Below, in pieces: positions 1 to 62,634 of a stretch of DNA of 62,634 nucleotides. The position numbers and the translations under genes were made by a program. Source of the stretch: Stenotrophomonas sp. 278 (GTDB lineage Bacteria; Pseudomonadota; Gammaproteobacteria; Xanthomonadales; Xanthomonadaceae). How positions within the stretch are numbered: position 1 is the first letter of the stretch; each line of letters opens with the position of its first letter. Under the pieces are notes generated by a model. That model was not told where the DNA came from. It did not search any database and was given only the letters and a program-made list of their open reading frames with translations. The DNA lies in assembly GCF_003935715.1 (NCBI RefSeq), contig NZ_RHPP01000008.1:1-62634 (forward strand). Direction: 5' to 3'.

Positions 1-2
1 CC

Positions 3-554
3 CCGCCACCGCCGGCCCCGGAGCCGGTGACCAGCGCAGCGACCGAAGCCGCGACTGCCGCACGACGCGCCGAAAGCGTCGCGTCACCCAAGACCCAGCC
101 GATCGCTCCGCCGCCGGCTGCGCCAGCGCCTGCCGTCATGGCTGCACCTGCTCCCATGGTCGCGCCGGTGGAGGTGGAAGCGGACGGGGCCGCCGCCGCG
201 CCGGCTGCTGCGGCACCCGAACAGCGCCAGGAGCTGGATCGGATTTCGGTCACAGGCTCCAAGATCGATACCGAGCGCGAACCGTCCGCCCTGCGTCGCC
301 AGCGCGCCGCGTCCACGCTGGCCGCCCGTGCCGAGCCCGCGGCCGCTGATGCAGCACGCAGCGCTAAAGCAGATCCGATCGCCACTGCGGTGGAAGCAGA
401 TGCCCTGCTGCCGAGGCGACGCTGGATCCAGCGCATCCGCGAGCGCCGCGATGCGGGCGATGTGGATACCGCGCGCGCCAGCCTGGAGCGCTACCTGCAG
501 CAGTACCCTGAAGTGCGGATTCCGCGCGACCTTCGCGCCCTGCTCGATTCCTGA
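3..554 (+). CDS. Ala/Pro-rich hypothetical protein, C-terminal part
   Basis: The reading frame is open to the left window edge, so the true start is outside; a GTG at 27 is only an internal codon. The visible part is a low-complexity Ala/Pro/Glu linker followed by a charged helical tail (RRRWIQRIRERRDAGDVDTA) and a stop at 552-554. A motif near residue 70 (ISVTGSKI) is common in Xanthomonadaceae envelope or anti-sigma-like proteins, but that is only a resemblance. Function unknown. It ends 25 bases before the next gene on the same strand. Confidence 0.6.
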   Translation, partial: PPPPAPEPVTSAATEAATAARRAESVASPKTQPIAPPPAAPAPAVMAAPAPMVAPVEVEADGAAAAPAAAAPEQRQELDRISVTGSKIDTEREPSALRRQRAASTLAARAEPAAADAARSAKADPIATAVEADALLPRRRWIQRIRERRDAGDVDTARASLERYLQQYPEVRIPRDLRALLDS

Positions 555-579
555 GCGCGGGCCACTAGAATGGTGGGCG

Positions 580-1188
580 ATGCCCGATACACTCACCCAC
601 CCCGTCAGCCACACCCTGGACGTCAAGCACAGCCGCTTCATCGCGCACGCTGCGCCGATTGAAAGCGCGGCCGCTGCCCTCGATTTCCTGCAGCAGGTGG
701 CGGTACCCGATGCCACCCACAACTGCTGGGCCTACCGCCATGGCCAGGACTACCGCTCCAGCGACGATGGCGAGCCGGCCGGTACCGCGGGCCGCCCCAT
801 CCTCGCGGCCATTGATGGCCAGGGCTTCGACCGGGTGATGGTGGTCGTGATCCGCTGGTACGGCGGGATCAAGCTGGGAGCCGGTGGACTGGTACGCGCG
901 TACGGCGGTACCGCCGCCGAGTGTCTGCGCACGGCACCGCGGCTGCCGCTCATCGCGCTGGCAGAACTGGACGTGCAGGCCGCCTTCGAAGACCTGGGCC
1001 TGTTGCACGCGGCCGTCGCCGCGCACGCCGCCGAGAAGCTTGGCGAGTCGTTCACCTCCCGTGGGGTGGATCTGCAGATCCGCCTGCCTGCCGACCAGGT
1101 GGAACCGTTGAAAATCCGCCTGCGCGACGCCACTCGTGATCGTATCCGCATCCATTCGCGCACCGCCCCGGACTCCTTACATGACTGA
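580..1188 (+). CDS. yigZ: YigZ/IMPACT family protein
   Basis: 202 residues. The N-terminal half has the conserved IMPACT/UPF0029 features: a KHSRFIAHA start, the NCWAYRHG segment, the DDGEPAGTAGRPIL core and the IRWYGGIKLGAGGLVRAY block. The C-terminal half fits the DUF1949 domain. Family members are thought to act in translation regulation, but the bacterial role is not settled. The ATG at 580 is chosen because homology begins there; the frame is open further upstream but with no family sequence. Its stop overlaps the next start by 8 bases, so the two are probably co-translated. Confidence 0.9.
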   Translation: MPDTLTHPVSHTLDVKHSRFIAHAAPIESAAAALDFLQQVAVPDATHNCWAYRHGQDYRSSDDGEPAGTAGRPILAAIDGQGFDRVMVVVIRWYGGIKLGAGGLVRAYGGTAAECLRTAPRLPLIALAELDVQAAFEDLGLLHAAVAAHAAEKLGESFTSRGVDLQIRLPADQVEPLKIRLRDATRDRIRIHSRTAPDSLHD

Positions 1189-2947
1189 AGCTTCCGCCAC
1201 GCCTGCACCTCCCCTGCGCCGCCTCGGCAGTCTGGGCACGCTGTGGCCATTCGTGCGCCGCCATATCGGCCTGTTCTCGGCCTGGCTGGTGGCGCTGGCG
1301 GTCTCCTCGGCGGCCACGCTCAGCCTGCCGCCCGCGGTGAAGCAGATGATCGACCACGGCTTCAGCAGCGATGGCAACATCAACCGCGCCTTCGCGCTGT
1401 TGTTCCTCGTTGCCGTGGTGCTGGCGCTGGCGACCGCCGCGCGCTTCTTCTTCGTATCGATGCTGGGCGAGAAAGTGGTCGCCGACCTGCGCAGCCGCCT
1501 CTACGCCCATCTGATAAGCCTCGGCGCGGGCTTCCACGACCGCAGCCGCAGTGGCGAACTCGTTTCGCGGCTGACTGCCGACAGCGAACTGCTGCGCAGC
1601 GTGATCGGTTCGACCATGTCAGTCGCGCTGCGCAGCAGCGTCACCGTGGTCGGCAGCCTGACCATGCTGTTCATCACCAGCCCACGCCTCGCGGCGTGGT
1701 CGCTGGTGGGCATTCCGCTGGCGATTCTGCCGATTCTGATCGGGGCCGCCCGCCTTCGCCACATCTCGCGCGCCAGCCAGGACCGCATCGCCGATGCCAA
1801 TTCGCTGGCCGCGGAAACCCTGGGGGCCGTGCGCACGGTGCAGGCGCACGCGCGCGAGCCCTATGAGCGCGGACGTTTCAACGCGGCACTGGGCGAATCG
1901 ATCAAGGCCGCGCGCCGCCGCATTACCGCACAGTCGCTGGTCACCGCTGTCGCCATCGTGATGATCTTCGGTGCCATCGTCGGCGTGCTGTGGCTGGGCG
2001 CGCACGATGTCATCGACGGCCGGATGAGTGCGGGCACGCTGGGACAGTTCGTGCTCTACGCGCTGATCGGCGGCGGCTCGGTTGGTGCGCTGGCCGAAGT
2101 CTGGAACGAACTGCAGCGTGCTTCGGGCGGCATGGGCCGGATCGCCGAGCTGCTGCAGGAAGACGTGGAGATCACCCCGCCGGCACACCCGGTGGCCCTG
2201 CCCGCGCCGCTGCGCGGCGAGATCCACTTCAACGACGTGGTGTTCCATTATCCGCAGCGACCCGACACGGCCGCGCTGGATCACTTCGACCTGCACGTGC
2301 GCCCAGGCGAGACCGTGGCGCTGGTCGGGCCTTCAGGTGCCGGAAAGAGCACCGTGCTGTCGATGCTGCTGCGCTTCCACGACCCGGCCGCCGGTGGCGT
2401 GGAAGTGGACGGCGTGGACATCCGCCAGTTCGACCCGGCGCAACTGCGCGCGAAGATGGCACTCGTGCCGCAGCAGCCCACCCTGTTCGCGGCCACCGCA
2501 CTGGACAACATCCGCTACGGCCGGCTCGAGGCCAGTGACGAGGACGTCCAGCGCGCCGCCGAAGCGGCCGAGGCCGACGGCTTCCTGCAGGCGCTGCCCG
2601 ACGGCTACCTGAGCGAGCTGGGCGAACGCGGCGCACGCCTCTCCGGCGGCCAGCAGCAGCGCATTGCCATTGCCCGCGCCCTGCTCAAGGACGCGCCCAT
2701 TCTGCTGCTGGACGAAGCCACCAGCGCGCTGGACGCACAGAGTGAGCGCGCCGTGCAGCAGGCGCTGGAGCGGCTGATGGCCGGGCGCACCACGCTGGTG
2801 ATCGCGCACCGTCTGGCGACGGTGCTCAAGGCCGACCGTATCGTGGTGATGGACCACGGGCGCATCGTGGCCCAGGGCACGCACGCGCAACTGCTGGCCG
2901 AAGGCGGTCTGTACGCTGAACTGGCCCGACTGCAATTCATCGATTGA
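1181..2947 (+). CDS. ABC transporter, fused membrane and ATPase domains (MsbA/LmrA-like exporter)
   Basis: 588 residues, the usual length for an ABC half-transporter. The N-terminal 310 residues hold six hydrophobic segments of an exporter-type membrane domain. The C-terminal ATPase has Walker A (GPSGAGKST), Q-loop, the signature LSGGQQQR, Walker B (ILLLDEAT) and the H-loop (IAHRL). Such proteins work as homodimers in the inner membrane exporting lipids or hydrophobic compounds; the substrate cannot be told from sequence. The start overlaps the stop of the YigZ-like gene (ATG at 1181, TGA at 1186), indicating translational coupling. Confidence 0.9.
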   Translation: MTEASATPAPPLRRLGSLGTLWPFVRRHIGLFSAWLVALAVSSAATLSLPPAVKQMIDHGFSSDGNINRAFALLFLVAVVLALATAARFFFVSMLGEKVVADLRSRLYAHLISLGAGFHDRSRSGELVSRLTADSELLRSVIGSTMSVALRSSVTVVGSLTMLFITSPRLAAWSLVGIPLAILPILIGAARLRHISRASQDRIADANSLAAETLGAVRTVQAHAREPYERGRFNAALGESIKAARRRITAQSLVTAVAIVMIFGAIVGVLWLGAHDVIDGRMSAGTLGQFVLYALIGGGSVGALAEVWNELQRASGGMGRIAELLQEDVEITPPAHPVALPAPLRGEIHFNDVVFHYPQRPDTAALDHFDLHVRPGETVALVGPSGAGKSTVLSMLLRFHDPAAGGVEVDGVDIRQFDPAQLRAKMALVPQQPTLFAATALDNIRYGRLEASDEDVQRAAEAAEADGFLQALPDGYLSELGERGARLSGGQQQRIAIARALLKDAPILLLDEATSALDAQSERAVQQALERLMAGRTTLVIAHRLATVLKADRIVVMDHGRIVAQGTHAQLLAEGGLYAELARLQFID

Positions 2948-3012
2948 TGACGCGCCGATAACGACCGCGGTCGCATGGTGGCGCTTCCAACAGCGGTTGA
3001 AGGAGGTGCTGC

Positions 3013-3192
3013 ATGTCATTCCGCCAGTTCCCTGCCACTGATGCCAATGGCGAAACCCGCATCATTCTGGAATTCGTGTCCGACGAGAGCGATGGCGCTG
3101 AAAAGCGCTACGAGCTGGATTCCGGCGAACCGCTGGAGCGGGATGGCCGGCAGTACCACACGCGTGACGGCGCGTTGACCCTGAGCACGTAG
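3013..3192 (+). CDS. Small conserved-looking hypothetical protein, 59 residues
   Basis: A short frame preceded by an excellent Shine-Dalgarno sequence (AAGGAGGT at 3000-3007) five bases before the ATG. The product starts MSFRQFPATDANGETRII and is acidic and hydrophilic, with no membrane segment or Cys. Codon use is typical of the chromosome (G/C in third positions). Function unknown. It is followed directly by a SMAG repeat pair and faces tyrA convergently. Confidence 0.75.
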   Translation: MSFRQFPATDANGETRIILEFVSDESDGAEKRYELDSGEPLERDGRQYHTRDGALTLST

Positions 3193-3204
3193 CCCGGATT
3201 CCGC

Positions 3205-3272
3205 GTAGGGACACGCCATGCGTGTCCATCGAACCCCCACAGACCGCGAGAACACGCATGGCGTGTCCCTAC
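3205..3272. repeat. Pair of inverted SMAG-like GTAG palindromes
   Basis: Two copies in opposite orientation. The first (3205-3227) is GTAG followed by the perfect stem GGACACGC-CAT-GCGTGTCC; the second (3252-3272) is its reverse complement ending in CTAC. This matches the description of SMAG elements of Stenotrophomonas maltophilia. The pair lies between convergent genes and could act as a transcription or mRNA-end structure. Confidence 0.8.
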
Positions 3273-3330
3273 GGTGGTGAATTTATTGCCAGGTATCTTG
3301 ACAGCGTTGCGTGTCGGGAGCTGCACGCAC

Positions 3331-3381
3331 TTATCCACACCTTTGTGCGCAGTTCATCCACACCCCCTGTGGATGAACTGC
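3331..3381. promoter_or_regulatory. DnaA-box-like site and 14-bp hairpin
   Basis: TTATCCACA at 3331-3339 is a perfect DnaA-box consensus. Directly beyond it lies a 14-bp perfect inverted repeat (3349-3362 with 3368-3381, loop CCCCC) whose arms each contain a second ATCCACA. The hairpin is 8 bases past the tyrA stop and has no T-run, so it may serve as a 3'-end structure, a DnaA-binding cluster, or both. Confidence 0.4.
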
Positions 3382-3389
3382 GGCTCGTC

Positions 3390-4502
3390 TCAGCGCGCCA
3401 GCACCCGACCGATGCCGCTGGCATCAATTTCCTGCGCTGCGCGCAGCATTGACTGCGCGTCGCTGCCGGCCACGAATCCCATGCGGAAATGCACTTCGCC
3501 TGCTGGCGTGCGCGAGGAATGGATCGACGCCAGGCTGACGCCATGGCGCTCGAACACATGCAGCAGCTCGCGCAATGAACCCGGTCGGTCCTCGGGCAGA
3601 TGCACGCTGATCGCGTTGCGCTCGGTCAGGTCCGCAAGCAGGTAGCCGACCCGTTCAAAGGTGTAGTTGCCTTCGGCCAGCTGGTCCTTGCCCTGGTGCT
3701 CGCGATTCACCCGTAGCAGCTGATGCCGGAAGTCAGCACGCGCGGCATCGTCGCCCTGCAGCACCTGGTGGTGGAGCTGCTGGAGTTGGCCCAGCAGGCG
3801 TTCCAGCATCGGGGCCACGTGCGGGTTGCCGAACTGGATGTCTTCGTAGATTGCCGGATTCATCGACAGGATGCGCGCGATGATCGCGGTATCCAGTTCG
3901 AAAGAGGCCGACCGGTACGGCATCAGCGCCGGCAGTGCGCCCAACAGCGGCGCGTACTCGCGCAGCACGCCGGCCTGGGCCAGATGGGTGGCGTGCACCA
4001 TCGCCTGCACCAGCGCCATCACCTGGTCATGATGTTCGGGCGTGGCCTGCACGCATTCGGCTTCCAGTGCCGCGCACAGGGTGTCCACCCAGGGCTGCCA
4101 GCTGCTCACGCGCGCCTGGCAGACCACCATCACCCTGCCCTTGAGCGTGGGAGCCTTGGGCGGCGCGGTCATCGGATGCAGGCCCACGACGTCCGCCTGT
4201 GAGGTCAGCATCGCCGCCACCGGCGCGCTCTTGACCGAGGTGACATCCAGCCACAAGCGCCCGGCTTCACGGCCGGCCGAGCGTTCCGCATACTCGGCCA
4301 CCAACGCCGGGGTATGCCGGATCGGTGCGGAGAAGATCAGCACCTGTGCGCGCTCGAGCAGCTCTTCCGGCGAATGCGAGCCCGCGTCGGCCGGATCATG
4401 GCCGATCACCTCCAGCCCCATGCGCTGCTCGAAGAAGCGTTGCAGCCAGCGCCCGTAAGCACCGGCACTGCCGACAATGCCGATCAGCGGGCGCAGGCTC
4501 AC
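3390..4502 (-). CDS. tyrA: Prephenate dehydrogenase with C-terminal ACT domain
   Basis: 370 residues. Oxidative decarboxylation of prephenate to 4-hydroxyphenylpyruvate in tyrosine synthesis. The N-terminus has the dinucleotide-binding stretch IGIVGSAGAYGRWL, followed by the TyrA helical region (MVHATHLAQAGVL). The last 75 residues form an ACT domain (ISVHLPEDRPGSLRELLHVFERHGVSL), usually the site of amino-acid feedback. The GTG start at 4502 overlaps the TGA of pdxY (GTGA), so expression is coupled to pdxY. Confidence 0.88.
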   Translation of the reverse strand: MSLRPLIGIVGSAGAYGRWLQRFFEQRMGLEVIGHDPADAGSHSPEELLERAQVLIFSAPIRHTPALVAEYAERSAGREAGRLWLDVTSVKSAPVAAMLTSQADVVGLHPMTAPPKAPTLKGRVMVVCQARVSSWQPWVDTLCAALEAECVQATPEHHDQVMALVQAMVHATHLAQAGVLREYAPLLGALPALMPYRSASFELDTAIIARILSMNPAIYEDIQFGNPHVAPMLERLLGQLQQLHHQVLQGDDAARADFRHQLLRVNREHQGKDQLAEGNYTFERVGYLLADLTERNAISVHLPEDRPGSLRELLHVFERHGVSLASIHSSRTPAGEVHFRMGFVAGSDAQSMLRAAQEIDASGIGRVLAR

Positions 4503-5407
4503 GCCAGACGCTCGGCGACGAAGCGATCCGGGAAGGCCAGCGCGGCCGGCGCGGCCGCCAGCACGTCGAACTCCTCGTGGTGATGTGCCAGTGTGGTTTC
4601 CAGCGCCACGTGCACGCCGGCGATGGCGCGCGAGATGGCCTGCTCGAAGGTTTCACCCCGCAGCAGGAACGCGACCAGCAGCGACATCAGCACGTCGCCG
4701 GTGCCGGCCACATCCACCGGCAGGTGCGGAGACGACCAGCGCCAGATCGCCTCGCGGCTCACCGCCAGGGTAACCAGCTGGCCGGGCTCGCCGCCTACGC
4801 TGTGCGCCAGCACCCACTGCGGGCCGCGCGCCAGCAGCGCCTGCGCAGCGACGACGGCATCGCCTTCTTCCAGGCTGGGCAACCCGGTCAGGCGGTTGAG
4901 TTCGAAGGCATTGGGTGTCACCAGCCATGCATGCGGCAGCAGACGCTCGGCAAAGATGGTTTCCAGACCCGGTTCCACATAGGGGCCGGTATGCGTATCG
5001 CCGATCACCGGGTCAAGGCAGTAGCGCAGCTGCGGCGACGTCGGCAGCACCGCATCAAGCCAATCGGCGAAGGCCGCACCGTTGCCGACACTGCCGAAGT
5101 AGCCCGAGACCAGCATGCGCGCCCGCTGTGGCAGGCCGCGCTCGCCCGCACCCAGCAGCAGGTCGGCGAACCAGTCCGACGGCAGCACGCGACCGCGGGT
5201 GGTCGGGTAGAACGGCGCATTGCTGAGCAGCGTGGTCGGAATTTCCGCCACACGCACGCCCAGCGCGCGCAGCGGTGGAACGGCCGCGCTGTTGCCGGCG
5301 TGGCCATAGACGAGCTGCGACTGCACCGAGATGACATCGACCGGTGACGGACCGTCCGGGCGCTGGCGGCGACCGTGGACGAGGTGGCTTTCGAGGGGTT
5401 CGTTCAT
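4499..5407 (-). CDS. pdxY: Pyridoxal kinase
   Basis: 302 residues. A ribokinase-fold PfkB/PdxK enzyme phosphorylating pyridoxal in vitamin B6 salvage. Family motifs: SQLVYGHAGNSAAVPPL near the N-terminus, LDPVIGDTHTGPYV, TPNAFELNRLTG, and the catalytic glycine-rich block VDVAGTGDVLMSLLVAF. The ATG at 5407 (MNEPLE) is preferred over one 27 bases upstream, because a TATAAT on this strand (5414-5419) and the dnaJ terminator lie just upstream. Confidence 0.88.
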   Translation of the reverse strand: MNEPLESHLVHGRRQRPDGPSPVDVISVQSQLVYGHAGNSAAVPPLRALGVRVAEIPTTLLSNAPFYPTTRGRVLPSDWFADLLLGAGERGLPQRARMLVSGYFGSVGNGAAFADWLDAVLPTSPQLRYCLDPVIGDTHTGPYVEPGLETIFAERLLPHAWLVTPNAFELNRLTGLPSLEEGDAVVAAQALLARGPQWVLAHSVGGEPGQLVTLAVSREAIWRWSSPHLPVDVAGTGDVLMSLLVAFLLRGETFEQAISRAIAGVHVALETTLAHHHEEFDVLAAAPAALAFPDRFVAERLA

Positions 5408-5418
5408 GGGTCCATTAT

Positions 5419-5447
5419 AAAAAAACGCCGGCATTGCCGGCGTTTTT
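5419..5447 (-). terminator. Rho-independent terminator of the dnaK-dnaJ operon
   Basis: Perfect hairpin ACGCCGGC-loop-GCCGGCGT flanked by A- and T-runs on both sides, 25 bases past the dnaJ stop. It should end heat-shock operon transcription before pdxY. It is symmetrical and could work in both directions. Confidence 0.85.
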
Positions 5448-5471
5448 CGTTACCAATGGAACCAATCGCGA

Positions 5472-6596
5472 TTACGAGGTCATGCGGTCCCAGAAGCCCT
5501 TGACGCCGTCGATGAAGGTGGCCGACTTGGGCGAGTGCTTGCGTGCCTCCTCGCCAACGAAGGTGGCTTCGAACTGCTCCAGCAGCTTGCGCTGGTCAGC
5601 GGTGAGGTTGACCGGGGTCTCCACCACCACGCGGCAGTACAGGTCGCCTTCGCTGCGGCTGCGTACCGAACGCACGCCCTTGCCACGCAGGCGGAACAGT
5701 TTGCCGGTCTGGGTTTCGGCCGGGATGCGGATTTCCGCATAGCCGCCCAGGGTAGCCACGCGCACGGTATCACCCAGCGCCGCCTGCGAAATGCGGATCG
5801 GCACCTCGCAGTGCAGGTCATCGCCATCGCGCTGGAAGATGGCGTGCTCGCGCACGCGCACTTCCACGTACAGGTCGCCCGGCGGCGTACCGGTCGGGCC
5901 CGCTTCGCCCTCGCCTGCCAGGCGGATGCGGTCACCGGTGTCGACGCCCGCAGGCACCTTGACCGACAACACCTTGTCTTCCTCGACACGGCCATTGCCG
6001 TGACAGGTCTTGCAGGGGTTCTGGATGATCTGGCCGCGGCCATTGCAGTTGTGGCAGGCCTGCTGCATGGCGAAGATGCCACGCTGGATGCGCACCTGGC
6101 CATGGCCCTTGCACACCGGGCAGGTTTCCACCTTGCCATCTTCCGAGCCGCTGCCGTTGCAGTCGTCGCACTCGGCCAGGGTCGGAATCTCGATGTTGCG
6201 TTCAACGCCACGGACCGCTTCTTCCAGGTCCAGTTCCATCACGTAACCGATGTCGGCACCGCGACGCGCCTGGCGCGGGCCACCTGCGCCGCCTCCGAAG
6301 ATGTTGCCGAAAATGTCGCCGAAAATGTCGCCCATGTCCGGACCGCCTGGACCGCCGCCGCCCATGCCGTGCTCGAATGCGGCGTGACCATGGGCATCGT
6401 ACATGCGACGCTTGTTGGCATCGGACAGGGTTTCGTAGGCTTCCTTGCACTCCTTGAAGGAGGCTTCGGCGGCCGCATCACCCGGATTGCGGTCAGGGTG
6501 GAACTTCATCGCGCAACGGCGATAGGCCTTCTTCAGTTCTTCTTCGCTGGCGGTGCGGGTCACGCCCAGCACTTCGTAATAGTCGCGCTTGCTCAT
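5472..6596 (-). CDS. dnaJ: Chaperone DnaJ (Hsp40)
   Basis: 374 residues, normal length. J-domain at the N-terminus with HPD at 33-35, a Gly/Phe-rich linker ([19 protein letters not shown]), four CxxCxGxG zinc-binding repeats ([32 protein letters not shown]) and the C-terminal substrate-binding domain. Stimulates DnaK ATPase and delivers unfolded proteins. The ATG at 6596 ([12 protein letters not shown]) is the family start. Last gene of hrcA-grpE-dnaK-dnaJ, 117 bases after dnaK. Confidence 0.97.
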
Positions 6597-6674
6597 AACT
6601 TCAATCGTTGTCCAGCAGTCGGGTTTTGCCCCCGACACACCGGGCTGCGGCGGTCAGGATCAGAGATGTGACAA

Positions 6675-6700
6675 CGGGACGCTGCCTGCGCAGCGTCCCG
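6675..6700 (-). terminator. Hairpin between dnaK and dnaJ
   Basis: A 10-bp perfect stem (CGGGACGCTG with CAGCGTCCCG) 13 bases past the dnaK stop, without a T-run. It may be an attenuator or an RNA-processing or stability element giving more DnaK than DnaJ; termination is not certain. Confidence 0.5.
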
Positions 6701-6713
6701 TGTCGCGTCTGGA

Positions 6714-8648
6714 TCAGGACTTCTTGTCGTCCTTGACTTCGGTGAACTCGGCGTCGACCACGTCGTCGTGGGCCGCCGAACCGCCGTTGCCGGCCGACTC
6801 GCCACCCGCAGCGGCACCACCCTGGTCAGCGGCCGACGCAGCGGCGAACAGCGACTGGCCGGCTTCTTCCAGCGCCTTCGACTTGGCTTCGATCTGGGCC
6901 TTGTCGTCGCCCTTCATCGCGGTTTCCAGATCGGCCAGGGCCGATTCCACCTTGCCGATCACATCGCCGCCGACCTTGCTGCCGTGTTCGGTGATCGCGG
7001 TACGGGTACCGTGGATCAGCGCGTCAGCCTGGTTGCGGGCCTGGACCAGCTCATGGAACTTCTTGTCTTCTTCGCGGTTGGCTTCGGCGTCAGCCACCAT
7101 GCGCGCGATTTCGTCCTCGGACAGACCCGAACCGGCCTTGATCTCGACCTTCTGTTCCTTGTTGGTCTTCTTGTCCTTGGCCGACACGTGCAGGATGCCG
7201 TTGGCGTCGATGTCGAACGAGACTTCCACCTGCGGCAGGCCGCGCGGAGCCGGCTCGATGCCGGACAGGTCGAACTTGGCCAGCGACTTGTTGAAGCGGG
7301 CCTGTTCGCGCTCACCCTGCAGCACGTGCACGGTCACCGCCGACTGGTTGTCCTCGGCGGTGGAGAACACCTGCGAGGCCTTGGTCGGAATGGTGGTGTT
7401 CTTTTCGATGATCTTGGTGAACACACCGCCCATGGTTTCGATACCCAGCGACAGCGGGGTCACGTCCAGCAGCAGCACGTCCTTGACGTCGCCGCCCAGC
7501 ACGCCGCCCTGGATGGCCGCGCCCAGTGCCACGGCTTCGTCCGGGTTGACGTCCTTGCGCGGTTCCTTGCCGAAGAACTCGGTCACCGCCTGCTGCACCT
7601 TCGGCATGCGGGTCTGGCCGCCGACCAGGATCACTTCGCTGATGTCGCTCGAGCGCAGGCCGGCATCGTTCAGCGCGATGCGGCACGGTTCGATCGACTT
7701 CTTGATCAGGTCTTCCACCAGCGCTTCCAGCTTGGCGCGGGTCAGCTTGATGTTCAGGTGCTTCGGACCGGAGGCGTCCGCAGTGACGTACGGCAGGTTC
7801 ACTTCGGTCTGCTGGCTGGTGGACAGCTCGATCTTGGCGCGCTCGGCGGCGTCCTTCAGACGCTGCAGGGCCAGCGGATCCTTGCGCAGGTCGATGCCCT
7901 GGTCCTTGTTGAACTCGTCCACCAGGTATTCGATGACGCGGTTGTCGAAGTCTTCGCCGCCCAGGAAGGTGTCGCCGTTGGTGGCCAGCACTTCGAACTG
8001 CTTTTCACCGTCGACGTTGGCGATTTCAATGATCGACACGTCGAAGGTGCCGCCGCCCAGGTCGTACACGACGATCTTGCGGTCCTTGCCGTCACCCTTG
8101 TCCAGGCCATAGGCCAGGGCTGCAGCGGTCGGCTCGTTGATGATGCGCTTCACTTCCAGACCGGCAATGCGACCGGCGTCCTTGGTGGCCTGGCGCTGGC
8201 TGTCGTTGAAGTAGGCCGGCACGGTGATGACGGCCTCGGTGACGGTCTCACCCAGGAACGCTTCGGCGGTCTTCTTCATCTTCTCCAGCACGCGGGCGGA
8301 GATTTCCTGCGGGGCCATCTTCTTGGCATCGCTGGTGGACACCCAGGCGTCGCCGTTGTCGTGGGCCAGGATCGAATACGGCACGTGCGCGATGTCCTTC
8401 TGGACTTCAGCGTCGGTGAACTTGCGGCCGATCAGGCGCTTGACGGCGTAGAAGGTGTTCTTCGGGTTGGTGACCGCCTGGCGCTTGGCCGAGGCACCCA
8501 CCAGCACTTCGCCGTCCTTGGTGTAGGCGACGATGGAAGGCGTGGTGCGGTCGCCCTCCGCATTTTCGATGACGCGGGCCTTGCCGCCGTCCATGATCGC
8601 CACACACGAGTTGGTGGTGCCGAGGTCGATACCAATGATCTTGCCCAT
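6714..8648 (-). CDS. dnaK: Molecular chaperone DnaK (Hsp70)
   Basis: 644 residues, full length. N-terminal ATPase signature [15 protein letters not shown], second signature [15 protein letters not shown], third signature [14 protein letters not shown]; then the substrate-binding domain and lid, ending in the acidic [13 protein letters not shown] tail. ATP-driven binding of unfolded polypeptides with DnaJ and GrpE. The GGAGA ribosome site is about 6 bases before the ATG at 8648. A heat-shock-like promoter may lie in the grpE-dnaK gap. Confidence 0.98.
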
Positions 8649-8704
8649 GGGGAGACTCCTGAAAGTTCTTATGTTCTGTCCGGCGGCTGCCGGGTTATGA
8701 AGGG

Positions 8705-8733
8705 GATGTGGGGGATGGGTTTGTCACATTCAA
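8705..8733 (-). promoter_or_regulatory. Possible sigma-32-type promoter of dnaK
   Basis: On the minus strand a TTGAA (8733-8729) is followed after 15 bases by CCCCCACAT (8714-8706), resembling the heat-shock pattern CTTGAAA-N(13-15)-CCCCATNT. It lies 57 bases before the dnaK start in a 153-base gap. Based on pattern only. Confidence 0.35.
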
Positions 8734-8769
8734 CCCATTCCGCGAACGCTGTGTTCAACCAGGGTTGCC

Positions 8770-8790
8770 GTAGTGCCGGGCTTGCCCGGC
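8770..8790 (+). repeat. SMAG-like GTAG palindrome
   Basis: GTAG at 8770-8773 followed by the stem GCCGGGC-TT-GCCCGGC, in the grpE-dnaK gap. Same GTAG-plus-stem design as the copies at 3205, 12266 and 15104. Confidence 0.7.
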
Positions 8791-8801
8791 TGCACGGTTG
8801 A

Positions 8802-9317
8802 TCAATCCCGCGCGACAACCACCAGCGCGGGGCGCAGCAGGCGGTCATTCAGCAGGTAGCCCTTCTGGAACACCTGGACCACGCTGCCCGGAGCCGCGCC
8901 GGGGGCGTCGACCTGGCTGATGGCCTGATGGTGCTCCGGGTTGAACGGCTGGCCGGTCGGGTCCAGCAGGGTCAGGCCGTTATCCGCAGCGACCTTCAGC
9001 AACTGCTTGTAGGTCAGCTCCAGGCCTTCGCGCAGCGGGCTGGCGTCGGTGCCGGCGGCGTTCAGTCCGGCGTCCAGGCTGTCGAACACCGGCAGCAGTT
9101 CGCCCAGCAGCTTTTCATTGGCGAAACGGCGCGCCTGTTCCACGTCGCGGGCCACGCGCTTGCGCTGGTTGTCCAGGTCGGCGCGCTCGCGCAGCGACTC
9201 TGAACGCAGCAGGGCCACCTCGTTCTGCAGGGCCTCCAGCTGCTGCTGCAGCGAGGTGCCTTCAGCGGCGGTGTCGGCCGGGGACGGGGTTGCGGTATCG
9301 GGGTGATCTTGGTTCAT
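8802..9317 (-). CDS. grpE: Nucleotide exchange factor GrpE
   Basis: 171 residues. A long N-terminal coiled coil ([28 protein letters not shown]) is followed by the signature [11 protein letters not shown] and a C-terminal beta domain ([44 protein letters not shown]). GrpE dimers release ADP from DnaK and act as a thermosensor. The ATG at 9317 is preferred over one 36 bases upstream because GrpE proteins begin with this acidic segment. Second gene of the heat-shock operon. Confidence 0.95.
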
Positions 9318-9399
9318 GTTGGGGTCCTTGGCGGTCACTCCCCGCCTCCACACCCCCTATGTGGGCGCGGCGGACCGATTCAAGAGCTGAAGGCTCTTT

Positions 9400-10467
9400 T
9401 TAGGTGCGATCACGGGACAATCCGCCTGCGGACGGTGCGTCCAGCGCTGCCCCCAGCACCTGGGCGGTCGCCTCCACCAGCGGAATCATCCGGTCGTAGG
9501 CCATCCGCTTCGGGCCGATCACCCCCAGCACGCCCAGCACCTGGCCCCCGGCCGAGTAAGGCGCGGTGACCAGCGACACGCTCTCCAGCGGCACCACGCC
9601 GGTCTCCTCGCCGATGAAGATGCGCACGCCCGGGGCCTGGCTGGTCCGCTCCAGCAGCTGCAGGATCTCGCGCTTGCTGGCAAACACGTCAAACAGCTCG
9701 CGCAGCCGCTCCAGGTCGGACAGGTCCTGCACCCCCATCAGGCGGGTCTGGCCGGCCAGCACGATGTCGTCGGCCGGCGGAGCCAGGGCCTGTTCGGCCA
9801 GCTCCACGCTATGGTCCAGCAGCTGCTCCATTTCCGAGCGGGCCTGGCGCAGTTCCAGCAGCAGGCCGGCGCGGATCTCGGCCAGGGTGCGACCGGCGCA
9901 GTTGGCATTGAGGTAGTTGGCGACCTTTTCCAGCTCGGCCGGTTCCCAGGCCCGGCGCGGTTCGATGACCCGGTTCTGCACCTCGTTGTCAGCGAACACC
10001 AGGATGGCCAGCACCCGACGCGCGTCCAGGGCGACGAAATCGATATGCCGGAACGCGAACTGCTCGCGCCGGGGGGCACCCACGACACCCACGAAATGAC
10101 TCATTGCCGACAGCAGCTCCGAGGCGCTCCCCAGCAGGGCCTGCGTGCCCGCCCCGCTGGACAGCTCGCTGCGCAGCCGCTGCAGCTCGCCGTCGCCCGG
10201 CGGCTGCATCTTGACCAGGCTGTCGACGAACACCCGGTAGCCGGTGGCCGTGGGCACCCGGCCCGCCGAGGCATGCGGCGAACTGAGCAGGCCGAGGTCT
10301 TCCAGGTCGCCCAGGATGTTACGGATGGTGGCCGGGCTGACATCCAGGCCGGCCAATCGCGCCAGCGTCTGCGACCCCACCGGCTCGCCGTCCTGGATGT
10401 GGCGCGCGATCAGGGTCCGCAGCAGATGGCGGGCGCGCGGTGCCAGCGGTGGCGAGGATGCGTGCAT
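9400..10467 (-). CDS. hrcA: Heat-inducible transcription repressor HrcA
   Basis: 355 residues. N-terminal winged helix (RHLLRTLIARHIQDGEPVGSQTLARL and SPATIRNILGDLEDLGLL), then the GAF-like HrcA core ending GVLGVIGPKRMAYDRMIPLVEATAQVLG. HrcA normally represses chaperonin or dnaK operons through CIRCE inverted repeats. No good CIRCE was seen before hrcA, grpE or dnaK here, so its target is probably groESL elsewhere (inference). The ATG at 10467 is where the winged helix begins. Divergent from recN. Confidence 0.93.
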   Translation of the reverse strand: MHASSPPLAPRARHLLRTLIARHIQDGEPVGSQTLARLAGLDVSPATIRNILGDLEDLGLLSSPHASAGRVPTATGYRVFVDSLVKMQPPGDGELQRLRSELSSGAGTQALLGSASELLSAMSHFVGVVGAPRREQFAFRHIDFVALDARRVLAILVFADNEVQNRVIEPRRAWEPAELEKVANYLNANCAGRTLAEIRAGLLLELRQARSEMEQLLDHSVELAEQALAPPADDIVLAGQTRLMGVQDLSDLERLRELFDVFASKREILQLLERTSQAPGVRIFIGEETGVVPLESVSLVTAPYSAGGQVLGVLGVIGPKRMAYDRMIPLVEATAQVLGAALDAPSAGGLSRDRT

Positions 10468-10578
10468 GGAATCAGCCTGTGAGACGCCCGCCTTGATAAT
10501 GTCTGGCGTGGACGTTGGCAAGTCATTGGAGTGGCTCCCCGCCCATGCTAGCGTTGCGCGGCTCAAGAACCCAATACC

Positions 10579-12240
10579 ATGCTCAGACATCTTTCGATCA
10601 AGGATTTCGCCGTCGTCCGTGCCACCGAACTGGAGTTCGGGCCGGGCATGACCGTGGTCTCCGGTGAAACCGGGGCCGGCAAGTCGCTGATGGTGGACGC
10701 GCTCGGCTTCCTGTCCGGCCTGCGCGCCGACAGTGGCGTGGTCCGCCATGGCGCGGCCCGCGCCGAGCTTTCGGCCGAATTCGCACCGTCTGCGGATGCG
10801 CCAGCCCGGGCCTGGCTGCGCGACAACGAACTGGACGACGATGACCAGTGCCAGCTGCGCCGGGTGATCCGTGCCGACGGCGGTTCACGGTCGTGGATCA
10901 ACGGTCGCCCGGTCACCCTGACCCAGCTCGGCGAGCTCGCCGGCATGCTGGTGGAGATCCATGGCCAGCACGACCAGCAGGCCCTGCTGGCGCGGCCCTC
11001 GCAGCTGGCCCTGCTCGATGCGTATGCCCGCAACGAGCCCGAGCGCACGCAGGTGCGCCAAGCCGCGGCGCGCTGGCAGGCACTGGTTGACGAAGCCGAG
11101 GCGCTGTCGCGCCAGGGTGACGTCAGCGACCGCATCGGCTTTCTCGAACACCAGCTGGGCGAACTGCAGCGCGAAGACCTGGAGCCGGCCTCGATTGCCG
11201 GCCTGACCAGCAGCCACCGCCGCCAAGCCCATGCCGGAGCCCTGCTGACCGCCTGTGACATGGCGGCAGCCCGGCTCAATGGCGATGACGACGCCTCGGT
11301 CCTGCAACTGCTGCAGCAGACCCGGCATGAACTGTCGCGCGTGGCCGAGCATGACCCGCGCCTGGGCGAAGTGGACGCCCTGCTGGACGGCGCGGCGATC
11401 CAGCTGCATGAAGCCCTGGCCCTGCTCGACCGGGTGCACGGCGATCTGGATGCCGACCCGGACCAATTCGAGGACATCGAACGCCGCCTAGGCCGCCTGC
11501 ACGACCTGGCGCGCAAGCACCGGGTGCCGATGGAGCAGCTGGGCGAGCACCGCGACGCGCTGGAAGCCGAAGTTGAGCAGCTGCGCGGTGCCGATGCCCG
11601 GCTGCAGGCACTGGCCGGCGAGATCGAGCGCGCAGCGGGGCAATGGCAGGGCGTGGCCGCCACCTTGAGCGCCAGCCGGCGCACCGCGGCGGCCGGGCTT
11701 TCCGCCACCACCACCGCCCTGATTGGCGAGCTGGGCATGGGCGGCGGTCAGTTCCTGATCGAGATCGAGCCGCAGGCCGTGGCCAAGCCGGACCCGAACG
11801 GGGCCGAGCGGGTCGAGTTCCTGGTCGCGGCCAACGCCGGACAGCCCCCGCGCGCCCTGCGCAAAGTGGCTTCCGGCGGTGAACTGTCACGTATTTCGCT
11901 GGCCATTGAAGTCGCCGCGCTGGATCTGGACGCGGTGCCGACCATGGTCTTCGACGAAGTGGATTCGGGCATCGGCGGTGCCGTGGCCGACATCGTCGGC
12001 CAGAAGCTGCGCGCCCTCGGCGAAAAGCGCCAGGTGCTGTGCGTGACCCACCTGCCGCAGGTCGCCTCCAAGGGCCACGCCCACTACCGGGTCAGCAAGG
12101 CTCCGGTGGACGGGATGACCCAGAGCGCGGTCGAGAAGCTCGACAGCAAGGCGCGCGAGGAAGAACTGGCGCGGATGCTGGGTGGCGTGGAAGTCAGCAA
12201 GGAGGCGCGGGCGGCCGCACGGAAGCTGTTGCAGGTGTGA
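10579..12240 (+). CDS. recN: DNA repair protein RecN
   Basis: 553 residues, standard length. SMC-like ATPase: Walker A GETGAGKS at 29-36, a central coiled-coil arm, and the C-terminal ATPase half with the signature KVASGGELSRISLAIE and Walker B (TMVFDEVDSGIGG). Binds DNA ends and aids recombinational repair of double-strand breaks, often under SOS control. No clear LexA site was identified in the short gap to hrcA. Ends just before a SMAG pair. Confidence 0.96.
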   Translation: MLRHLSIKDFAVVRATELEFGPGMTVVSGETGAGKSLMVDALGFLSGLRADSGVVRHGAARAELSAEFAPSADAPARAWLRDNELDDDDQCQLRRVIRADGGSRSWINGRPVTLTQLGELAGMLVEIHGQHDQQALLARPSQLALLDAYARNEPERTQVRQAAARWQALVDEAEALSRQGDVSDRIGFLEHQLGELQREDLEPASIAGLTSSHRRQAHAGALLTACDMAAARLNGDDDASVLQLLQQTRHELSRVAEHDPRLGEVDALLDGAAIQLHEALALLDRVHGDLDADPDQFEDIERRLGRLHDLARKHRVPMEQLGEHRDALEAEVEQLRGADARLQALAGEIERAAGQWQGVAATLSASRRTAAAGLSATTTALIGELGMGGGQFLIEIEPQAVAKPDPNGAERVEFLVAANAGQPPRALRKVASGGELSRISLAIEVAALDLDAVPTMVFDEVDSGIGGAVADIVGQKLRALGEKRQVLCVTHLPQVASKGHAHYRVSKAPVDGMTQSAVEKLDSKAREEELARMLGGVEVSKEARAAARKLLQV

Positions 12241-12265
12241 CCTGCAGCAACTTCGGATGCACTTC

Positions 12266-12337
12266 GGTGGCGCCGGCCGTTGGCCGGCCCTTATGAACCC
12301 GGATGCACCGCCTGGGCCGGCCAACGGCCGGCGCTAC
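12266..12337. repeat. Pair of inverted SMAG-like palindromes
   Basis: GCCGGCCGTTGGCCGGC (about 12272-12288, with a GTGG head in place of GTAG) faces an inverted copy with a CTAC end (12316-12335). The pair lies between the convergent recN and fur genes, like the copy between convergent genes at 3205. Confidence 0.7.
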
Positions 12338-12395
12338 CGGATGGATCCGGCATCGGAATAAGCGTGGATACCCGTCGTAAACAACCGCGTTGCGG

Positions 12396-12812
12396 TTATT
12401 TACGCTTCTTGCGCACGTAGAGCACCAGCGAGTGCTCTTCCAGCTCGTAGCCGTGGTCGGCGGCGATCTTGCGCTGCAGTTCTTCGATCTCGTGGCTTTC
12501 GAACTCGATGATCTTGCCGCTGTCGACATCGACCATGTGGTCGTGGTGACCGCCGCGGTCCAGTTCGTAAACGGCCTGGCCGCCTTCGAAGTTGTGCTTC
12601 AGCACCAGGCCGGCGGCCTCGAACTGGGTCAGCACGCGGTACACCGTGGCCAGCCCGATTTCATCGCCATGCTCAAGCAGCTGGCGGTAGATGTCTTCCG
12701 CGGTCATGTGGTGCTGGTGCTTCTGGGCATCCCGCTGTTCCAGCAGGGCCAGGATCCGCATCCGCGGGTGGGTCACCTTCAGGCCAACTTTGCGCAGGTC
12801 GTTGGTTTCCAT
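12396..12812 (-). CDS. fur: Ferric uptake regulator Fur
   Basis: 138 residues. N-terminal winged helix (LRKVGLKVTHPRMRILALLEQ, TVYRVLTQFEAAGLV) and a C-terminal dimer/metal domain with the His cluster GGHHDHMVDVDSG. It lacks the CxxC zinc pairs of many Fur proteins, as is usual in this family branch. Iron-dependent repressor of iron uptake. Divergent from bamE; the 103-base gap should hold both promoters, an arrangement described in Xanthomonas (omlA-fur). Confidence 0.95.
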   Translation of the reverse strand: METNDLRKVGLKVTHPRMRILALLEQRDAQKHQHHMTAEDIYRQLLEHGDEIGLATVYRVLTQFEAAGLVLKHNFEGGQAVYELDRGGHHDHMVDVDSGKIIEFESHEIEELQRKIAADHGYELEEHSLVLYVRKKRK

Positions 12813-12915
12813 AAGTCTCCGTTCATTGGCGATTTAGCGCCAGCTGCCTCGGATTGGGTCGCGGCGACACGCGGGGAGTGTATCATCGACTCGATTTCCC
12901 CAAACGCCCTTTCCG

Positions 12916-13311
12916 ATGCGCAATCTCCTGCTGGTCGCCGCCGTTGCCCTGTCCACCACCGGGTGCGGCATCATCTACAAGCAACCCATCTATCAGGGCA
13001 ACCTGGTCCGGGAGCAGGCCGTCGGTCAGCTGCAGGTGGGCCAGAGCAAGCAGCAGGTCAATGCCCTGCTCGGCACCCCGTCCATTCCCGATCCCTTCCA
13101 CGCCCAGCGCTGGGACTACACCGCGACCGAGCGTACCAACCGGGTCGGCAACACCGAAGTGAAGAACTTCACTGTGTTCTTCGAGAACGACCTGGTGACC
13201 CGTTGGGAGGGTGACTTCTTTGCCACCCGCGATGCCCAGCTGGCCCAGGACACGGTGCGCCAGTTCGGCCGCAACCTGCCCAAGGACAAGAAGAAGCAGC
13301 GCGGCCGGTAA
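12916..13311 (+). CDS. bamE: Outer membrane assembly lipoprotein BamE (OmlA/SmpA)
   Basis: 131 residues. Lipoprotein signal peptide with lipobox STTGC, lipid-modified Cys17. The mature part has the BamE fold motifs IYQGNLVREQAVGQLQVGQSKQQVNALLGTP and a WDYTATE segment. Part of the BAM complex inserting beta-barrel proteins, on the periplasmic face of the outer membrane. The basic C-terminus (KDKKKQRGR) is longer than in E. coli. A TATCAT at 12881-12886 is a possible -10. Confidence 0.93.
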   Translation: MRNLLLVAAVALSTTGCGIIYKQPIYQGNLVREQAVGQLQVGQSKQQVNALLGTPSIPDPFHAQRWDYTATERTNRVGNTEVKNFTVFFENDLVTRWEGDFFATRDAQLAQDTVRQFGRNLPKDKKKQRGR

Positions 13312-13337
13312 CGGGCCGTTGACGGTTTCATGGGGTT

Positions 13338-13354
13338 GCCGGCCAACGGCCGGC
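13338..13354. repeat. Single SMAG-like hairpin
   Basis: GCCGGCC-AAC-GGCCGGC hairpin just past the bamE stop, between convergent bamE and rnfH. The GTTG head suggests a degenerate GTAG element; it may also serve as a 3'-end structure. Confidence 0.5.
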
Positions 13355-13380
13355 ACGACCTGATCGCCCGGCCGCCGGCA

Positions 13381-13635
13381 TTACCGCGCGGCCCGCCGCC
13401 GGCGGTTGTCCTTCGGGTCGGCCAGCAAGGGCCGCAGCAGTTCCACCCGGTCGTTGTCCTCCAGCACCTGGGTAGGCCGGGCGAGCAGCCCGTGCACCGC
13501 CACTGCCGGACAGTCTGCACTACCAGGCAGGTTCGCCGCCGCAATCGCTTCGGCCACGGTCGCTCCCTCGGCCAGCTCCAGCGCCCGGCGCTCCACCCGG
13601 TCCGGCCAGGCCAGTACCACTTCGACGCGGATCAC
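13381..13635 (-). CDS. rnfH: RnfH family ubiquitin-like protein
   Basis: 84 residues. UPF0125/RnfH family, a beta-grasp protein: IRVEVVLAWPDRVERRALELAEGATVAEAIAAA, then VHGLLARPTQVLEDNDRVELLRPLLADPK. The biochemical role is unknown; it is very often paired with ratA, as here. GTG start at 13635, three bases after the ratA stop, so the two are translationally coupled. The tail is basic (DNRRRRAAR). Confidence 0.88.
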   Translation of the reverse strand: MIRVEVVLAWPDRVERRALELAEGATVAEAIAAANLPGSADCPAVAVHGLLARPTQVLEDNDRVELLRPLLADPKDNRRRRAAR

Positions 13636-13638
13636 GCG

Positions 13639-14067
13639 TCAGTCCTGGCTGTCGGCAACGCGGATGAAGTCGTTGACCATGCGATCGGCCAGTCCCTGGA
13701 AGCCCAGCGCCAGCGCCGGTCCCAGCAGGCGGCTGGTCGGTTCGAAGTCCAGGGTGAGGGTGACCTTGCAGGCGTCTTCGGCCAACGCATGGAACTCCCA
13801 GCGGCCATGCAGCTGCTTGAAGGGGCCATCGCGCAGCTTCATATCAATATGGTGTGGTCGCTGCAGGCTGTTTTCGGTCATGAACCAGGTCGAGAACGAG
13901 CCCAGGCCCAGATCCAGCCGCGCCACCACCCGGTCCGGGCTGGATTCCAGGACCTGCGAGGCCGAGCACCAGCGGAACCGGCGCGGATAGGCCTCGACAT
14001 CATTTACCAGGTCGAACATGCGGGCGGCGGAATGTTCAACCAGGGCACTGCGGCGGATGGTAGTCAT
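13639..14067 (-). CDS. ratA: RatA-type START-domain (SRPBCC) protein
   Basis: 142 residues. SRPBCC/polyketide-cyclase fold of the RatA/COQ10 type: RSALVEHSAARMFDLVNDVEAYPRRFRWC at the N-terminus and FEPTSRLLGPALALGFQGLADRMVNDFIRVA at the C-terminus. E. coli RatA was reported to hinder 70S ribosome formation, while COQ10 homologues bind ubiquinone; which applies here cannot be told. The ATG at 14067 fits the family start. Divergent from smpB. Confidence 0.88.
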   Translation of the reverse strand: MTTIRRSALVEHSAARMFDLVNDVEAYPRRFRWCSASQVLESSPDRVVARLDLGLGSFSTWFMTENSLQRPHHIDMKLRDGPFKQLHGRWEFHALAEDACKVTLTLDFEPTSRLLGPALALGFQGLADRMVNDFIRVADSQD

Positions 14068-14124
14068 ACGTTGGCTTGACTGACGAATCGACCACGGACG
14101 GCCGGAATCGGAGACAATAGATAA

Positions 14125-14628
14125 ATGAGCAAGAACAGCGCCAAGGATAAAGCAAAGAACGCGACGGCCAATAAAACCATCGCGCTCAACAAGCGTGCCC
14201 GCCACGAGTACCACATCGAAGAGCGCTTCGAGGCCGGACTCGCCCTGCAGGGCTGGGAGGTCAAGTCGATCCGCGCCGGCCGCGGCAACATCGTCGACGC
14301 TTACGCCTATGTGAAGTCCGGCGAGATCTACCTGATCGGCGCACAGATCACCCCGTTGATCCAGGCCTCCACCCACGTGGTGGCCAACGACCGCCGCGAG
14401 CGCAAGCTGCTGCTGCACCGCCGGGAGATCGACAAGCTGATCGGCAAGGTCGAACGCGACGGCTTCACCATCGTGCCCACCGCGATGTACTGGAGCAAGA
14501 ACAAGATCAAGCTGGAAGTCGCGCTGGCCAAGGGCAAGCAGACCCACGACAAGCGCGATGCCGCCAAGGACCGCGACTGGGCCATTGAAAAGCAGCGGGC
14601 CATGCGTCGCGGAAACCGCGACGCCTGA
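14125..14628 (+). CDS. smpB: tmRNA-binding protein SmpB
   Basis: 167 residues. Conserved blocks: [74 protein letters not shown], and a basic tail ([18 protein letters not shown]) that lies in the empty mRNA channel. Binds tmRNA and brings it to stalled ribosomes. Its RNA partner ssrA lies 0.6 kb downstream on the same strand. Confidence 0.97.
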
Positions 14629-14673
14629 TCCCTTGATGCCACATTACCTCCCCTCCCACGGCAGGAGCCGCGC

Positions 14674-14985
14674 GTGACCCAGACCCCTACTCCGGCCGAA
14701 TTGCAGGCAGACATTGCGGCATTTGAGTTCATCTTCACCGAATTCAGCCGCACCATGGAGCCAGCCGCCCTGCTCAAGGTGCTGACCTACCTGCTGCGCA
14801 ACGCCCAGCGCGAGGCCGCTGAAACCGACAGCCCGCTGCTGCAGGCCCGGATCGCCCGCCTGCAGGCCCTGCTGGCCCAGGTGGAACCGGAAGCCCAGCG
14901 CCAGCTCACCGCGTTGAAGCACGAGAAGAGCAACCAGCGCCGCGAAAAGGCCCGTCACCGCGCCGAGAACCTGCGCCAGCGGTAA
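14674..14985 (+). CDS. Hypothetical helical protein, 103 residues
   Basis: Starts at a GTG (14674) with GGAG upstream (14663-14666). The product is almost all helix: ELQADIAAFEFIFTEFSRTMEPAALLKVLTYLLRNAQREAAETDSP, then a basic tail (NQRREKARHRAENLRQR). No recognised domain, signal peptide or membrane segment. Between smpB and ssrA, 45 bases after smpB, so probably co-transcribed with it. Confidence 0.65.
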   Translation: MTQTPTPAELQADIAAFEFIFTEFSRTMEPAALLKVLTYLLRNAQREAAETDSPLLQARIARLQALLAQVEPEAQRQLTALKHEKSNQRREKARHRAENLRQR

Positions 14986-15103
14986 TCACCTCCGTGCGCT
15001 TGATCCGGGCCACCACGCCCCGATCCTGGCACACGATCGGACATCCTCGCCCGACACTCGCGACGATCCGGGCCGCCACGCCCGACATTCGCGGACGACC
15101 CAC

Positions 15104-15125
15104 GTAGAGCCGGGCTTGCCCGGCT
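15104..15125 (+). repeat. SMAG-like GTAG palindrome before ssrA
   Basis: GTAG (15104-15107) followed by the perfect stem AGCCGGGC-TT-GCCCGGCT. The gap also has a degenerate direct repeat (GATCCGGGCC-CCACGCCC near 15003 and 15065). This is the last such element seen; none was noticed inside the prophage. Confidence 0.7.
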
Positions 15126-15252
15126 GCTCTTCGCGGCCCTCCAAAAGGTGACTGTTCAGCCTATTTGGCGTAGCATTCCTGTCATCGGGTAGGGCCTCTG
15201 GCCGGTTTCGACCATCCAGCAGCCTGAAAGCCTTGCAAGAACTGAAGAAACC

Positions 15253-15653
15253 GGGGGTGCATTGGTTTCGACGGGGGTTGTGAAGTTACCTGGTGCATGC
15301 CGAGGGGGCAGCTTTCCTCGTAAATCCAGCGGCAAAACTCTAGTTGCCAACGATAGCGACTACGCTCCGAACTTCGCTGTTGCTGCCTAAAAAACAGCTG
15401 CAGTTGTAGTTCTTCTGCCGCATAAGGCGGAGCCCCGAACCCACTTGTGTCCATGCTCGTCGGTGTAGGGTCATTATCATGGAATCGGCTGTGGTGGCTG
15501 CCCGTCAGTCACGGCCTAACCTAAAGCGGGCTGATCCTGGGGTGCGTTTCGCACACCGTACTGCTTCAGGACGACACCAAACGGTGAGCTAAGCATGTAG
15601 AACTGGGGATGGAGTGCCTTCGGACGGCGGTTCAATTCCGCCCACCTCCACCA
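15253..15653 (+). ncRNA. ssrA: Transfer-messenger RNA (tmRNA)
   Basis: The 5' end GGGGGTG pairs with CACCTCC just before the 3' ACCA, forming the tRNA-like acceptor stem; the T-arm GGTTCAATTCC is present at 15629-15639. The tag frame at 15346-15390 reads ANDSDYAPNFAVAA then TAA, fitting the A-N-D...A-A pattern of tmRNA tags. It rescues stalled ribosomes with SmpB and marks products for proteolysis. The 3' end is also the prophage integration site. Confidence 0.95.
15619..15653 (+). other. Left attachment site (attL) in the ssrA 3' end
   Basis: The tRNA-like 3' end of ssrA (T-arm and acceptor strand) is a classic target of tyrosine integrases; the integrase gene begins 162 bases beyond it. 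The T-arm and acceptor sequence was not noticed again up to 62634, so the right copy (attR) should lie beyond the window. Exact core limits cannot be fixed from one side. Confidence 0.55.
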
Positions 15654-15678
15654 ACGAAGGGTCTGAGAGGACCCACAG

Positions 15679-15722
15679 AAGCCGGGAAAGCCTTATAAAA
15701 CGGGCCTCCCGGCTTTCTTTTT
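15679..15722 (+). terminator. Rho-independent terminator after ssrA
   Basis: AAGCCGGGA pairs with TCCCGGCTT and is followed by a T-rich tract (TCTTTTTG). It lies past the ssrA 3' end, inside the presumed attachment region, and should isolate the integrase from ssrA transcription. Confidence 0.8.
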
Positions 15723-15735
15723 GTCCATAGCGGAC

Positions 15736-15815
15736 TACCCCCATCTGTTGCAGGCAGTGAGAACGTGGGGGTATATCTTGGGGTATCGCCTCCGCCCGAA
15801 AACCCGATACCCCCA
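15736..15815. promoter_or_regulatory. Four TACCCCCA repeats before the integrase gene
   Basis: TACCCCCA occurs at 15736-15743 and 15808-15815 on the plus strand and, inverted, at 15766-15773 (exact) and 15779-15786 (7 of 8). The last copy includes the A of the integrase ATG. This is suited to arm-type integrase or excisionase binding and autoregulation. Confidence 0.45.
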
Positions 15816-17041
15816 TGCCTCTGACCGACGTCGTCATCCGTCGCGCCAAGCCGTCCGAGAAGCCGCAGAAGCTGGCTGACGGCTGCGGCCTATATCTGCT
15901 GATCACCACCACCGGCACGAAGAGCTGGCGCTGGAAGTACCGCATCGGGGGGAAGGAAAAGCTGTTGACCCTGGGCCTGTACCCCGACGTGACACTGGCA
16001 ATGGCCAGGGACGCGCGCGAGGACGCCCGCCGGCTGCTACGTTCCGGTGTCGACCCGGGGGAACACCGCAAGGTCGCCGCGTCGACGGCGAGCGCCGGCA
16101 TGCCGCCGGACAGCTTCGAGCTGATCGCCAGGGAATGGCTGCGCGGCCGGAAGTGGGTGCCTAACTACGAGAAGAAGGTGCTGGCGTGGTTCGAGAACGA
16201 GGTGTTCCCCGCCGTGGGCGCGCGCCGCGCCGTGGAGTTGAAGGCGTCTGACTTCCTGACGATCGCCAGGAAGATGGAAGCGCGCGAGGCGTTCGAGTCC
16301 GCCCATCGCGTGATGCAGAACTGCGGGCAGGTCATGCGCTATGCCGTGGCCACTGACCGGGCCGAGCGCAACCCTGTCGCCGACCTTCGCGGAGCGCTGG
16401 TGCCTGCCCCGGAGCGGAACCACGCGGCCGTGGTGGACCCGGTGCAGCTGGGCGGCCTGCTGCGCGCCCTGCACTCCTACACCGGTACCGGCGTTGTCTG
16501 CGCCGCGCTGAAGCTGATGCCCCTGGTGTTCGTGCGGCCTATCGAGCTGCGGGCGGCGGAATGGTCGGAGATCGATCTGGACGCTGCGCTCTGGAGCATC
16601 CCCGCGGGCCGCATGAAGATGCGCCAGCCCCACATCGTGCCGCTGGCACGCCAGGCCGTGGCCATCCTGAGCGAGCTGAAGGCGCAGATGCCAGCCGGGT
16701 ACGCCGGCAAGTACGTGTTCCCCGGGCTGCGGTCTGACGACCGCCCGATGTCCGAGGTGGCAGTGCTGGCCGCCCTGCGCAGTATGGGGTTCGACAAGGA
16801 CACGGTGACCGGGCACGGCTTTCGCGCCACCGCGCGCACGTTGCTGGACGAGGTGCTGGGCTTCCGGCCGGACATCATCGAGCACCAGCTGGCGCACGCG
16901 GTGAAGGATCCGAACGGCCGCGCGTACAACCGCACGACCCACCTGCCCGACCGTGTGCACATGATGCAAACCTGGGCCGACTACCTCGAGGGGCTGCGCA
17001 CGGGCAACGTAGTGCAGCTGCGGCCCGGTCAGGCCGCCTGA
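15815..17041 (+). CDS. Tyrosine-type site-specific integrase
   Basis: 408 residues. N-terminal arm-binding domain of the DUF4102 type (LTDVVIRRAKPSEKPQKLADGCGLYL), a SAM-like core-binding domain, and a catalytic domain with Arg241 (VRPIELRAAEW), His334-x-x-Arg337 (HGFR), His361 and nucleophile Tyr371 (AYNRTTHL). P4/CP4-57 class, which commonly uses tRNA or ssrA targets. It reads inward from the attachment site. No excisionase gene was recognised next to it. Confidence 0.95.
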   Translation: MPLTDVVIRRAKPSEKPQKLADGCGLYLLITTTGTKSWRWKYRIGGKEKLLTLGLYPDVTLAMARDAREDARRLLRSGVDPGEHRKVAASTASAGMPPDSFELIAREWLRGRKWVPNYEKKVLAWFENEVFPAVGARRAVELKASDFLTIARKMEAREAFESAHRVMQNCGQVMRYAVATDRAERNPVADLRGALVPAPERNHAAVVDPVQLGGLLRALHSYTGTGVVCAALKLMPLVFVRPIELRAAEWSEIDLDAALWSIPAGRMKMRQPHIVPLARQAVAILSELKAQMPAGYAGKYVFPGLRSDDRPMSEVAVLAALRSMGFDKDTVTGHGFRATARTLLDEVLGFRPDIIEHQLAHAVKDPNGRAYNRTTHLPDRVHMMQTWADYLEGLRTGNVVQLRPGQAA

Positions 17042-17250
17042 TCGTCGTCGAAGGGTTCGAACCGGCTGGCGATGCGGTCGTATCTGGTCGCCTCGCTGCG
17101 GAGGCGTGCGGCACCGGCCTTGCGCCGTGCCCTGGCCCTCCAATCGCCACCCCGGTCCTGTTCCAGTTCTCTGGCCTGCTGGTACAACGAAGCGGCCTTC
17201 CCGCGCGCCCAGCGCGCCTTGGCAGTGCTGTTCTCGTCCATGGCCAGCAT
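17029..17250 (-). CDS. Small basic hypothetical protein (phage)
   Basis: About 73 residues from the ATG at 17250 (alternatives: ATG 17241, TTG 17289). Helical and highly charged: KARWARGKAASLYQQARELEQDRGGDWRARARRKAGAARL. No recognised domain. Its 3' end overlaps the integrase 3' end by 13 bases on the opposite strand. Probably co-transcribed with the gene upstream (17309-17611). Confidence 0.5.
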   Translation of the reverse strand: MLAMDENSTAKARWARGKAASLYQQARELEQDRGGDWRARARRKAGAARLRSEATRYDRIASRFEPFDDDQAA

Positions 17251-17308
17251 GGTGAACTGGCGGCGTCGCACCGGCCGATACGCCGGCAACGGCAGCTGAC
17301 TGTGGGCG

Positions 17309-17611
17309 TTATCGCTTCGCGTGGTAACGGCGTTCCTTGATGCCCTGCAGGTAGCGATCGACCTCCGCCCGCAGCCGGTCCTGATGCCGCTCCGCCCACA
17401 GTTCAGCGCCGGCCTTGCCCTTCTCGTATCCGCTGCAAAGCTGCTGCTTTCGCAGCTTCTGGTCCCGTTGGTTATTCAGGCTGATCCACCAGGTGTGGTC
17501 GTCCACTCGCTGGTACAGGCGTGCGACCTCGACAGAATCGAGTAGCAGCTGATTCGGACGGTCGTGGGGGGCACCGCCAATGGCGTGCCAGCGGAAGTCG
17601 GGCGGAAGCAT
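17309..17611 (-). CDS. Hypothetical phage protein, 100 residues
   Basis: From the ATG at 17611 the product reads MLPPDFRWHAIGGAPHDRPNQ, then LLLDSVEVARLYQRVDDHTWWISLN and a charged helical tail (GAELWAERHQDRLRAEVDRYLQGIKERRYHAKR). The pattern of a short Trp-rich core plus basic helix recalls small phage proteins of unknown role; no family is claimed. The frame extends to 17905 but upstream composition is poor. Codon bias supports the shorter form. Confidence 0.55.
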   Translation of the reverse strand: MLPPDFRWHAIGGAPHDRPNQLLLDSVEVARLYQRVDDHTWWISLNNQRDQKLRKQQLCSGYEKGKAGAELWAERHQDRLRAEVDRYLQGIKERRYHAKR

Positions 17612-17965
17612 GGGGCGCAATCCTACGGACGGCCGTCTCAAATCCTGCGAGAGGTCGGGCCGGCCGAAAGCCTGGCCCCGGATGCACCAGCTGCTGAGGG
17701 AACAGCGGCGGATAGCCAGCGCATCCGGTAAAGCGGCCAGGAAGGCAGCGGGGCTGATGCTGCCAGTGGGGCGAGATGCCTCCCCCTCACTGACGCCAAA
17801 TCTGCAATTTGCGTCGTTAAGGCCGCGCGAAATGAGCGCGGGCGTACCCCGTGTCGATAGATCTTCACCTCCGAGTGAGACAAGTACGTATAGTGGAAAC
17901 CTCAACGCTTCTGGCGGCGCAACAAGAGTTGCTACCGCGTTTAGCCCTTTGAGAAGCGTGACCTA
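17612..17965. other. Intergenic stretch without a recognisable gene
   Basis: 354 bases between divergent genes. Frames here give only low-complexity or Cys/Arg-rich translations without a good start. The last 100 bases are less GC-rich and probably hold the promoter of the plus-strand gene at 17966. No repeat or RNA motif was recognised. Confidence 0.5.
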
Positions 17966-18250
17966 ATGTCGAATAGTTTTTCAGCCCACTTTAGGGTTCA
18001 TCGCGTCTTCGCAACCGTCTTGCGCCGAACGGGCGAAATCCAATCGGTTCAGTCCTTCGACGCTACTTGCTGTCGGTGCGGCGAGCGAGGCACCTTCGCG
18101 CCTTCTACGGGTCTGGAAGATGATGGGGTCACGTCAGAGCTCACATGCCGTTCCTGCACCCAGGTAGCAACATTATTCCGAAAGGAACTTGCGACAATGC
18201 TGGATGACCAACAGCGTCGCGACCTGCTTCTGCTTGCTAACAGAACCTAG
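17966..18250 (+). CDS. Zinc-ribbon hypothetical protein
   Basis: 94 residues. Two CxxC pairs (CCRCGERG near residue 36 and CRSCTQ near residue 62) suggest a zinc ribbon, between an N-terminal strand (FRVHRVFATVLRRTGEIQ) and a C-terminal helix (LFRKELATMLDDQQRRDLLLLAN). Role unknown. Codon use is less GC-biased than in the phage late genes, suggesting separate origin. Convergent with the BLUF gene, sharing a terminator hairpin. Confidence 0.6.
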   Translation: MSNSFSAHFRVHRVFATVLRRTGEIQSVQSFDATCCRCGERGTFAPSTGLEDDGVTSELTCRSCTQVATLFRKELATMLDDQQRRDLLLLANRT

Positions 18251-18270
18251 CTCGGCTGGGCTACCGCCAC

Positions 18271-18299
18271 AGAAAAAGCTCGGCCACGGCCGAGCTTTC
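18271..18299 (-). terminator. Terminator shared by zinc-ribbon and BLUF genes
   Basis: AAAGCTCGGCC pairs with GGCCGAGCTTT, with a T-run on the minus strand (from AAAAA at 18273-18277). It lies five bases past the BLUF stop and probably ends both convergent genes. Confidence 0.75.
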
Positions 18300-18304
18300 G
18301 TCGC

Positions 18305-18733
18305 CTAGTTGATGTACGGGCCAACCACCGAGCGCATTCGATCAATCCCCGTATGCGAGATGCCTTCTATCAGCCGAACGCGGCGTTGAGCCAATCCGCG
18401 CCAATCACTGCGAACTGCGATGCGCAGCTCAGGCTCGTCCACAGGGATCCAGCGCATCGACCGGTATGGAAAGCGGCGCTGGCCGCCCCGGCTTCGTCCG
18501 AGTTCAACAATCTCAGTATGGCTGCGAGCATTGAGAATGCGTGAGTAGGTCAAAGCAAGACCGTCCTCCGGCCCCTCGATGTATTGCAGGAAGTGAATGC
18601 CGTCCGTGAGAAGAATGCCTGTCACACCCGCAAGGTGGTTGTGCTCAGCTGCGTCTTGGGTCAAATCATCGATCTGGTCAATAGTCAGCCCAGAGATCGC
18701 CTGGCTGAAATAAACGAGAGCGTGTAGCGTCAT
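18305..18733 (-). CDS. BLUF-domain blue-light sensor protein
   Basis: 142 residues, a short BLUF protein with the domain at residues 1-100 and a 40-residue tail. The photochemical residues occur at canonical positions: Tyr8 (LVYFSQA), Asn32 (EHNHLAGVTGILL) and Gln50 (FLQYIEG); the rest of the signature (YSRILNARSHTEIVEL, RRFPYRSMRW) also fits. BLUF domains bind FAD and change hydrogen bonding around the Gln in blue light, signalling to partner proteins. No fused EAL or cyclase output, so it would act through a partner. The ATG at 18733 is where homology starts. Divergent from the SRAP gene. Confidence 0.88.
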   Translation of the reverse strand: MTLHALVYFSQAISGLTIDQIDDLTQDAAEHNHLAGVTGILLTDGIHFLQYIEGPEDGLALTYSRILNARSHTEIVELGRSRGGQRRFPYRSMRWIPVDEPELRIAVRSDWRGLAQRRVRLIEGISHTGIDRMRSVVGPYIN

Positions 18734-18746
18734 GCCCTGCCCTCCA

Positions 18747-18823
18747 GTGTGAATCGCCCCCTGCAATTCACACCGTAACAGCTGCCTCACTACCCTTGGT
18801 GTGAAATCTGTCGCTATGTGAAT
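18747..18823. promoter_or_regulatory. Four GTGTGAAT-like half-sites between BLUF and SRAP genes
   Basis: A perfect inverted pair GTGTGAAT (18747-18754) and ATTCACAC (18766-18773) is followed by GTGTGAAA (18799-18806) and ATGTGAAT (18816-18823). All lie in the 112-base divergent promoter region. The spacing does not fit a CRP/Clp site, so a different regulator is implied. Confidence 0.5.
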
Positions 18824-18845
18824 AGTCGCTGGAGTATGGCTCCCG

Positions 18846-19511
18846 ATGTGCGGCCGCTTCGTCCAAACGCCGATCAAGGCAAAAGGCAGCTTCGCCTTCC
18901 CCGAGCTGGTGGGTGACCTGCTGGCCATGCCGTCCAGCTACAACCTGGCCCCGACGCAGCGCGCCTCGGTGCTGCTGGATCGGGGTACCGGCCTGCAGCT
19001 GACGCGGCTCTCTTGGGGCCTGCTGCCCTTCTGGGCCAAGGCGAAGAGCCTGCAAGGTTCCACGATTAACGCCCGGATCGAGACAGTGGCCACGAAGCCG
19101 GCGTTCCGCTCGGCGTTCAAGAAGCACAGATGCCTGATCCCCATGGCCGGCTACTACGAGTGGTCGGTGAGCCCGGAGGACGGGAAGAAGGACCCGTGGT
19201 TCATCCACGCGGCAGAACCGCTGTGGGCGGCCGGTCTATGGGAGGACCGGAGCCCGCTGCTGGACGATGAGAACCTGGGCACCTTCACGATCATCACCGG
19301 TGACAGCAGTGGCGTGTCGGCCGATATCCACGACCGGATGCCGGTGTGGCTGGGTCTGGACCAGGTGGAAGAGTGGATCACCGCGGAGCCGGACGCGGCC
19401 ATGGCGATGCTGCTGGCATCGGAGCCGCCCGCCATGGAGGCCTACCGCGTCAGCCGCGCGGTGAACACGCCCCGGAACAACACCGAGGGCCTGCTGCAGC
19501 AGGTCGCATAA
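18846..19511 (+). CDS. SRAP/HMCES-type abasic-site protein (YedK-like)
   Basis: 221 residues. Catalytic Cys2 of MCGRF, Asn75 and Arg77 (TINARIET), Glu105 (YYEW) and the His162 motif (IHDRMPV) all match the SRAP family, which forms a covalent link to abasic sites in single-stranded DNA and shields them from strand breaks. Full length. The start is fixed because Cys must be residue 2 after Met removal. In a prophage it could protect single-stranded replication intermediates. Upstream of the acyltransferase gene on the same strand, 59 bases away. Confidence 0.92.
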   Translation: MCGRFVQTPIKAKGSFAFPELVGDLLAMPSSYNLAPTQRASVLLDRGTGLQLTRLSWGLLPFWAKAKSLQGSTINARIETVATKPAFRSAFKKHRCLIPMAGYYEWSVSPEDGKKDPWFIHAAEPLWAAGLWEDRSPLLDDENLGTFTIITGDSSGVSADIHDRMPVWLGLDQVEEWITAEPDAAMAMLLASEPPAMEAYRVSRAVNTPRNNTEGLLQQVA

Positions 19512-19570
19512 TTGGCAGATATCGGCGGTTCGACCGATACTTGGGGCCAACAACAGTCCGTGAGCCACTC

Positions 19571-20656
19571 ATGCTCGGCAGCTTCCGCTTTTTCCTGGCC
19601 ATCTGCGTGGTCCTCTTCCACCTGACTGCGCAGATCCCGAATCTCGGGCAGTTCGCCGTCGAGTGCTTCTACGTCATCAGCGGCTACCTGGTGACCATGA
19701 TCCTCACGAAGACCTACAAGTTTGAGTTCAAATCGTTCGCGCTCAACCGGTTCCTTCGGCTCTACCCGTCGTACTACGCCCTTGCGCTTCTGACCCTGGC
19801 CATGTGGTTCATCCTGCCGAGGATGGATGAATTCCACGCATGCTGGGTATGGGCGGGCCGGGCAACGGACGTGATCGGAAACCTACTGATCTGGCCCTGG
19901 ACCTTCTTCCCAGACCAGCCCGGCAACTACAAATTCAGGTTGATCCCTTCCACTTGGTCGATTGCAGTGGAGATCTGCTGCTACGCGCTGCTCTGGGCGT
20001 TCGCCGCCAGAAGCTGGAAGTGGACCGTCGCCACGCTCGTTGCTTCAGCCTCGTACCACGCATACAGCCTGTACAGCGGCATGGATCCGTCGACTCGCTA
20101 CTCGCCGGTATCAGCCGCGATGCTCGCCTTCGCAACCGGCTCCCTGGCCTACCGCGCCAGTTCGTTCGTTGTGCGGCACAGGCCGGCTTGGATGGGTGCG
20201 ACGGCTGCCCAGCCGTTCCTGCTCCTGCTGGCCGTTGGCGCGTTCCTCGCAGTCTGGAAGGCAAGCACCTATGACGGCACGGCCACTTCAAACCCCTTCT
20301 ACTACGGTGTAATCATCGTCGCGGCAGCTGCCGCTCTCATGTTCCACGGTATCCGCGCCACCGGGGTTCTCGGATGGGTGGACCGCTGGCTCGGTGACTT
20401 GTCCTACCCGGTGTTCTTGATTCACTACCCGGCCGGCTATCTCGTCTGGCTGGCTTTGGGGCAGCCAGAGGCCATGCGCAGCTGGTCCATCGCCCTGTGG
20501 GCCATACCCGTATCGGTCGCCATCAGCGCAATCACGATCCTTGCAGTGGATATACCGCTGCGAAGGACCAGAGACAGGATCCGGGCGGGCGCTCCAGGCG
20601 TCTCTCCGATTCCTGGATCGCCCATTGCGCCTTCAGCGGTTGCTGATAGCCGCTAG
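19571..20656 (+). CDS. Acyltransferase family 3 membrane protein (OafA-like)
   Basis: 361 residues with about ten hydrophobic segments. Hallmarks of the family: GSFRFFLAICVVLFHLT, with the catalytic His in the first membrane helix; FYVISGYLVTMIL; FALNRFLRLYPSYYALALL; and the late VDRWLGDLSYPVFLIHYP. Such enzymes transfer acetyl or other acyl groups to extracytoplasmic sugars; in prophages they often modify O-antigen and block superinfection. Starts at ATG 19571. Lies with SRAP in the cargo block. Confidence 0.88.
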   Translation: MLGSFRFFLAICVVLFHLTAQIPNLGQFAVECFYVISGYLVTMILTKTYKFEFKSFALNRFLRLYPSYYALALLTLAMWFILPRMDEFHACWVWAGRATDVIGNLLIWPWTFFPDQPGNYKFRLIPSTWSIAVEICCYALLWAFAARSWKWTVATLVASASYHAYSLYSGMDPSTRYSPVSAAMLAFATGSLAYRASSFVVRHRPAWMGATAAQPFLLLLAVGAFLAVWKASTYDGTATSNPFYYGVIIVAAAAALMFHGIRATGVLGWVDRWLGDLSYPVFLIHYPAGYLVWLALGQPEAMRSWSIALWAIPVSVAISAITILAVDIPLRRTRDRIRAGAPGVSPIPGSPIAPSAVADSR

Positions 20657-20779
20657 CGCGCCAAGCTTTCTGCCCAAACTGACATTCAGGAACAGCTATC
20701 GCGAATGTCAAAAACTCAGGCGATGGGCCATTTTCGCCCCTAACCTTGTGCTGTCACCACGACACACAAGGAGAGCGAA

Positions 20780-21208
20780 ATGCGTGCACTGATCTTTGTC
20801 CTGCTGACAGCTTCAGCATTCGCCAGTATCGCTGCAGAGCCGCTCGACGATGCCCAGGTGGTCGATTCCTACCAGGAAGTATCCGCCCCAGGTGAAACCC
20901 TCGACAGCTTCATGGTTCGAATCGCTCCGAAAGCGGTCCGTTACACCAACGCGACCGGGCATAGGGTCTGCGGGAGCGTAATAGAGCGTTCGGAAGGCGG
21001 ATATCAGGTTGAACTTCGCTTGTCGGCAAAGACGCACAGTTGCCAACTGCCGGCAGATACCACCGTCTACTTTGCAACCCGCACGTGGGGCAAAGGCACC
21101 TTCAGTGAGAGCGAACGGGAAATCCCAGGGTACATGGCCACGCGAAACCTGCTGTACCACCAGAGCGGCAAGCGGGAGAGGAAGGTGGGGAAGCTCGGCT
21201 TCTGGTGA
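20780..21208 (+). CDS. Exported hypothetical protein
   Basis: 142 residues. N-terminal signal peptide (RALIFVLLTASAFASIAA) with a likely signal peptidase I site after AAA-like ASIAA. The mature part has two Cys (VCGSV, HSCQL) that could form a disulfide, and a core VRYTNATGHRVCGSVI. A strong AAGGAG lies nine bases before the ATG. Probably periplasmic; role unknown. Last cargo gene, convergent with the tail block; its stop directly abuts the stop of the minus-strand gene at 21209. Confidence 0.7.
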   Translation: MRALIFVLLTASAFASIAAEPLDDAQVVDSYQEVSAPGETLDSFMVRIAPKAVRYTNATGHRVCGSVIERSEGGYQVELRLSAKTHSCQLPADTTVYFATRTWGKGTFSESEREIPGYMATRNLLYHQSGKRERKVGKLGFW

Positions 21209-21913
21209 TTAAGCGCCTGTCATGTCCAGGATGGTGTACTCGGCAGTACGGCGCATACTGGGCATGGCAAAGCTCATGTTGTAGGTCATCAGGTGCCGGG
21301 CAGTCTGCAAGGCACCTGGTTGATTCAACACTAAGCGAATGGCGATCAGGCGATCAAACGACGGTGGCTGCCCTGGAATGCTAATCGGGTTCGACTGAGC
21401 ATAGGTCCCACACACCGACTGCACCGCGATGTACTTCCTGCCGGCCGGCACAGGGTATTGCTGGTCCGGATCGCCCCAGTTCTGAAAAGGCACTGACATC
21501 CGGCCGACAACTCTGGCATAGCGGAAGAGAGCGTCGAACGTGAGCCGGCCCTGCGCGTCGCAAACCTGAAGGCCGAATGTACTTGTTGAGCTGCTTGGGG
21601 GCTGATCGAAGATCCAGAACGTTCCCGTGACAGTAGAACCAGCCAAAGGGAAGACCATCCGGAAAGTGAACGTATTGCCGGTGGCAGATAGCAGGAAAAC
21701 GAAGCTGCCCTCAGTCGCCTCCACGGCCACCATCGGCGGCTCCGCGTATCGCGCCGTGTAAACGATGTCCGCATGCTGATAGTTCCCCCAGAACGCGCCG
21801 CCCGACACGATAGTGGTAGTGAACGGAACCTTCGTAGCTACAGCAAGGTTCTTGTAGTTTTCGTCGATCTGCACCGTGTTGGCGTCATTGACGATGGTCA
21901 GGCCAGCGGGCAT
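21209..21913 (-). CDS. Phage tail-tip-associated protein, hypothetical
   Basis: 234 residues, beta-rich: GLTIVNDANTVQIDENYKNLAV, DIVYTARYAEPPMVAVEATEGSFVFLLS, TFGLQVCDAQGRLTFDALFRYARVVG. It follows J and a small protein at the distal end of the tail operon, the usual place for receptor-binding or tip-decorating proteins. No named family. Its start overlaps the stop of the upstream gene by one base (21913). Confidence 0.65.
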   Translation of the reverse strand: MPAGLTIVNDANTVQIDENYKNLAVATKVPFTTTIVSGGAFWGNYQHADIVYTARYAEPPMVAVEATEGSFVFLLSATGNTFTFRMVFPLAGSTVTGTFWIFDQPPSSSTSTFGLQVCDAQGRLTFDALFRYARVVGRMSVPFQNWGDPDQQYPVPAGRKYIAVQSVCGTYAQSNPISIPGQPPSFDRLIAIRLVLNQPGALQTARHLMTYNMSFAMPSMRRTAEYTILDMTGA

Positions 21914-22194
21914 CAGCGCACTCCGTACAAAATCAAACAGTTGTCCCGAAAAGCGGTAACCGCCGATTCAAAGGTCCACGTCATGGTCGTGCCAGAGAAG
22001 CTGACCTCCGGGGAGACGTAGCCAATTTCCTGACCGAGAATAGTGAACCAAGGCTCTCCCTGCTCCAAGCCCGCATGCCCTACCGATCCGCTGGTGGTCC
22101 CCGTCCATACGGTTCCCAACGTGCGGGGCAGACGGTCAGTGACCGATATAACCGGCTGCCCCGCCGCGTCGTTGACTTCCAGACCCGCGATCAT
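21913..22194 (-). CDS. Small phage tail-tip-region protein
   Basis: 93 residues from the ATG at 22194, which overlaps the J stop (ATGA), so it is translationally coupled. Sequence: MIAGLEVNDAAGQPVISVTD, then WTGTTSGSVGHAGLEQGEPWFTILGQEIGYVSPEVSF. Beta-rich, no family recognised. The motif VNDAAGQPVISVTDRLPR resembles the N-terminus of small distal tail proteins after J in other prophages (a resemblance only). Confidence 0.6.
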   Translation of the reverse strand: MIAGLEVNDAAGQPVISVTDRLPRTLGTVWTGTTSGSVGHAGLEQGEPWFTILGQEIGYVSPEVSFSGTTMTWTFESAVTAFRDNCLILYGVR

Positions 22195-24239
22195 CCCCAA
22201 ATCCCCATGCGCACCCGGCGCACGTTGTTTGCGTCGAACACCTCGATCACACGGTCGTTGATGGTGAGGTAGCCTCCATTCGCCGGCCCGGTCATAGTCA
22301 GCGTCCCGTTCTTGTCGAGCTTCCACCGCGGCTGCCCACCTGCGCCAACAGCATTTGACTGGATGACGTCCCCGATCATGGCGTTTTGGATCCAACCTGT
22401 GCCGATTAGCGCCTGGCTGATGAAGGTCTGCCCTCCTTGGATGACGAACGGAGCAGTCACTGCGCCGTTCACGACATTGATCACAGCGAACCGATCTGCC
22501 TGCACCAGAAACTGAGACTGGTAGCTCCCGTCGGGCTGCTGTTCGACGCCCAGCCCCATACCAGCCGCGTAGATCTGCCCACCGTCAGTGACCTGGGCCC
22601 GCAGGGTGTACGTCGCACTGATGCGGCCGTCGATCCCAACCACCGCCTGGCTGACCTGTTGCACTGAGGCGTTGGTATCTCCGACCTCGGCCTCCACGGT
22701 GTCCACCCGCTTACCCATCGCGTAATCGCCGCCGACAACAGCGGTCTGAACGGTGAGAGTACCCGCGAAGACGTTCATGTCGCCGGCGTTCCACTCTTCA
22801 TCGCCAGCGTGCTGCGTGTCGATCTGAGCGAACAGGCCGTCCGTCTTCTCGGCGACAGCCTGCAGCCCCGTCTCCGGGTCGTTGATCTGCAACTCCAGCG
22901 TGTCGACGCGCCCCACCACTGCGCCTGCCTGCGCCATGGCATCGCCAATGTCCTGCCAGTTGGTACCCGGCGGCTCTTCGTTGCCCGGCTCTGCCCCTGT
23001 CCAGCTCCAGATCTTCCCGTTGTAGATCACGGTCTGCCCGGTTTCGTACTCGGCATCCTCCTCCCAGATCAGCGGCACGATGCTGTCGATGGATTCGATC
23101 TTCGACAGCAGATCCTGACCCAACGCGCTCTCCGTGATACGGCCGGAGAAGTACTCGTCGTACTCAGACTGGTCTACGCTGGCTTCGCCCATAACACCTG
23201 CTTCAAGCTCAGCCGGATACCATGGACCGACGTTTCCGCTCTTGTCGATCAGGCGGCCCCAGAAGAAGAAGCGCGCACCGGCGGCCAATCCGTTGATCTG
23301 GTGCTTGTTCTGAGGGTACGCGAAGTCGCCCAGTTTGATCGTGCTCTCGGCACCCAGGTTCGGAGACGGCCCGTACCAGATCTCAGTACGCTCGGTATCG
23401 GAAGCTCCCAGAGGGAAACCCCACTGCAGCCCAATGGCATACACAATGCTGGTGGTGGTCAGCGAAGTCAGGGCCGGCGGCGGCTCCGTCTTGCCCTCGA
23501 TGGTCGTCAGCGGACTCATGGCCGGGATGGACACGGCGTTCAGCGCATTGACCGCGCGCACCCGGGCAAGGTACTGGCCGGCATAGATGCCGGGCACCTC
23601 AAGACTGGCCGTTGCCACGCGGCCGGCACGCACCCAGTTCAGGTCGTCACGCCGCCACTCCACGTCGTAGGCGATGGCCTTGTCCGCGGCGTCCCACTCG
23701 ATAGTTAGCGTAGGGGTAGCGATGTTCTGGGCGATTACCACGTGCGACGAAAGGCGCACGTTCGTCGGCGGCGGCTGGACGCTGGGAGGAATGATGCTGA
23801 TCGGCGGCTGCTCGAGCTTTGTGCCATCGTCGATCGCGGCAAACTTTCCAGGCACATGCTTCAGTGCGGTAACACGGTAGGTGAGGCCTTCGTCTCCAGT
23901 GATCGGATTCTCGGCAATGCCGATCACCCGGAACTGCTGCAGCGCCAGCACCGCGTTCTCCAACGCCCAGATAGACTGCGGCACTGGCTGCGACGACCAG
24001 GGAACGGTTACGGTGACGGTGCTGCCAGCCACCGACTCCACTGTCCGTGCTTCGGATCGCCCATTAGGCAACGTTGCGCGAATGGTATCGCCGGCATAGA
24101 TCTCCTCCGGCACCTTGTCCAGGACGAGCGTGTCAGCGCCAGCACTCCTGATACGTCCTGCATTGCGTCGACCAGCGCGGTAAGGGTCCGCGACCTGGAT
24201 GATGTCCCCGGGCATGCAGGTCAGGGAATCGAGGCCCAC
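22191..24239 (-). CDS. C-terminal fragment of tail tip protein J
   Basis: 682 residues from an internal GTG at 24239; the region from 24425 to 24240 is the same gene but has no good start. Contains PGDIIQVADPYRAGRRNAGRI, two fibronectin-III-like stretches (near YDVEWRRDDLNWVRAGRVATA and ALTSLTTTSIVYAIGLQWGF), and the distal region VDTLELQINDPETGLQAVAEKTDGLFAQID. A collagen-free, beta-rich end. Probably not translated alone because no ribosome site is apparent. Confidence 0.6.
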   Translation of the reverse strand: MGLDSLTCMPGDIIQVADPYRAGRRNAGRIRSAGADTLVLDKVPEEIYAGDTIRATLPNGRSEARTVESVAGSTVTVTVPWSSQPVPQSIWALENAVLALQQFRVIGIAENPITGDEGLTYRVTALKHVPGKFAAIDDGTKLEQPPISIIPPSVQPPPTNVRLSSHVVIAQNIATPTLTIEWDAADKAIAYDVEWRRDDLNWVRAGRVATASLEVPGIYAGQYLARVRAVNALNAVSIPAMSPLTTIEGKTEPPPALTSLTTTSIVYAIGLQWGFPLGASDTERTEIWYGPSPNLGAESTIKLGDFAYPQNKHQINGLAAGARFFFWGRLIDKSGNVGPWYPAELEAGVMGEASVDQSEYDEYFSGRITESALGQDLLSKIESIDSIVPLIWEEDAEYETGQTVIYNGKIWSWTGAEPGNEEPPGTNWQDIGDAMAQAGAVVGRVDTLELQINDPETGLQAVAEKTDGLFAQIDTQHAGDEEWNAGDMNVFAGTLTVQTAVVGGDYAMGKRVDTVEAEVGDTNASVQQVSQAVVGIDGRISATYTLRAQVTDGGQIYAAGMGLGVEQQPDGSYQSQFLVQADRFAVINVVNGAVTAPFVIQGGQTFISQALIGTGWIQNAMIGDVIQSNAVGAGGQPRWKLDKNGTLTMTGPANGGYLTINDRVIEVFDANNVRRVRMGIWG

Positions 24240-24425
24240 CGCGAATGAAACCGTCTCCGTCTCCAGATTCTCGGTGTATAGGATGTGGTTACCAATGCGC
24301 TGCGCCTGCGACCGTGAATGGCAGCCGATGGCCGTGACTTCGGTCTGCTGGATGCCGTAGCGCTGAACGCCGGCAAGGTACTGAACGGGCTCAACCTTCT
24401 GGCGGCCAAAGTCTTCTGGGTCAGT

Positions 24426-25703
24426 TCACGACACCAGAGCTACGGTATGGCGGGTCTTTCGCCCACTACCTTCGTAGACGAACTGACCGTCAATGACGTT
24501 CGCCTGGCTGAAGGTAAACACCGGGTCCTGGGGCATATCAGCGGATGCCAGAATCTGGCCCGCTGCGTAGTAGCTGATCCCACGGAAAATAGACGCCATG
24601 TCTTGCAGTACGCGGTAGGCATCAGCACGGGTCTGCATGTACAGGCTGCAGGTGAAGCGAGGCTCCATTCCGCCCCGCCCGTCACTGACCATCTGATCGC
24701 AGTACTGCCCGATCTGGTACAGCTTCCACTTATTCACCCAGTCCAGTGGTAAACGGTCACCAAGTCCGAATCGATCGTTGGTGACAATGTCGAAGAATCC
24801 CCACGCGGGGTTGTTCGTCCACGCGGACTTGAAGGTGCCGTCCCATACGCCGGTGTAGCTGCGATTGATCGGATCGTAGTTGCTCGGCACACGCACTATC
24901 CGGCCCCAGATTCGGTAGGACCGGGTTGGGATGTTCTGGAACTGGCTCGCGTCTACCTCCACTGCGGCCAGGGCGCAGTTCGGATAGCGGAGTTTTGCAT
25001 CGATGACCTCGGTCATCGAGAGCACATTCACACGGTCCGTCACAAGGCCGCTGTTCGCGTTCGGGGTGAGTCTGCGGACTCGAACCTGCCATTCGTTTCC
25101 AGGCGGCAGGTCAATGCGGTGGCTGCGCTGGTACTCTGTGGTGGTCTTGCCGTTGAATGCATTCGTCAAGACGGTGGTGTAGGCAGCTCCGTCGGTGGAA
25201 AGATCAACGGCGTAGCTGACCACGTAGCCGTTCGTATCACCGTTCTCGCTGTTGACCTTCTGCAGACCAGGCACCCCGAAGCGCAGCCGGATCGCCGACA
25301 ACTCGGAGCCAGTCGCGCTGCGCACCACTGGACTGTCACTCCGCAACTCGACGTTGACAGCGATCTCATTTTCTACAGACGGAAAGCCAGGGATATGGCT
25401 CTGGTCCTGCGTCCCAGAGCGCGTCTCAACGCGCACACCCTGAAAGTTGAGCGTGCCGTCTGCGTTCTGGATTGGAACCTGGTCCAAGTAAATAGACTGG
25501 TTCCCGGCCACAAGTCCGCGAATCTCGCCTTCGCTGATCAGGTCCAGAATGCGAGCGCGCGCGATGGAGTTCAGGCTATCTGGCGACTCTACCGGGGTGC
25601 GACCATCGTTGCCGCTCTTGCCACCTGCACCCACCAAGTCGCGGCAGCTCGGGACGACCGCTAGATCCGTACCAGGATGGCTGTAAAGAACGGGCAGGTT
25701 CAC
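24426..25703 (-). CDS. N-terminal fragment of tail tip protein J
   Basis: 425 residues ending at the premature TGA. Contains the N-terminal gpJ hub domains: SLNSIARARILDLISEGEIRGLV, QSIYLDQVPIQNADGTLNF, VRVPSNYDPINRSYTGVWDGTF, NNPAWGFFDIVTNDRFGLGD and FSQANVIDGQFVYEGSGRKTRHTVALVS. On its own it lacks the fibronectin-like and distal receptor-binding parts. The first translated product unless the stop is read through. Confidence 0.75.
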   Translation of the reverse strand: MNLPVLYSHPGTDLAVVPSCRDLVGAGGKSGNDGRTPVESPDSLNSIARARILDLISEGEIRGLVAGNQSIYLDQVPIQNADGTLNFQGVRVETRSGTQDQSHIPGFPSVENEIAVNVELRSDSPVVRSATGSELSAIRLRFGVPGLQKVNSENGDTNGYVVSYAVDLSTDGAAYTTVLTNAFNGKTTTEYQRSHRIDLPPGNEWQVRVRRLTPNANSGLVTDRVNVLSMTEVIDAKLRYPNCALAAVEVDASQFQNIPTRSYRIWGRIVRVPSNYDPINRSYTGVWDGTFKSAWTNNPAWGFFDIVTNDRFGLGDRLPLDWVNKWKLYQIGQYCDQMVSDGRGGMEPRFTCSLYMQTRADAYRVLQDMASIFRGISYYAAGQILASADMPQDPVFTFSQANVIDGQFVYEGSGRKTRHTVALVS

Positions 25704-26302
25704 TGCTGATCCTCCGCCATGATGCCGCCGCTGATAACAGCCGAACCAACCAGCATCCCAAGCACATCATCACCTCCAAAGGCGTACGGCACCGGGTTGC
25801 CCTGAGCTTGGGTATTGACCGTTCCGTTCATGCTGTAGCTCGGGCGGTTCTCGACGCTGTCCTGCGCGCCAAGCCCCTTGGGCTGCGGTGAAAGCATCTG
25901 CACCACCCCGCCAATCACCATGCTCACGCCAAGGTTGATTAGCGGAGTTCCGCTCACACCCGTGTAAACGTTCAGCACCACACCGATGACGATGAGCACG
26001 ATTCCCAGCACGGTTTGCAGAACGCCGCCGCGCTTAGAGCCGACCATCACAGGCGCAATGCGTATAACGTCGTCGCCGGGCGGGTCGTCGATCTGGTCGG
26101 GGCGCAGGTTGGTCCTGCCGAGGAACACGGCGAACTCCATGCCCTTTGACTTCGCCTGCTCCATGAACTGGCGGAAGCCTGGAAGCATGACGCTCAGGGC
26201 ATAGGCTGCCTCTCTGGCGCTGCCCACGGCCAACTGAAACTCCCGGCCGAAGCGTGCGCCGAGGACTCCGTAGAGACGGACGGTGCGCACCCGCTCAGTC
26301 AT
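25700..26302 (-). CDS. Tail assembly protein I (lambda gpI-like)
   Basis: 200 residues. Matches the TAP-I family: RTVRLYGVLGARFGREFQLAVGSAREAAYALSVMLPGF, then a hydrophobic Gly/Val-rich stretch (VLGIVLIVIGVVLNVYTG, INLGVSMVIGGVVQML) and LSPQPKG. Acts in tail tip assembly in the cytoplasm. The ATG at 26302 overlaps the gpK-like gene by 8 bases, and its stop overlaps the J start. Order K-I-J as in lambda. Confidence 0.85.
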   Translation of the reverse strand: MTERVRTVRLYGVLGARFGREFQLAVGSAREAAYALSVMLPGFRQFMEQAKSKGMEFAVFLGRTNLRPDQIDDPPGDDVIRIAPVMVGSKRGGVLQTVLGIVLIVIGVVLNVYTGVSGTPLINLGVSMVIGGVVQMLSPQPKGLGAQDSVENRPSYSMNGTVNTQAQGNPVPYAFGGDDVLGMLVGSAVISGGIMAEDQQ

Positions 26303-27068
26303 GACGCACCTCGCGGTGACGGACGATACGCACCGTGCGCTCTGCCCACATGCCGCCGTAGGGCACGACCTCGGACAGCCGATCCTGCATGTGGTGCAGC
26401 ATCTTCCCGTCGCCGAGATAGACCCCGGCATGGTTCGGCACGTCCGACCGGAACTGCATCAGGATCATGTCGCCGCGGCGCGGCTCGTCGGGGATCAGGT
26501 CGAAGCCTTCGGAACGGAGCCGATCAAGACTGTAGAGGTCCTCGCCCTGCTCCCACCACTTATCCTGCCGGTCGTACTGGTTGAGCTGTACGCTCAACTC
26601 GCGCGCATAGAAGTCACGCACCAGGGTGTAGCAGTCGAGGATGCCGTGCGCGAATTCTCGGCCCACCAGAGGCGCTTCGTAGCCACACGGCACGATGGTC
26701 TGTACGTCGCCGCAGCTCGGCTCCTCACCCACGACCTGACCGACGCTGATGATGTGCCAGCGTATGCCCGAGCCAGGCAGCAGCTGGTCGGGCAGCTCGC
26801 ACATGACGCGGTCCGCCTGCGATGCCGCGGCCGCAGCGTTCGGGTGGCTGTGTACCAGCGCCAGAACCTTGCCCAGATCCTCCGCCGCAGCGTAGTCCTC
26901 ACCGGGAAGTCGAAAGTGCTCGCTGGGCGTCGTAGCTGTGTTCCGGCAAGGGATATATATCTCGCCCTCGGCCGTGGCCACGATTAGGCCGCAGCACTCG
27001 CGCGGGTACTCAGCCACGGCATGCGCCTGGATGGCCTGGAGGGTGCTCTGTTGCATGTCTTCGCCCAT
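26295..27068 (-). CDS. Tail tip assembly peptidase K (JAB-MPN plus NlpC/P60)
   Basis: 257 residues. N-terminal JAMM/MPN metalloprotease domain with Glu24 and HSHP at 73-76 followed by Ser83 and Asp86; C-terminal NlpC/P60 domain with Cys146 (DCYTLVRDFY) and His213 (NHAGVYLG). This domain pair is diagnostic of lambda gpK, needed for tail tip assembly and perhaps for peptidoglycan cutting at DNA entry. Both active sites look complete. Confidence 0.9.
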   Translation of the reverse strand: MGEDMQQSTLQAIQAHAVAEYPRECCGLIVATAEGEIYIPCRNTATTPSEHFRLPGEDYAAAEDLGKVLALVHSHPNAAAAASQADRVMCELPDQLLPGSGIRWHIISVGQVVGEEPSCGDVQTIVPCGYEAPLVGREFAHGILDCYTLVRDFYARELSVQLNQYDRQDKWWEQGEDLYSLDRLRSEGFDLIPDEPRRGDMILMQFRSDVPNHAGVYLGDGKMLHHMQDRLSEVVPYGGMWAERTVRIVRHREVRHD

Positions 27069-27119
27069 GAAAAAGTCCGCTCAAGGCGGGCTGGGATGGA
27101 ATGGTGCTGGTGAATTCGG

Positions 27120-27815
27120 TTAGGTTCGCAGCAGGCCTGCGGCCGGGAAGCCGCCGTACGGCAGCTCGTTGTTCTCCCCAAACCTCAGCTTGCAGCTATG
27201 AACGCGCAGCCCACACTGGTCCCTCGACGGGTCGTCCGTCGGGTTGTCGTCCGCGTCTGCAACGGCTGGGCCGGTGTAACCGCAGTACGGGCCGCGGTAC
27301 CCACCGATGCTTCCCCATCCGCACAGGCCGGCAATGATCTGCCGACGCGGTAGCTGCTCGCCATTGAGGTCGATCGCGGTGGTCAGCTCGAACTCGATGA
27401 CCTGGTAGTCCTCAGAAACCTTGCGCTCGATGAACCAGATCTCGTCCGGGAAGTGCTCGTCAGGATCTGCGGTCGGATTGCCTTCGGCGAAGTTGGCTGC
27501 GTCAAGGTACTTCACCAGCGTCTGCCGGCGGATGATGCGCGCGCCGACCAGGTCGTCGAACATCAGGCACAGGGCACCGATACGGCCATCGATGTTGCCT
27601 ACCTTCAGGCGAGGGTTCGGCGGCTGGTCGCTGGTGCGTTCGAACCCGGTCGCCTCGATAGGCCAGGCCCCATATTCCTGCCCCTGCCACCAGATGACTT
27701 CCGACCGCAGGTGCTGGTGGAAGAACAGCTGGTCTGCTCCGAAGCTGCTGCAGTCCAACTCGTACACCGTGACCCTGCCGCCCGGCTCCAACTGCTGGGC
27801 ATCGGCGGTGATCAT
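27120..27815 (-). CDS. Minor tail protein L (lambda gpL-like)
   Basis: 231 residues. N-terminal beta domain (VTVYELDCSSFGADQLFFHQH, VIWWQGQEYGAWPIEATGFE) and a C-terminal Cys-rich part (LCGWGSIGGYRGPYCGYTGPAV, QCGLRVHSCKLRFG). The four Cys match the iron-sulfur-binding region of lambda gpL. Part of the tail tip hub. Overlaps the upstream fibre gene by four bases (27812-27815). Confidence 0.88.
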   Translation of the reverse strand: MITADAQQLEPGGRVTVYELDCSSFGADQLFFHQHLRSEVIWWQGQEYGAWPIEATGFERTSDQPPNPRLKVGNIDGRIGALCLMFDDLVGARIIRRQTLVKYLDAANFAEGNPTADPDEHFPDEIWFIERKVSEDYQVIEFELTTAIDLNGEQLPRRQIIAGLCGWGSIGGYRGPYCGYTGPAVADADDNPTDDPSRDQCGLRVHSCKLRFGENNELPYGGFPAAGLLRT

Positions 27816-29113
27816 GCCGCGTTCCTCATTGCATCCAGTTCAGAGAGCATCGCTCGGGTGACCAGAAACAGGAGCTCGTCCTTTCTCAGGCCGTAGATCT
27901 CGCCGGCGTCCCGGGCGGGACGGATCACCTCCCCCTCGTCGTTGACGGTTGCGGCCTCCGCCTGCCAGCTGTCGTAGCAGAAGCAACCGTAGTGCCGCCA
28001 GTTGAGTCCGTGGCTATCCATCACAGCGATGGCTGCCTGTACGGTAGGGCCTGCATGCAGCCGACCGTCATCCGCGCTGCAGCCGGCCTTCGACAGCCAG
28101 CGCCACAGCATAGGCAGCCGTCCGATCTCGGAGAACGCCGCCAGCTCTTCAGCGTTCAGGTCTCGAGGCGACGTCTTCAGTTCGGCGTCGGAAGTGGAGA
28201 TAGCCGAATTGTTGGAATAGATCTGCCGAACGCGGGACGACCCGCTGCCCAGATCGTAGGTGTTGTCTGCACTGGGCTGGAGATGGCCAGAATCTGCCAC
28301 AACCCAACGTCGGGTACGCGTAGTGGACCCCGCTGCCGTCGTCTCCAGGGAAACGAACGTGGGGGTGGAGGTTGTCGTCCAGTTCGTTCCCGCAATCAGC
28401 GCGACAATGGCCTTTGATCCGACGAATGCAGATCCATCATGGCCGCACAAGCCGATGCCTACGGCAGACGAACCCGGCGTTGCGGTGGGTGCAACGACGG
28501 TACCGCCGATGGTGTAGCCGCGAATAAGCGAGCCAAAGCCAGGGTAGTTCGAGACCAGCGATATCTCTGCCGGAGCAGCATTCCTTGCGATCTCGATGCC
28601 ACGACCTCGCTCTTCCGGAACCACCTTGCGCTGCGTCAGCCCCTTCGAAACGATGACGTCTCCGTCGCCATTGAAGTTGGCTACGTACACACGCCCCGAC
28701 TGGGTCGCGCCAAGCGGGGTGGCGAGTACTCGAAAGTCGGTTCCTTGGGCGCTTGCGGTATGCGCCTGCGTGGCGATGAGGTGGTATGCCGCGGTGGAGT
28801 GGTCAGAATAGCCAGCGCCAGTCCATGGCCGACTGCCCGCTCCGCCCACCAGCTGACCATCGCCGGGGAATCCCGCCGTGGGGTGTTTGAAATGGTAGTG
28901 GAGCACGGGCGTGCCGCCACCGTCGTTTCGGATACCCAGCGATATCTCGGTGATGTCCGTACCGGAGAATACGAACTCGTTGGCGGTCTTTTCTGGAAGC
29001 GCTGCGCCGACCGCCGAGAAGTTGTCATTGACTTTCTCAAAGGCGACGCGAGCAGGATCTCCCACTTTCCCGCCAGGCTGAGGCGTGTCGAGATCGATGA
29101 TTTCAAGGTCCAT
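27812..29113 (-). CDS. Tail fibre or spike with C-terminal S74 autocleaving chaperone
   Basis: 433 residues. The N-terminus (QPGGKVGDPARVAFEKVNDNFSAV) is a typical fibre attachment segment; the middle is beta-rich repeats (TYDLGSGSSRVRQIYSNNSAI). The C-terminus has the peptidase-S74 pattern, with Ser308-Asp309 (STSDAELK, Lys313) and LHAGPTVQAAIAVMDSHGLN, then a coiled tail. S74 domains fold the trimer and cut themselves off. Its position between M- and L-like genes is unusual; lambda has no gene there. Confidence 0.75.
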   Translation of the reverse strand: MDLEIIDLDTPQPGGKVGDPARVAFEKVNDNFSAVGAALPEKTANEFVFSGTDITEISLGIRNDGGGTPVLHYHFKHPTAGFPGDGQLVGGAGSRPWTGAGYSDHSTAAYHLIATQAHTASAQGTDFRVLATPLGATQSGRVYVANFNGDGDVIVSKGLTQRKVVPEERGRGIEIARNAAPAEISLVSNYPGFGSLIRGYTIGGTVVAPTATPGSSAVGIGLCGHDGSAFVGSKAIVALIAGTNWTTTSTPTFVSLETTAAGSTTRTRRWVVADSGHLQPSADNTYDLGSGSSRVRQIYSNNSAISTSDAELKTSPRDLNAEELAAFSEIGRLPMLWRWLSKAGCSADDGRLHAGPTVQAAIAVMDSHGLNWRHYGCFCYDSWQAEAATVNDEGEVIRPARDAGEIYGLRKDELLFLVTRAMLSELDAMRNAA

Positions 29114-29122
29114 AGTGATCCC

Positions 29123-29458
29123 TTACGGCTGGAACGTCTGTTCAAAGGTGGCGTTGAGCGTGAATACGCCGTTGCCATGTGGGATGAGGTTGTATGTCTT
29201 GCACCGGTAGAGGCCTTGCGCACCGAGGGGCGGCGTCCACAGGAAAGAGCGAGCGCCTTGATGCGCACGAATGAATTCCAGGGCAGGTTGCACCTTTGCC
29301 GCGCGTCCGACGATGGAGATCGGCCACTGCTGTTCTTCGTTGTTGATTCCTTCGGACGCGGCCTGGCTGTAGCCATCTCCGAACTTCGCTTCTCGCACCG
29401 AGAAGGTGCCGGTGCCGTTGATCTCGGTGCGCACGCACCAGGTGAACTCTTCTGCCAT
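29123..29458 (-). CDS. Minor tail protein M (lambda gpM-like)
   Basis: 111 residues. Family features: FSVREAKFGDGYSQAASEGIN, QQWPISIVG, AALEF-type helix (VQPALEFIRAHQGARSFLWTPP) and the end VFTLNATFEQTF. Component of the distal tail hub, working with gpH and gpL. One base separates it from the tape-measure stop. Confidence 0.88.
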   Translation of the reverse strand: MAEEFTWCVRTEINGTGTFSVREAKFGDGYSQAASEGINNEEQQWPISIVGRAAKVQPALEFIRAHQGARSFLWTPPLGAQGLYRCKTYNLIPHGNGVFTLNATFEQTFQP

Positions 29459-29459
29459 C

Positions 29460-31601
29460 TCAGTACGACCTCGCGCTGGCGAGAATCCCGCCGGGCTTCA
29501 TCTGCTGAATCAGTTCCTTCTTCACGACGTTGCTGATCAGGTTACCGAGCTGCTGCCCGGCCTGGTCCTGACTGCCGCTGGTGGTGCTCTGCGTCCCGCT
29601 GTCGCTCACGGTGACGTTGGTGATGACGTTGATTGGCGCTCCGCCAGCGCTGGATCCGCTTGCGGCTTGAGCGCTGGCGGTAATGGGGACAATCGAGCCG
29701 GCATCACCCGGGATCAGGTAGGACTTGCCGCCCTGCTGGAACAGTTCCGGCCGGCCGCCTTCGCCGACGCGATACACGTTGTCGCCAGCGACCGGGCCGC
29801 CCCCTGCGCGCCCACCGGCGTAACTGCCAATGGCCTGCCCGATGGCGTTGATCCAGCTGGAACCGCCGCCCTGGTAGTTGGACGCCCAACTGCCGACCAT
29901 CTCAAAGAACTTTGCGGCGGCTGCTTGTGCAGCCATGCGCCTCAGGGCATCGGCAAACCCTTTGACCATGCCGTCGACGCCATCTTCGAAGGGGTCGAAC
30001 AGGAATTCGGCGAATGCATCCTGCGCATTGCGGGCCGCCTGCTCGCCGAAGGTGGAAAGCGTACCGGAAGCCTCCTTCGTTCTGCTGGCCATGGCGTCCA
30101 TGCCTTCGCCGTAGATAGCCTTGTAGTCCTCCACGGCGTCAATGGTCTTTGCAAGACTCAGCAGGTTCTCCTGCTGCGCAGCCGTGAGCCTCTGCAGTTC
30201 GCCGCGCTCTATGTCGTACCGGACTGCCTGTTCCTGGCCGTCGCCGTTCTCCAACATGTACAGCCGTCGATCCATGCTGCTGTTGAGGGAGTCGTAGGAC
30301 TTGGCCAGCGCATCAGCGGCCTTCTGCTCCTCCGACATCCCCTGCTGTTTCGACTTCGACGCCCTGCTGGACTTCTCCGCGCTCTCGCCCCACAGCGACT
30401 GCAGCTTTGCTTCCCATTCGGCCGCCTTGCGCAGTTGCTCGGTCTGATCCTTGGTGGCTTGGATCTCCTCCGCCGTTGCCCGCGTGCGCCGCCCACGCGG
30501 CCCGCTGCGCCCAGCGTCCGGTATGCCCTGACCTTGGCCCTGCATCGCCTTCCAGCCGCTGTCGGCGTAGGCGGTGCCGGCTTGGTATTCCTTGGCGAAC
30601 TGCTCCCAGCCGCCGCCCTGTGAACCCAGCAGGCCGCTGTACTGTCCGGTGACCAGCTTCATCACCGCGTTGCCCTGCTTCTCCACGGCTACAAGGCCAC
30701 CGCGGAGGCGGTCCAGCCAGTCTTCCACTACCCCGAAGATCTCCGCCGCCTTGCCGATCTCGCGGAATGCGCTGGCGATCGACGAAGCGACGTCCCTGAC
30801 GCCGCTGCCCTCTCGGGCGATGTCCACCAGCTGCGTGGTGAGGTCGGTGAGCGTCGGCAGTAGTTCACCCGCAAGCTGGGTGAACCACCCCTGCGTCGCC
30901 GCACGCAGGTCGTCCACTCGGTCATTGAACTCCGCCGCTGCGCCAGCGGTGTCGGAGTCGATCACGATGCCAAGCGCCCTGGCCCGCTCTTCCATGGTGC
31001 GCATGCCATCCGCGCCCAGGCTCAGGAACTCCAGGAACTCCGCGCCGGACCGGCCAAACAGCTGCATGGCCAGCGCAGTCTTCGTCGTTTCATTGCTGAT
31101 ACCGGCGAAGCGGTTCTGCACCTCTGGCAGCAGGTCTTCGAAGCTGCGGAGGTTGCCGGCCTGGTCCTTGACCGAGATCCCGAGCGCCTTGAAGGTCTTG
31201 TCGGCTTCACTGCCGGCCTTCGAGGCGTCGGCGATGTTCTTGGAGAACTTCGGGATGACGCCGACCAGCGCCTCCAGGTCATTGCCGGTCATCTTTGCCG
31301 CATAGCCCCAACCTGCCAGCGTCTCCGTAGAGATACTGAAGCGAGCGGAAAGCTCGTCCAGGCGGTCAGCGGCGTTGATCGCGGTGGTCAGGCCAGTGAG
31401 GGCGGCATCGAAACTTGCAATGGCCGCGATGGCACCGCCCACCACACTGCCGATGGCAGTGAAGCCGGCGACGATCCCCTTACCAACACCAGAGGCAGTC
31501 CGCTCCATGGACTTCATCTGCTTTTCGGCGCGCTGGGCGTCCGTCACGAACGACCCGGTTTTCAACAACAGGTCGACGACGATGGATCCGGCAGTTGCCA
31601 T
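29460..31601 (-). CDS. Tail tape-measure protein (lambda gpH-like)
   Basis: 713 residues. Start MATAGSIVVDLLLKTGSFVTDAQRAEKQMKSM and a hydrophobic Gly/Ala stretch (GFTAIGSVVGGAIAAIASF), long helical middle, QTEQLRKAAEWEAKLQSLWGES, and a Gly-rich end (GQAIGSYAGGRAGGGPVAGDNVYRVGEGGRPELF) typical of tape-measure C-termini. Sets tail length and is ejected at infection. At about 0.15 nm per residue it predicts a tail near 107 nm (inference). Starts just past the GT stop. Confidence 0.9.
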   Translation of the reverse strand: MATAGSIVVDLLLKTGSFVTDAQRAEKQMKSMERTASGVGKGIVAGFTAIGSVVGGAIAAIASFDAALTGLTTAINAADRLDELSARFSISTETLAGWGYAAKMTGNDLEALVGVIPKFSKNIADASKAGSEADKTFKALGISVKDQAGNLRSFEDLLPEVQNRFAGISNETTKTALAMQLFGRSGAEFLEFLSLGADGMRTMEERARALGIVIDSDTAGAAAEFNDRVDDLRAATQGWFTQLAGELLPTLTDLTTQLVDIAREGSGVRDVASSIASAFREIGKAAEIFGVVEDWLDRLRGGLVAVEKQGNAVMKLVTGQYSGLLGSQGGGWEQFAKEYQAGTAYADSGWKAMQGQGQGIPDAGRSGPRGRRTRATAEEIQATKDQTEQLRKAAEWEAKLQSLWGESAEKSSRASKSKQQGMSEEQKAADALAKSYDSLNSSMDRRLYMLENGDGQEQAVRYDIERGELQRLTAAQQENLLSLAKTIDAVEDYKAIYGEGMDAMASRTKEASGTLSTFGEQAARNAQDAFAEFLFDPFEDGVDGMVKGFADALRRMAAQAAAAKFFEMVGSWASNYQGGGSSWINAIGQAIGSYAGGRAGGGPVAGDNVYRVGEGGRPELFQQGGKSYLIPGDAGSIVPITASAQAASGSSAGGAPINVITNVTVSDSGTQSTTSGSQDQAGQQLGNLISNVVKKELIQQMKPGGILASARSY

Positions 31602-31605
31602 CAGA

Positions 31606-32222
31606 TCAGCCTCTGGGTGGTTTCAGGCCGAAGGCTGCGAGAGTTCGCAGGTCGGCATCGGGGAATTTGTGGGCAACCGGGACTGGCTGCAGGTACTCGA
31701 GGTTCTTCTGGATCGACCCGCCGAAGCTGGCACCGATCAGGGCGGCCGGCCGGTGGTAGCGGTGCAGGTCGTCGAAGGGATACAGCTCGTAGAACGCGAG
31801 CCAGCGCTGGAACTCTGGCTCGGGAAGATCGTCGATCTCCCCGAGGGTCTTGCCGAGCGCGAGGCCTAGGATGCAGCTGAAGTACTCGCGTCCGCGCTCG
31901 GCAAGGATTTTTTTTGGTCAGCGCCGATGCCGGCCACCGCGACGACATGGGGGAACAGGTCGGTCAGACCGGTGGGGGTGAGGTTTGCGGACTCCGCTTC
32001 CGTAATCACCGGTTTGCCATCGGCATCGCACAGGCTGGCCGCCACCAGGCGCTGCATCGAGAAGCACCGCTCGTCCTCGTCGCTGGACGCTTCTGCGGCA
32101 CGCCAGCGGCGGACCTGGCCGGCGCTGACCTGTTTGAAATGGACGGTCTCGGTGGTGCCGTCGCTGAAGGTGACCTCGCGGGCCACCGGGGCATTGCTCG
32201 TCAGAATTCTGCTCTTGTCCAT
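31606..32222 (-). CDS. Frameshifted tail assembly chaperone GT
   Basis: A -1 slip on the A-run at 31915-31908 joins G (32222-31908) to the T frame (31908-31606), making about 205 residues. The T part reads ILAERGREYFSCILGLALG, GEIDDLPEPEFQRWLAFYELYPFDDLHRYHRPAALIGASF and has no start of its own, as in lambda gpGT. GT binds the tape measure during tail assembly. The T stop (31606-31608) lies five bases past the tape-measure ATG region, so the two overlap slightly. Confidence 0.82.
31866..32222 (-). CDS. Tail assembly chaperone G
   Basis: 118 residues in the zero frame: VAREVTFSDGTTETVHFKQVSAGQVRRWRAAEAS, then DLFPHVVAVAGIGADQKK. Helps assemble the tail tube around the tape measure. A run of eight A (31915-31908) near the end allows a -1 ribosomal shift into the T frame, giving a longer GT product. 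The zero-frame end (SLPSADASTSAAS) is not conserved-looking. Confidence 0.8.
   Translation of the reverse strand: MDKSRILTSNAPVAREVTFSDGTTETVHFKQVSAGQVRRWRAAEASSDEDERCFSMQRLVAASLCDADGKPVITEAESANLTPTGLTDLFPHVVAVAGIGADQKKSLPSADASTSAAS
31908..31915 (-). promoter_or_regulatory. Slippery A8 site for programmed -1 frameshift
   Basis: Zero-frame codons CAA AAA AAA TCC; a -1 slip gives AAA ATC CTT and enters the 100-codon T frame. The run replaces the GGGAAAG of lambda. Confidence 0.8.
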
Positions 32223-32305
32223 CAGCCGTTCTCAGAAGGTGGGGGCCGGGTACGCGACGGCTGGGCGCGCAGAGCCGGACACCCCGAAGGTTGTCGTAGA
32301 AGCCG

Positions 32306-32809
32306 TCAGGCCGTGTACGGCCCGTTCCAATAGGGAATGACGCTGCCGCTCCGCTGGATCGTCAGCGTTCCGCGCACGATCTCGTTGGTGGCGATGTCGA
32401 TGTTCAGGTCGGAGACATAGCCGCGGAACGCGATCGACGTACGCGCGGGCGATGCCGGCGCAACCAGCTCGTCTTCGGTATCCAGCGTGGGCACGGCGGT
32501 GCCGTCGCTCAGGCCGATCAGCCAGGGGATCACCTCGCGCGATTCCTTCAGTTCGAACAGGATCTGGTGCGATCCGCTTCGCGGGATGAAGTTGAAGGGC
32601 ACGCTGACCTGCCCGGGATTGCCCAAACCGCCTTCGTATTCCTTGTCGCCCACGGTGTCCAGGCACGTGGATTCAATCTGGTCGGCTGCGCCGCCCAGGC
32701 CGGTGATGCCAGTCGGGCACTCGAACTTCAGGACCGAGGCGACGCTGGAACTCAGCTTGTCCACGGTGAAGAGCTCGGACCCCTGGGTTTTGATGACGCC
32801 CTCGGTCAT
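32306..32809 (-). CDS. Major tail tube protein (lambda gpV-like)
   Basis: 167 residues. TQGSELFTVDKLSSSVASVLKFECPTGITGLGGAADQIESTCLDT, then GLGNPGQVSVPFNFIPRSGSHQILFELKESREVIPWLIGLSDGT: matches the family of phage tail tube proteins with the N-terminal beta sandwich. It polymerises into hexameric rings of the tail tube. It lacks the Ig-like C-terminal domain of lambda gpV. Placed as expected between terminator-like and chaperone genes. Confidence 0.85.
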   Translation of the reverse strand: MTEGVIKTQGSELFTVDKLSSSVASVLKFECPTGITGLGGAADQIESTCLDTVGDKEYEGGLGNPGQVSVPFNFIPRSGSHQILFELKESREVIPWLIGLSDGTAVPTLDTEDELVAPASPARTSIAFRGYVSDLNIDIATNEIVRGTLTIQRSGSVIPYWNGPYTA

Positions 32810-32870
32810 TGCAAAGTCCTCTGGTCAAAAAGAAACCGCCTTGCGGCGGCTGGTGGTGGTTGCCAGCGGC

Positions 32871-33224
32871 TCAGCGCTGGTCGATGAAGTCGGCTTCCAT
32901 GCCGACCCGGTAGAGCTTCGTGTCGGGGTCGCGGTTGTTGACCACTACCCGGTTGCAGATCAGCGCTCCGTCCAGCGCCGCCCGAATGGCCAGGGCCAGC
33001 TTCTCCGCGTCACCGTCGTTGGCGTGGTAGCAGTCGATCTGCACCGTCGTGAAGTCACCGCCAGGCCCGCTGCTGAGGTTGTCGTAGGGCTGGCCCGTGA
33101 CGATCTGCCATGTGATGTAGGGCCGTCGCTCCGTTGCCGCGATATCGCCGTGCCGGCCGATTCGGTCGTCGACGATGGCCGCTACCGCTTCCGTGTGGAT
33201 GGTTCTGTACACCTTCGGGAACAT
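32871..33224 (-). CDS. Tail completion/terminator protein (DUF3168, gpU-like)
   Basis: 117 residues. VYRTIHTEAVAAIVDDRIGRHGDIAATERRPYITWQIVTGQPYDNLSSGPGGDFTTVQIDCYH, then EKLALAIRAALDG; fits DUF3168 neck/tail completion proteins. Caps the tail end for joining to the head. The ATG overlaps the upstream stop (33224). Confidence 0.8.
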   Translation of the reverse strand: MFPKVYRTIHTEAVAAIVDDRIGRHGDIAATERRPYITWQIVTGQPYDNLSSGPGGDFTTVQIDCYHANDGDAEKLALAIRAALDGALICNRVVVNNRDPDTKLYRVGMEADFIDQR

Positions 33225-33715
33225 CAGCCCTTCCCCCGGTTCTGCGCGCCGAGGCGCTTCGTGAGCTGGTCCAGCCGCTTAAGCAGGTCCTCAGTGACGA
33301 TGTCGATGATCTGCGTCCCGTACCGGGTGACCGCCGGTCGGAGCCAGGGATAGGCCGGCTGAGTTGATGATCCGTACTCCATCAGCTGCGCTGCCTTCCG
33401 CGTGCTGGTGGCGGTGCCCCTGGCGTTGATGAAGGCCTTGCGCTTCACGCGCACCAGGTAGCGCTCGCCATTCGTTCCGGTCGGAGCCTTACCGCGGCTG
33501 GAAATGATGTGGTTCACGGTGGTGTCGGTGCTTGCCGCGCCATTGGCTGCGACCGAGCGCCTGAAGTTCTCCTTCGCTCGGTCCCGGAGCGCCCGAGCCC
33601 CCTTGGCCAGAGACGCCTTCACAGGCCCACCGCGCTTGCTCACGACCTCTGCCGGCAGGGACTGCAGCGTGCTGAGCACGCCGTCGATCCCGGTGATCTT
33701 GAACTCGACTTTCAC
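33224..33715 (-). CDS. HK97 gp10-type tail-head joining protein
   Basis: 163 residues. VEFKITGIDGVLSTLQSLPAEVVSKRGGPVKASLAKGARALRDRAKENF at the start and GSSTQPAYPWLRPAVTRYG late are typical of the HK97 gp10 family. Forms part of the neck between connector and tail. Basic (many Arg/Lys). Overlaps the sugar-related gene upstream by four bases. Confidence 0.85.
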   Translation of the reverse strand: MKVEFKITGIDGVLSTLQSLPAEVVSKRGGPVKASLAKGARALRDRAKENFRRSVAANGAASTDTTVNHIISSRGKAPTGTNGERYLVRVKRKAFINARGTATSTRKAAQLMEYGSSTQPAYPWLRPAVTRYGTQIIDIVTEDLLKRLDQLTKRLGAQNRGKG

Positions 33716-34392
33716 AGGTACGCCGCCGCGTCAGGTCCTACCCACATTTCCAGCAGCTCACCGCTCGGATCTGGCCGCCCCTTGAAACCCGGCGCATGCC
33801 CCATGCCGATACCGCCCCGTCCGGGTAGGCCCTTGATACCGACGACGCGGTGACCGTCGAACAGATGCCGGGTCTTCGCGCTACGCCACAGCTCCAGATC
33901 AATGAACTGCGGTCGTGAGCGGCAGGCCTCGGCAAAGGTCTGCAGCGCCGAGCCACGCATCGCGGTGCTGCACAGGCTGGCGTGACTGGTGTTGGAAAGC
34001 TGCCTCCCGCAGCGCTGCTGTACGTTGTAGTAGCGCGCCAGCCGCTCGCCGACCAGTTCCGCGTGTTCTAGCTCCCGGGCAACGGTGGATAGCCAGTCCG
34101 GCGAGTACCAGTCGTCGTCCTCGATGATCACCAGCTGATCATTGGCATCCACCGCAGACAGCCCCTTCAGCAGGTTGCGAGCCTGGGTGTTCTGGCCAAC
34201 AGACCAATTCGGCGTGGGGCGAACCAGCACCAGCTGCCAGTCTTCCCGCTGGAAGGTCACCGGCTGCGGCTCAGACCCATCGTCCACGATGATCCAACGG
34301 ACCGGCCCGGCGTAGTCCTGCCTGGCCATCCAGCGCTCGCACAGCGCCCAGGCGGCAGGCCGTGCACCAGTTGCGGTCAGAAGGGTCAGCAT
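33712..34392 (-). CDS. Glycosyltransferase family 2-like protein
   Basis: 226 residues. Nucleotide-sugar-binding pattern RWIIVDDGSEP (Asp37-Asp38) and a DxD-like EDDDWYSPDW (91-100), with QNTQARNLLKGL between them, as in GT-A fold enzymes. The C-terminal part has LGRG-rich loops (VGIKGLPGRGGIGMGHAPGFKG). It lies between head-closure and gp10-type neck genes, overlapping both neighbours by a few bases, so it is made with the virion proteins. Virion or DNA glycosylation is inferred, not shown. Confidence 0.75.
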   Translation of the reverse strand: MLTLLTATGARPAAWALCERWMARQDYAGPVRWIIVDDGSEPQPVTFQREDWQLVLVRPTPNWSVGQNTQARNLLKGLSAVDANDQLVIIEDDDWYSPDWLSTVARELEHAELVGERLARYYNVQQRCGRQLSNTSHASLCSTAMRGSALQTFAEACRSRPQFIDLELWRSAKTRHLFDGHRVVGIKGLPGRGGIGMGHAPGFKGRPDPSGELLEMWVGPDAAAYL

Positions 34393-34886
34393 TGCTCGAT
34401 CTCGAAGGGAAAGCATTGAAGCGCGGAACCTGCGGTGCAGTTCAGCACCACCACCTGCGGGTGCATCTGCGCCCACAGCTCGAACTGTCGTTTGTGGACC
34501 TCGCGCCGGGGCGGCGCTGTGTTGGCCAGCCCATTCGCGTATGGCCCGAAGAAGTGGGTGCCGTGCATATCGAACCCGTGCAGCCGGATCAGCCGTGCGC
34601 CGAGGTGCACGGCCACGGCCAGCGCCAGCACGCCGCTGTTCCAGTTCGTCGCCGCGCCGGCCAGCAGGTTCACCCCGCCGATGCGGTGGCTGCTGTACTT
34701 CGCACCAGCGAACTGCCGCGCGGCTGGGTACTTGTCCCACCACTGCCGGTCGTTGGCGGCCAGGAACTCAGCCCACGGTGCCAGTTCATGCGCGTTGCTC
34801 ACCACACCGACCCGCCGTCCGCGCAAGCGCTCGGCCAGTCCAGCCGACGCGCTCGGACCTGGTCCCAGCAGATCAACCTCGATCAT
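34386..34886 (-). CDS. Sugar-metabolism-like protein (DUF115/MptE-like), virion operon
   Basis: 166 residues from the ATG at 34886. A Rossmann-like pattern: RRVGVVSNAHELAPWAEFLAANDRQWW, then NWNSGVLALAVAVHLGARLIRLHGFDMHGTHFFGPY, which resembles DUF115-type proteins acting on glycans, and is also found in phages under the label norphogenetic protein. Function not proven. Overlaps the glycosyltransferase-like gene by 7 bases and the head-closure gene by 4; the pair may act together. Confidence 0.6.
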   Translation of the reverse strand: MIEVDLLGPGPSASAGLAERLRGRRVGVVSNAHELAPWAEFLAANDRQWWDKYPAARQFAGAKYSSHRIGGVNLLAGAATNWNSGVLALAVAVHLGARLIRLHGFDMHGTHFFGPYANGLANTAPPRREVHKRQFELWAQMHPQVVVLNCTAGSALQCFPFEIEQC

Positions 34887-35224
34887 TGGCCTTCGTTGAC
34901 CCCTGCCGACACCGGGATGGTGATGTACTCCAAACCCGAAGCCTTGTCCGGCAGCAGGCCTGCGATGTTGTAGACCAGCCCCCGGTGGACCAAGCGCATG
35001 GTCGGCAACAGCCCGGCGCGGTGCCGGATGGTGACGCGCGCCGTCACCGCCGACTGCCCCTGGCCAGACTGGATGAACTCCCTGGCCGACAGCGGCTCTA
35101 CCGATGCCCACACCGTGGCCACATCCACCCAACTGGTCTGGGACACACCATCGCTGTCGCGGGCCGTCACCTGCTCCTGTATCCGCACCCTGTGGCGCAG
35201 CTCGCCTGCAGCTACGTTGCTCAT
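34883..35224 (-). CDS. Head closure / head-tail joining protein (HK97 gp9-like)
   Basis: 113 residues. AGELRHRVRIQEQVTARDSDGVSQTSWVDVATVWASVEPLSAREFIQSGQGQSAVTARVTIRHRAGL matches the Phage_H_T_join (SPP1 gp16/HK97 gp9) family. It closes the portal after DNA packaging. Coupled start at 35224. Confidence 0.88.
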   Translation of the reverse strand: MSNVAAGELRHRVRIQEQVTARDSDGVSQTSWVDVATVWASVEPLSAREFIQSGQGQSAVTARVTIRHRAGLLPTMRLVHRGLVYNIAGLLPDKASGLEYITIPVSAGVNEGQ

Positions 35225-35619
35225 CAGACCACCGTCGATCGACGAAGAGGTGCCAGCAGCGCGGTGGCCGCGCGCGACAGGACGTAGCCGTGGCCGGCGT
35301 CTGCAGGAACCGTGTTGTCGCCCTCGCCTTCCCGGTACCGGTACTGGGAGGCCAGTTCTACCAGCGTCGCGCCGATCACGGCCGGCTGGGCGATGGGGTC
35401 GCCATTACTGTCGACCAGCAGCACCAGGTCGCCGTCACTGTCCCGCAGCGGATCTCCGTTGGAGTCCAGCTGCAGCTGGTACGGCCGCCAGCGATCCTTC
35501 AGCCAGCCAGCGACCGCACCCGACACGGCCGGGATCCAGATGACCAGCCAGGCGTCATCAGCATCGCCGTCGATGCGCAGCTGCTGGCGGGCCTGCTCAA
35601 CCGTGACGAAATCACGCAT
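35224..35619 (-). CDS. Head-tail connector (HK97 gp6-like adaptor)
   Basis: 131 residues from ATG 35619. FVTVEQARQQLRIDGDADDAWLVIWIPAVSGAVAGWLKD is the typical adaptor start; ending in PAVIGATLVELASQYRYREGEGD. Contains an inserted duplicated SNGDP motif (LDSNGDPLRDSDGDLVLLVDSNGDPIAQP). Binds the portal ring. Confidence 0.85.
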   Translation of the reverse strand: MRDFVTVEQARQQLRIDGDADDAWLVIWIPAVSGAVAGWLKDRWRPYQLQLDSNGDPLRDSDGDLVLLVDSNGDPIAQPAVIGATLVELASQYRYREGEGDNTVPADAGHGYVLSRAATALLAPLRRSTVV

Positions 35620-36634
35620 GGCCGCCGCCCAGCTGCACGGGCTGCTGCGGCAGCCGCACCGACTTGCCGTCCTTCCCGTCACGGCCCTTCCGTGCGCCCA
35701 GCGCCCAGTCCTGATCGTTCTCAAGGCAGGGCTTTGAGGCGTTGTCGCGCTTTGCGATCCACAGCGCGCCATCGTGGGTGATGGACTGGCCGGACTTCAT
35801 ACCCAGGCCCTCACGCCAGAAGCCGCGGTGGACCATGTACGGCAGCACCAGTTCCTTCCGGCGCTCGCCAGAGCCCAGCGTGATTACGAAGCCGCGCTCG
35901 CTGTCGTACTCACCAGAGGCGGTTTCGAAGCTGATGCCATCATTGCCGTCCTTGCCCACCACCACCCCCAGGCGGATCGCCTCACCCTTTGTGGTGGTGA
36001 TCACCAGCTCGCCAGCACGGTCAATCATCGCCCCGGCCAGGCCAACGCCGTCAGCGCCGGCCTGCGGCGGGTTCGCGGCCAGGTGCTTGGCCACCACCTC
36101 GGCCAGCTGCTGCTCCGTCACCGGGTCGGCGTCCTTTCCATTTTCCGGAGCAGGTAGCGCGGCCACGGCCTCTTTCACCATGCCCGCAATGGCCACTGGA
36201 TCCGCGTCCTTCCCGTCACGCACCGGATGTTGGGCGAAGTACTTCTCCACTGCCGCGGTGGTGCCCACGTCCAGCAGCGTTTCCAGCCGGTCAGACGCCA
36301 GGAGCTTCGCCACCACCAGGTCGGCCAGCGCCTCGACATCGACCTGATCTGCGTCACGGCCCGCCTTCACCGGGTTGGCTTCCAGATGTTTCGCAACCTG
36401 GGCGGCGATCTGCTCGTCGGACACCGGGTCGGCGTCCTTCCCTGCGGCCGGTGCGGGCAGCACCGCGATGGCGGCACGCACCTGCTCGGCGACCATCTCC
36501 GGATCCGCGTCACGGCCAGGCTGGCCAGCCGGAATCTCCCGCTCTTCCAGCTGCGTCAGACGCTTTAGGATCGGGGCGAGAGCCTCGCGGATCAGGCCGC
36601 CGATCATCTTGCCGAAGTCCATTGGGTCACTCAT
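35612..36634 (-). CDS. Repeat-bearing virion or fibre-like protein with CBM5/12-like end
   Basis: 340 residues. Six G-x-D-A-D-P/Q units (GRDADPEMVAEQ, GKDADPVSDEQ, GRDADQVDVE, GKDADPVAIA, GKDADPVTEQQ, GADGVG) alternate with 20-residue helices. The C-terminal part (MVHRGFWREGLGMKSGQSITHDGALWIAKRDNASKPC) resembles a carbohydrate-binding module. It lies between portal and connector genes, which is unusual for a fibre. Possible head fibre or decoration; role not proven. Confidence 0.6.
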   Translation of the reverse strand: MSDPMDFGKMIGGLIREALAPILKRLTQLEEREIPAGQPGRDADPEMVAEQVRAAIAVLPAPAAGKDADPVSDEQIAAQVAKHLEANPVKAGRDADQVDVEALADLVVAKLLASDRLETLLDVGTTAAVEKYFAQHPVRDGKDADPVAIAGMVKEAVAALPAPENGKDADPVTEQQLAEVVAKHLAANPPQAGADGVGLAGAMIDRAGELVITTTKGEAIRLGVVVGKDGNDGISFETASGEYDSERGFVITLGSGERRKELVLPYMVHRGFWREGLGMKSGQSITHDGALWIAKRDNASKPCLENDQDWALGARKGRDGKDGKSVRLPQQPVQLGGGHA

Positions 36635-38012
36635 TGCGGAACACCTCGGCTCGGGCGGCCTCGAGGGCCTTAAACATGAAGTTCTCCTGCTGCAGCGCTT
36701 TCAGTTCCTCGCTGTCGTCAGGGTCGTCCTCTGCCGGTGCCGGGGTTTCAACCGGTGCCGGTGCGGCATTGATCTCGTTCTTCCTGACCTGGTCCAGCGG
36801 GAAGTCCTGCTGCTGCATGTAGACGGTGTCGCCACCCTCCAGCGGCGGTAGGTTGAAGGCGAGCCGGCCTTCGTTCGGGGTTTCGATCGCGCCGGCAGTC
36901 AGCTTCGTGTGCACCTCGGCCTGTTTGCCAACGTCCATCCGCAGCAGCGGTTCCAGATCGAGTTCCACTCCCATCGGCAGCGAGATTCCCAGTCCTTCGT
37001 CGAGCAGTTCTTCCATTCCCTCGATGTGCGCCTGCAGCGCATCCGAGTAGTACAGCTGGTTGATGTCGTCGACCTTCATGCCGGCCGGAATGGACCCGAT
37101 GCCGATTTTGAAGGGCGGAATGCCGAACGGTTGGCACACCTGCTCGTCGGAGTACCGCATCTGCTCGACCAGCTGCGAATCGGCAGCCTTGAAGGCGAAT
37201 GGGGTGAACTTCATGTCAGCGCCGACGACAGCCACGTTGCCGGCCTTCGCGCCCTGGAATTCCGTGTTCCAGTAGTCCTTGACCAACTGGGCGTCCTCAT
37301 CGGACATGCCAGCCGGTGCTGTCAGGATGCCGCCCGGGCTCGCACCATTGGAGAAGAAGGTGGTCGAGTCCTTCAGGATTTTCAGGTTCTTCACCGCCGG
37401 CCAGTGAGCAGCGCACAGCGGCGGCACGCCGATCAGCTGGTGGTGGAAGCAGTTCATCCGGTCATGGATGATCTCGCTGGACGGCACGATCAGCTGGGTG
37501 CCAGGGTAGTTCTCCGGCAGCAGGTTCGAACCGGTGCTGTAGTTGATCTGGTAGAACACCTCGCCGCCTTCGGAAACCATCGGCTGCACGCTGCAGGGAT
37601 CCAGCACCCACAGCCGGTTCACAACGCGGCGCTCGTCGCGACCCTTCAGCACGTAGGTGTTGCCCTGGATCAGCTTCGACAGCATCCAGACCGCGCGAAA
37701 CTGCTGGGCGATCTGGTAGCCGTTGGGCTTACGCAGTACCGGCCAATACGAGGTGTTCTTCGTCTCGACGCGCCAGATGCCGTTCTCGTCCCTGGTCTTC
37801 AGGACGAACGGCAGCTTGCCGATGTCTGAGGCGATTCGGTTGAGGCACGCGTACAGCGTGGGGTAGCAGAGCACGGTTCCGTGCTCTTCCTCCATGTCCC
37901 GCTGCCATGCCCCAGAGAACGGCTCGCGTATGAGAGAGCGCCAGCCGCCGCGCTTCGGGACTGGAGTCAGTGCCTTCTTCGCCAGCGTAACTTCCAGCCC
38001 GAAAATGCGCAT
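36627..38012 (-). CDS. Phage portal protein (HK97 family)
   Basis: 461 residues. YPTLYACLNRIASDIGKLPFVLKTRDENG, ANTYVLKGRDERRVVNRLWVLDP, IHDRMNCFHHQLIGVPPLCAAHWPAVK and EQVCQPFGIPPFKIGIG match HK97-type portals. A dodecameric ring through which DNA is packaged. Its C-terminus is Pro/Ala/Glu-rich and disordered-looking. Confidence 0.93.
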   Translation of the reverse strand: MRIFGLEVTLAKKALTPVPKRGGWRSLIREPFSGAWQRDMEEEHGTVLCYPTLYACLNRIASDIGKLPFVLKTRDENGIWRVETKNTSYWPVLRKPNGYQIAQQFRAVWMLSKLIQGNTYVLKGRDERRVVNRLWVLDPCSVQPMVSEGGEVFYQINYSTGSNLLPENYPGTQLIVPSSEIIHDRMNCFHHQLIGVPPLCAAHWPAVKNLKILKDSTTFFSNGASPGGILTAPAGMSDEDAQLVKDYWNTEFQGAKAGNVAVVGADMKFTPFAFKAADSQLVEQMRYSDEQVCQPFGIPPFKIGIGSIPAGMKVDDINQLYYSDALQAHIEGMEELLDEGLGISLPMGVELDLEPLLRMDVGKQAEVHTKLTAGAIETPNEGRLAFNLPPLEGGDTVYMQQQDFPLDQVRKNEINAAPAPVETPAPAEDDPDDSEELKALQQENFMFKALEAARAEVFRNE

Positions 38013-38013
38013 G

Positions 38014-38370
38014 TCAGTCCTTTGCCTTCATGTCACGGCGGCTGTAACCACGCCGCGTGGACGATTCCTTCGCTGGCGGGGCCGCGTCCTGGGTTGCATC
38101 GCCGGCCGCATTCGCCTCTACCGGCTCTACCACCTCCACCGGCTCCACCGGATCTGCCAGCTTCTCCGGCTGTGCTGAATCAACTTGTTCGACCGGCTCC
38201 GGAGCAGGCGGAACTGCCGGAGGCTCAGCTGCAGCAGGTTGTTCTTCTGCTGGTGGACTGCCAGAAGCCTTCTTCTTCGGCAGCTGCGCCTTACCGTTTC
38301 GGATGAGGCGATCAGCATGGAACGAAGGAACCTCTACGGGCTTTCCATTCACAATCACGATGGTCTTCAT
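38014..38370 (-). CDS. Low-complexity hypothetical phage protein
   Basis: 118 residues from ATG 38370. A short folded-looking start (MKTIVIVNGKPVEVPSFHADRLIRNGKAQ) followed by 80 residues rich in Pro, Ala, Glu and Val with PVEPVEVVEPVE repeats. May be a head assembly or packaging partner, since it sits between capsid and portal genes. No family recognised. Confidence 0.6.
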   Translation of the reverse strand: MKTIVIVNGKPVEVPSFHADRLIRNGKAQLPKKKASGSPPAEEQPAAAEPPAVPPAPEPVEQVDSAQPEKLADPVEPVEVVEPVEANAAGDATQDAAPPAKESSTRRGYSRRDMKAKD

Positions 38371-38421
38371 TTTTCGATCTCCTGGAATCGGGGAGAGCCG
38401 GCTGGCCCTCCCCTGCACCGG

Positions 38422-39870
38422 TTAGTTACCCCAGTTCACGCCGGACAGGACCGCAACCGCCGTCTGGCGACGACGCGACCAGTTGATGAAGCGGTGGGCG
38501 CGAATCGCGGTGCTGTCGGTCTGGAACATCGACACCAGCGACGTTGCGGTGGCCGGCTCACTCGCGTTCGTCGGGTTGTCCATCATCTGGATGGACGCCT
38601 CGTTGCTGAAGTCCACCGTGGCCTGGCCGTCATCGGACAGATAGATGTTGCTGGCATCCACCAGCACCACGTAGCTGCCGTCCGAATCCGCCGGCACGTA
38701 GTTGGACACGATCACCGGCACACCATCGATCGAACCACCCTGCGGGGTCAGGTCCGGGAACTCCTTCTGGCCCAACGGATTGACCAGCGAGGACGCGGAA
38801 CGTGCGGTGGAGGCACGCATGATGTAAACCGGCGTGGTGAACACGTGGTTGGCTTCATCCGACGCCGCCCACAGCGCGTTCAGGTCAGCACGGATATCCG
38901 CCGCGGTGTTACCCGACGAGGGGATGGCAGTGACACCGTTGGTGATGGACGCCGGGGCGACGTTCGCCACGCCTGCAAAAGCCGGGTCGATGAAGTCGGT
39001 GTCCATGCGCTCGACCAAGGCGTCGACCAGCATGTCGCGGAACAGGGTTTCCGCAGCCGGGTCGCTGAAGCGGATCAGCTCATCGGTCGCGACGGTGATG
39101 CCGGCCACCTTGAACCAGCCGTGGTAGACGTCGTTGAAGCCGAATGCGGTCACCGGCTTCGGCTTGCCCTGCCCCACCCAGTAACCGGTGCCGCCCGAGG
39201 TCGCGCCGCGGATGTGCACGTTGAACGGGATACGGCGCAGCGACGGGATACCGCCCTGACCGAAGCGACCAACGATGGTCCGGGGCCGCAGGAACTCGAC
39301 GAAGTCTGCGGTGTACTGGTTGTACGCCACCAGCGGGGCAGCCCAGGTCGCATCGGTGGTGGTGGCGGCATCTACGGCCGCCTTGGTGACATTCGCCTGC
39401 AAAATGGATTCCATCTTCTGCGAGCCGCAGAAGGCCAGGGCCTTCGCGATCGCGCTTTCGACGCCGAAGCGTTCCTTTGCGATGTACGACGCCTCGCGCA
39501 TGTTTCCGCGCGCCGCGAACACGCACATTGCGTGACGGGCGAACATGATGCCCGGTTCGAGCTTCTCGGCCGAACGCACCTGAATTGCGCCGCGCTGGTG
39601 CACGACGGTACCCGCCGGCTGCTGCGCGTTATCCGCGGCAATGGGCGCAACCGGTACGGCCGAGCGCGCCTGGATCGCCAGCAGCTGCTCAAAGCGCTCG
39701 ATGTCGCCGTCCAGGGCCTTGATCTGGTCCTTGACCGAGTCGAACTCTTCCTGCTCACCGGTGTTCATCGACCGGCCTTCACCCATCGACTTCTCGACGA
39801 CGGTGTTCAGCTTCTTCTCCAGCTCGACACGGGTGGCGCGGAGCTTTTCCAGCTGTTCTGCGATGTTCAT
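38422..39870 (-). CDS. Major capsid protein (HK97 fold) with N-terminal delta domain
   Basis: 482 residues. The first 70 are a coiled-coil scaffold (EQLEKLRATRVELEKKLNTVVEKSMGEG, QIKALDGDIERFEQLLAIQAR) that is normally cut off by the protease. The rest matches the HK97 capsid fold: GGTGYWVGQGKPKPVTAFGFND, AETLFRDMLVDALVERMDTDFID, VYIMRASTARSASSLVNPLGQK. Forms the icosahedral head. Confidence 0.93.
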   Translation of the reverse strand: MNIAEQLEKLRATRVELEKKLNTVVEKSMGEGRSMNTGEQEEFDSVKDQIKALDGDIERFEQLLAIQARSAVPVAPIAADNAQQPAGTVVHQRGAIQVRSAEKLEPGIMFARHAMCVFAARGNMREASYIAKERFGVESAIAKALAFCGSQKMESILQANVTKAAVDAATTTDATWAAPLVAYNQYTADFVEFLRPRTIVGRFGQGGIPSLRRIPFNVHIRGATSGGTGYWVGQGKPKPVTAFGFNDVYHGWFKVAGITVATDELIRFSDPAAETLFRDMLVDALVERMDTDFIDPAFAGVANVAPASITNGVTAIPSSGNTAADIRADLNALWAASDEANHVFTTPVYIMRASTARSASSLVNPLGQKEFPDLTPQGGSIDGVPVIVSNYVPADSDGSYVVLVDASNIYLSDDGQATVDFSNEASIQMMDNPTNASEPATATSLVSMFQTDSTAIRAHRFINWSRRRQTAVAVLSGVNWGN

Positions 39871-39975
39871 TCGGATTTCCTTGTGGCGCAGCCGTTCGAC
39901 CCGGGTTCCACGCCGGGCAGTGCCTGCATAAGTGGGAAGCGGGTTCCACCCCGCAGGGCCGCGTGGCCCGGTGCT

Positions 39976-40548
39976 TCAGTGCAGCAACTTCACCGCGCCG
40001 CCGGCAGGCCTTTCGACCTTCTCCGCCTGGCGCTGGATGAGGGGAACGCCATAGTTCACCGACCGACGGATGCCGGTGGTGTCCATGGCCTTGATGGTCT
40101 GGATGGTCGCCGCGGCATTAGCCGGGATGGTGACCAGGGAGAGCTCGAAGATCTCGACCTCCGTGAAGCGGATGCCGCCGCCCTCCATGTAGCTGTATTC
40201 CAGCGCGCGGAAGCCGATGGAGACGCCGCGCACCAGCTGTTCCTTCACCGACTGCCAGGCGAGGTCGCACAGATCCTTCAGCGCGCCGGGAGTGGTGATC
40301 TTGGCGACGGTCGCGGTAAAGGGGATGCCCTTCGCCGTCGGCTTGCCGAATTTCACGATGCCGACCGGGCTGTCGTGGCGGTGCTGCCAGAGCAGCGGCA
40401 GTTCGGCTGCGAACTTCGCGCCCAGCGGTTCTACGATGTCGCCGTAGCGGTCAGGCTCCGGCGTGGTCGCCCAGCCGGTAATGATCTGCTGGTCGTCGTC
40501 GTAGGACTTGACCTCCAACACGCTGTAGGCGCGGTTCTCGATGTTCAT
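39976..40548 (-). CDS. Prohead serine protease (HK97 family)
   Basis: 190 residues. Family pattern: ITGWATTPEPDRYGDIVEPLGAKF, PLLWQHRHDSPVGIVKFG with a catalytic His (56 or 58), and RGVSIGFRALEY with Ser110; later FELSLVTIPANAAATI. Cuts the delta domain from the capsid. The ATG at 40548 overlaps the terminase stop (TGATG). Confidence 0.92.
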   Translation of the reverse strand: MNIENRAYSVLEVKSYDDDQQIITGWATTPEPDRYGDIVEPLGAKFAAELPLLWQHRHDSPVGIVKFGKPTAKGIPFTATVAKITTPGALKDLCDLAWQSVKEQLVRGVSIGFRALEYSYMEGGGIRFTEVEIFELSLVTIPANAAATIQTIKAMDTTGIRRSVNYGVPLIQRQAEKVERPAGGAVKLLH

Positions 40549-42233
40549 CAGGCTCCACCCAGGGTCATGAGGACGAGTTTCTTGTTCTGCGGCTCGGGGT
40601 TGCGGGACATCAACTCGACAGCGTTCATGGCAGCCATCAGCGGGTCGATCTTCCCGACGCCACTGGCCGCCTTGGTCACGTACAGCGCGTTCTTGGATGC
40701 CTCGACCTTGGCATTGCCCACGCACCAGTCCATCAGCCGCGAGCCGTCGTGCGTCAGCAGCCCATCGGCCAGCCAGCGTTCGAAAACCTTGCAGGTGCCA
40801 GTCAGCTGCCAGCCTTGGCGGATACCGGTGATCAGGTCCGCGTCGATCTTCTCCGTGGCCAAGGCGTCCAGCACGGTGCCGAGCCCGGAAGGATCGACGC
40901 CAATGCCAGCCAGGAGCCTGGCCTTTTCGACCTTCTTGACCATCTTGGCCATGTCGCGCAGGTCGGTCGCGCCTTCCTCCGCCTCACTGCCAACCATCAG
41001 GTGCCCGTCAGCGATGAAGTCCGTGTAGCGGGATTCCTCGCTCTTGCGCCGCTTCAGTGCCTTCGGATGAGCGAAGGCCCAGCTCAGCAGCAGCTTCCGC
41101 TTCGTGTGCTTGTCCCGGCCGCAGAAAGACAGGCCCAGCAGGTCGTCCAGTCCACCGCCGTCGATGCCCACGGTGATCGCATCACACCGGCGGATCATCG
41201 CCTCCAGAGTGAGCCCCTTGTCCGCCTGCGCCTCCCAGAACTCAGCGCCGGCCCAGCTGCCCTGGTGCAGTGCGACGCCGATCTGCACGTTGAGGTGCTG
41301 CGAAGCCCAGCTGCGCAGCTCCGCCTCGCTGGTTCCCTCTGCGTCATCGAACTCTTCGACCATGCGCTCCAGCGTCATGGCCCGGCCGATGTTCGGGTTC
41401 AGCAGCGGCCACAGCGCCGGATCCCTCCACTGCTGGTCCTTCGATTCCTGCACCTCCTGCGGGAACTCGAACAGCACTGGAAGCATCTTGCCGACGCGCT
41501 TGCCGTCGCGGATATCCCGCGCCTTCTGCAGCTCGTCGGCGAATACACCCACCGGTTGCTCGTCGCTCTGGGTCGTGATGAACCAGAGGAACGCTTCCGG
41601 GTACGGCACCATGCCGCCTCGGATCTGGCGCAGCGCCTGGGCGGCCTTGGCTTTCTTGGCGCACACGTGCAGCTCGTCGATCAACGCACCGCCGGACACC
41701 TTCACACCGGTGAGCACGGACGGGTCAAACGTCATGATCTCCAGGGAGGCTTTCGTCTCCCGGTGGATGATCGTCTTCAGGTGGTGCCGGATGTGGAACT
41801 TGGCATCCAGAACCGGATCCAGTTCGATCGCGCCTGCAGCAGCGTCGAACGCCAGCTGCGCGGTGTCCTGCACCGGCGCTGTCATCAGGAACGTCGCACG
41901 CGGGCGCTGGTTCAGCAGCGTCGCGGTAACCATGCCCAAGGCACCGAAAGTGGTCTTGGCGTTCTTCTTCGGCACCAGGGCGAACAGGTCGCGAATCTCG
42001 CGCTGGCCATTCTCCGGGTTGAGGGAACCGAACATGTTGCGGGTGACGTCCTGGAACCACTCGCCCCCGGCCTCCGCTACCGTCGGCGTACCCGGCACGT
42101 CAGCCAGGCGAAGCCGCCCGAGGATAGCCGCTGCCCGCTCCGCCTGCGGGGTCCACAAAGGCAGGTCAGCAACCGGCAATTGGCCGGCCTGCAGCTTCTC
42201 CCACCAGTCGCGGCAGGAGAGATCCCAGCCCAC
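40548..42233 (-). CDS. Terminase large subunit
   Basis: 561 residues. ATPase part with a Walker A-like LVPKKNAKTT and Walker B ALIDELH (with the catalytic Glu); C-terminal nuclease part with Asp residues in VGIDGGGLDDLLGLSF and IGVDPSGLG. HK97/P27-type. Packages DNA into the prohead and cuts concatemers. Follows the small subunit with no gap. Confidence 0.93.
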   Translation of the reverse strand: MGWDLSCRDWWEKLQAGQLPVADLPLWTPQAERAAAILGRLRLADVPGTPTVAEAGGEWFQDVTRNMFGSLNPENGQREIRDLFALVPKKNAKTTFGALGMVTATLLNQRPRATFLMTAPVQDTAQLAFDAAAGAIELDPVLDAKFHIRHHLKTIIHRETKASLEIMTFDPSVLTGVKVSGGALIDELHVCAKKAKAAQALRQIRGGMVPYPEAFLWFITTQSDEQPVGVFADELQKARDIRDGKRVGKMLPVLFEFPQEVQESKDQQWRDPALWPLLNPNIGRAMTLERMVEEFDDAEGTSEAELRSWASQHLNVQIGVALHQGSWAGAEFWEAQADKGLTLEAMIRRCDAITVGIDGGGLDDLLGLSFCGRDKHTKRKLLLSWAFAHPKALKRRKSEESRYTDFIADGHLMVGSEAEEGATDLRDMAKMVKKVEKARLLAGIGVDPSGLGTVLDALATEKIDADLITGIRQGWQLTGTCKVFERWLADGLLTHDGSRLMDWCVGNAKVEASKNALYVTKAASGVGKIDPLMAAMNAVELMSRNPEPQNKKLVLMTLGGA

Positions 42234-42650
42234 TTACTTCCCCGCCGCGCTGCGGATCGGCGTCACGTTGTTGTTCAACAGGCCATCCCAGCCGGTGCCA
42301 GCCTCGGCACCCACGGCGTCGACGTTGGCCTGCTCCTTCTTACCCATCGGCTTCTCCTTCGGAACCGGGGGCGCACTCAACGTGGGCACGTTGGCAAGGA
42401 ACGCCTTCTGGGCTGCCACGTTGCCCTTAAGTGCCGTCCTCGCCATGGCGTCCATCACCTCCATCCGGCGCTTGAGCGCCTGGGTGGAAAGCTCCTTCTC
42501 GAAGTGCTTCTCCAGCGTGTTCCGGGACACCCCGAGCGCAATGGAAATCTCTTCGTGCGACATGCCGCTGGCCGCCGCGTTCGTGACCATGCGGCGCTGC
42601 ACGGCGGTCGCCTTGAACGCCGGCCGACCCGGTTTCGTGTTTTTGCGCAT
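42234..42650 (-). CDS. Terminase small subunit (probable)
   Basis: 138 residues. An N-terminal helix-turn-helix (MVTNAAASGMSHEEISIALGVSRNTLEKHF) and a following coiled helix (LSTQALKRRMEVMDAMARTALKGNVAAQKAFL), then a disordered C-terminus. Position right before the large subunit and the DNA-binding fold support a TerS role in recognising the packaging site. Confidence 0.8.
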   Translation of the reverse strand: MRKNTKPGRPAFKATAVQRRMVTNAAASGMSHEEISIALGVSRNTLEKHFEKELSTQALKRRMEVMDAMARTALKGNVAAQKAFLANVPTLSAPPVPKEKPMGKKEQANVDAVGAEAGTGWDGLLNNNVTPIRSAAGK

Positions 42651-42758
42651 AAATGGCCTTCAGCCTGAAATTCCGGCTGAGAAAAAAACCTCTGAATGAG
42701 TGGGCGGCGGGTGTCCGAGGTCGAAGGTCTGAAAATTTTTCACACCCCCCCGGGCCCC

Positions 42759-42804
42759 GTTCAGGTTTCACGTTCAGGTTTCACGTTTTTCGTTCAGGTT
42801 TCAC
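42759..42804. repeat. Three perfect 13-bp direct repeats near terS
   Basis: GTTCAGGTTTCAC at 42759-42771, 42772-42784 and 42792-42804, followed by degenerate copies near 42811-42829 (CTTTCATGTTCCAC and GTTCAG). Spacing is 13 then 20 bases. The only long non-coding gap between HNH and terS (176 bases) consists largely of these, fitting TerS-binding sites of a cos or pac region. Confidence 0.55.
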
Positions 42805-42826
42805 GGCCGGCTTTCATGTTCCACGT

Positions 42827-43159
42827 TCAGCGCCGTGCTGCTCCACGTCGCGCTTCTGCCTGCGTCTTCAGCTTGTGGCAGCCGTGGTTGATGGCTCGCA
42901 GGTTCGACTCGTCGTCCGTGCCGCCCTCTGCCACAGGCACGATGTGGTCCACCTCGTCTGCCAGCAGGGGAAGCCGGCCACCGGCCTGGCAGTCCTCGCA
43001 CTGGCACAGATACTTGTCCCTCAGCAGCACAGCGTCCCTCTTCCGCCGCCAGGGGCGGCCACCTCTCCCCTTCCCATACGTGGGCACCACCGGTGCGGTG
43101 GGCTTCAACCTGCTGGGTGCGCAGGCGATGCGCGGGGCGAGCGTGGTGATGCGGGCCAT
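42827..43159 (-). CDS. HNH endonuclease beside the terminase
   Basis: 110 residues. HNH motif: CQCEDCQ (zinc Cys), LADEVDHIVPVAEGGTDDESNLRAINHGCHKLKT, with the catalytic His in DHIV and the Asn-His pair further on. Such proteins sit next to terminases in many cos-type phages and support terminase cutting. Final basic tail. Coupled to the coiled-coil gene upstream (43159). Confidence 0.88.
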   Translation of the reverse strand: MARITTLAPRIACAPSRLKPTAPVVPTYGKGRGGRPWRRKRDAVLLRDKYLCQCEDCQAGGRLPLLADEVDHIVPVAEGGTDDESNLRAINHGCHKLKTQAEARRGAARR

Positions 43160-43359
43160 CAGCCCAGGCTCTGCGACTGGTCCCGCTCACCGGGGATGAA
43201 GCCGCCGTCCAGATCCCTGGCCGGCTGGTCCTGCTCTTCCTCGCCCTCTTCTGCCAAGGCACCCAGCAGAGCGTCCAGCTTCTCCTCCACCCGTGCGGTG
43301 GCCAGTCGCTGCTCTTCCTGCTGCTGCTCGAGGCGGCGCAGGCGGTCGGACAGGCTCAT
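43159..43359 (-). CDS. Small coiled-coil phage protein
   Basis: 66 residues from ATG 43359. MSLSDRLRRLEQQQEEQRLATARVEEKLDALLGALAEEGEEEQDQ: a helical coil then an acidic stretch. Overlaps the HNH gene start by one base. Role unknown. Confidence 0.6.
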   Translation of the reverse strand: MSLSDRLRRLEQQQEEQRLATARVEEKLDALLGALAEEGEEEQDQPARDLDGGFIPGERDQSQSLG

Positions 43360-43526
43360 GTGGTTCTCCCGAGTACAGATTGGGGACGCGGAAGTTCTGC
43401 AAGTGGAACGCCGGCCCAGACCAACAGACGATGCGCAGGTGGGCGCGGCGCGGTGACCCCCGGCGTGGCCGCCCATGGAGTTTTGGTACACGTACGACAT
43501 AACAGCCCCAAGGAGACGCTACACCC

Positions 43527-43631
43527 ATGGTTTTAACTATCAGTCCAGAGTTCATCACGGCAGCGGCTGGCCTACTGCTTGCACTGGCTAACTACATAGA
43601 GGCGCGCCGCAACCATCGCCGCAGGAAGTAG
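43527..43631 (+). CDS. Candidate 34-residue membrane peptide
   Basis: Reads against the late operon. MVLTISPEFITAAAGLLLAL, then ANYIEARRNHRRRK: one hydrophobic helix and a strongly basic end. AAGGAG (43510-43515) lies 11 bases upstream of the ATG. Opposite-strand orientation and a plausible ribosome site are the only support; no family known. Confidence 0.4.
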   Translation: MVLTISPEFITAAAGLLLALANYIEARRNHRRRK

Positions 43632-43671
43632 CCCAATAGGCCGCCGACAGATACCCGTGACCAGCGGGCGG

Positions 43672-44148
43672 TCAGGGCCTCACCTCGGCCCGATCTGCGG
43701 CGACGACGGCTTGGCAGGCGAGGACGTGGTTGTCGGCGTCGCGCCCGATTTGAACAAGAGCGCCCGCGATCTCGTCTCGTAGTTGGGCACCCGCATCACG
43801 TTCGACGGTGCCGGCGACAGCTTCGGATAGGCGGGAGGTGTTGCAAGTCGCGAGGTCGTCCCGCAGCCGGAGATTGCCAGCACGCAGGTCAGCCACAACA
43901 GCATCAGGGACGGCCTCGGCCGCAGCCCGGTCTTCTTCATGCTTCGCTCCAATGGCGGCCAGCGTGTCGGCCTGGGAATGCTCGGTGGCGCGCACCTCGT
44001 TGACCTGCTGTACCTGGGCGGCACTGGCGCTGGCCTCCTGCCGGGCTTCCTTCCCCTCGGCGCGGTCGCCGCGCCAGGCCCAGCCGGCACCGAAAGCAGC
44101 TGCAGACCAGCCGACGAAAAGCGCGATCTTGATGGCGGTGGCGTTCAT
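43672..44148 (-). CDS. Rz: Inner-membrane spanin Rz
   Basis: 158 residues. One N-terminal membrane helix (IALFVGWSAAAFGAGWAWRG), then a long periplasmic coil (AEGKEARQEASASAAQVQQVNEVRATEHSQADTLAAIGAKHEED). It acts with Rz1 to fuse inner and outer membranes in the last lysis step. The ATG (44148) overlaps the upstream stop (ATGA). Rz1 is nested inside in another frame. Confidence 0.8.
   Translation of the reverse strand: MNATAIKIALFVGWSAAAFGAGWAWRGDRAEGKEARQEASASAAQVQQVNEVRATEHSQADTLAAIGAKHEEDRAAAEAVPDAVVADLRAGNLRLRDDLATCNTSRLSEAVAGTVERDAGAQLRDEIAGALVQIGRDADNHVLACQAVVAADRAEVRP
43680..43940 (-). CDS. Rz1: Outer-membrane spanin lipoprotein Rz1, nested in Rz
   Basis: 86 residues, entirely inside Rz in a different frame. 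A basic start, hydrophobic LMLLWLTCVLAIS and lipobox ISGC (Cys26), then the Pro-rich ATPPAYPKLSPAPSNV typical of Rz1. Anchored in the outer membrane; pairs with Rz. Confirms the Rz call. Its stop is 8 bases inside the Rz stop. Confidence 0.82.
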   Translation of the reverse strand: MKKTGLRPRPSLMLLWLTCVLAISGCGTTSRLATPPAYPKLSPAPSNVMRVPNYETRSRALLFKSGATPTTTSSPAKPSSPQIGPR

Positions 44149-44399
44149 TCGGCACCGAGCCGCCGGCCGATGCTGATGGGCGACTCGATCACCTCGTCCT
44201 CGTAGAAGAAGCAGGCCTTCAGTTCCATGGCCATATCGGCGATCCAGCACCAGACGTGCAGCACCGGCACCTTCGGGGTGCCGGTCACCTGCTCGTCGCT
44301 ATCGACGCGGAGCCAGGCAGGAACACCGAACAGCTTGCCCTCATGGGTCATGCCGGCCTCGACCGCCTCTTCCTGGGTGACGTAGAACAGATGGCGCAT
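44145..44399 (-). CDS. Hypothetical protein in the lysis block
   Basis: 84 residues. MRHLFYVTQEEAVEAGMTHEGKLFGVPAWLRVDSDEQVTGTPKVPVLHVWCWIADMAMELK. Soluble, mixed alpha-beta. No family recognised. Placed between the holin-like gene and Rz, so probably only co-transcribed. Start ATG 44399 is one base before the holin-like stop. Confidence 0.6.
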   Translation of the reverse strand: MRHLFYVTQEEAVEAGMTHEGKLFGVPAWLRVDSDEQVTGTPKVPVLHVWCWIADMAMELKACFFYEDEVIESPISIGRRLGAE

Positions 44400-44400
44400 A

Positions 44401-44616
44401 TCAGGCTCCCGACCCGCGACGGGCCATACCGAAGAAGTAGCCGATGACCATGCCGGTGGCGTTGTTCAAACCGCCGACAAGCTGGCTGAAGGCGTCCTTG
44501 TTCTCTGCAGGGATCGCGACCGACACCAGGGCCGCCATAGCCAAGCCGAGCATGGTCAGCACCAGGACAGCGATGCCCACACGTGCTGCGCCGATGTTTC
44601 GGGTTGCGAAGGTCAT
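44401..44616 (-). CDS. Holin-like small membrane protein
   Basis: 71 residues. Two hydrophobic segments (GIAVLVLTMLGLAMAALVSVAI and GGLNNATGMVIGYFFGMA) with a charged end (RRGSGA): the layout of a class II-type holin. It sits among endolysin and spanin genes. It would form inner-membrane holes releasing the endolysin. No sequence family match is claimed. Overlaps the upstream stop by four bases. Confidence 0.6.
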   Translation of the reverse strand: MTFATRNIGAARVGIAVLVLTMLGLAMAALVSVAIPAENKDAFSQLVGGLNNATGMVIGYFFGMARRGSGA

Positions 44617-44939
44617 GCGGCACCTGCCAGTGCGTGGATCTCCCGGAGCGCCCAGTGGTACAGCGGCTGGTCGATGACGGTGACTCGGGTCAGCTCTTTG
44701 TTGCGGACCACCCGCACCACCACCTCGGTGGACTGCTGGATCGCCAGGAGCACGAAGGCGATCTTCTGCTTCGTGGGATCCGGCTCCTGCATCACGGCCA
44801 GGGCGTCACCCACCATTTCCCGCACGTTGGCCAGCATCTCGGCCGTCGGCCTGCCGCTGCGGTTGTCCAGCACCAGCAGTACGCCCTGCAGCTGGCTGAT
44901 CGGCGACAGCTTCGGGGCCTTTTTCTTCGACCCGGTCAT
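44613..44939 (-). CDS. Hypothetical phage protein between endolysin and holin-like genes
   Basis: 108 residues from ATG 44939. KLSPISQLQGVLLVLDNRSGRPTAEMLANVREMVGDALAVMQEPDPTKQKIAFVLLAIQQSTEVVVRVV: mainly helical and soluble, without a membrane segment. Overlaps the endolysin stop (ATGA). Role unknown. Confidence 0.6.
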   Translation of the reverse strand: MTGSKKKAPKLSPISQLQGVLLVLDNRSGRPTAEMLANVREMVGDALAVMQEPDPTKQKIAFVLLAIQQSTEVVVRVVRNKELTRVTVIDQPLYHWALREIHALAGAA

Positions 44940-45562
44940 GCGATGCGGAACAGCTTCTTGGCCTGGGCCAGCGCCACGCGCCGCTCCGCGAGGCCGTTCA
45001 GGCCACCGTTGACCTTCCTGGTGCTGCCCTCGAGGTCGTCGCGGCGTGCCGGCTCCCCGCAGTCGCGCCACTGCCAGTACCAACCGGCGGCCAGGGCCGC
45101 ATCGGGCAGTCGCTCCAGCATGGACGGGTCGCGCACCACCCGGTCGCCGCCGTACCTAGCCTGCGAGTAGGCGGTCACGTTGGCACGCCCAGTTAGGTGG
45201 ATCAGGCTGAGTCCAGCGAACTTGGCTCCATCACCGGGCTGCGTGTTGCCGAGGTTCTTCGCGCCCCAGGCACCGCCGTAGATTGCCTCTGCGATGCCGT
45301 CGCGACCTCTCGCGACAATGGCCTTCGCCTGATCCAGCGTCTTCAGCCCATTCCGGCCCGGGAACACCGCCAGCAGGCGCTGGGCGCTGTAACCAAGGTT
45401 CTCGCGGATACGGGTGAAGCCCTGGGACTCCACCGACGTGTGCGCCAGGAAATGGCACTTCTCCAGCGCAGGGACGATCCCAAACCGGATGCAGGCCTCT
45501 TCCAGCGCCTGCGCGTACTTGCCCGCGCCCATGGCGGCCGCGACTGATTCGGTGCTCACCAT
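44936..45562 (-). CDS. Endolysin, glycoside hydrolase family 19
   Basis: 208 residues from ATG 45562. Chitinase/lysozyme-like GH19 fold: HFLAHTSVESQGFTRIRENLGYSAQRLLAVFP with the catalytic Glu45, then GDGAKFAGLSLIHLTGRANYTA-type segment (LTGRANVTAYSQARYGGD) and AAGWYWQWRDC. Cuts cell-wall glycan at lysis. No signal peptide, so it needs the holin. First gene of the lysis block after the proposed late promoter. Confidence 0.9.
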   Translation of the reverse strand: MVSTESVAAAMGAGKYAQALEEACIRFGIVPALEKCHFLAHTSVESQGFTRIRENLGYSAQRLLAVFPGRNGLKTLDQAKAIVARGRDGIAEAIYGGAWGAKNLGNTQPGDGAKFAGLSLIHLTGRANVTAYSQARYGGDRVVRDPSMLERLPDAALAAGWYWQWRDCGEPARRDDLEGSTRKVNGGLNGLAERRVALAQAKKLFRIA

Positions 45563-45886
45563 GGTGTCTCCGCTGGGTGTCGATAGGTGCCCGCCCCTCG
45601 ACCGGTCTCTTCGACAGTTCGTGGTTGGTCCGGGGGGCTGCGGGCGTAGAAGGCCGATTACCACCGCTGGATAGGCACCGCCGGGGTCATGGTCCCAGCT
45701 CCCTCCGCCCGGAGGATCCAAATAGTGCCGGCCCATGTCGCCTCACGGCGAGGAACTACCAGGCCTGGTCGCACGGTGGTCAATCGGTGTTCGGGGTCCC
45801 GGAAACGCAGAAGCCCCGACGCATGGCCGGGGCTTCAGGGACAATTCTTGACAGTGGCAGAATCATGCAGATTGCTTACGTTACTG
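45563..45886. other. 324-base non-coding leader of the late operon
   Basis: No convincing gene. It contains the proposed late promoter (45862-45890) and a hairpin just after it (45811-45835), leaving a leader of about 290 bases before the endolysin ATG. See the promoter and terminator entries. Confidence 0.5.
45811..45835 (-). terminator. Early hairpin (tR'-like) after the late promoter
   Basis: AAGCCCCG pairs with CGGGGCTT, with a weak T-rich tail on the minus strand. It lies 20 to 45 bases past the expected start site, as tR' lies after lambda pR'. It would also end the 153-residue gene. Confidence 0.5.
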
Positions 45887-45890
45887 TCAA
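45848..45890 (-). promoter_or_regulatory. Proposed late promoter (pR'-like)
   Basis: On the minus strand TTGACA (45890-45885), 17 bases, CATGAT (45867-45862). A perfect -35 and 4 of 6 at -10. The promoter is bounded by an 8-bp inverted repeat (TTGACAGT at 45848-45855 and ACTGTCAA at 45883-45890). Lies between the Q-position gene and the lysis block. Confidence 0.5.
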
Positions 45891-46348
45891 CTGTCTTCGG
45901 TGAACCACTTCAAGTCCCTCGAGTACGGAACGAACTTGGTCCCGTAAACATCCGTGTACTCGATCACCATCTTGTAGCGAGCCAGCTCAGCCGCAGTGGC
46001 TTTCACATCGCTGCCATTCTTGCCGGCTTGTCCATTCAATTTGAACAGCGTTCGCCGCCGGTTGGGGCCGAGCGCCGCTCCATCCATCAACGTAATGCCT
46101 ACCCCGTCGCGCGTAGACACGAGCTTAAGAACATTCGGAAGAGAGCTGCCAGATTCATCTACAAAGCGCAGGCTGATAACACGCATCGGCCCTATCCCGT
46201 TGTTCATCACGGTGATCTTCAAACGATCAGCGAAGAGAGTAAGTCCAACTGTTGGGAAAGGACTCACAGAAAGCCGGTTATGCACGCGTTGAGCGCGCCA
46301 TGCCAACAACGCAATGAATGCGGCAAGCGCCGCGACGATGACTTCCAT
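45887..46348 (-). CDS. Single-span membrane protein, hypothetical
   Basis: 153 residues. N-terminal membrane helix (VIVAALAAFIALLAW), then a beta-rich domain (VGLTLFADRLKITVMNNGIGPMRVISLRFVD). Codon use is less GC-rich than in the phage genes around it, a sign of separate acquisition. No family known; layout is like small cargo proteins found between lambda Q and lysis genes. Its stop overlaps the -35 of the late promoter. Confidence 0.6.
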   Translation of the reverse strand: MEVIVAALAAFIALLAWRAQRVHNRLSVSPFPTVGLTLFADRLKITVMNNGIGPMRVISLRFVDESGSSLPNVLKLVSTRDGVGITLMDGAALGPNRRRTLFKLNGQAGKNGSDVKATAAELARYKMVIEYTDVYGTKFVPYSRDLKWFTEDS

Positions 46349-46362
46349 TTCCTAACATTCCG

Positions 46363-46896
46363 TCAGGCGGCAGCAGCGCCGCGAACCAAGTCTAATGCAC
46401 GTCCCAGTTCATAGCGATACTGCCGCAGAGTAAGGCTCCCGCCGTACTGCTCGGCCACCATCCGTGCCTTCACCGCTTGGCTAGCCGATACCGTGAACTC
46501 CGTGCGCACGATCAGCGCCCTCAACGGATATTGCCGGCCCATGGAGGCCAGCGCCCTATCCACCCAGCGCAGCTCGTCCGGGGTGCCGGTGTCGACCGCA
46601 ATCTCCGGGTTGTCGTGGGGGTGGTCCGCGTCGTTGGAGGCCCGAACCGGGTCAACCGCCCACGTCGGCAACATGACCATGCCCTGCACCCCGCTACGCG
46701 CAGCCATGAACCGGCGACGCTCGGCCCCGTCCCTGGCCACCAGGTCGCGGGCGGCCCGCTCCCGGGTCATAGGCGCGTGGTCCCGGACCTTGTCCAGCAC
46801 GTGCACACTGCGGTCGGCGCGGCTCAGGGCGAACCTGTTGACCTGGGCATGGCCCCACTTCCGCAGCTGCTTGGTCAGTTCGTCTTCATTGCGCAT
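46363..46896 (-). CDS. Putative late-gene regulator in the Q position
   Basis: 177 residues from ATG 46896. A basic N-terminal half (LTKQLRKWGHAQVNRFALSRADRSVHVLDKVRDHAPMTRERAARDLVARDG) and a C-terminal helix-turn-helix-like part (VSASQAVKARMVAEQYGGSLTLRQYRYELGRALDLV). This C-terminal layout is shared by phage antiterminator Q-type families; exact family not established. Position before the proposed late promoter supports the role. Confidence 0.55.
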   Translation of the reverse strand: MRNEDELTKQLRKWGHAQVNRFALSRADRSVHVLDKVRDHAPMTRERAARDLVARDGAERRRFMAARSGVQGMVMLPTWAVDPVRASNDADHPHDNPEIAVDTGTPDELRWVDRALASMGRQYPLRALIVRTEFTVSASQAVKARMVAEQYGGSLTLRQYRYELGRALDLVRGAAAA

Positions 46897-47104
46897 CGCG
46901 CATTCCCTCCAGTACATCAGCATCAAATCGAAACGCCGGCAGTCTGCCGTCGGTGTCACAGGTGCCCTGCCGGCCTGGCCAGCCCTTGCAGTGGAAGCCG
47001 TCCTCGCCCCGGTCCCGGAACTGGCAGACCGCGCAGCGGCCGTGCTTCTTGAGGTAGGACCGGTACCGCTTCTTCATCCGGATCTCGGCGACGTCCTGGG
47101 TCAT
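46886..47104 (-). CDS. Small zinc-finger-like phage protein
   Basis: 72 residues from ATG 47104. KKRYRSYLKKHGRCAVCQFRDRGEDGFHCKGWPGRQGTC: CxxC plus two more Cys in a short span, suited to one zinc ion. ATG overlaps the RuvC-like stop (ATGA). Its own 3' end overlaps the regulator gene. Role unknown; many phage nin-region genes encode such proteins. Confidence 0.65.
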   Translation of the reverse strand: MTQDVAEIRMKKRYRSYLKKHGRCAVCQFRDRGEDGFHCKGWPGRQGTCDTDGRLPAFRFDADVLEGMRDAQ

Positions 47105-47619
47105 GCGGCCTTGCCCATGGCGATCTGGTGATCTGCCCACAGGGCAATCAGCAGCGCGTCGGCCCGGCCGTCGTCCTTCTTCCTGGTCAGCAGATGCGCA
47201 GCGGCCGGATAGCGCTTCAGCGCCAGCTGCCGGCTGGCGTCCTTGTCCTGCCCCACCAGCCCGAATCGCCGCTTCCAGCTCAGCGGCTCCGCGCGGATGG
47301 TCGGGATGCCGAGCAGCTCCAGCACCGCCTTGGCCTTGCCGTAGTTGTCCCCGAAGTTCATGGACGACTGAGCGCCCTGTTTCCGGCCCTGCGCCGGCAT
47401 GGCGCGGACCCGCTCGATGCAGGCCAGCACCTCTGCGCCGGGGTGCGCGGCGCGCTGCTCCCGGATGAAGACGGCGATGGCCCGGGCGTCGATCTCGGTG
47501 CGGCCGTCCACCTCCATGGTGGGCATGTCCAGCACTGCGGTAGGGAAGCCGTCGGCCAGCACGGCGATCGCGCCCTTAAGGCCGGGGTCGATTGCGATGG
47601 TCAGGCGGCTGGTCGCCAT
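47101..47619 (-). CDS. RuvC-like Holliday junction nuclease
   Basis: 172 residues. RNase H-fold acidic residues: Asp11 (IAIDPGLKGAIAVL), Glu69 (LACIERV), Asp149/150 and Asp154 (RKKDDGRADALLIAL). Resolves branched DNA before packaging. A QSSMNFGDNYGKAKAVLELLGIP segment also fits phage RuvC-like enzymes. Overlaps the Ref-like gene by 19 bases. Confidence 0.88.
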   Translation of the reverse strand: MATSRLTIAIDPGLKGAIAVLADGFPTAVLDMPTMEVDGRTEIDARAIAVFIREQRAAHPGAEVLACIERVRAMPAQGRKQGAQSSMNFGDNYGKAKAVLELLGIPTIRAEPLSWKRRFGLVGQDKDASRQLALKRYPAAAHLLTRKKDDGRADALLIALWADHQIAMGKAA

Positions 47620-47984
47620 GAGGTCTTCTCCATGTGTTGCTCGATCAGGGTGTTCTGCAGGTCCAGCAGGTAGTCGTCGGTACCGATCTCCTCCCGGAAC
47701 CTGCGGGGCTCACGGGCATAGCTCGGGCCATAGCGGTCAGCGCAGGCCGAATGGCTCAGCCCGGCCATGGGCTCGCCCACGTGATGCCAGGGGCACAGGC
47801 CGACGGTGTAGTCGTGGCCACGCCGCTTCTGGCCGTGCTTCCCGCCCACCAGAAGGTGGTGCACCTGGCAGTGCATGAAGCCGTGCCCGAGGGCGGCGCA
47901 GACGATGCAGCCGATGTCCGTGATGGCGTCCATCCGCGCCTGCTGAGCGACGCTGGCCTTGCCGGTGGAACGGCCGCGCCTCAT
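47601..47984 (-). CDS. Ref-like RecA-dependent HNH nuclease
   Basis: 127 residues from ATG 47984, chosen because GGGAGG lies 4 bases upstream; an ATG 12 bases earlier has no such site. Motif set: DIGCIVC, HCQVHHLLVGGKHGQKRRGHDYTVGLCPWHHVG, then GPSYAREPRRFREEIGTDDYLLDLQN. Matches the RecA-dependent nuclease family of P1 Ref, which makes cuts at RecA-formed joints. Part of the nin-like recombination block. Confidence 0.78.
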   Translation of the reverse strand: MRRGRSTGKASVAQQARMDAITDIGCIVCAALGHGFMHCQVHHLLVGGKHGQKRRGHDYTVGLCPWHHVGEPMAGLSHSACADRYGPSYAREPRRFREEIGTDDYLLDLQNTLIEQHMEKTSWRPAA

Positions 47985-48031
47985 GCTTCCTCCCATCGCG
48001 GAGTGAGCGCCGCTAAGTGACGGAGTAGACC

Positions 48032-48727
48032 ATGGGGCAAGGACCGGACAGCCGTGATTGGGGAGTGGTGGCTGTCATGACTTTCTGTGCAGGAGCCCTC
48101 CTCGCGTGGGCGCTGCTGGCCGACCATCCAAGCAATCTGGACGCATCCAAAAGCAGCAGCGATCTCCCGGCTTGGGTTCAGGCCATCGGCAGCATCGTTG
48201 GCATCTTGATCGCCGTCGCTGTCCCGGCAGCTCAGCACAGAATTAGCGCAGCCGAAAAACGGAAGGATGCGGACAATCGTGCCAGAAGCTTGGGTCTTCA
48301 GTTGCTTCCCCACATTCAGCGGATGATCGATCAGAACAACAAGATCTGGGATAAGGAACATCCCGATGATCAAGTTGAAGACAGGAGCGAAAACTCGTGC
48401 ATCTTGGGGGACTGCACTAGGGATGCCTTGACCGTCCCAGGTGAAATCTTGGAGGAAGTAGGTCGCCTTCACGAGCTCGGTGACGCGGCCGAAGGCATAC
48501 AGCGAGCCATCTACAACCTGGCGCGAGCGAACGAGCTCCTCACATACGAACAGGTAACACGTCAAATGGTTGGCTACATCCGCGTGGGGCCGGAGCAAGT
48601 CATCTTCGACAAGAGCAGCTTTTACGACCTGATGTGGGACGCTCTCAGAGGCTTGTCGCAGTCGCAATCCAGAATCGAAGGGTATTTTGAACACTCGCGT
48701 AGACCTGGAAAGAGGAACGCTGGGTAA
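48032..48727 (+). CDS. Two-span membrane protein with helical cytoplasmic domain (cargo)
   Basis: 231 residues. Two membrane helices (WGVVAVMTFCAGALLAWALLA and AWVQAIGSIVGILIAVAVPAA), then a helical soluble domain (HRISAAEKRKDADNRARSLGLQLLPHIQRMIDQNN). Reads against the early-right operon, and its codons are less GC-rich: both typical of morons. No family recognised. The layout recalls superinfection-exclusion or defence membrane proteins, an inference only. Confidence 0.65.
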   Translation: MGQGPDSRDWGVVAVMTFCAGALLAWALLADHPSNLDASKSSSDLPAWVQAIGSIVGILIAVAVPAAQHRISAAEKRKDADNRARSLGLQLLPHIQRMIDQNNKIWDKEHPDDQVEDRSENSCILGDCTRDALTVPGEILEEVGRLHELGDAAEGIQRAIYNLARANELLTYEQVTRQMVGYIRVGPEQVIFDKSSFYDLMWDALRGLSQSQSRIEGYFEHSRRPGKRNAG

Positions 48728-48732
48728 GTACT

Positions 48733-49272
48733 TCACGCCGCCCTCCTGTTATGCCCTGCCATATTCCAGAACTCCGCACGCACGTCATCGAGCATGACGT
48801 GCGCGTAGCACCGGCCAATGTGTTCGGTGATCCCGTCGAACAGCACCTGGAACCGGTCCTGTTCCATTTCGTCGAATGACAGGCTTTCCGCCTGCTTCAC
48901 CATCAGCCGGCCGACGCCGGGCACGTCGATCTCGATCTCTTCGCAGCAGGTGCCAGACTCGCGCTGCAGGCGCTTCACGGCGTCGTGGGCGTCCAGTTGC
49001 TCCCAGCCCTCGACGTTGTCCACCACCAGGTGCCCAATCTTGTGAATCAGCCGGTGCTGCCACTCCACGCGCGGCTGCTTCAGCTCGGCGCGGACAGAGC
49101 GCCCGGTGTGGAACTTCCGCTCGCGGAGCAGGCGCGCGTCGACGTCGTGCTCAGGCACCAGAGCACCGACCAGTTCGCCCGTTTCCGGATCGACCAGTTT
49201 CTTGACCGTCAGGTAGACGGGACGGCGGGCGCGCTTCGCCCGGATCTTCTTTGCAGCTGCGGTAAGGGTCAT
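48733..49272 (-). CDS. DUF1367-like phage protein
   Basis: 179 residues. After a basic start (KKIRAKRARRPVYLTVKKLVDPETGELVGALVPE) comes RERKFHTGRSVRAELKQPRVEWQHRLIHKIGHLVVDN, which resembles the DUF1367 pattern (GxxVxAxxKxPRNxxFH) found beside replication genes in lambdoid phages. Function unknown. Overlaps the DnaB-like stop by four bases. Confidence 0.7.
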   Translation of the reverse strand: MTLTAAAKKIRAKRARRPVYLTVKKLVDPETGELVGALVPEHDVDARLLRERKFHTGRSVRAELKQPRVEWQHRLIHKIGHLVVDNVEGWEQLDAHDAVKRLQRESGTCCEEIEIDVPGVGRLMVKQAESLSFDEMEQDRFQVLFDGITEHIGRCYAHVMLDDVRAEFWNMAGHNRRAA

Positions 49273-50744
49273 GCGGCTTCTCCTGCCTGCGGGAGGAACC
49301 CCGCTAGGCCTTTGCGCTTCGCGGGCGCTTTGCCTGCAGCCGGTGCACTCGCGCTGCTTTCCTTCGGCTGCCAGTACTCCGGCAGCGTCGAGAACCTGAA
49401 GTACTCCGGCTGGTACTGCACCCGGGCCATGCCTGGCGCGCCGTCACGCTGGATGGCCACGATCAGCTCGGCAGTGCCCTCCCAGCGGCTGTCCTTGTGG
49501 TAGATCTCGTCGCGGTAGATGAAGATCACCGCGTCCGCGTCCTGCTCGATCGAACCTGAGTCGCGCAGGTCAGCCACGATGGGGCGCTTGTCCCCTACCC
49601 GCTTCTCCACGTCGCGGTTGAGCTGGCTCAGCAGCAGCACCGCCACGTCGATCTCGCTAGCCAGCAGCTTCAGCGCACGGGTGATGTCGCCGATACCTGA
49701 CGCGCGGTTGTCGCCGGGCACGTGCATCAACTGCAGGTAGTCGATGACAACCACGGCGAGGCCCGGATCCTGCGCCTTCATGCGACGCACCTGGGCGCAG
49801 ACATGCTGGACCTTGGCGATGCGCGGCCGACTGATCCGGATCCTGGCCTCGCCAATGCGACGAGTCCACTCAGCCACGTTCTGCCAGTCGACTTCGTCGA
49901 GGTCGCCGCGGCGCAGCTTGCTGCCGCTGATCCCCGCCCGGTTGCACAGCATCCGCTTGCCCAGTTCCTCCGGCTTCATTTCGAAGCTGAAGAACGCAAC
50001 CGAGCGCCCAGCGCGCATCGCCACCTGCTCGGCGATGTTCTGCGCCAGCGTCGTCTTGCCCATCTTCGGGCGCGCAGCCAGCACGTAGAGCCGCCCTGGC
50101 TGTAGGCCATCCAGCAGGTTGTCCAGCTCTTCCATGCTGGTGGACAGGCCGGTGATGCCACCGGGCAGCCCCGACGCGCGGGTCAGCTGGTCGTAGACGC
50201 GCGCCATCACCGGTGCCACTGGCTCCAGATCGCAAGGCTCGTTATCCAGCAGGCCGCCGATGCGGCTCTGCGCCTGCCCGACCAAGTCCAGCGCGCTGCG
50301 CCCTTCCGGACTGTAGGCGGCGTCGATCAGGTCGTGCCCGGCATCGATCAGGGCGCGTAGCTTCGCCTTCTCGGCCACGATCTCAGCGTAGGCCACGATG
50401 TTGGCCGCCGACGGGGTCGTGGTGTAGAGCTCGATCAGGTACGTGCCCTCGCCCACCAGGTCCAGCTTGCCGCGTGCTTCGAACCACTCGCCCATAGTCA
50501 CCGGGTCTGGTTCCCGTCCGCGCTTCACCACGTCCTCGATGGCCTGCCAGATGAGCCGGTGGTCGTGCCGGTAGAAGCTCTCGGCGCTCAGCACGTCTGC
50601 GACCTCGTCCCAGGCGCTCTGGCGCATCATCAGGCCGCCCAGCACCGCCTGCTCGGCGTCCACGCTGTGCGGCGGCAGGCGCAGTGCCTGCTGGTCGCCA
50701 TACAGGCCCGCCAGCCGATCAACCTCTCCACGGACCGCGCTCAT
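49269..50744 (-). CDS. Replicative DNA helicase DnaB, phage copy
   Basis: 491 residues. N-terminal domain (LPPHSVDAEQAVLGGLMM, SFYRHDHRLIWQAIEDV), then the RecA-like C-terminal part with Walker A ARPKMGKTT (224-232), AGRSVAFFSFEMKPEELGKRML and Walker B AVVVIDYLQLM; ends in an extra basic tail. A phage-encoded helicase replaces the lambda P loader route. Unlikely to be the host gene because it is inside the replication block. Confidence 0.93.
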   Translation of the reverse strand: MSAVRGEVDRLAGLYGDQQALRLPPHSVDAEQAVLGGLMMRQSAWDEVADVLSAESFYRHDHRLIWQAIEDVVKRGREPDPVTMGEWFEARGKLDLVGEGTYLIELYTTTPSAANIVAYAEIVAEKAKLRALIDAGHDLIDAAYSPEGRSALDLVGQAQSRIGGLLDNEPCDLEPVAPVMARVYDQLTRASGLPGGITGLSTSMEELDNLLDGLQPGRLYVLAARPKMGKTTLAQNIAEQVAMRAGRSVAFFSFEMKPEELGKRMLCNRAGISGSKLRRGDLDEVDWQNVAEWTRRIGEARIRISRPRIAKVQHVCAQVRRMKAQDPGLAVVVIDYLQLMHVPGDNRASGIGDITRALKLLASEIDVAVLLLSQLNRDVEKRVGDKRPIVADLRDSGSIEQDADAVIFIYRDEIYHKDSRWEGTAELIVAIQRDGAPGMARVQYQPEYFRFSTLPEYWQPKESSASAPAAGKAPAKRKGLAGFLPQAGEAA

Positions 50745-51670
50745 GCCGCAGCCTCGGACGCGGCGCGGTCAGCCAGCTTGGCGATGACCGTCTCCCGAAG
50801 CAGGTACTCGAAGTCGGGTTTCCAGTTTTCGTGGCCAGGGCCGCCCTGTTGCCGGCCGGCGTGGAAGTCGTCACCGGCCGCAGTCTCGAAGTAGGCCTGC
50901 CAGAACTGCGGCGTCACCCGCTCGCTGCCGAACATGGCCTGGCACAGCTGGCGCACGGTCGGCAGCGCCTTCTCCACGGCCTTGATGCGTGGCTTGTTCA
51001 GCACAGTGCAGGCGGAAAGTTCCCCGTGGGGTTTGGCGAGGATTGCGTTGTACGCAGTCCGGGCGTCCTCGGCGATCTGCCGGATGCGGTCTGCCCGTTT
51101 TGCCTTGAGGTCGGCGGGTGCCGAGGGGTCGCCCGTCAGCGCCAGCTGCGGGGACGACTCCGAGCGAAGCGAGGATGTTGTTTCCTGATCCTGTTCCTGC
51201 TCCTGTTCCTGCTCTTGGCTTGAAAGGGGGTTCGAAGGGACTCCACGACCACGCCGATTCTTGAGGTGGAAATCTTCCAGATAGCGGTCGAAGAATCTGC
51301 CCAGGAACGGGTTCACCGGGAGGCTGTCGTACTCGCGCTGGATGCCCACGCAGCGGTTGTCAGAAGCCTTCAAACCCTTGCCAATCTGGAAGGAGGCCAT
51401 TTCCTGCACCCACACGAACTCGGTGACCTCGTCGTAGAGGCAGAACCCCTCTTCGATGCAGTCACGAAGCCCCTTCGATGCCCCTTCGATGCCCAATCCT
51501 GTTTCATGAGCCATGTACAGAATCGGCTGGTAGTACAAGCCCAGCATGTTCGAAGTCGGGGAAGACATCAGGTACAGGGCCACGACCACCCCTTCCGGCC
51601 CCCTTTTGCGGATCGCCTTTCCTGTTTCACCGGTCCAGAACGTGGGCACCACCTTGGCGTAGTCACGCAT
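50741..51670 (-). CDS. Phage replication protein (O/DnaT-position)
   Basis: 309 residues from ATG 51670. YAKVVPTFWTGETGKAIRKRGPEGVVVALYLMSSPTSNMLGLYYQPILYMAHETGL is a winged-helix-like start shared by phage replication initiators. A central EQEQEQEQDQE tract (from a CCTGTT/CCTGCT repeat, 51188-51218) links to a helical C-terminal domain that may contact DnaB. Overlaps the DnaB gene (ATGA). An origin would be expected inside or near this gene. Confidence 0.75.
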   Translation of the reverse strand: MRDYAKVVPTFWTGETGKAIRKRGPEGVVVALYLMSSPTSNMLGLYYQPILYMAHETGLGIEGASKGLRDCIEEGFCLYDEVTEFVWVQEMASFQIGKGLKASDNRCVGIQREYDSLPVNPFLGRFFDRYLEDFHLKNRRGRGVPSNPLSSQEQEQEQEQDQETTSSLRSESSPQLALTGDPSAPADLKAKRADRIRQIAEDARTAYNAILAKPHGELSACTVLNKPRIKAVEKALPTVRQLCQAMFGSERVTPQFWQAYFETAAGDDFHAGRQQGGPGHENWKPDFEYLLRETVIAKLADRAASEAAA

Positions 51671-51851
51671 GGCCGAACCCCTGATCCAGCAGGTCAGCCG
51701 GCGCAGCGGCACGGCGGGCCTCTGCCCTCGCCTGCTCAGCCGCACACCTGCAGCGGTGCTCGGCCCGCTCTGCATCGGTCATTGGGGTGCTGCGGGCGAT
51801 TACGTCCAGGCAGCACTGCAGCTGCTGGAGAACATCGGGTCGTGCTTTCAT
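51663..51851 (-). CDS. Small helical phage protein
   Basis: 62 residues from ATG 51851. KARPDVLQQLQCCLDVIARSTPMTDAERAEHRCRCAAEQARAEARRAAAPADLLDQGF: two short helices with four Cys. Overlaps the replication gene start by 8 bases. Weak ribosome site. Role unknown. Confidence 0.5.
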   Translation of the reverse strand: MKARPDVLQQLQCCLDVIARSTPMTDAERAEHRCRCAAEQARAEARRAAAPADLLDQGFGHA

Positions 51852-51943
51852 GGGGTGTCCCCCTCGTTGGGCGGACACCCATGCTGTAGCACGGGCGCGC
51901 CAGTTCGTTGCCCTAACCCAGGCCAATGTGCGCCCAGCTAGGC

Positions 51944-52387
51944 TCATACCCCGCCCCGCTCCGCTGCAGCGTCAGCGTGCTGGCCGACCTGCGCGATCGC
52001 GGCCATCACTGAAGCGCAGGCGCGGCCTATCTCGTCAGCTTCATTCGGGGTGACCTTGCCGTCTGCGATGGCATCGGCCACCAGCTGCGACAGGTCGCCC
52101 TTGGCGTGCGCAGCCGTCAGCAGCGCGCTGATCATGGAACCAGACTTCGGGGCCTCGACGCGGTCCAGCACGAAGCCGTGCGTGGCGGCCAGGGCGTGCA
52201 GGATCCGGAAGTCGCCGGTCCGAGCCATCAACGTGTCGGCTTCCTGCAGGCTGAGCAGGTTGCGGTCGGTGTTCGGGTTGACCTTGCCCCGCAGCGTGGC
52301 GGCGGACATACCCATCCTGGGCGCTAGGGCTTCGCTGCCACCACGGTATTCGTGGACGGTGTCGTAGGCGGCGTCGGTGACATTCAT
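51944..52387 (-). CDS. Phage regulatory protein CII
   Basis: 147 residues. MNVTDAAYDTVHEYRGGSEALAPRMGMSAATLRGKVNPNTDRNLLSLQEADTLM is the start of the phage_CII (PF06892) family; the C-terminal helix (ADGKVTPNEADEIGRACASVMAAI) also fits. It activates or represses lysogeny genes. Located downstream of cro, as in lambda, with a hairpin between them. Confidence 0.85.
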   Translation of the reverse strand: MNVTDAAYDTVHEYRGGSEALAPRMGMSAATLRGKVNPNTDRNLLSLQEADTLMARTGDFRILHALAATHGFVLDRVEAPKSGSMISALLTAAHAKGDLSQLVADAIADGKVTPNEADEIGRACASVMAAIAQVGQHADAAAERGGV

Positions 52388-52470
52388 GGGCGGATTTCTC
52401 GATTGGAGACGGGGCGGCGACGGCGGCGCAGGATGTGCGCCATGGACAAGATCAACTCAGGGAACGGGTG

Positions 52471-52524
52471 CCCCGCCCAGCCGAATACCCGCGGTCACCA
52501 CACGCACGGGCCGGCTGGGCGGGG
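52471..52524 (-). terminator. Long inverted repeat between cro and cII (tR1 position)
   Basis: CCCCGCCCAGCC (52471-52482) and GGCTGGGCGGGG (52513-52524), 12 bp perfect, 30-base loop. It lies in the place of lambda tR1/nutR. No T-run, so a Rho- or antitermination-type element is possible. Confidence 0.4.
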
Positions 52525-52537
52525 GCAAAGGAATGGG

Positions 52538-52768
52538 TCATGCGGCGGCACCGGTGGCCGGTTCATCGTTGGCCGGAAGCTGGCGACTGTCCCCGAACAG
52601 GTCGGGCCGCAGTGCGCGCGCCTGCCACTGCCGACCGTCGGGCAGCGGGTCGTCCTCCGGCCAACGTCCTACAGCCTGCTTGGAGGTCCCGAAGAAGCTC
52701 GCAAGCTGAGTGTCCTGGCTAAATCCCAGGGCCTTCTTCGCCATCGCTTTGGTGATCGGCTCGTTCAT
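52538..52768 (-). CDS. Cro-like repressor
   Basis: 76 residues. A lambda-Cro or YdaS-like HTH: NEPITKAMAKKALGFSQDTQLASFFGTSKQAVGRWPEDDPLPDGRQWQARALRPDLFG. The motif SFFGTSKQAVGRW is the recognition helix. ATG 52768 lies 6 bases past the -10 of the promoter (TTTACT, 52780-52775), so the mRNA is probably leaderless. Expected to bind the 52776-52839 operators. Confidence 0.85.
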   Translation of the reverse strand: MNEPITKAMAKKALGFSQDTQLASFFGTSKQAVGRWPEDDPLPDGRQWQARALRPDLFGDSRQLPANDEPATGAAA

Positions 52769-52774
52769 GGCGCG

Positions 52775-52804
52775 AGTAAACCACCGTTTACCTTATGACG
52801 TCAA
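52775..52804 (-). promoter_or_regulatory. Leftward early promoter (PR-like) driving cro
   Basis: TTGACG (52804-52799), 18 bases, TTTACT (52780-52775) on the minus strand. The -35 overlaps one operator and the -10 another. Geometry equals that of the rightward promoter at 54184. Confidence 0.75.
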
Positions 52805-52839
52805 CCACTATTTACCGCTTGCCGTCAACAATGGTTGAC
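52776..52839. promoter_or_regulatory. Three 16-bp operators, 24 bp apart (OR-like)
   Basis: GTAAACCACCGTTTAC (52776-52791), GTCAACCACTATTTAC (52800-52815) and GTCAACAATGGTTGAC (52824-52839): consensus GTMAAC-N4-RTTKAC. First and third are perfect palindromes. Start-to-start spacing is 24 bp in both steps. The third touches the start of the repressor gene. Confidence 0.85.
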
Positions 52840-53319
52840 ATGAGCATTGGCGAACGACTGAGAGAGCTGCGGCTGAACAAGGGCCTCACCCTTGAGCAGG
52901 CTGGTGCCATTGCTGAAACCACGAAGCAGTCGATGTCCCAGATTGAGAAAGGGGTCACGAAAGAGCCTGGGGCTCTTCCGGTCTTCCGCTGGGCTCGCCA
53001 TTACGGCGTCAGCGCCGAGTGGCTGATCACGGGAAAAGGATCGCGTGACGACTCGTCTCAACCTGCGCGACCCGACTTCGACAAGATTGCAGCCGCGGTA
53101 AATGTGCTCACGCACTACCTGGAGTTGGTGAACGATCCACCGGAATGGGTGCACGATCCGATCCTCCTCGAGACCGCGTACATGGTCGTGGAAGAGTTCG
53201 GTGGGTCAGCAGAGCCTGACAATGTCCTCGACCTGACCAAGCTACTTTCTAAGCGCATCAGGGGGGCGAAGGGTGAGCAACAAGAAGTTCGAAGAGTTGG
53301 CAAAGCGGCTGGCGGCTAG
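52840..53319 (+). CDS. CI-type repressor, without S24 peptidase domain
   Basis: 159 residues from ATG 52840 (ATG 52831 lies inside an operator). N-terminal XRE-type HTH (IGERLRELRLNKGLTLEQAGAIAETTKQSMSQIEKG), then a helical region; it lacks the LexA-like peptidase part with Ser-Lys, so RecA-driven self-cleavage is not expected. Faces Cro across three operators. First gene of an operon with two more genes ending at 54120. Confidence 0.85.
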   Translation: MSIGERLRELRLNKGLTLEQAGAIAETTKQSMSQIEKGVTKEPGALPVFRWARHYGVSAEWLITGKGSRDDSSQPARPDFDKIAAAVNVLTHYLELVNDPPEWVHDPILLETAYMVVEEFGGSAEPDNVLDLTKLLSKRIRGAKGEQQEVRRVGKAAGG

Positions 53320-53659
53320 AACGGACCAACTTCGAGCAGATCAACCAGAGCGCCCGACCCTGCGGCTTGTCCGCTCGGGCAAGCCAGTGGACCCAGATGA
53401 GCTGCTCGCTGATGGTTCCCGTGGCCAAGACATGATCATGCGTGACTGGCATTGCCGCATGATTCGGAATATCCGTCGCCGATGCGGTGAAGCTGGACAG
53501 CACGTCATTGACCAGGCTTGCCGAGGGGTGATGGACATCGAAAGCCTTGCTTACGAAGACCTGTTGCAACTCCACAAGGACATGGAGAGGGCGGAAGAGT
53601 GCCTGCGCGAGGGTATCTCTTTCCATGACGCTGGCCTGCTGCGGACCTATTACGGATGA
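53273..53659 (+). CDS. Hypothetical protein co-expressed with the repressor
   Basis: 128 residues from GTG 53273, overlapping the repressor gene by 47 bases in another frame. SNKKFEELAKRLAARTDQLRADQ, then MIMRDWHCRMIRNIRRRCGEAGQHVIDQACRGVMDIESLAYEDLLQLHKDMERAEECLREG: helical and charged. Possibly an immunity partner such as an anti-repressor or repressor cofactor; no family recognised. Confidence 0.7.
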   Translation: MSNKKFEELAKRLAARTDQLRADQPERPTLRLVRSGKPVDPDELLADGSRGQDMIMRDWHCRMIRNIRRRCGEAGQHVIDQACRGVMDIESLAYEDLLQLHKDMERAEECLREGISFHDAGLLRTYYG

Positions 53660-54120
53660 CGAGAACCACCAACATGAAGAAGCTTCTGCTGCCCGTGCTT
53701 TTGGCTGGCCTGACCGGCTGCGTAATGCCGACAAAGCAGGCACCACCCAATGAAGTGAAGGACGTCCCAGCCGAACGGCGTTTTGAGATCGGCGAGCAGG
53801 CCTCCCCTACCGGCACCATCACCATCACGCGAGACGTAGGGTTCATAGGTAGCGGTTGCTACCTGGGCGTCATGATTGACGGTGCTATGGCTGCCCACCT
53901 TGACCCGGCGGAGCGACTGACAGTGGATCTGTCTGAGGGACGGCACGTTTTGACCGCGACACCCGTGCAGGGCCGTGGCCTGTGCGGCGCGCTGCAGACC
54001 GAGAAGACCAACGCTGCCCGTCGGCGGTCCACTGAGGTCTTCGTGCGTCCCGGCGCTGTACAGACCTATCGCCTGTACACAGCTGCGGAAGAGTTCCCGG
54101 TTATCGAACCCTCGTTCTGA
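53656..54120 (+). CDS. Lipoprotein in the repressor operon (DUF2846-like)
   Basis: 154 residues from ATG 53656 (overlapping the upstream TGA), or 148 from ATG 53674. Lipobox LAGLTGC. The mature part has TITRDVGFIGSGCYLGVMIDGAMAAHLDPAERLTVDLSEGRHVLTATP, which resembles the DUF2846-type fold. Produced in lysogens because it follows cI, so a surface or superinfection-exclusion role is likely (inference). Ends before a terminator. Confidence 0.75.
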   Translation: MTRTTNMKKLLLPVLLAGLTGCVMPTKQAPPNEVKDVPAERRFEIGEQASPTGTITITRDVGFIGSGCYLGVMIDGAMAAHLDPAERLTVDLSEGRHVLTATPVQGRGLCGALQTEKTNAARRRSTEVFVRPGAVQTYRLYTAAEEFPVIEPSF

Positions 54121-54127
54121 CCCCACA

Positions 54128-54160
54128 CCCTGAACGGCCCGAAAGCTGTTCAGGGTTTTC
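54128..54160 (+). terminator. Terminator of the repressor operon
   Basis: CCCTGAAC pairs with GTTCAGGG, followed by TTTTC; 7 bases after the lipoprotein stop. Confidence 0.85.
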
Positions 54161-54172
54161 TGCGCCCGGTAA

Positions 54173-54213
54173 GTAAATTGTTGTTGACTCCGTGAAGTAA
54201 ACGATGATTTACT
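54173..54213 (+). promoter_or_regulatory. Rightward early promoter with two operators (PL/OL-like)
   Basis: TTGACT (54184-54189), 18 bases, TTTACT (54208-54213). Operators GTAAATTGTTGTTGAC (54173-54188) and GTAAACGATGATTTAC (54197-54212) match the 52776-52839 set, 24 bp apart start to start, covering the -35 and -10. Drives the gene at 54258 onward. Confidence 0.8.
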
Positions 54214-54257
54214 CTGCTCCGTCGCCCAGCAACCGTGCCGGGCCGCCGGAGAACGTC

Positions 54258-54671
54258 ATGGACCAACCCGCAACGAAATCCCCTCTCTTGGCCCACCGGG
54301 CTGAAGATGTACGCATCCAGCGCCAGGCCGCCCCCATCGTGCGGGGCCAGCTGTACAACCAAGGCCTGACCGACTCGGGCTGCGCCACCGCCTACTTCGC
54401 CGCTCACTGGGCAACCAGCGGCAACCTCGAACTGGCCTGGGAGGCCGCGCGCCGGCACCAGCTGCAGATGCTGGGCGACGCGATCGACATCGTCCCGAAC
54501 GGCCGCGATGCCCGTTCCGACCGCGACGGGATGACCTCACTGGAACTGCAGCGCCGCCGCGCCGCCCGGCAGGAACTGATCGACGCCACGCGTGCTCTGG
54601 TCAACCCACACTCTGCCCCGGCCGGCGACGGCATCCAGCGCGGCGACGCCGACCTGGAGCGCGCGGCATGA
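54258..54671 (+). CDS. Hypothetical early phage protein
   Basis: 137 residues from ATG 54258, with GGAG about 9 bases upstream. RAEDVRIQRQAAPIVRGQLYNQGLTDSGCATAYFAAHWATSGNLELAWEAARRHQLQMLG, then a charged C-terminal half. First gene under the rightward promoter. No family recognised; its position matches that of lambda N but it has no N-like Arg-rich start. Confidence 0.65.
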   Translation: MDQPATKSPLLAHRAEDVRIQRQAAPIVRGQLYNQGLTDSGCATAYFAAHWATSGNLELAWEAARRHQLQMLGDAIDIVPNGRDARSDRDGMTSLELQRRRAARQELIDATRALVNPHSAPAGDGIQRGDADLERAA

Positions 54672-54907
54672 GCGCCGTCATCCTCCCCTTCGTGATCCCG
54701 GCTCGGCGTAAGCACGCAGATGGTGCGTTCGCCGCGATCAACATCATCGCCCGCCGCATGGGCTACGCCGACCACCTCGCCGCCCGCGCATCAGCGGAAG
54801 TGAAGAAGGAGGTTCTGGCCGGCAAAAAGAGCGCCGCGAAGGCGGTAGCCGACATGAAAGCCGACCTGTCGCTGGCCGCGCGAAACGACGGGGGCCTGCT
54901 GGCATGA
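54668..54907 (+). CDS. Small helical early phage protein
   Basis: 79 residues. MSAVILPFVIPARRKHADGAFAAINIIARRMGYADHLAARASAEVKKEVLAGKKSAAKAVADMKADL. Basic and Ala-rich helix. ATG overlaps the upstream TGA by four bases. Role unknown. Confidence 0.6.
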   Translation: MSAVILPFVIPARRKHADGAFAAINIIARRMGYADHLAARASAEVKKEVLAGKKSAAKAVADMKADLSLAARNDGGLLA

Positions 54908-55032
54908 GCTTCGAGGAGATGCTTCGCGTGGAAACGCGCGCCATGTCCCGCGAGTTCGCCGTCTACGGCGGCATCGTCGGCTTCGTGCTCGGCGTGATCG
55001 CGGCCGTGGTGGTTGGCGGGGTGTTCCTGTGA
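54904..55032 (+). CDS. 42-residue single-span membrane peptide
   Basis: MSFEEMLRVETRAMSREFAV, then YGGIVGFVLGVIAAVVVGGVFL: amphipathic start and one long hydrophobic helix. ATG overlaps the stop of the gene before (ATGA) and its TGA overlaps the next start (GTGA), so it belongs to a chain of coupled small genes. Role unknown. Confidence 0.65.
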   Translation: MSFEEMLRVETRAMSREFAVYGGIVGFVLGVIAAVVVGGVFL

Positions 55033-55283
55033 GCCGCCGCACTCAGATCCTGCTGCCGGTGCTGCTGTGGGGCGCACTTTGCGGCCTGGCGCTGTGCGGC
55101 GCGGCCTTCGCCTTCCTGCACGACAGCTACTACGGAATGGTGCTGATCCGGGCTGTCCTGGCCGGCTGCGCTTACGCCACCACTCTGGAGTGGATGCGCG
55201 CCGAGGCTGCGCTGGTCGCCCTGCGCGACTCTCCTGCCCCGCTTTCCCCGACCTCCGCCCAGCCGGCGGAAGACCTGCAGTAA
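55029..55283 (+). CDS. Small two-span membrane protein
   Basis: 84 residues from GTG 55029 (overlapping the previous stop). Hydrophobic helices ILLPVLLWGALCGLALCGAAFAFL and MVLIRAVLAGCAYATTLEW, then a Pro/Ala-rich tail. Role unknown; early genes of this kind often act on the host envelope. A ribosome site is not needed because of the overlap. Confidence 0.6.
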   Translation: MSRRTQILLPVLLWGALCGLALCGAAFAFLHDSYYGMVLIRAVLAGCAYATTLEWMRAEAALVALRDSPAPLSPTSAQPAEDLQ

Positions 55284-55322
55284 CCACTGCCGGCCCGGCC
55301 GGCCCTATCCGAGAGGCACGAA

Positions 55323-55574
55323 ATGACTCCCCTTGTTCTGGGTAACACCTTCACCGACCGCATCACCGGCTTCAAAGGCGTCGCAGTCGGTCACGTCGAA
55401 TACCTCACCGGCTGCAACCAGACCCTGCTGGTGCCGCCTGTCGACGCCGAGGGAAAGCTGCGCGGCGGCGAATGGTTCGACGACCAGCGTCTGCAGCTCT
55501 CCGATGCCGCACCCGTGCACCTGGACAACGGTGCGACGCCCGGCCGTGACGCGCTCCCGCCCCGCAACTACTGA
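55323..55574 (+). CDS. Conserved-looking early phage protein
   Basis: 83 residues. LVLGNTFTDRITGFKGVAVGHVEYLTGCNQTLLVPPVDAEGKLRGGEWFDDQRLQL. The pattern G-N-x-x-x-D-x-x-x-G-F-x-G-x-A-x-x, YLTGC and WFDDQRL is often seen in early-region proteins of tailed phages, but no function is known. Ribosome site GAGAGG about 8 bases upstream. Confidence 0.65.
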   Translation: MTPLVLGNTFTDRITGFKGVAVGHVEYLTGCNQTLLVPPVDAEGKLRGGEWFDDQRLQLSDAAPVHLDNGATPGRDALPPRNY

Positions 55575-55585
55575 CCGAGGTCCCC

Positions 55586-56113
55586 ATGTTCCATCTGGAC
55601 AAGAATCCTGCCGTTCTCAGCAACGTCAACGTGCGCATCGAACGGCACGGCGACGAGCGAGCGCTGGCCGTAGACGTCACGTTCGTCACCAGCACCAGCA
55701 ACACCGTGCTGGACCACTTCGACAAGGAACTGCGCAAGTCGCTCTTCCGCAAGGCCAAGAGCGGCGAGCAGCAGCAGTTGCCGACCATCGGCGGCGACCA
55801 CCTGACCGAGATCAAGATTCCGAGTCTCGAACCAATCAAGGTCGGCCACGAATTCAAGGGCTACGAGTTCCAGATCGACGGCGAACTGGATGCCACGCAG
55901 CCCATCGTTCTGGTCGACGTGAAGCTCAAGAAGTTCGTCATCGCCCCGAAGGAAGGCGGCAGCGTGGAGCTGACCTTCAAGGCTTCCGCGAATGTCGAGC
56001 CTGAGGAAGTGGCAGAGCTGACCGAAGCCCTGATCCGTGAATCGGTGGTGCTGACGCTGCAGCCCGGCAAGGCCAACGAAGACGCGCCGCAGCAGGAAGA
56101 CCTGGCTGCCTGA
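55586..56113 (+). CDS. Hypothetical early phage protein, 175 residues
   Basis: MFHLDKNPAVLSNVNVRIERHGDERALAVDVTFVTSTSNTVLDHFDKELRKSLFRKA, then beta-rich KKFVIAPKEGGSVELTFKASANVEPEEVAELTEALI. Acidic C-terminus. A possible DNA-recombination partner, given its place before bet, but unproven. Ribosome site GAGG 10 bases upstream. Confidence 0.6.
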   Translation: MFHLDKNPAVLSNVNVRIERHGDERALAVDVTFVTSTSNTVLDHFDKELRKSLFRKAKSGEQQQLPTIGGDHLTEIKIPSLEPIKVGHEFKGYEFQIDGELDATQPIVLVDVKLKKFVIAPKEGGSVELTFKASANVEPEEVAELTEALIRESVVLTLQPGKANEDAPQQEDLAA

Positions 56114-56209
56114 TCCCCTGGCCTCGCGCGACCTCCCCTCTCACGCGAGGCACCTGCGCCGGCCAGGAGCTGTAAGCCGGCACTTCTCCCTTCCGCCCAG
56201 GAGCACAAA

Positions 56210-56515
56210 ATGTCGAACACCCGCACCAGCCGCTCGCTGTCTGCCAGCGATATCAAGCTCATCGAGGTCAAGTCCTCGCAGATCCACAGCATCGGCCACG
56301 ACCCGGAAACCAACACCTTGGCCATCCGCTTCACCAGCGGGTACGGGCAGAACCGTGGACCGGGCTCGCTCTACTTCTACGAGAACTTCAGCGCCGAAGA
56401 GTTCGAAGCCCTGAAGGGTGCCGAGTCCATCGGTAAGCACTTCGGCGGCTACATCAAGAACTTCGCTGACAGGTACCCCTACCGCAAGGTCGCCGAGCAG
56501 CAGCAGGCGGCCTGA
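56210..56515 (+). CDS. KTSC-domain protein
   Basis: 101 residues. IKLIEVKSSQIHSIGHDPETNTLAIRFTSGYGQNRGPGSLYFYENFSAEEFEALKGAESIGKHFGGYIKNF matches the KTSC domain (named after lysyl-tRNA synthetase C-terminal-like short domain), thought to bind nucleic acid. Stand-alone versions are frequent in phages. Strong AGGAG upstream. Confidence 0.82.
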   Translation: MSNTRTSRSLSASDIKLIEVKSSQIHSIGHDPETNTLAIRFTSGYGQNRGPGSLYFYENFSAEEFEALKGAESIGKHFGGYIKNFADRYPYRKVAEQQQAA

Positions 56516-56777
56516 CCGAACCCAGACGGCGGAGGTGCTGCAGCGCCGGGCCGCGCGGGAGACGTAACCCGCCCCAGCGAAAGCTCATGGGTCAACGAGT
56601 GGTGCGGATGCAACGCCGCTGACGGCCGGGAAAGACCGGCACCCATCCGCATGCGGCCTGCCGGGATTGCCCTCCCGGTCCAGGGCAACAACCCCGTAAG
56701 CAGCTCGGGGAGGCCGCAGCCGGATGGATCGCAGTCCCACACACCCACCATGCCGGCGCTGCCGGCCGGAGCAATCA
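56516..56777 (+). other. Structured non-coding leader before bet
   Basis: 262 bases without a gene. TGCGGATG (56604-56611) pairs with CATCCGCA (56645-56652) around an inner stem GCCGG/CCGGC (56626-56630/56637-56641). Next, CCGGGA (56662-56667) can pair with TCCCGG (56674-56679), or TTGCCC (56668-56673) with GGGCAA; the two are mutually exclusive. Could be a regulatory RNA. Confidence 0.4.
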
Positions 56778-57752
56778 ATGAGCAACATCGCACCCATGAA
56801 GCAGCGCGGCGGCGAACTGATGACCGCCGAACAGGCCGACGCCATCCGCACTGCGCTGAAGACGAGCCTGTACCCCGGCGCAAGCGACGAGTCGGTCGAC
56901 ATGGTTCTGGCGTACTGCCGGGCCGGCAGCCTGGACCCGATGACCAAGCCGGTGCACATCGTGCCGATGTGGGTACCGGAGAAGAAGCAGGGCAATCGTG
57001 TCATCAGCCCGGCCGGAATGCGCGACGTGATCATGCCGGGCATCGAGCTTTACCGCACCAAGGCGCATCGCACCGGCGAGTACGCGGGCCAGGACGAAGC
57101 CACCTTCGGGCCGACCATTGAGGACAACCTGAGCGGCGTGAACGTCCGTTACCCAGAATGGTGCAGCGTCGCGGTCTATCGCTTGGTCAACGGCAACCCG
57201 GTGCGCTACTCGGCCAAGGCCTACTGGCTGGAAAGCTACGCCACTGCGAAGCGCGACAGCGATGCACCGAACGCGATGTGGAAGAAGCGCCCGTTCGGCC
57301 AGTTGGAAAAGTGCGCCGAGGCGCTGGCTCTGCGCAAGGCGTTCCCGGAAGCCGTGGGCGCGCAGCCGACCGCCGAGGAAATGGAAGGCCGCGTGATTGA
57401 GGGCGAGGTCTCCACCGTGCGGCAGGAGCCGGCCCAGCAGCAGCTGCAGCGCGAACTTGCCCCGTACCCCAGCGACAAGTTCAAAGAGAACCTGCCGGCG
57501 TGGGGCGCACTGATCGCCGCCGGCAAGAAGACCGCCAGCCAGATCATCAACATGGTCAAGACGAAGGGCACGCTGACCGAAGAGCAGATGATCGCCATCG
57601 AGGCCTTCGAACCGGTGGAAGACGTGGAGGACGCGGCCACCACCGACAGCAATGCTGCTCCGACCACCGCCAAGGATCCCTCCGCCGACGATAACGGCCC
57701 CATCGACTGGGATGCACCGGGCGCAGGAGAGAACGGAGGTAATGCGCCGTGA
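56778..57752 (+). CDS. bet: Recombination protein Bet (RecT-like annealing protein)
   Basis: 324 residues from ATG 56778. Bet/RecT-family motifs: LYPGASDESVDMVLAYCRAGSLDPMTKPVHIVPMWVPEK, YRTKAHRTGEYAGQDEATFGPTIED, FGQLEKCAEALALRKAFPEAVG; followed by an acidic, Ala/Thr-rich C-terminal tail. Anneals single strands in phage recombination with the exonuclease encoded just beyond a homing endonuclease. The frame is open upstream but ATG 56778 has family sequence right after it. Confidence 0.92.
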   Translation: MSNIAPMKQRGGELMTAEQADAIRTALKTSLYPGASDESVDMVLAYCRAGSLDPMTKPVHIVPMWVPEKKQGNRVISPAGMRDVIMPGIELYRTKAHRTGEYAGQDEATFGPTIEDNLSGVNVRYPEWCSVAVYRLVNGNPVRYSAKAYWLESYATAKRDSDAPNAMWKKRPFGQLEKCAEALALRKAFPEAVGAQPTAEEMEGRVIEGEVSTVRQEPAQQQLQRELAPYPSDKFKENLPAWGALIAAGKKTASQIINMVKTKGTLTEEQMIAIEAFEPVEDVEDAATTDSNAAPTTAKDPSADDNGPIDWDAPGAGENGGNAP

Positions 57753-58240
57753 ATGCGGTGACGCAGCAGCGCTTGAAGGAGGTCCTTCGCTACGAGCCGG
57801 ACACTGGGCTCTTCTACTGGCGAAGACCGCCTTCTACGCACCCTGCTCTCCAGGACTATGTGGCGGGGGGCATAAGCACTGGCTATGTCCTGATCAAGAT
57901 CGATGGGCGGAAGTACAAAGGCCATCGCCTTGCATGGCTTTACGTGCACGGCGAGTGGCCGGATCTCGACATCGACCACAGCAACTGCTGTCCACTCGAC
58001 AACCGCATCAGCAACCTTCGCTTGGCTACCAACTCACAGAACCAGGCGAACCGGCTTCGCGATCGCGACAAGGACACCCCGAAGGGTGTCAGAAGGCTTC
58101 CCAGTGGGAAGTTCCAAGCACGCATCACCGTGGATCGAGTCCAGATCCTGCTTGGCACCTTTTCCACACCTGAGCAGGCGGAGAGCGAGTACTTGAAGGC
58201 CTCCCGCCGCCACTACCACGAATATGCGAGGGCTTCATGA
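57749..58240 (+). CDS. HNH homing endonuclease with AP2 DNA-binding domain
   Basis: 163 residues. HNH_3-type N-terminal part: LRYEPDTGLFYWRRPP, YKGHRLAWLYVHGEWPDLDIDHSNCCPLDNRISNLRLATNSQNQANR; AP2-like C-terminal: KGVRRLPSGKFQARITVDRVQILLGTFSTPEQAESEYLKASR. Intron-independent free-standing endonuclease that can spread itself into similar phages. GTG 57749 overlaps the bet stop; its own stop overlaps the exonuclease start, so it fitted in without breaking coupling. Confidence 0.88.
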   Translation: MNAVTQQRLKEVLRYEPDTGLFYWRRPPSTHPALQDYVAGGISTGYVLIKIDGRKYKGHRLAWLYVHGEWPDLDIDHSNCCPLDNRISNLRLATNSQNQANRLRDRDKDTPKGVRRLPSGKFQARITVDRVQILLGTFSTPEQAESEYLKASRRHYHEYARAS

Positions 58241-59988
58241 TTACCATTGACCTTGTCCAAGGATCTGAATCTTGGCACCAGCACCGCGCACAGCACCTCA
58301 ACGCCAGTGATGCGCCGGCCATGCTCGGCGTCTCCAGCAACCACAGCCGCGCTGACCTTCTGAAGGAACTGGCGGCAGGCGTGCCGCGCGAGTTCAGCGA
58401 CTTCGTGCAAGAGCACGTGATCGACCCGGGCCACGAATACGAAGCCCAAGCGCGCGTCATCGCGGAGCAGATCGTCGGCGAAGACCTGTACCCGGTCACC
58501 GGCGTCAGCGGGAAGTACTCCGCCAGCTTTGACGGCCTGAGCCTGCTGGAGGACACCGCCTTCGAGCACAAGCGCCTGAACGAGACGCTGCGCGAGGCCA
58601 TGTTCGACGGCTGCACCGGTACCGACCTTCCCCTGATGTACCAGGTGCAGATGGAGCACCAGTGCATGGTGGCCGAGGGCTGCGAGCGCGTGCTGTTCAT
58701 GGCTTCCGAGTGGAAGCGCGTGGACGGCAGCTGGGAGCTGCTCGAAGAGCGCCACTGCTGGTACACGCCGAACCTTGAGCTGCGCTCCCGCATTGTGACG
58801 GGCTGGGCCCAGCTGGAGGCCGACGTGGCCGGGTTCGTTCCGGCACCTGCCGCCGCACCTCAGCCGACTGGCCGCGCTCCAGAGACGTTGCCGTCCCTGA
58901 GCATCCAAGTCACCGGCATGGTGACCGAATCGAACATGGAGGCCTTCAAGGCCCAGGCCATGGGCGTGCTGGGCAGCATCAACCGCAATCTGCAGACCGA
59001 CGAGGACTTCGCCAACGCCGAGAAGACGGTGACCTGGTGCAAGGGCGTCGAAGAGCGCATCGAGGCCACGAAGCAGCAGGTTCTGGGCCAGACCGCCGAT
59101 ATCGACGCGGTGTTCCGGACGATGGACGACGTCAGCGCCGAAACCCGCCGCATTCGCCTGGAGCTGGATAAGCTGGTCACGAAGCGGAAGGACGAGCGGA
59201 AGACCGAGATCGGCAATGCCGCGCGCGTGGTGGTGCAGGACCACATCCAGGCCATCAACGAGACGCTGGGCCAGCACGGCATCGCCATGCCGAGCACCCT
59301 GGCCTCCGACATCGCCGCCGCCATCAAGGGCAAGCGCTCCTTCGCCAGCATGCAGGACGCCGTCGACTCGGTGGCCACCAACGCGAAGATCACTGCCAGT
59401 CAGGCGGCCGACCGGATCCGCGCCAACATCCGCGTGCTGGAAATGGAGGAAGGCACCTACAGCTCCCTCTTCCCGGACCGGGTGCAGCTGTGCTCGAGCA
59501 AACAGCCGGAGGATCTGCGCAACCTCATCGCGGCCCGCATCAGCGAGCACAAGAAGGCCGAAGAGGATCGTCTGGAGCAGCAGCGCGAGAAGATCCGCCA
59601 GGAAGAGGCGGACAAGGCCCGCAAGCAGCTGGAGGCGGAGCAGGCAGCCGCGCAGCAGCAGCCGGCACCGGTGGCCGTGGCTGAGCCGGTGGAAGAGCCG
59701 GTGCAGCAACGCCCGGTGGTTGGCCTGGTGCGTACGCCGTCCACCGTGCTCGCAGCCGCTGCAACTGCTGCAGCCACCACGCCGCGCGCCGTCGTGAAGA
59801 TCAAGCTGGGCGACATCAACGCCCGCATCGCGCCGCTGACGATCAGTGCCGACGGTCTGGCAAAGCTGGGCTTCAACGCCCTGCCCGAGAAGGGCGCAGC
59901 GAAGCTGTACGACGAGGCCCAGTTCCAGGCAATGTGCCAGGCCATGTCGGAAGTCGCCCAGGCCGCAGCCATGAAGAAGGCCGCCTGA
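58237..59988 (+). CDS. YqaJ-type viral exonuclease with long helical extension
   Basis: 583 residues. N-terminal YqaJ nuclease (lambda-exo fold): GSESWHQHRAQHLNASDAPAMLGVS, Asp99 and Glu110-x-Lys112 (SFDGLSLLEDTAFEHKRLNE) and YQVQMEHQ. From residue 230, long helices (EDFANAEKTVTWCKGVEERIEATKQQVLGQTADIDAVF) resembling DUF1351-type phage proteins, then a Glu/Gln-rich coil and a basic C-terminus. Digests duplex ends; works with Bet. ATG overlaps the HNH stop. Confidence 0.88.
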   Translation: MITIDLVQGSESWHQHRAQHLNASDAPAMLGVSSNHSRADLLKELAAGVPREFSDFVQEHVIDPGHEYEAQARVIAEQIVGEDLYPVTGVSGKYSASFDGLSLLEDTAFEHKRLNETLREAMFDGCTGTDLPLMYQVQMEHQCMVAEGCERVLFMASEWKRVDGSWELLEERHCWYTPNLELRSRIVTGWAQLEADVAGFVPAPAAAPQPTGRAPETLPSLSIQVTGMVTESNMEAFKAQAMGVLGSINRNLQTDEDFANAEKTVTWCKGVEERIEATKQQVLGQTADIDAVFRTMDDVSAETRRIRLELDKLVTKRKDERKTEIGNAARVVVQDHIQAINETLGQHGIAMPSTLASDIAAAIKGKRSFASMQDAVDSVATNAKITASQAADRIRANIRVLEMEEGTYSSLFPDRVQLCSSKQPEDLRNLIAARISEHKKAEEDRLEQQREKIRQEEADKARKQLEAEQAAAQQQPAPVAVAEPVEEPVQQRPVVGLVRTPSTVLAAAATAAATTPRAVVKIKLGDINARIAPLTISADGLAKLGFNALPEKGAAKLYDEAQFQAMCQAMSEVAQAAAMKKAA

Positions 59989-60218
59989 TGGAACTCCGGA
60001 CCTGCAAATCATGCGGGCGCTGCCTGCCGCTGGCCATCTACAAGAGCGGCGGCAGGAACAGCAAGTTGCATCGCTGCCCGCCGTGCCTGAACGACATGCG
60101 CCGGCTGAGCACGCCGCTGCGGCCGGTACCGGTCGATGCCGCGCAGGTCCGGATCAACAACACCTTCAACCTGTGGCATGGGCCGGTGAGCCGCGTGCCG
60201 CTGAGGTACGCAGCATGA
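59988..60218 (+). CDS. Small zinc-finger protein
   Basis: 76 residues from ATG 59988 (TGATG overlap with the exonuclease stop). MELRTCKSCGRCLPLAIYKS, then LHRCPPCLND: two CxxC pairs 20 residues apart, suited to zinc binding. Role unknown. Confidence 0.65.
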   Translation: MELRTCKSCGRCLPLAIYKSGGRNSKLHRCPPCLNDMRRLSTPLRPVPVDAAQVRINNTFNLWHGPVSRVPLRYAA

Positions 60219-60436
60219 CCGACATCCACGCACTGCGCCTGTACGACACATCGTCCGCCCGCGAGAAGGACGAGCAGCGCCAGAAGCTGGCCGCCGACGT
60301 CGCCGAGTTCCGCCGCAACGGCGGTCACGTCCAGGTGCTCGGCAACGATCCGATCAACAAGAAGTCCACCAGCCGCCGGCAGATCGTCGAAGGCGGGATT
60401 GATGGGCGTTCCACGCCTCGGAAGAAGAAGGCATGA
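60215..60436 (+). CDS. Small hypothetical early phage protein
   Basis: 73 residues from ATG 60215 (ATGA overlap). TDIHALRLYDTSSAREKDEQRQKLAADVAEFRRNGGHVQVLGNDPINKKSTSRRQIVEGG. A helix plus VQVLG strand and basic tail. Possibly DNA-binding; no family. Confidence 0.55.
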   Translation: MTDIHALRLYDTSSAREKDEQRQKLAADVAEFRRNGGHVQVLGNDPINKKSTSRRQIVEGGIDGRSTPRKKKA

Positions 60437-60690
60437 GCCGCCACCTCCAGTACCGCCGCCCGAAGGAAACGCAGGGTTTCGCGTGGAGCCGCATCCCGAC
60501 GCGCGACACCAGCGCGGTCACCTACCGCCTGTTCCGCCGCGACCACAAGAACGCCCTGCACACGCACGCGGTGACCTTCTTCGCCGACACTGAGCTGAAG
60601 GTCATTGCCGCGCAGCTGCGCCGCGCCCGCCGCCACCTGCGAGATCTGGTGGACACCATCGACCTGCTGGCGATGGGGGTGGCGGCGTGA
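60433..60690 (+). CDS. Small hypothetical early phage protein
   Basis: 85 residues, ATG overlaps the upstream TGA. SRHLQYRRPKETQGFAWSRIPTRDTSAVTYRLFRRDHKNALHTHAVTFFADTELKVIAAQLRRARRHLRDLVDTIDLLAM. Basic, mixed alpha-beta. Convergent with the membrane protein at 60699. Role unknown. Confidence 0.6.
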   Translation: MSRHLQYRRPKETQGFAWSRIPTRDTSAVTYRLFRRDHKNALHTHAVTFFADTELKVIAAQLRRARRHLRDLVDTIDLLAMGVAA

Positions 60691-60698
60691 ATCGCATC

Positions 60699-61391
60699 TC
60701 ACTTCCTGTCGGAGCCCCCATCGCCGCCCTCGCTGTTGCGACGGTATGCATCCGCCTTAGCTTCATTCATCGCCCTTACCTCATCGAGCGAAAGAATCTG
60801 GAGGCCAGGAAGATCCGCGAAGTAAGGCTCCAGAAGCGTCTTCGTTTCGCCGATCAACTTCAGCACCTCCGAGACATCCGCCAGAATTTTGTATCGGACG
60901 CGGATCAGGTCCACACCTGGCGACACCTCCAAGCCTTCGGAGAACAACGTCATGCTCGACCAGTTTGTCATGTTGTTGACGATGGCAATGGCATGTGCAT
61001 CCGGAAAGACGTCGAGCTGGTCGAGAAACCTCTCGTGCATCTTGAAGACGCCAGGGTTCAAGGGCCTCGCGTAGATGTGACGGAACTGAGCAATGTTTTC
61101 CGGCGTCACCTTCTTCAGAAGGGATATCAACGCGATCAGCTCTCTCGCCGCTTCGGTGAGCTCGCGGTCGAAGATCTTAGCCAGACGCCGGGCTCTAGAC
61201 CGACGTTCATCTTCAGCCCGTTCAAGCGCGGCGTTCTCTCTGTCTCTCGCCGCGTCCAAGTCAGACTTTCGAATCTCGTCCGCACGGGTTCTCTCGGCAC
61301 TGCGGTGTTTGTTCTCGCTCCTGATCGCGCACATCGCGACCACCACGGCACCCGTTGTTGCGATGGCCGAAGCCAATTCTACCCAGTCCAT
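60699..61391 (-). CDS. Membrane-anchored coiled-coil protein (cargo)
   Basis: 230 residues from ATG 61391, with AAGGAGG 5 bases upstream. One N-terminal membrane helix (VELASAIATTGAVVVAMCAI), a charged coil (RSENKHRSAERTRADEIRKSDLDAARDRENAALERAEDERRSRARRLAKIF), then a soluble helical domain. It reads against the early operon, with lower GC. Layout similar to the protein at 48032. Possibly defence or exclusion; unproven. Confidence 0.7.
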   Translation of the reverse strand: MDWVELASAIATTGAVVVAMCAIRSENKHRSAERTRADEIRKSDLDAARDRENAALERAEDERRSRARRLAKIFDRELTEAARELIALISLLKKVTPENIAQFRHIYARPLNPGVFKMHERFLDQLDVFPDAHAIAIVNNMTNWSSMTLFSEGLEVSPGVDLIRVRYKILADVSEVLKLIGETKTLLEPYFADLPGLQILSLDEVRAMNEAKADAYRRNSEGGDGGSDRK

Positions 61392-61420
61392 GTTCCCTCC
61401 TTGTTGGAGCCGATTCTGCC

Positions 61421-61561
61421 ATGAGCGTCCACCCAAATGACCGCATCTACGCCCTCGAGGTCGCCGTCCGGCTTGCCCAAGACCACCACGTCGAGGTGAA
61501 GGTTCTGCTGGACCTGCGGGAGCTTCTGGACCAGGCACGCCGGGAGCAGCGTAATGGCTGA
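61421..61561 (+). CDS. Small 46-residue early phage protein
   Basis: MSVHPNDRIYALEVAVRLAQDHHVEVKVLLDLRELLDQARREQRNG. Helical. A GGAG (61406-61409) lies 11 bases before the ATG. Overlaps the methyltransferase start by 8 bases. Role unknown. Confidence 0.55.
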   Translation: MSVHPNDRIYALEVAVRLAQDHHVEVKVLLDLRELLDQARREQRNG

Positions 61562-62634
61562 CGGTTCCCGCTCCCCTGAGATTCGCATCACGCCGAAGTC
61601 CCGCGTCCGGTCCGCCATCATCGGGGACCTGTTCTGCGGTGCCGGCGGGCTGTCCAACGGTGCGAAGCGCGCCATGCGTGAGCTAGGCCGGCCCGCGCGC
61701 CTGGTGGCCGTGAACCACTGGCCCGTCGCCATCGAGACGAACCGCCGGAACCATCCGGAAGACGCCGACCGTATCCACTGCGCCGATCTGGAATCCGCCC
61801 TGCCCCTGTCCCTGGTACCGGAAGGCTGGCTCGACCTGCTGATCGCAGCGCCGTCCTGCGTGTTCCACAGCCGTGCGCGCGGCGGGCGGCCCGTGCACGA
61901 CCAGCAGCGAATGGACCCATGGCACGTGGTGCGCTGGTGTTCGGAACTTCGCGTGAAGCGCATCCTTGTCGAGAACGTGCCCGAGTTTATGGACTGGGGT
62001 CCGTGCAGCCTGACCACCGGGCGGCCGATCAAGTCCCGCCGCGGCGAGTACTTCCGCGCCTGGGTGCAGGCGCTGGAGGCCATTGGCTTCAAGGTCGACT
62101 GGAAGGTGCTGAACTGCGCCGATTACGGCGATCCGACCACCCGCCGCCGCTTCTTCCTGATCGGCCGCAGTGACGGCAAGCCGCTGACCTGGCCAGAGGC
62201 CACCCACGACCGCGCCGGCAGCACCGACCTGCTGGGAACCCGGCAGCGCTGGCGCGGTGCCCGCGAGGTCATCGACTGGACCATGACCGGCAAGAGCATC
62301 TTCCGCCGGAAGAAGCCGCTGCGCCCGAACACGCTGAAGCGGATCAAGGCCGGCGCTGTGAAGTACAACTGGCCGAAGCCCTACCAGGAAGCGGTGCAGG
62401 CGCTGCTGGACGGCACTGAACCACGATTGGTGTTCTCCCGGGCCGAGGCAATCCAGCTGGGCCTGATCGCGGTGGAGCCGATGCTGGTCACCCTGCGCGG
62501 CACCAGCGAGCAGCACCTGCATGCGAGCGCCGCGTCGATCGACCAGCCTCTGCCTACGCTGACTGCCGGCGGCGGGCACGTCGGCTTGGTGCTGGCGACC
62601 GGCAGCGGCGGTGCCGCGCGGGACGTCGAGCAGC
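61554..62634 (+). CDS. Cytosine-C5 DNA methyltransferase, cut by window end
   Basis: 360 codons visible, open at the right edge. Motif I DLFCGAGGL at 25-33; motif IV AAPSCVFHS with catalytic Cys102 (Pro-Ser-Cys instead of the usual Pro-Pro-Cys/Pro-Cys context); motif VI VENVPEF; motif VIII DYGDPTTRRRFFLIG; then a variable recognition region and LPTLTAGGGHVGLV (motif IX/X-like). Likely protects phage DNA from restriction; no partner nuclease is visible. Start ATG 61554 overlaps the previous gene. Confidence 0.9.
   Translation, partial: MADGSRSPEIRITPKSRVRSAIIGDLFCGAGGLSNGAKRAMRELGRPARLVAVNHWPVAIETNRRNHPEDADRIHCADLESALPLSLVPEGWLDLLIAAPSCVFHSRARGGRPVHDQQRMDPWHVVRWCSELRVKRILVENVPEFMDWGPCSLTTGRPIKSRRGEYFRAWVQALEAIGFKVDWKVLNCADYGDPTTRRRFFLIGRSDGKPLTWPEATHDRAGSTDLLGTRQRWRGAREVIDWTMTGKSIFRRKKPLRPNTLKRIKAGAVKYNWPKPYQEAVQALLDGTEPRLVFSRAEAIQLGLIAVEPMLVTLRGTSEQHLHASAASIDQPLPTLTAGGGHVGLVLATGSGGAARDVEQ

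Follow-up and report, generated by a model that had tools for sequence, protein, structure and literature searches.

The window, by which we mean the whole 62,634-nucleotide stretch of Stenotrophomonas DNA analyzed here, contains a prophage that begins at the 3' end of the tmRNA gene and carries a gene for a short BLUF photoreceptor among its cargo (Table 1). A sequence-only reading had placed this gene in a cargo block just inside the integrase, and our annotation agrees: the integrase lies beside the tmRNA gene, and the BLUF gene precedes the tail genes. The block consists, in order, of two ORFs without assigned function, a zinc-ribbon gene, the BLUF gene, an SRAP gene, an acyltransferase gene and one further ORF. 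Genes for tail proteins, a spanin, an endolysin, RuvC, NinB, DnaB, replication, CII, CI, RecT and RecE follow. An IMG/VR viral contig of 46,819 bases, a length equal to 62,634 minus 15,815, matches at 100% across the 14 genes of the part compared. The two nearest copies of the window BLUF are both found in Stenotrophomonas sp. PS02289 (G077).

The 3' end of the tmRNA gene also occurs at 14 other places examined, where the sequence after it looks similar by eye. It was considered as a repeated attachment site and rejected: the 4.67-Mb assembly has a single exact copy, a result that probably reflects a contig that terminates before the prophage does. The far prophage end lies outside the window, since the contig stops within a prophage DNA methyltransferase gene (61554-62634).

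In position and orientation the BLUF gene resembles a moron, lying between phage modules in its own orientation, and a terminator-like hairpin follows it (fold z-score -2.69, equaled by 5 of 200 shuffled sequences). A consensus scan for promoters and terminators, however, gave no site for the window BLUF gene, and the hairpin is absent from its list. Upstream of the gene, at about 18747-18773, we considered an operator-like inverted repeat, GTGTGAAT-N11-ATTCACAC; it is not kept in the sister genes that encode proteins 91-92% identical to the window BLUF, and the operator reading was therefore dropped.

Table 1. Features of the prophage and its cargo slot in the window
Feature	Position	Strand	Remarks
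tmRNA gene	15253..15653	+	prophage begins at its 3' end
Tyrosine integrase of prophage	15815..17041	+	
Cargo ORF, 101 aa, no assigned function	17309..17614	-	relatives at other BLUF-bearing loci (19 of 70 viral-contig loci)
Small zinc-ribbon gene, 94 aa	17966..18250	+	ORF, family match; convergent with BLUF gene
GC-rich inverted repeat between zinc-ribbon and BLUF genes, terminator-like	18275..18298		T-rich after it on minus strand (BLUF side)
Short BLUF photoreceptor gene, 142 aa	18305..18733	-	ATG at 18733, stop ending at 18305, intact frame; ORF, Pfam, PDB matches, alignment, AlphaFold2
Ribosome-binding site of BLUF gene	18741..18745	-	GGAGG, 7 nt before ATG
SRAP (YedK/HMCES-like) gene	18846..19511	+	188.9 bits; divergent from BLUF gene
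Acyltransferase (O-antigen acetylase-like) cargo gene	19571..20656	+	
CII-like gene	51944-52387	-	
CI-like repressor of prophage	52795..53319	+	34 kb from BLUF gene

Fold and photochemical residues of the window BLUF

The identification of the product as a 142-residue BLUF protein is borne out by the ORF, Pfam, matches in the PDB and an AlphaFold2 model. PF04940 aligns to residues 3-93 with 68 bits against a cutoff of 25 (E = 7.7e-19; profile positions 1-91 of 92), and the matching PDB chains include BlrP1 (E = 1.3e-10) and Tll0078 (E = 1.5e-8, gapless to residue 69). The model, computed with 59 aligned sequences, has a pLDDT of 87.9 and a pTM of 0.84, with residues 118-125 below 50. Its elements follow the order b-a-b-b-a-b-b, with strands at residues 3-12, 38-43, 47-55, 72-82 and 94-97 and helices at 18-35 and 56-68. 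These five strands and two helices are those of the BLUF fold, and C-terminal helices come after them.

A family profile spans residues 4-141 of Slr1694/PixD (2hfn), and this near-complete coverage assigns the window protein to the short, single-domain BLUF type. PixD/Slr1694 and Tll0078 share its length, the Y8/N32/Q50/M93 numbering and the C-terminal helices, whereas the window protein differs from both in having Arg at position 91 and in its prophage location. PixE is the partner of PixD. With a single Pfam family and only C-terminal helices beyond it in 142 residues, the window protein has no fused output domain, so the earlier conclusion that it needs a partner stands; that partner had been called unknown, and a candidate can now be named in the product of the neighboring zinc-ribbon gene.

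Short BLUFs without an output domain also include BlsA of Acinetobacter baumannii and SnfB of Stenotrophomonas sp. SKA14, the latter meaning that the type was already known in this genus; BlsA, unlike the window protein, has an extra predicted helix (PMC6695109). In our alignment, a C-terminal Trp111 motif is common to prophage and non-prophage BLUFs.

Tyr8, Asn32 and Gln50, which form the flavin hydrogen-bond network, had been described as the full set of key photochemical residues. All three, along with Met93, do fall on the equivalent columns of the alignment of 59 BLUFs, but that account was incomplete, having missed the replacement of a near-invariant Trp by Arg at position 91 (codon CGG, 18461-18463). 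Trp occupies this column in all 58 other aligned BLUFs, and the two sisters with 91-92% identity have TGG at the codon. Departures from Trp elsewhere amount to two His and one Gly among 126 BLUFs, and one Glu and one Pro among 80 viral-contig BLUFs. The window BLUF has thus kept the Met of the Trp/Met pair located before and in strand 5, with the Trp replaced. Published mutants at this position behave differently from one another: BlsA W92A, the equivalent of W91, is insoluble on overexpression and lit-like in motility, whereas Slr1694 W91A is normal and retains photochemistry, so that Trp is no absolute need of a BLUF domain (PMC6695109). In view of Arg91 and these conflicting behaviors, flavin function of the window copy is likely but not safe. 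Codon use of the gene is atypical, with a low log-likelihood score of 12.1 over its 142 codons; the adjoining SRAP gene, which was itself part of the training set, scores 92.7 over 221 codons.

Recurrence of BLUF genes in prophages and their neighbors

BLUF matches are present in 84 of 91 Stenotrophomonas genomes, as many as 10 in a single genome. Of 247 genomes sampled across the family, 10 have a match at E = 1e-25 or better, a threshold that leaves weaker relatives outside Stenotrophomonas uncounted, and all 10 are from this one genus of 54. The BLUF gene had been thought worth seeking in other prophages, and it is found there by three routes. First, a BLUF gene lies within 3.5 kb of 14 of the 35 near-full-length SRAP genes with at least 70% identity to that of the window, loci for which prophage context is established in part. 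These 14 comprise 11 of the 32 stretches L079-L110, the window, G077:C348 and G006; broken SRAP copies are omitted (G005, G077:C312 and others), and those of G005 and G077:C312 each have a BLUF gene beside them. By simple arithmetic, random placement of approximately four BLUFs per genome would put well under one near the 35 SRAP genes. Second, 6 of 15 integrases at least 64% identical to that of the window (one of them split) have a BLUF gene within 7 kb. Most loci of both kinds lack one (21 of 35 and 9 of 15, respectively). Third, a profile scan of IMG/VR returned 70 BLUF loci, the window's own included; within about 4 kb, an integrase or tail gene of the kinds tested is present at 49 and absent from 21, and an SRAP gene is present at 48 and absent from 22. 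Two BLUF genes occur on one IMG/VR contig (L008), and a prophage of G004 has three that differ from one another and share a strand (L067:8178-11071).

Among other mobile elements, tblastn with three queries found no BLUF relative in a phage collection of 50,697 records, and 188 plasmid records contain distant BLUFs, all below 60% identity. Viral BLUF genes are already in print: two rain-water viral scaffolds of 270 and 496 kb, linked to a Flavobacteriaceae MAG and hence to another host group, are reported to carry them (PMC10564846). The bluF region of E. coli has prophage genes beside it, and phage-associated transfer has been suggested (PMC3509220); there the region adjoins a prophage, and BluF has a fused EAL domain where the window BLUF has none. 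Among the matches listed in a literature search that took in few subscription journals, the text consulted did not analyze BLUFs carried by prophages, a zinc ribbon linked to BLUFs or a phage clade blind to light. Against that literature, the window BLUF is of an established type, and the cassette in phages and the blind clade described below are novel forms of it.

The zinc-ribbon protein encoded beside the window BLUF belongs to a family (membership E = 2.8e-22) with invariant residues F9, C35, C38, C61 and C64, of which it is a distant member, sharing at most 30% identity with any protein outside its two sisters. A Pfam search with the window's zinc-ribbon protein gave no family above the cutoff, and the best among the Pfam matches listed for 36 members was to DUF6510, at E = 0.00021. 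Of 184 non-redundant BLUFs, chosen from 277 BLUF places for having distinct DNA and 1.4 kb or more of sequence to either side, 74 have a member encoded within 1.4 kb, and in 73 of these pairs the two genes are on opposite strands. In a genus-wide count among the matches listed (150 zinc-ribbon and 181 BLUF places), 47 of the 150 zinc-ribbon genes lie within 1.5 kb of a listed BLUF, against 0.37 expected, although most seeds of the family alignment came from BLUF loci and neighboring species are not independent. All 47 pairs are on opposite strands, 35 divergent and 12 convergent, and the other 103 listed zinc-ribbon genes are away from any listed BLUF. Another BLUF gene of the genome to which the window belongs (contig C281) also has a member of the family, about 30 bases away.

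At loci anchored on the SRAP or integrase genes, a zinc-ribbon member was found at 6 of 16 with a BLUF gene versus 2 of 41 without (p = 0.0043). Other cargo families are likewise enriched at BLUF loci (c17, p = 0.011; c11, p = 0.0031; c2, p = 0.0011), whereas for SRAP, integrase and tail genes no significant difference separates loci with a BLUF gene from those without. Because c17, c11 and c2 are also BLUF-linked, the zinc-ribbon linkage may reflect a cassette whose genes travel together with no physical partnership between the products. On the strength of gene position, we regard the zinc-ribbon protein as a candidate partner of the BLUF.

Many divergent zinc-ribbon/BLUF promoters share, by eye, an inverted repeat near ATTCAG-N12-CTGAAT, a possible operator, about 100 bases before the BLUF start (L215, L219, L237, L216, L208, L199, L132 and others); no such repeat was seen in the window. 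Families c2 (approximately 166 aa, e.g., L098:6250-6750) and c11 (approximately 204 aa, e.g., L135:4604-5218) co-occur with prophage BLUFs; c2 matches phrog_26768, and c11 presumably resembles an Ntn-hydrolase, a likeness seen by eye.

The window BLUF falls in the same subfamily as the non-prophage BLUFs of the genus. A tree of 91 BLUFs was built after omitting seven distant rows and those nearly identical to others. On it, the label "phage" (given to 21 rows, with the blind rows kept apart) requires 17 changes, and the starred branches force at least 13; since unlabelled rows include loci too short to judge, so that some changes may reflect missing information, and the changes have no direction, these figures show that prophage and non-prophage copies are intermixed rather than giving a number of captures.

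Proposed role and the clade lacking Tyr8 and Gln50

On balance, we think it somewhat probable that the window BLUF is a lysogenic-conversion cargo gene, or moron, whose product touches other proteins and in this way alters short-BLUF signaling of the host, the zinc-ribbon protein being a candidate for the one contacted. Under this proposal, a PixD/BlsA-type BLUF carried between the integrase and tail genes of a prophage at the tmRNA gene would bind flavin, be expressed in the lysogen and contact a regulator directly. BlsA contacts the regulator Fur (PMC5955987, PMC6695109), binding it in the dark and hardly at all in blue light (PMC5955987), and BluF of E. coli acts by contact with the repressor BluR (PMC3509220). 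By analogy with BlsA and Fur, the window BLUF should alter a regulator in the lysogen. Its likeliest target would be the product of the linked zinc-ribbon gene or else the protein with which the short BLUFs of the host itself interact, and the effect would fall on the light and oxidative-stress physiology of the lysogen rather than on the lysis-lysogeny decision. The W91R substitution may affect transmission of the light state, or it may make the protein favor a single state.

A related possibility is that prophage BLUFs act independently of light, as mimics or decoys that keep the partner of host short BLUFs occupied in one unchanging state and so override the host light response. Evidence that bears on it comes from one group of BLUFs. 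Thirteen of 126 distinct BLUFs have Phe at position 8, and the same 13 lack Gln50 (six Ala, five Ser, two Thr); Asn32 is kept in all 126. With columns 8 and 50 masked, the 13 still form one clade (support 95/94). Eight are members of the prophage slot, four with a tail gene in the stretch (G025, G090, G031, G086), two identical to proteins of IMG/VR contigs (G060, G022), one beside an SRAP gene (G033) and one with families c11 and c2 (G035). The remaining five come from a tandem locus (L174, L177-L179) that also encodes a REC protein and chemoreceptor-like proteins and whose prophage status is not established. On IMG/VR contigs, 13 distinct Phe8 proteins have Ala50 or Ser50, 11 of them not identical to any in the genome set; they occupy 15 loci, with SRAP at 13 and an integrase or tail gene nearby at 7.

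Among the eight slot members, dN/dS is 0.07-0.28 (26 of 28 pairs, two having undefined dS), with dS above 1 in many pairs; at the tandem locus it is 0.56-1.25, on few changes. If Tyr8 and Gln50 were lost once, the values for the slot members would place selection after the loss. A light-independent role thus seems to have been selected in these blind proteins, which are probably kept for something besides normal BLUF photochemistry, and prophage carriage does not in itself imply light sensing. Gln mutants of Slr1694 and AppA equivalent to loss of Gln50 are locked in pseudo-lit states, according to PMC6695109. These observations suit a decoy, as does the sharing of the Trp111 motif with non-prophage BLUFs; the window protein, with W91R, would then be a step toward a state of which the Y8F/Q50A,S clade is the end point. 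Set against this, Tyr8 and Gln50 are present in the window protein itself and in 65 of 80 distinct viral-contig BLUFs, a fraction that is no frequency because the scans used patterns favoring one or the other form. The blind proteins also form one clade and so count as one event, five of the 13 belong to the tandem locus with its higher dN/dS, and many of the 26 pairs exceed a dS of 1. We therefore treat the decoy as possible but not likely for the window BLUF.

In the tandem pairs (L174:9680-10997, L177:9325-10660, L178:9632-10922 and L179:8787-10122), Tyr8 and Gln50 are missing from both BLUFs, Trp91 and Met93 are missing as well from one of them, and a small ORF lies between the two genes. 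The REC-like protein and chemoreceptor-like genes then follow in three of the four genomes.

The sequence-only reading had proposed that blue light might feed into the phage decision, with the BLUF coupling light to prophage induction or repression. The gene is prophage-borne, and the SRAP gene adjoins it; blue light is a cause of oxidative damage, and proteins of the SRAP family shield abasic sites in DNA. No link to the decision was found: the gene is 34 kb away from CI and CII, has a ribosome-binding site and a terminator-like hairpin of its own, shares a subfamily with non-prophage BLUFs of the genus and sits in a slot common to other cargo such as the acyltransferase, the 50,697 phage records hold no relative by the three queries, and blind relatives have been retained. 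Light control of lysis and lysogeny is accordingly unsupported, and we consider it very unlikely.

We give as little credence to a recently captured and decaying host gene with no role in the prophage, which could account for a substitution (W91R) unique among the 59 aligned BLUFs, an in-frame TAG in the G039 relative, the broken SRAP gene of G077:C312 and the low codon score, but fits poorly with the intact frame, ribosome-binding site and terminator-like hairpin, with repeated occupation of the same slot, and with dN/dS of 0.22-0.36 in the window's clade (three pairs) and 0.10-0.24 in its sister clade (9 of 10 pairs, one having undefined dS), indicative of purifying selection.

Conversion of the lysogen by a BLUF moron can be extended to a general scheme, which as a whole strikes us as unlikely: temperate Stenotrophomonas phages would repeatedly take up host BLUFs, make some of them light-blind and constitutively set, and, together with an opposite-strand zinc-ribbon partner, use them to override light and oxidative-stress signaling of the host during lysogeny. 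In any case, BLUFs emerge as recurrent prophage cargo across one genus, tied to a zinc-ribbon family that has no Pfam name, and include a seemingly selected prophage-slot lineage without the residues for light sensing. Two questions thereby become testable: which partners single-domain BLUFs communicate with, and whether a phage in lysogeny modifies the sensory state of its host.

A final observation, which also counts in favor of the conversion proposal, concerns genes found near BLUFs. On a tree of 123 BLUFs (of 126, with proteins under 115 aa left out), 36 are near genes for Mn-catalase, DUF892, Fpg-like or DUF72 proteins. At several loci (L047-L055, L170, L185), non-prophage BLUFs cluster with Mn-catalase, DUF892, an Fpg-like glycosylase, DUF72, a response regulator and a PAS-kinase, in what appears to be a stress region containing several BLUFs.
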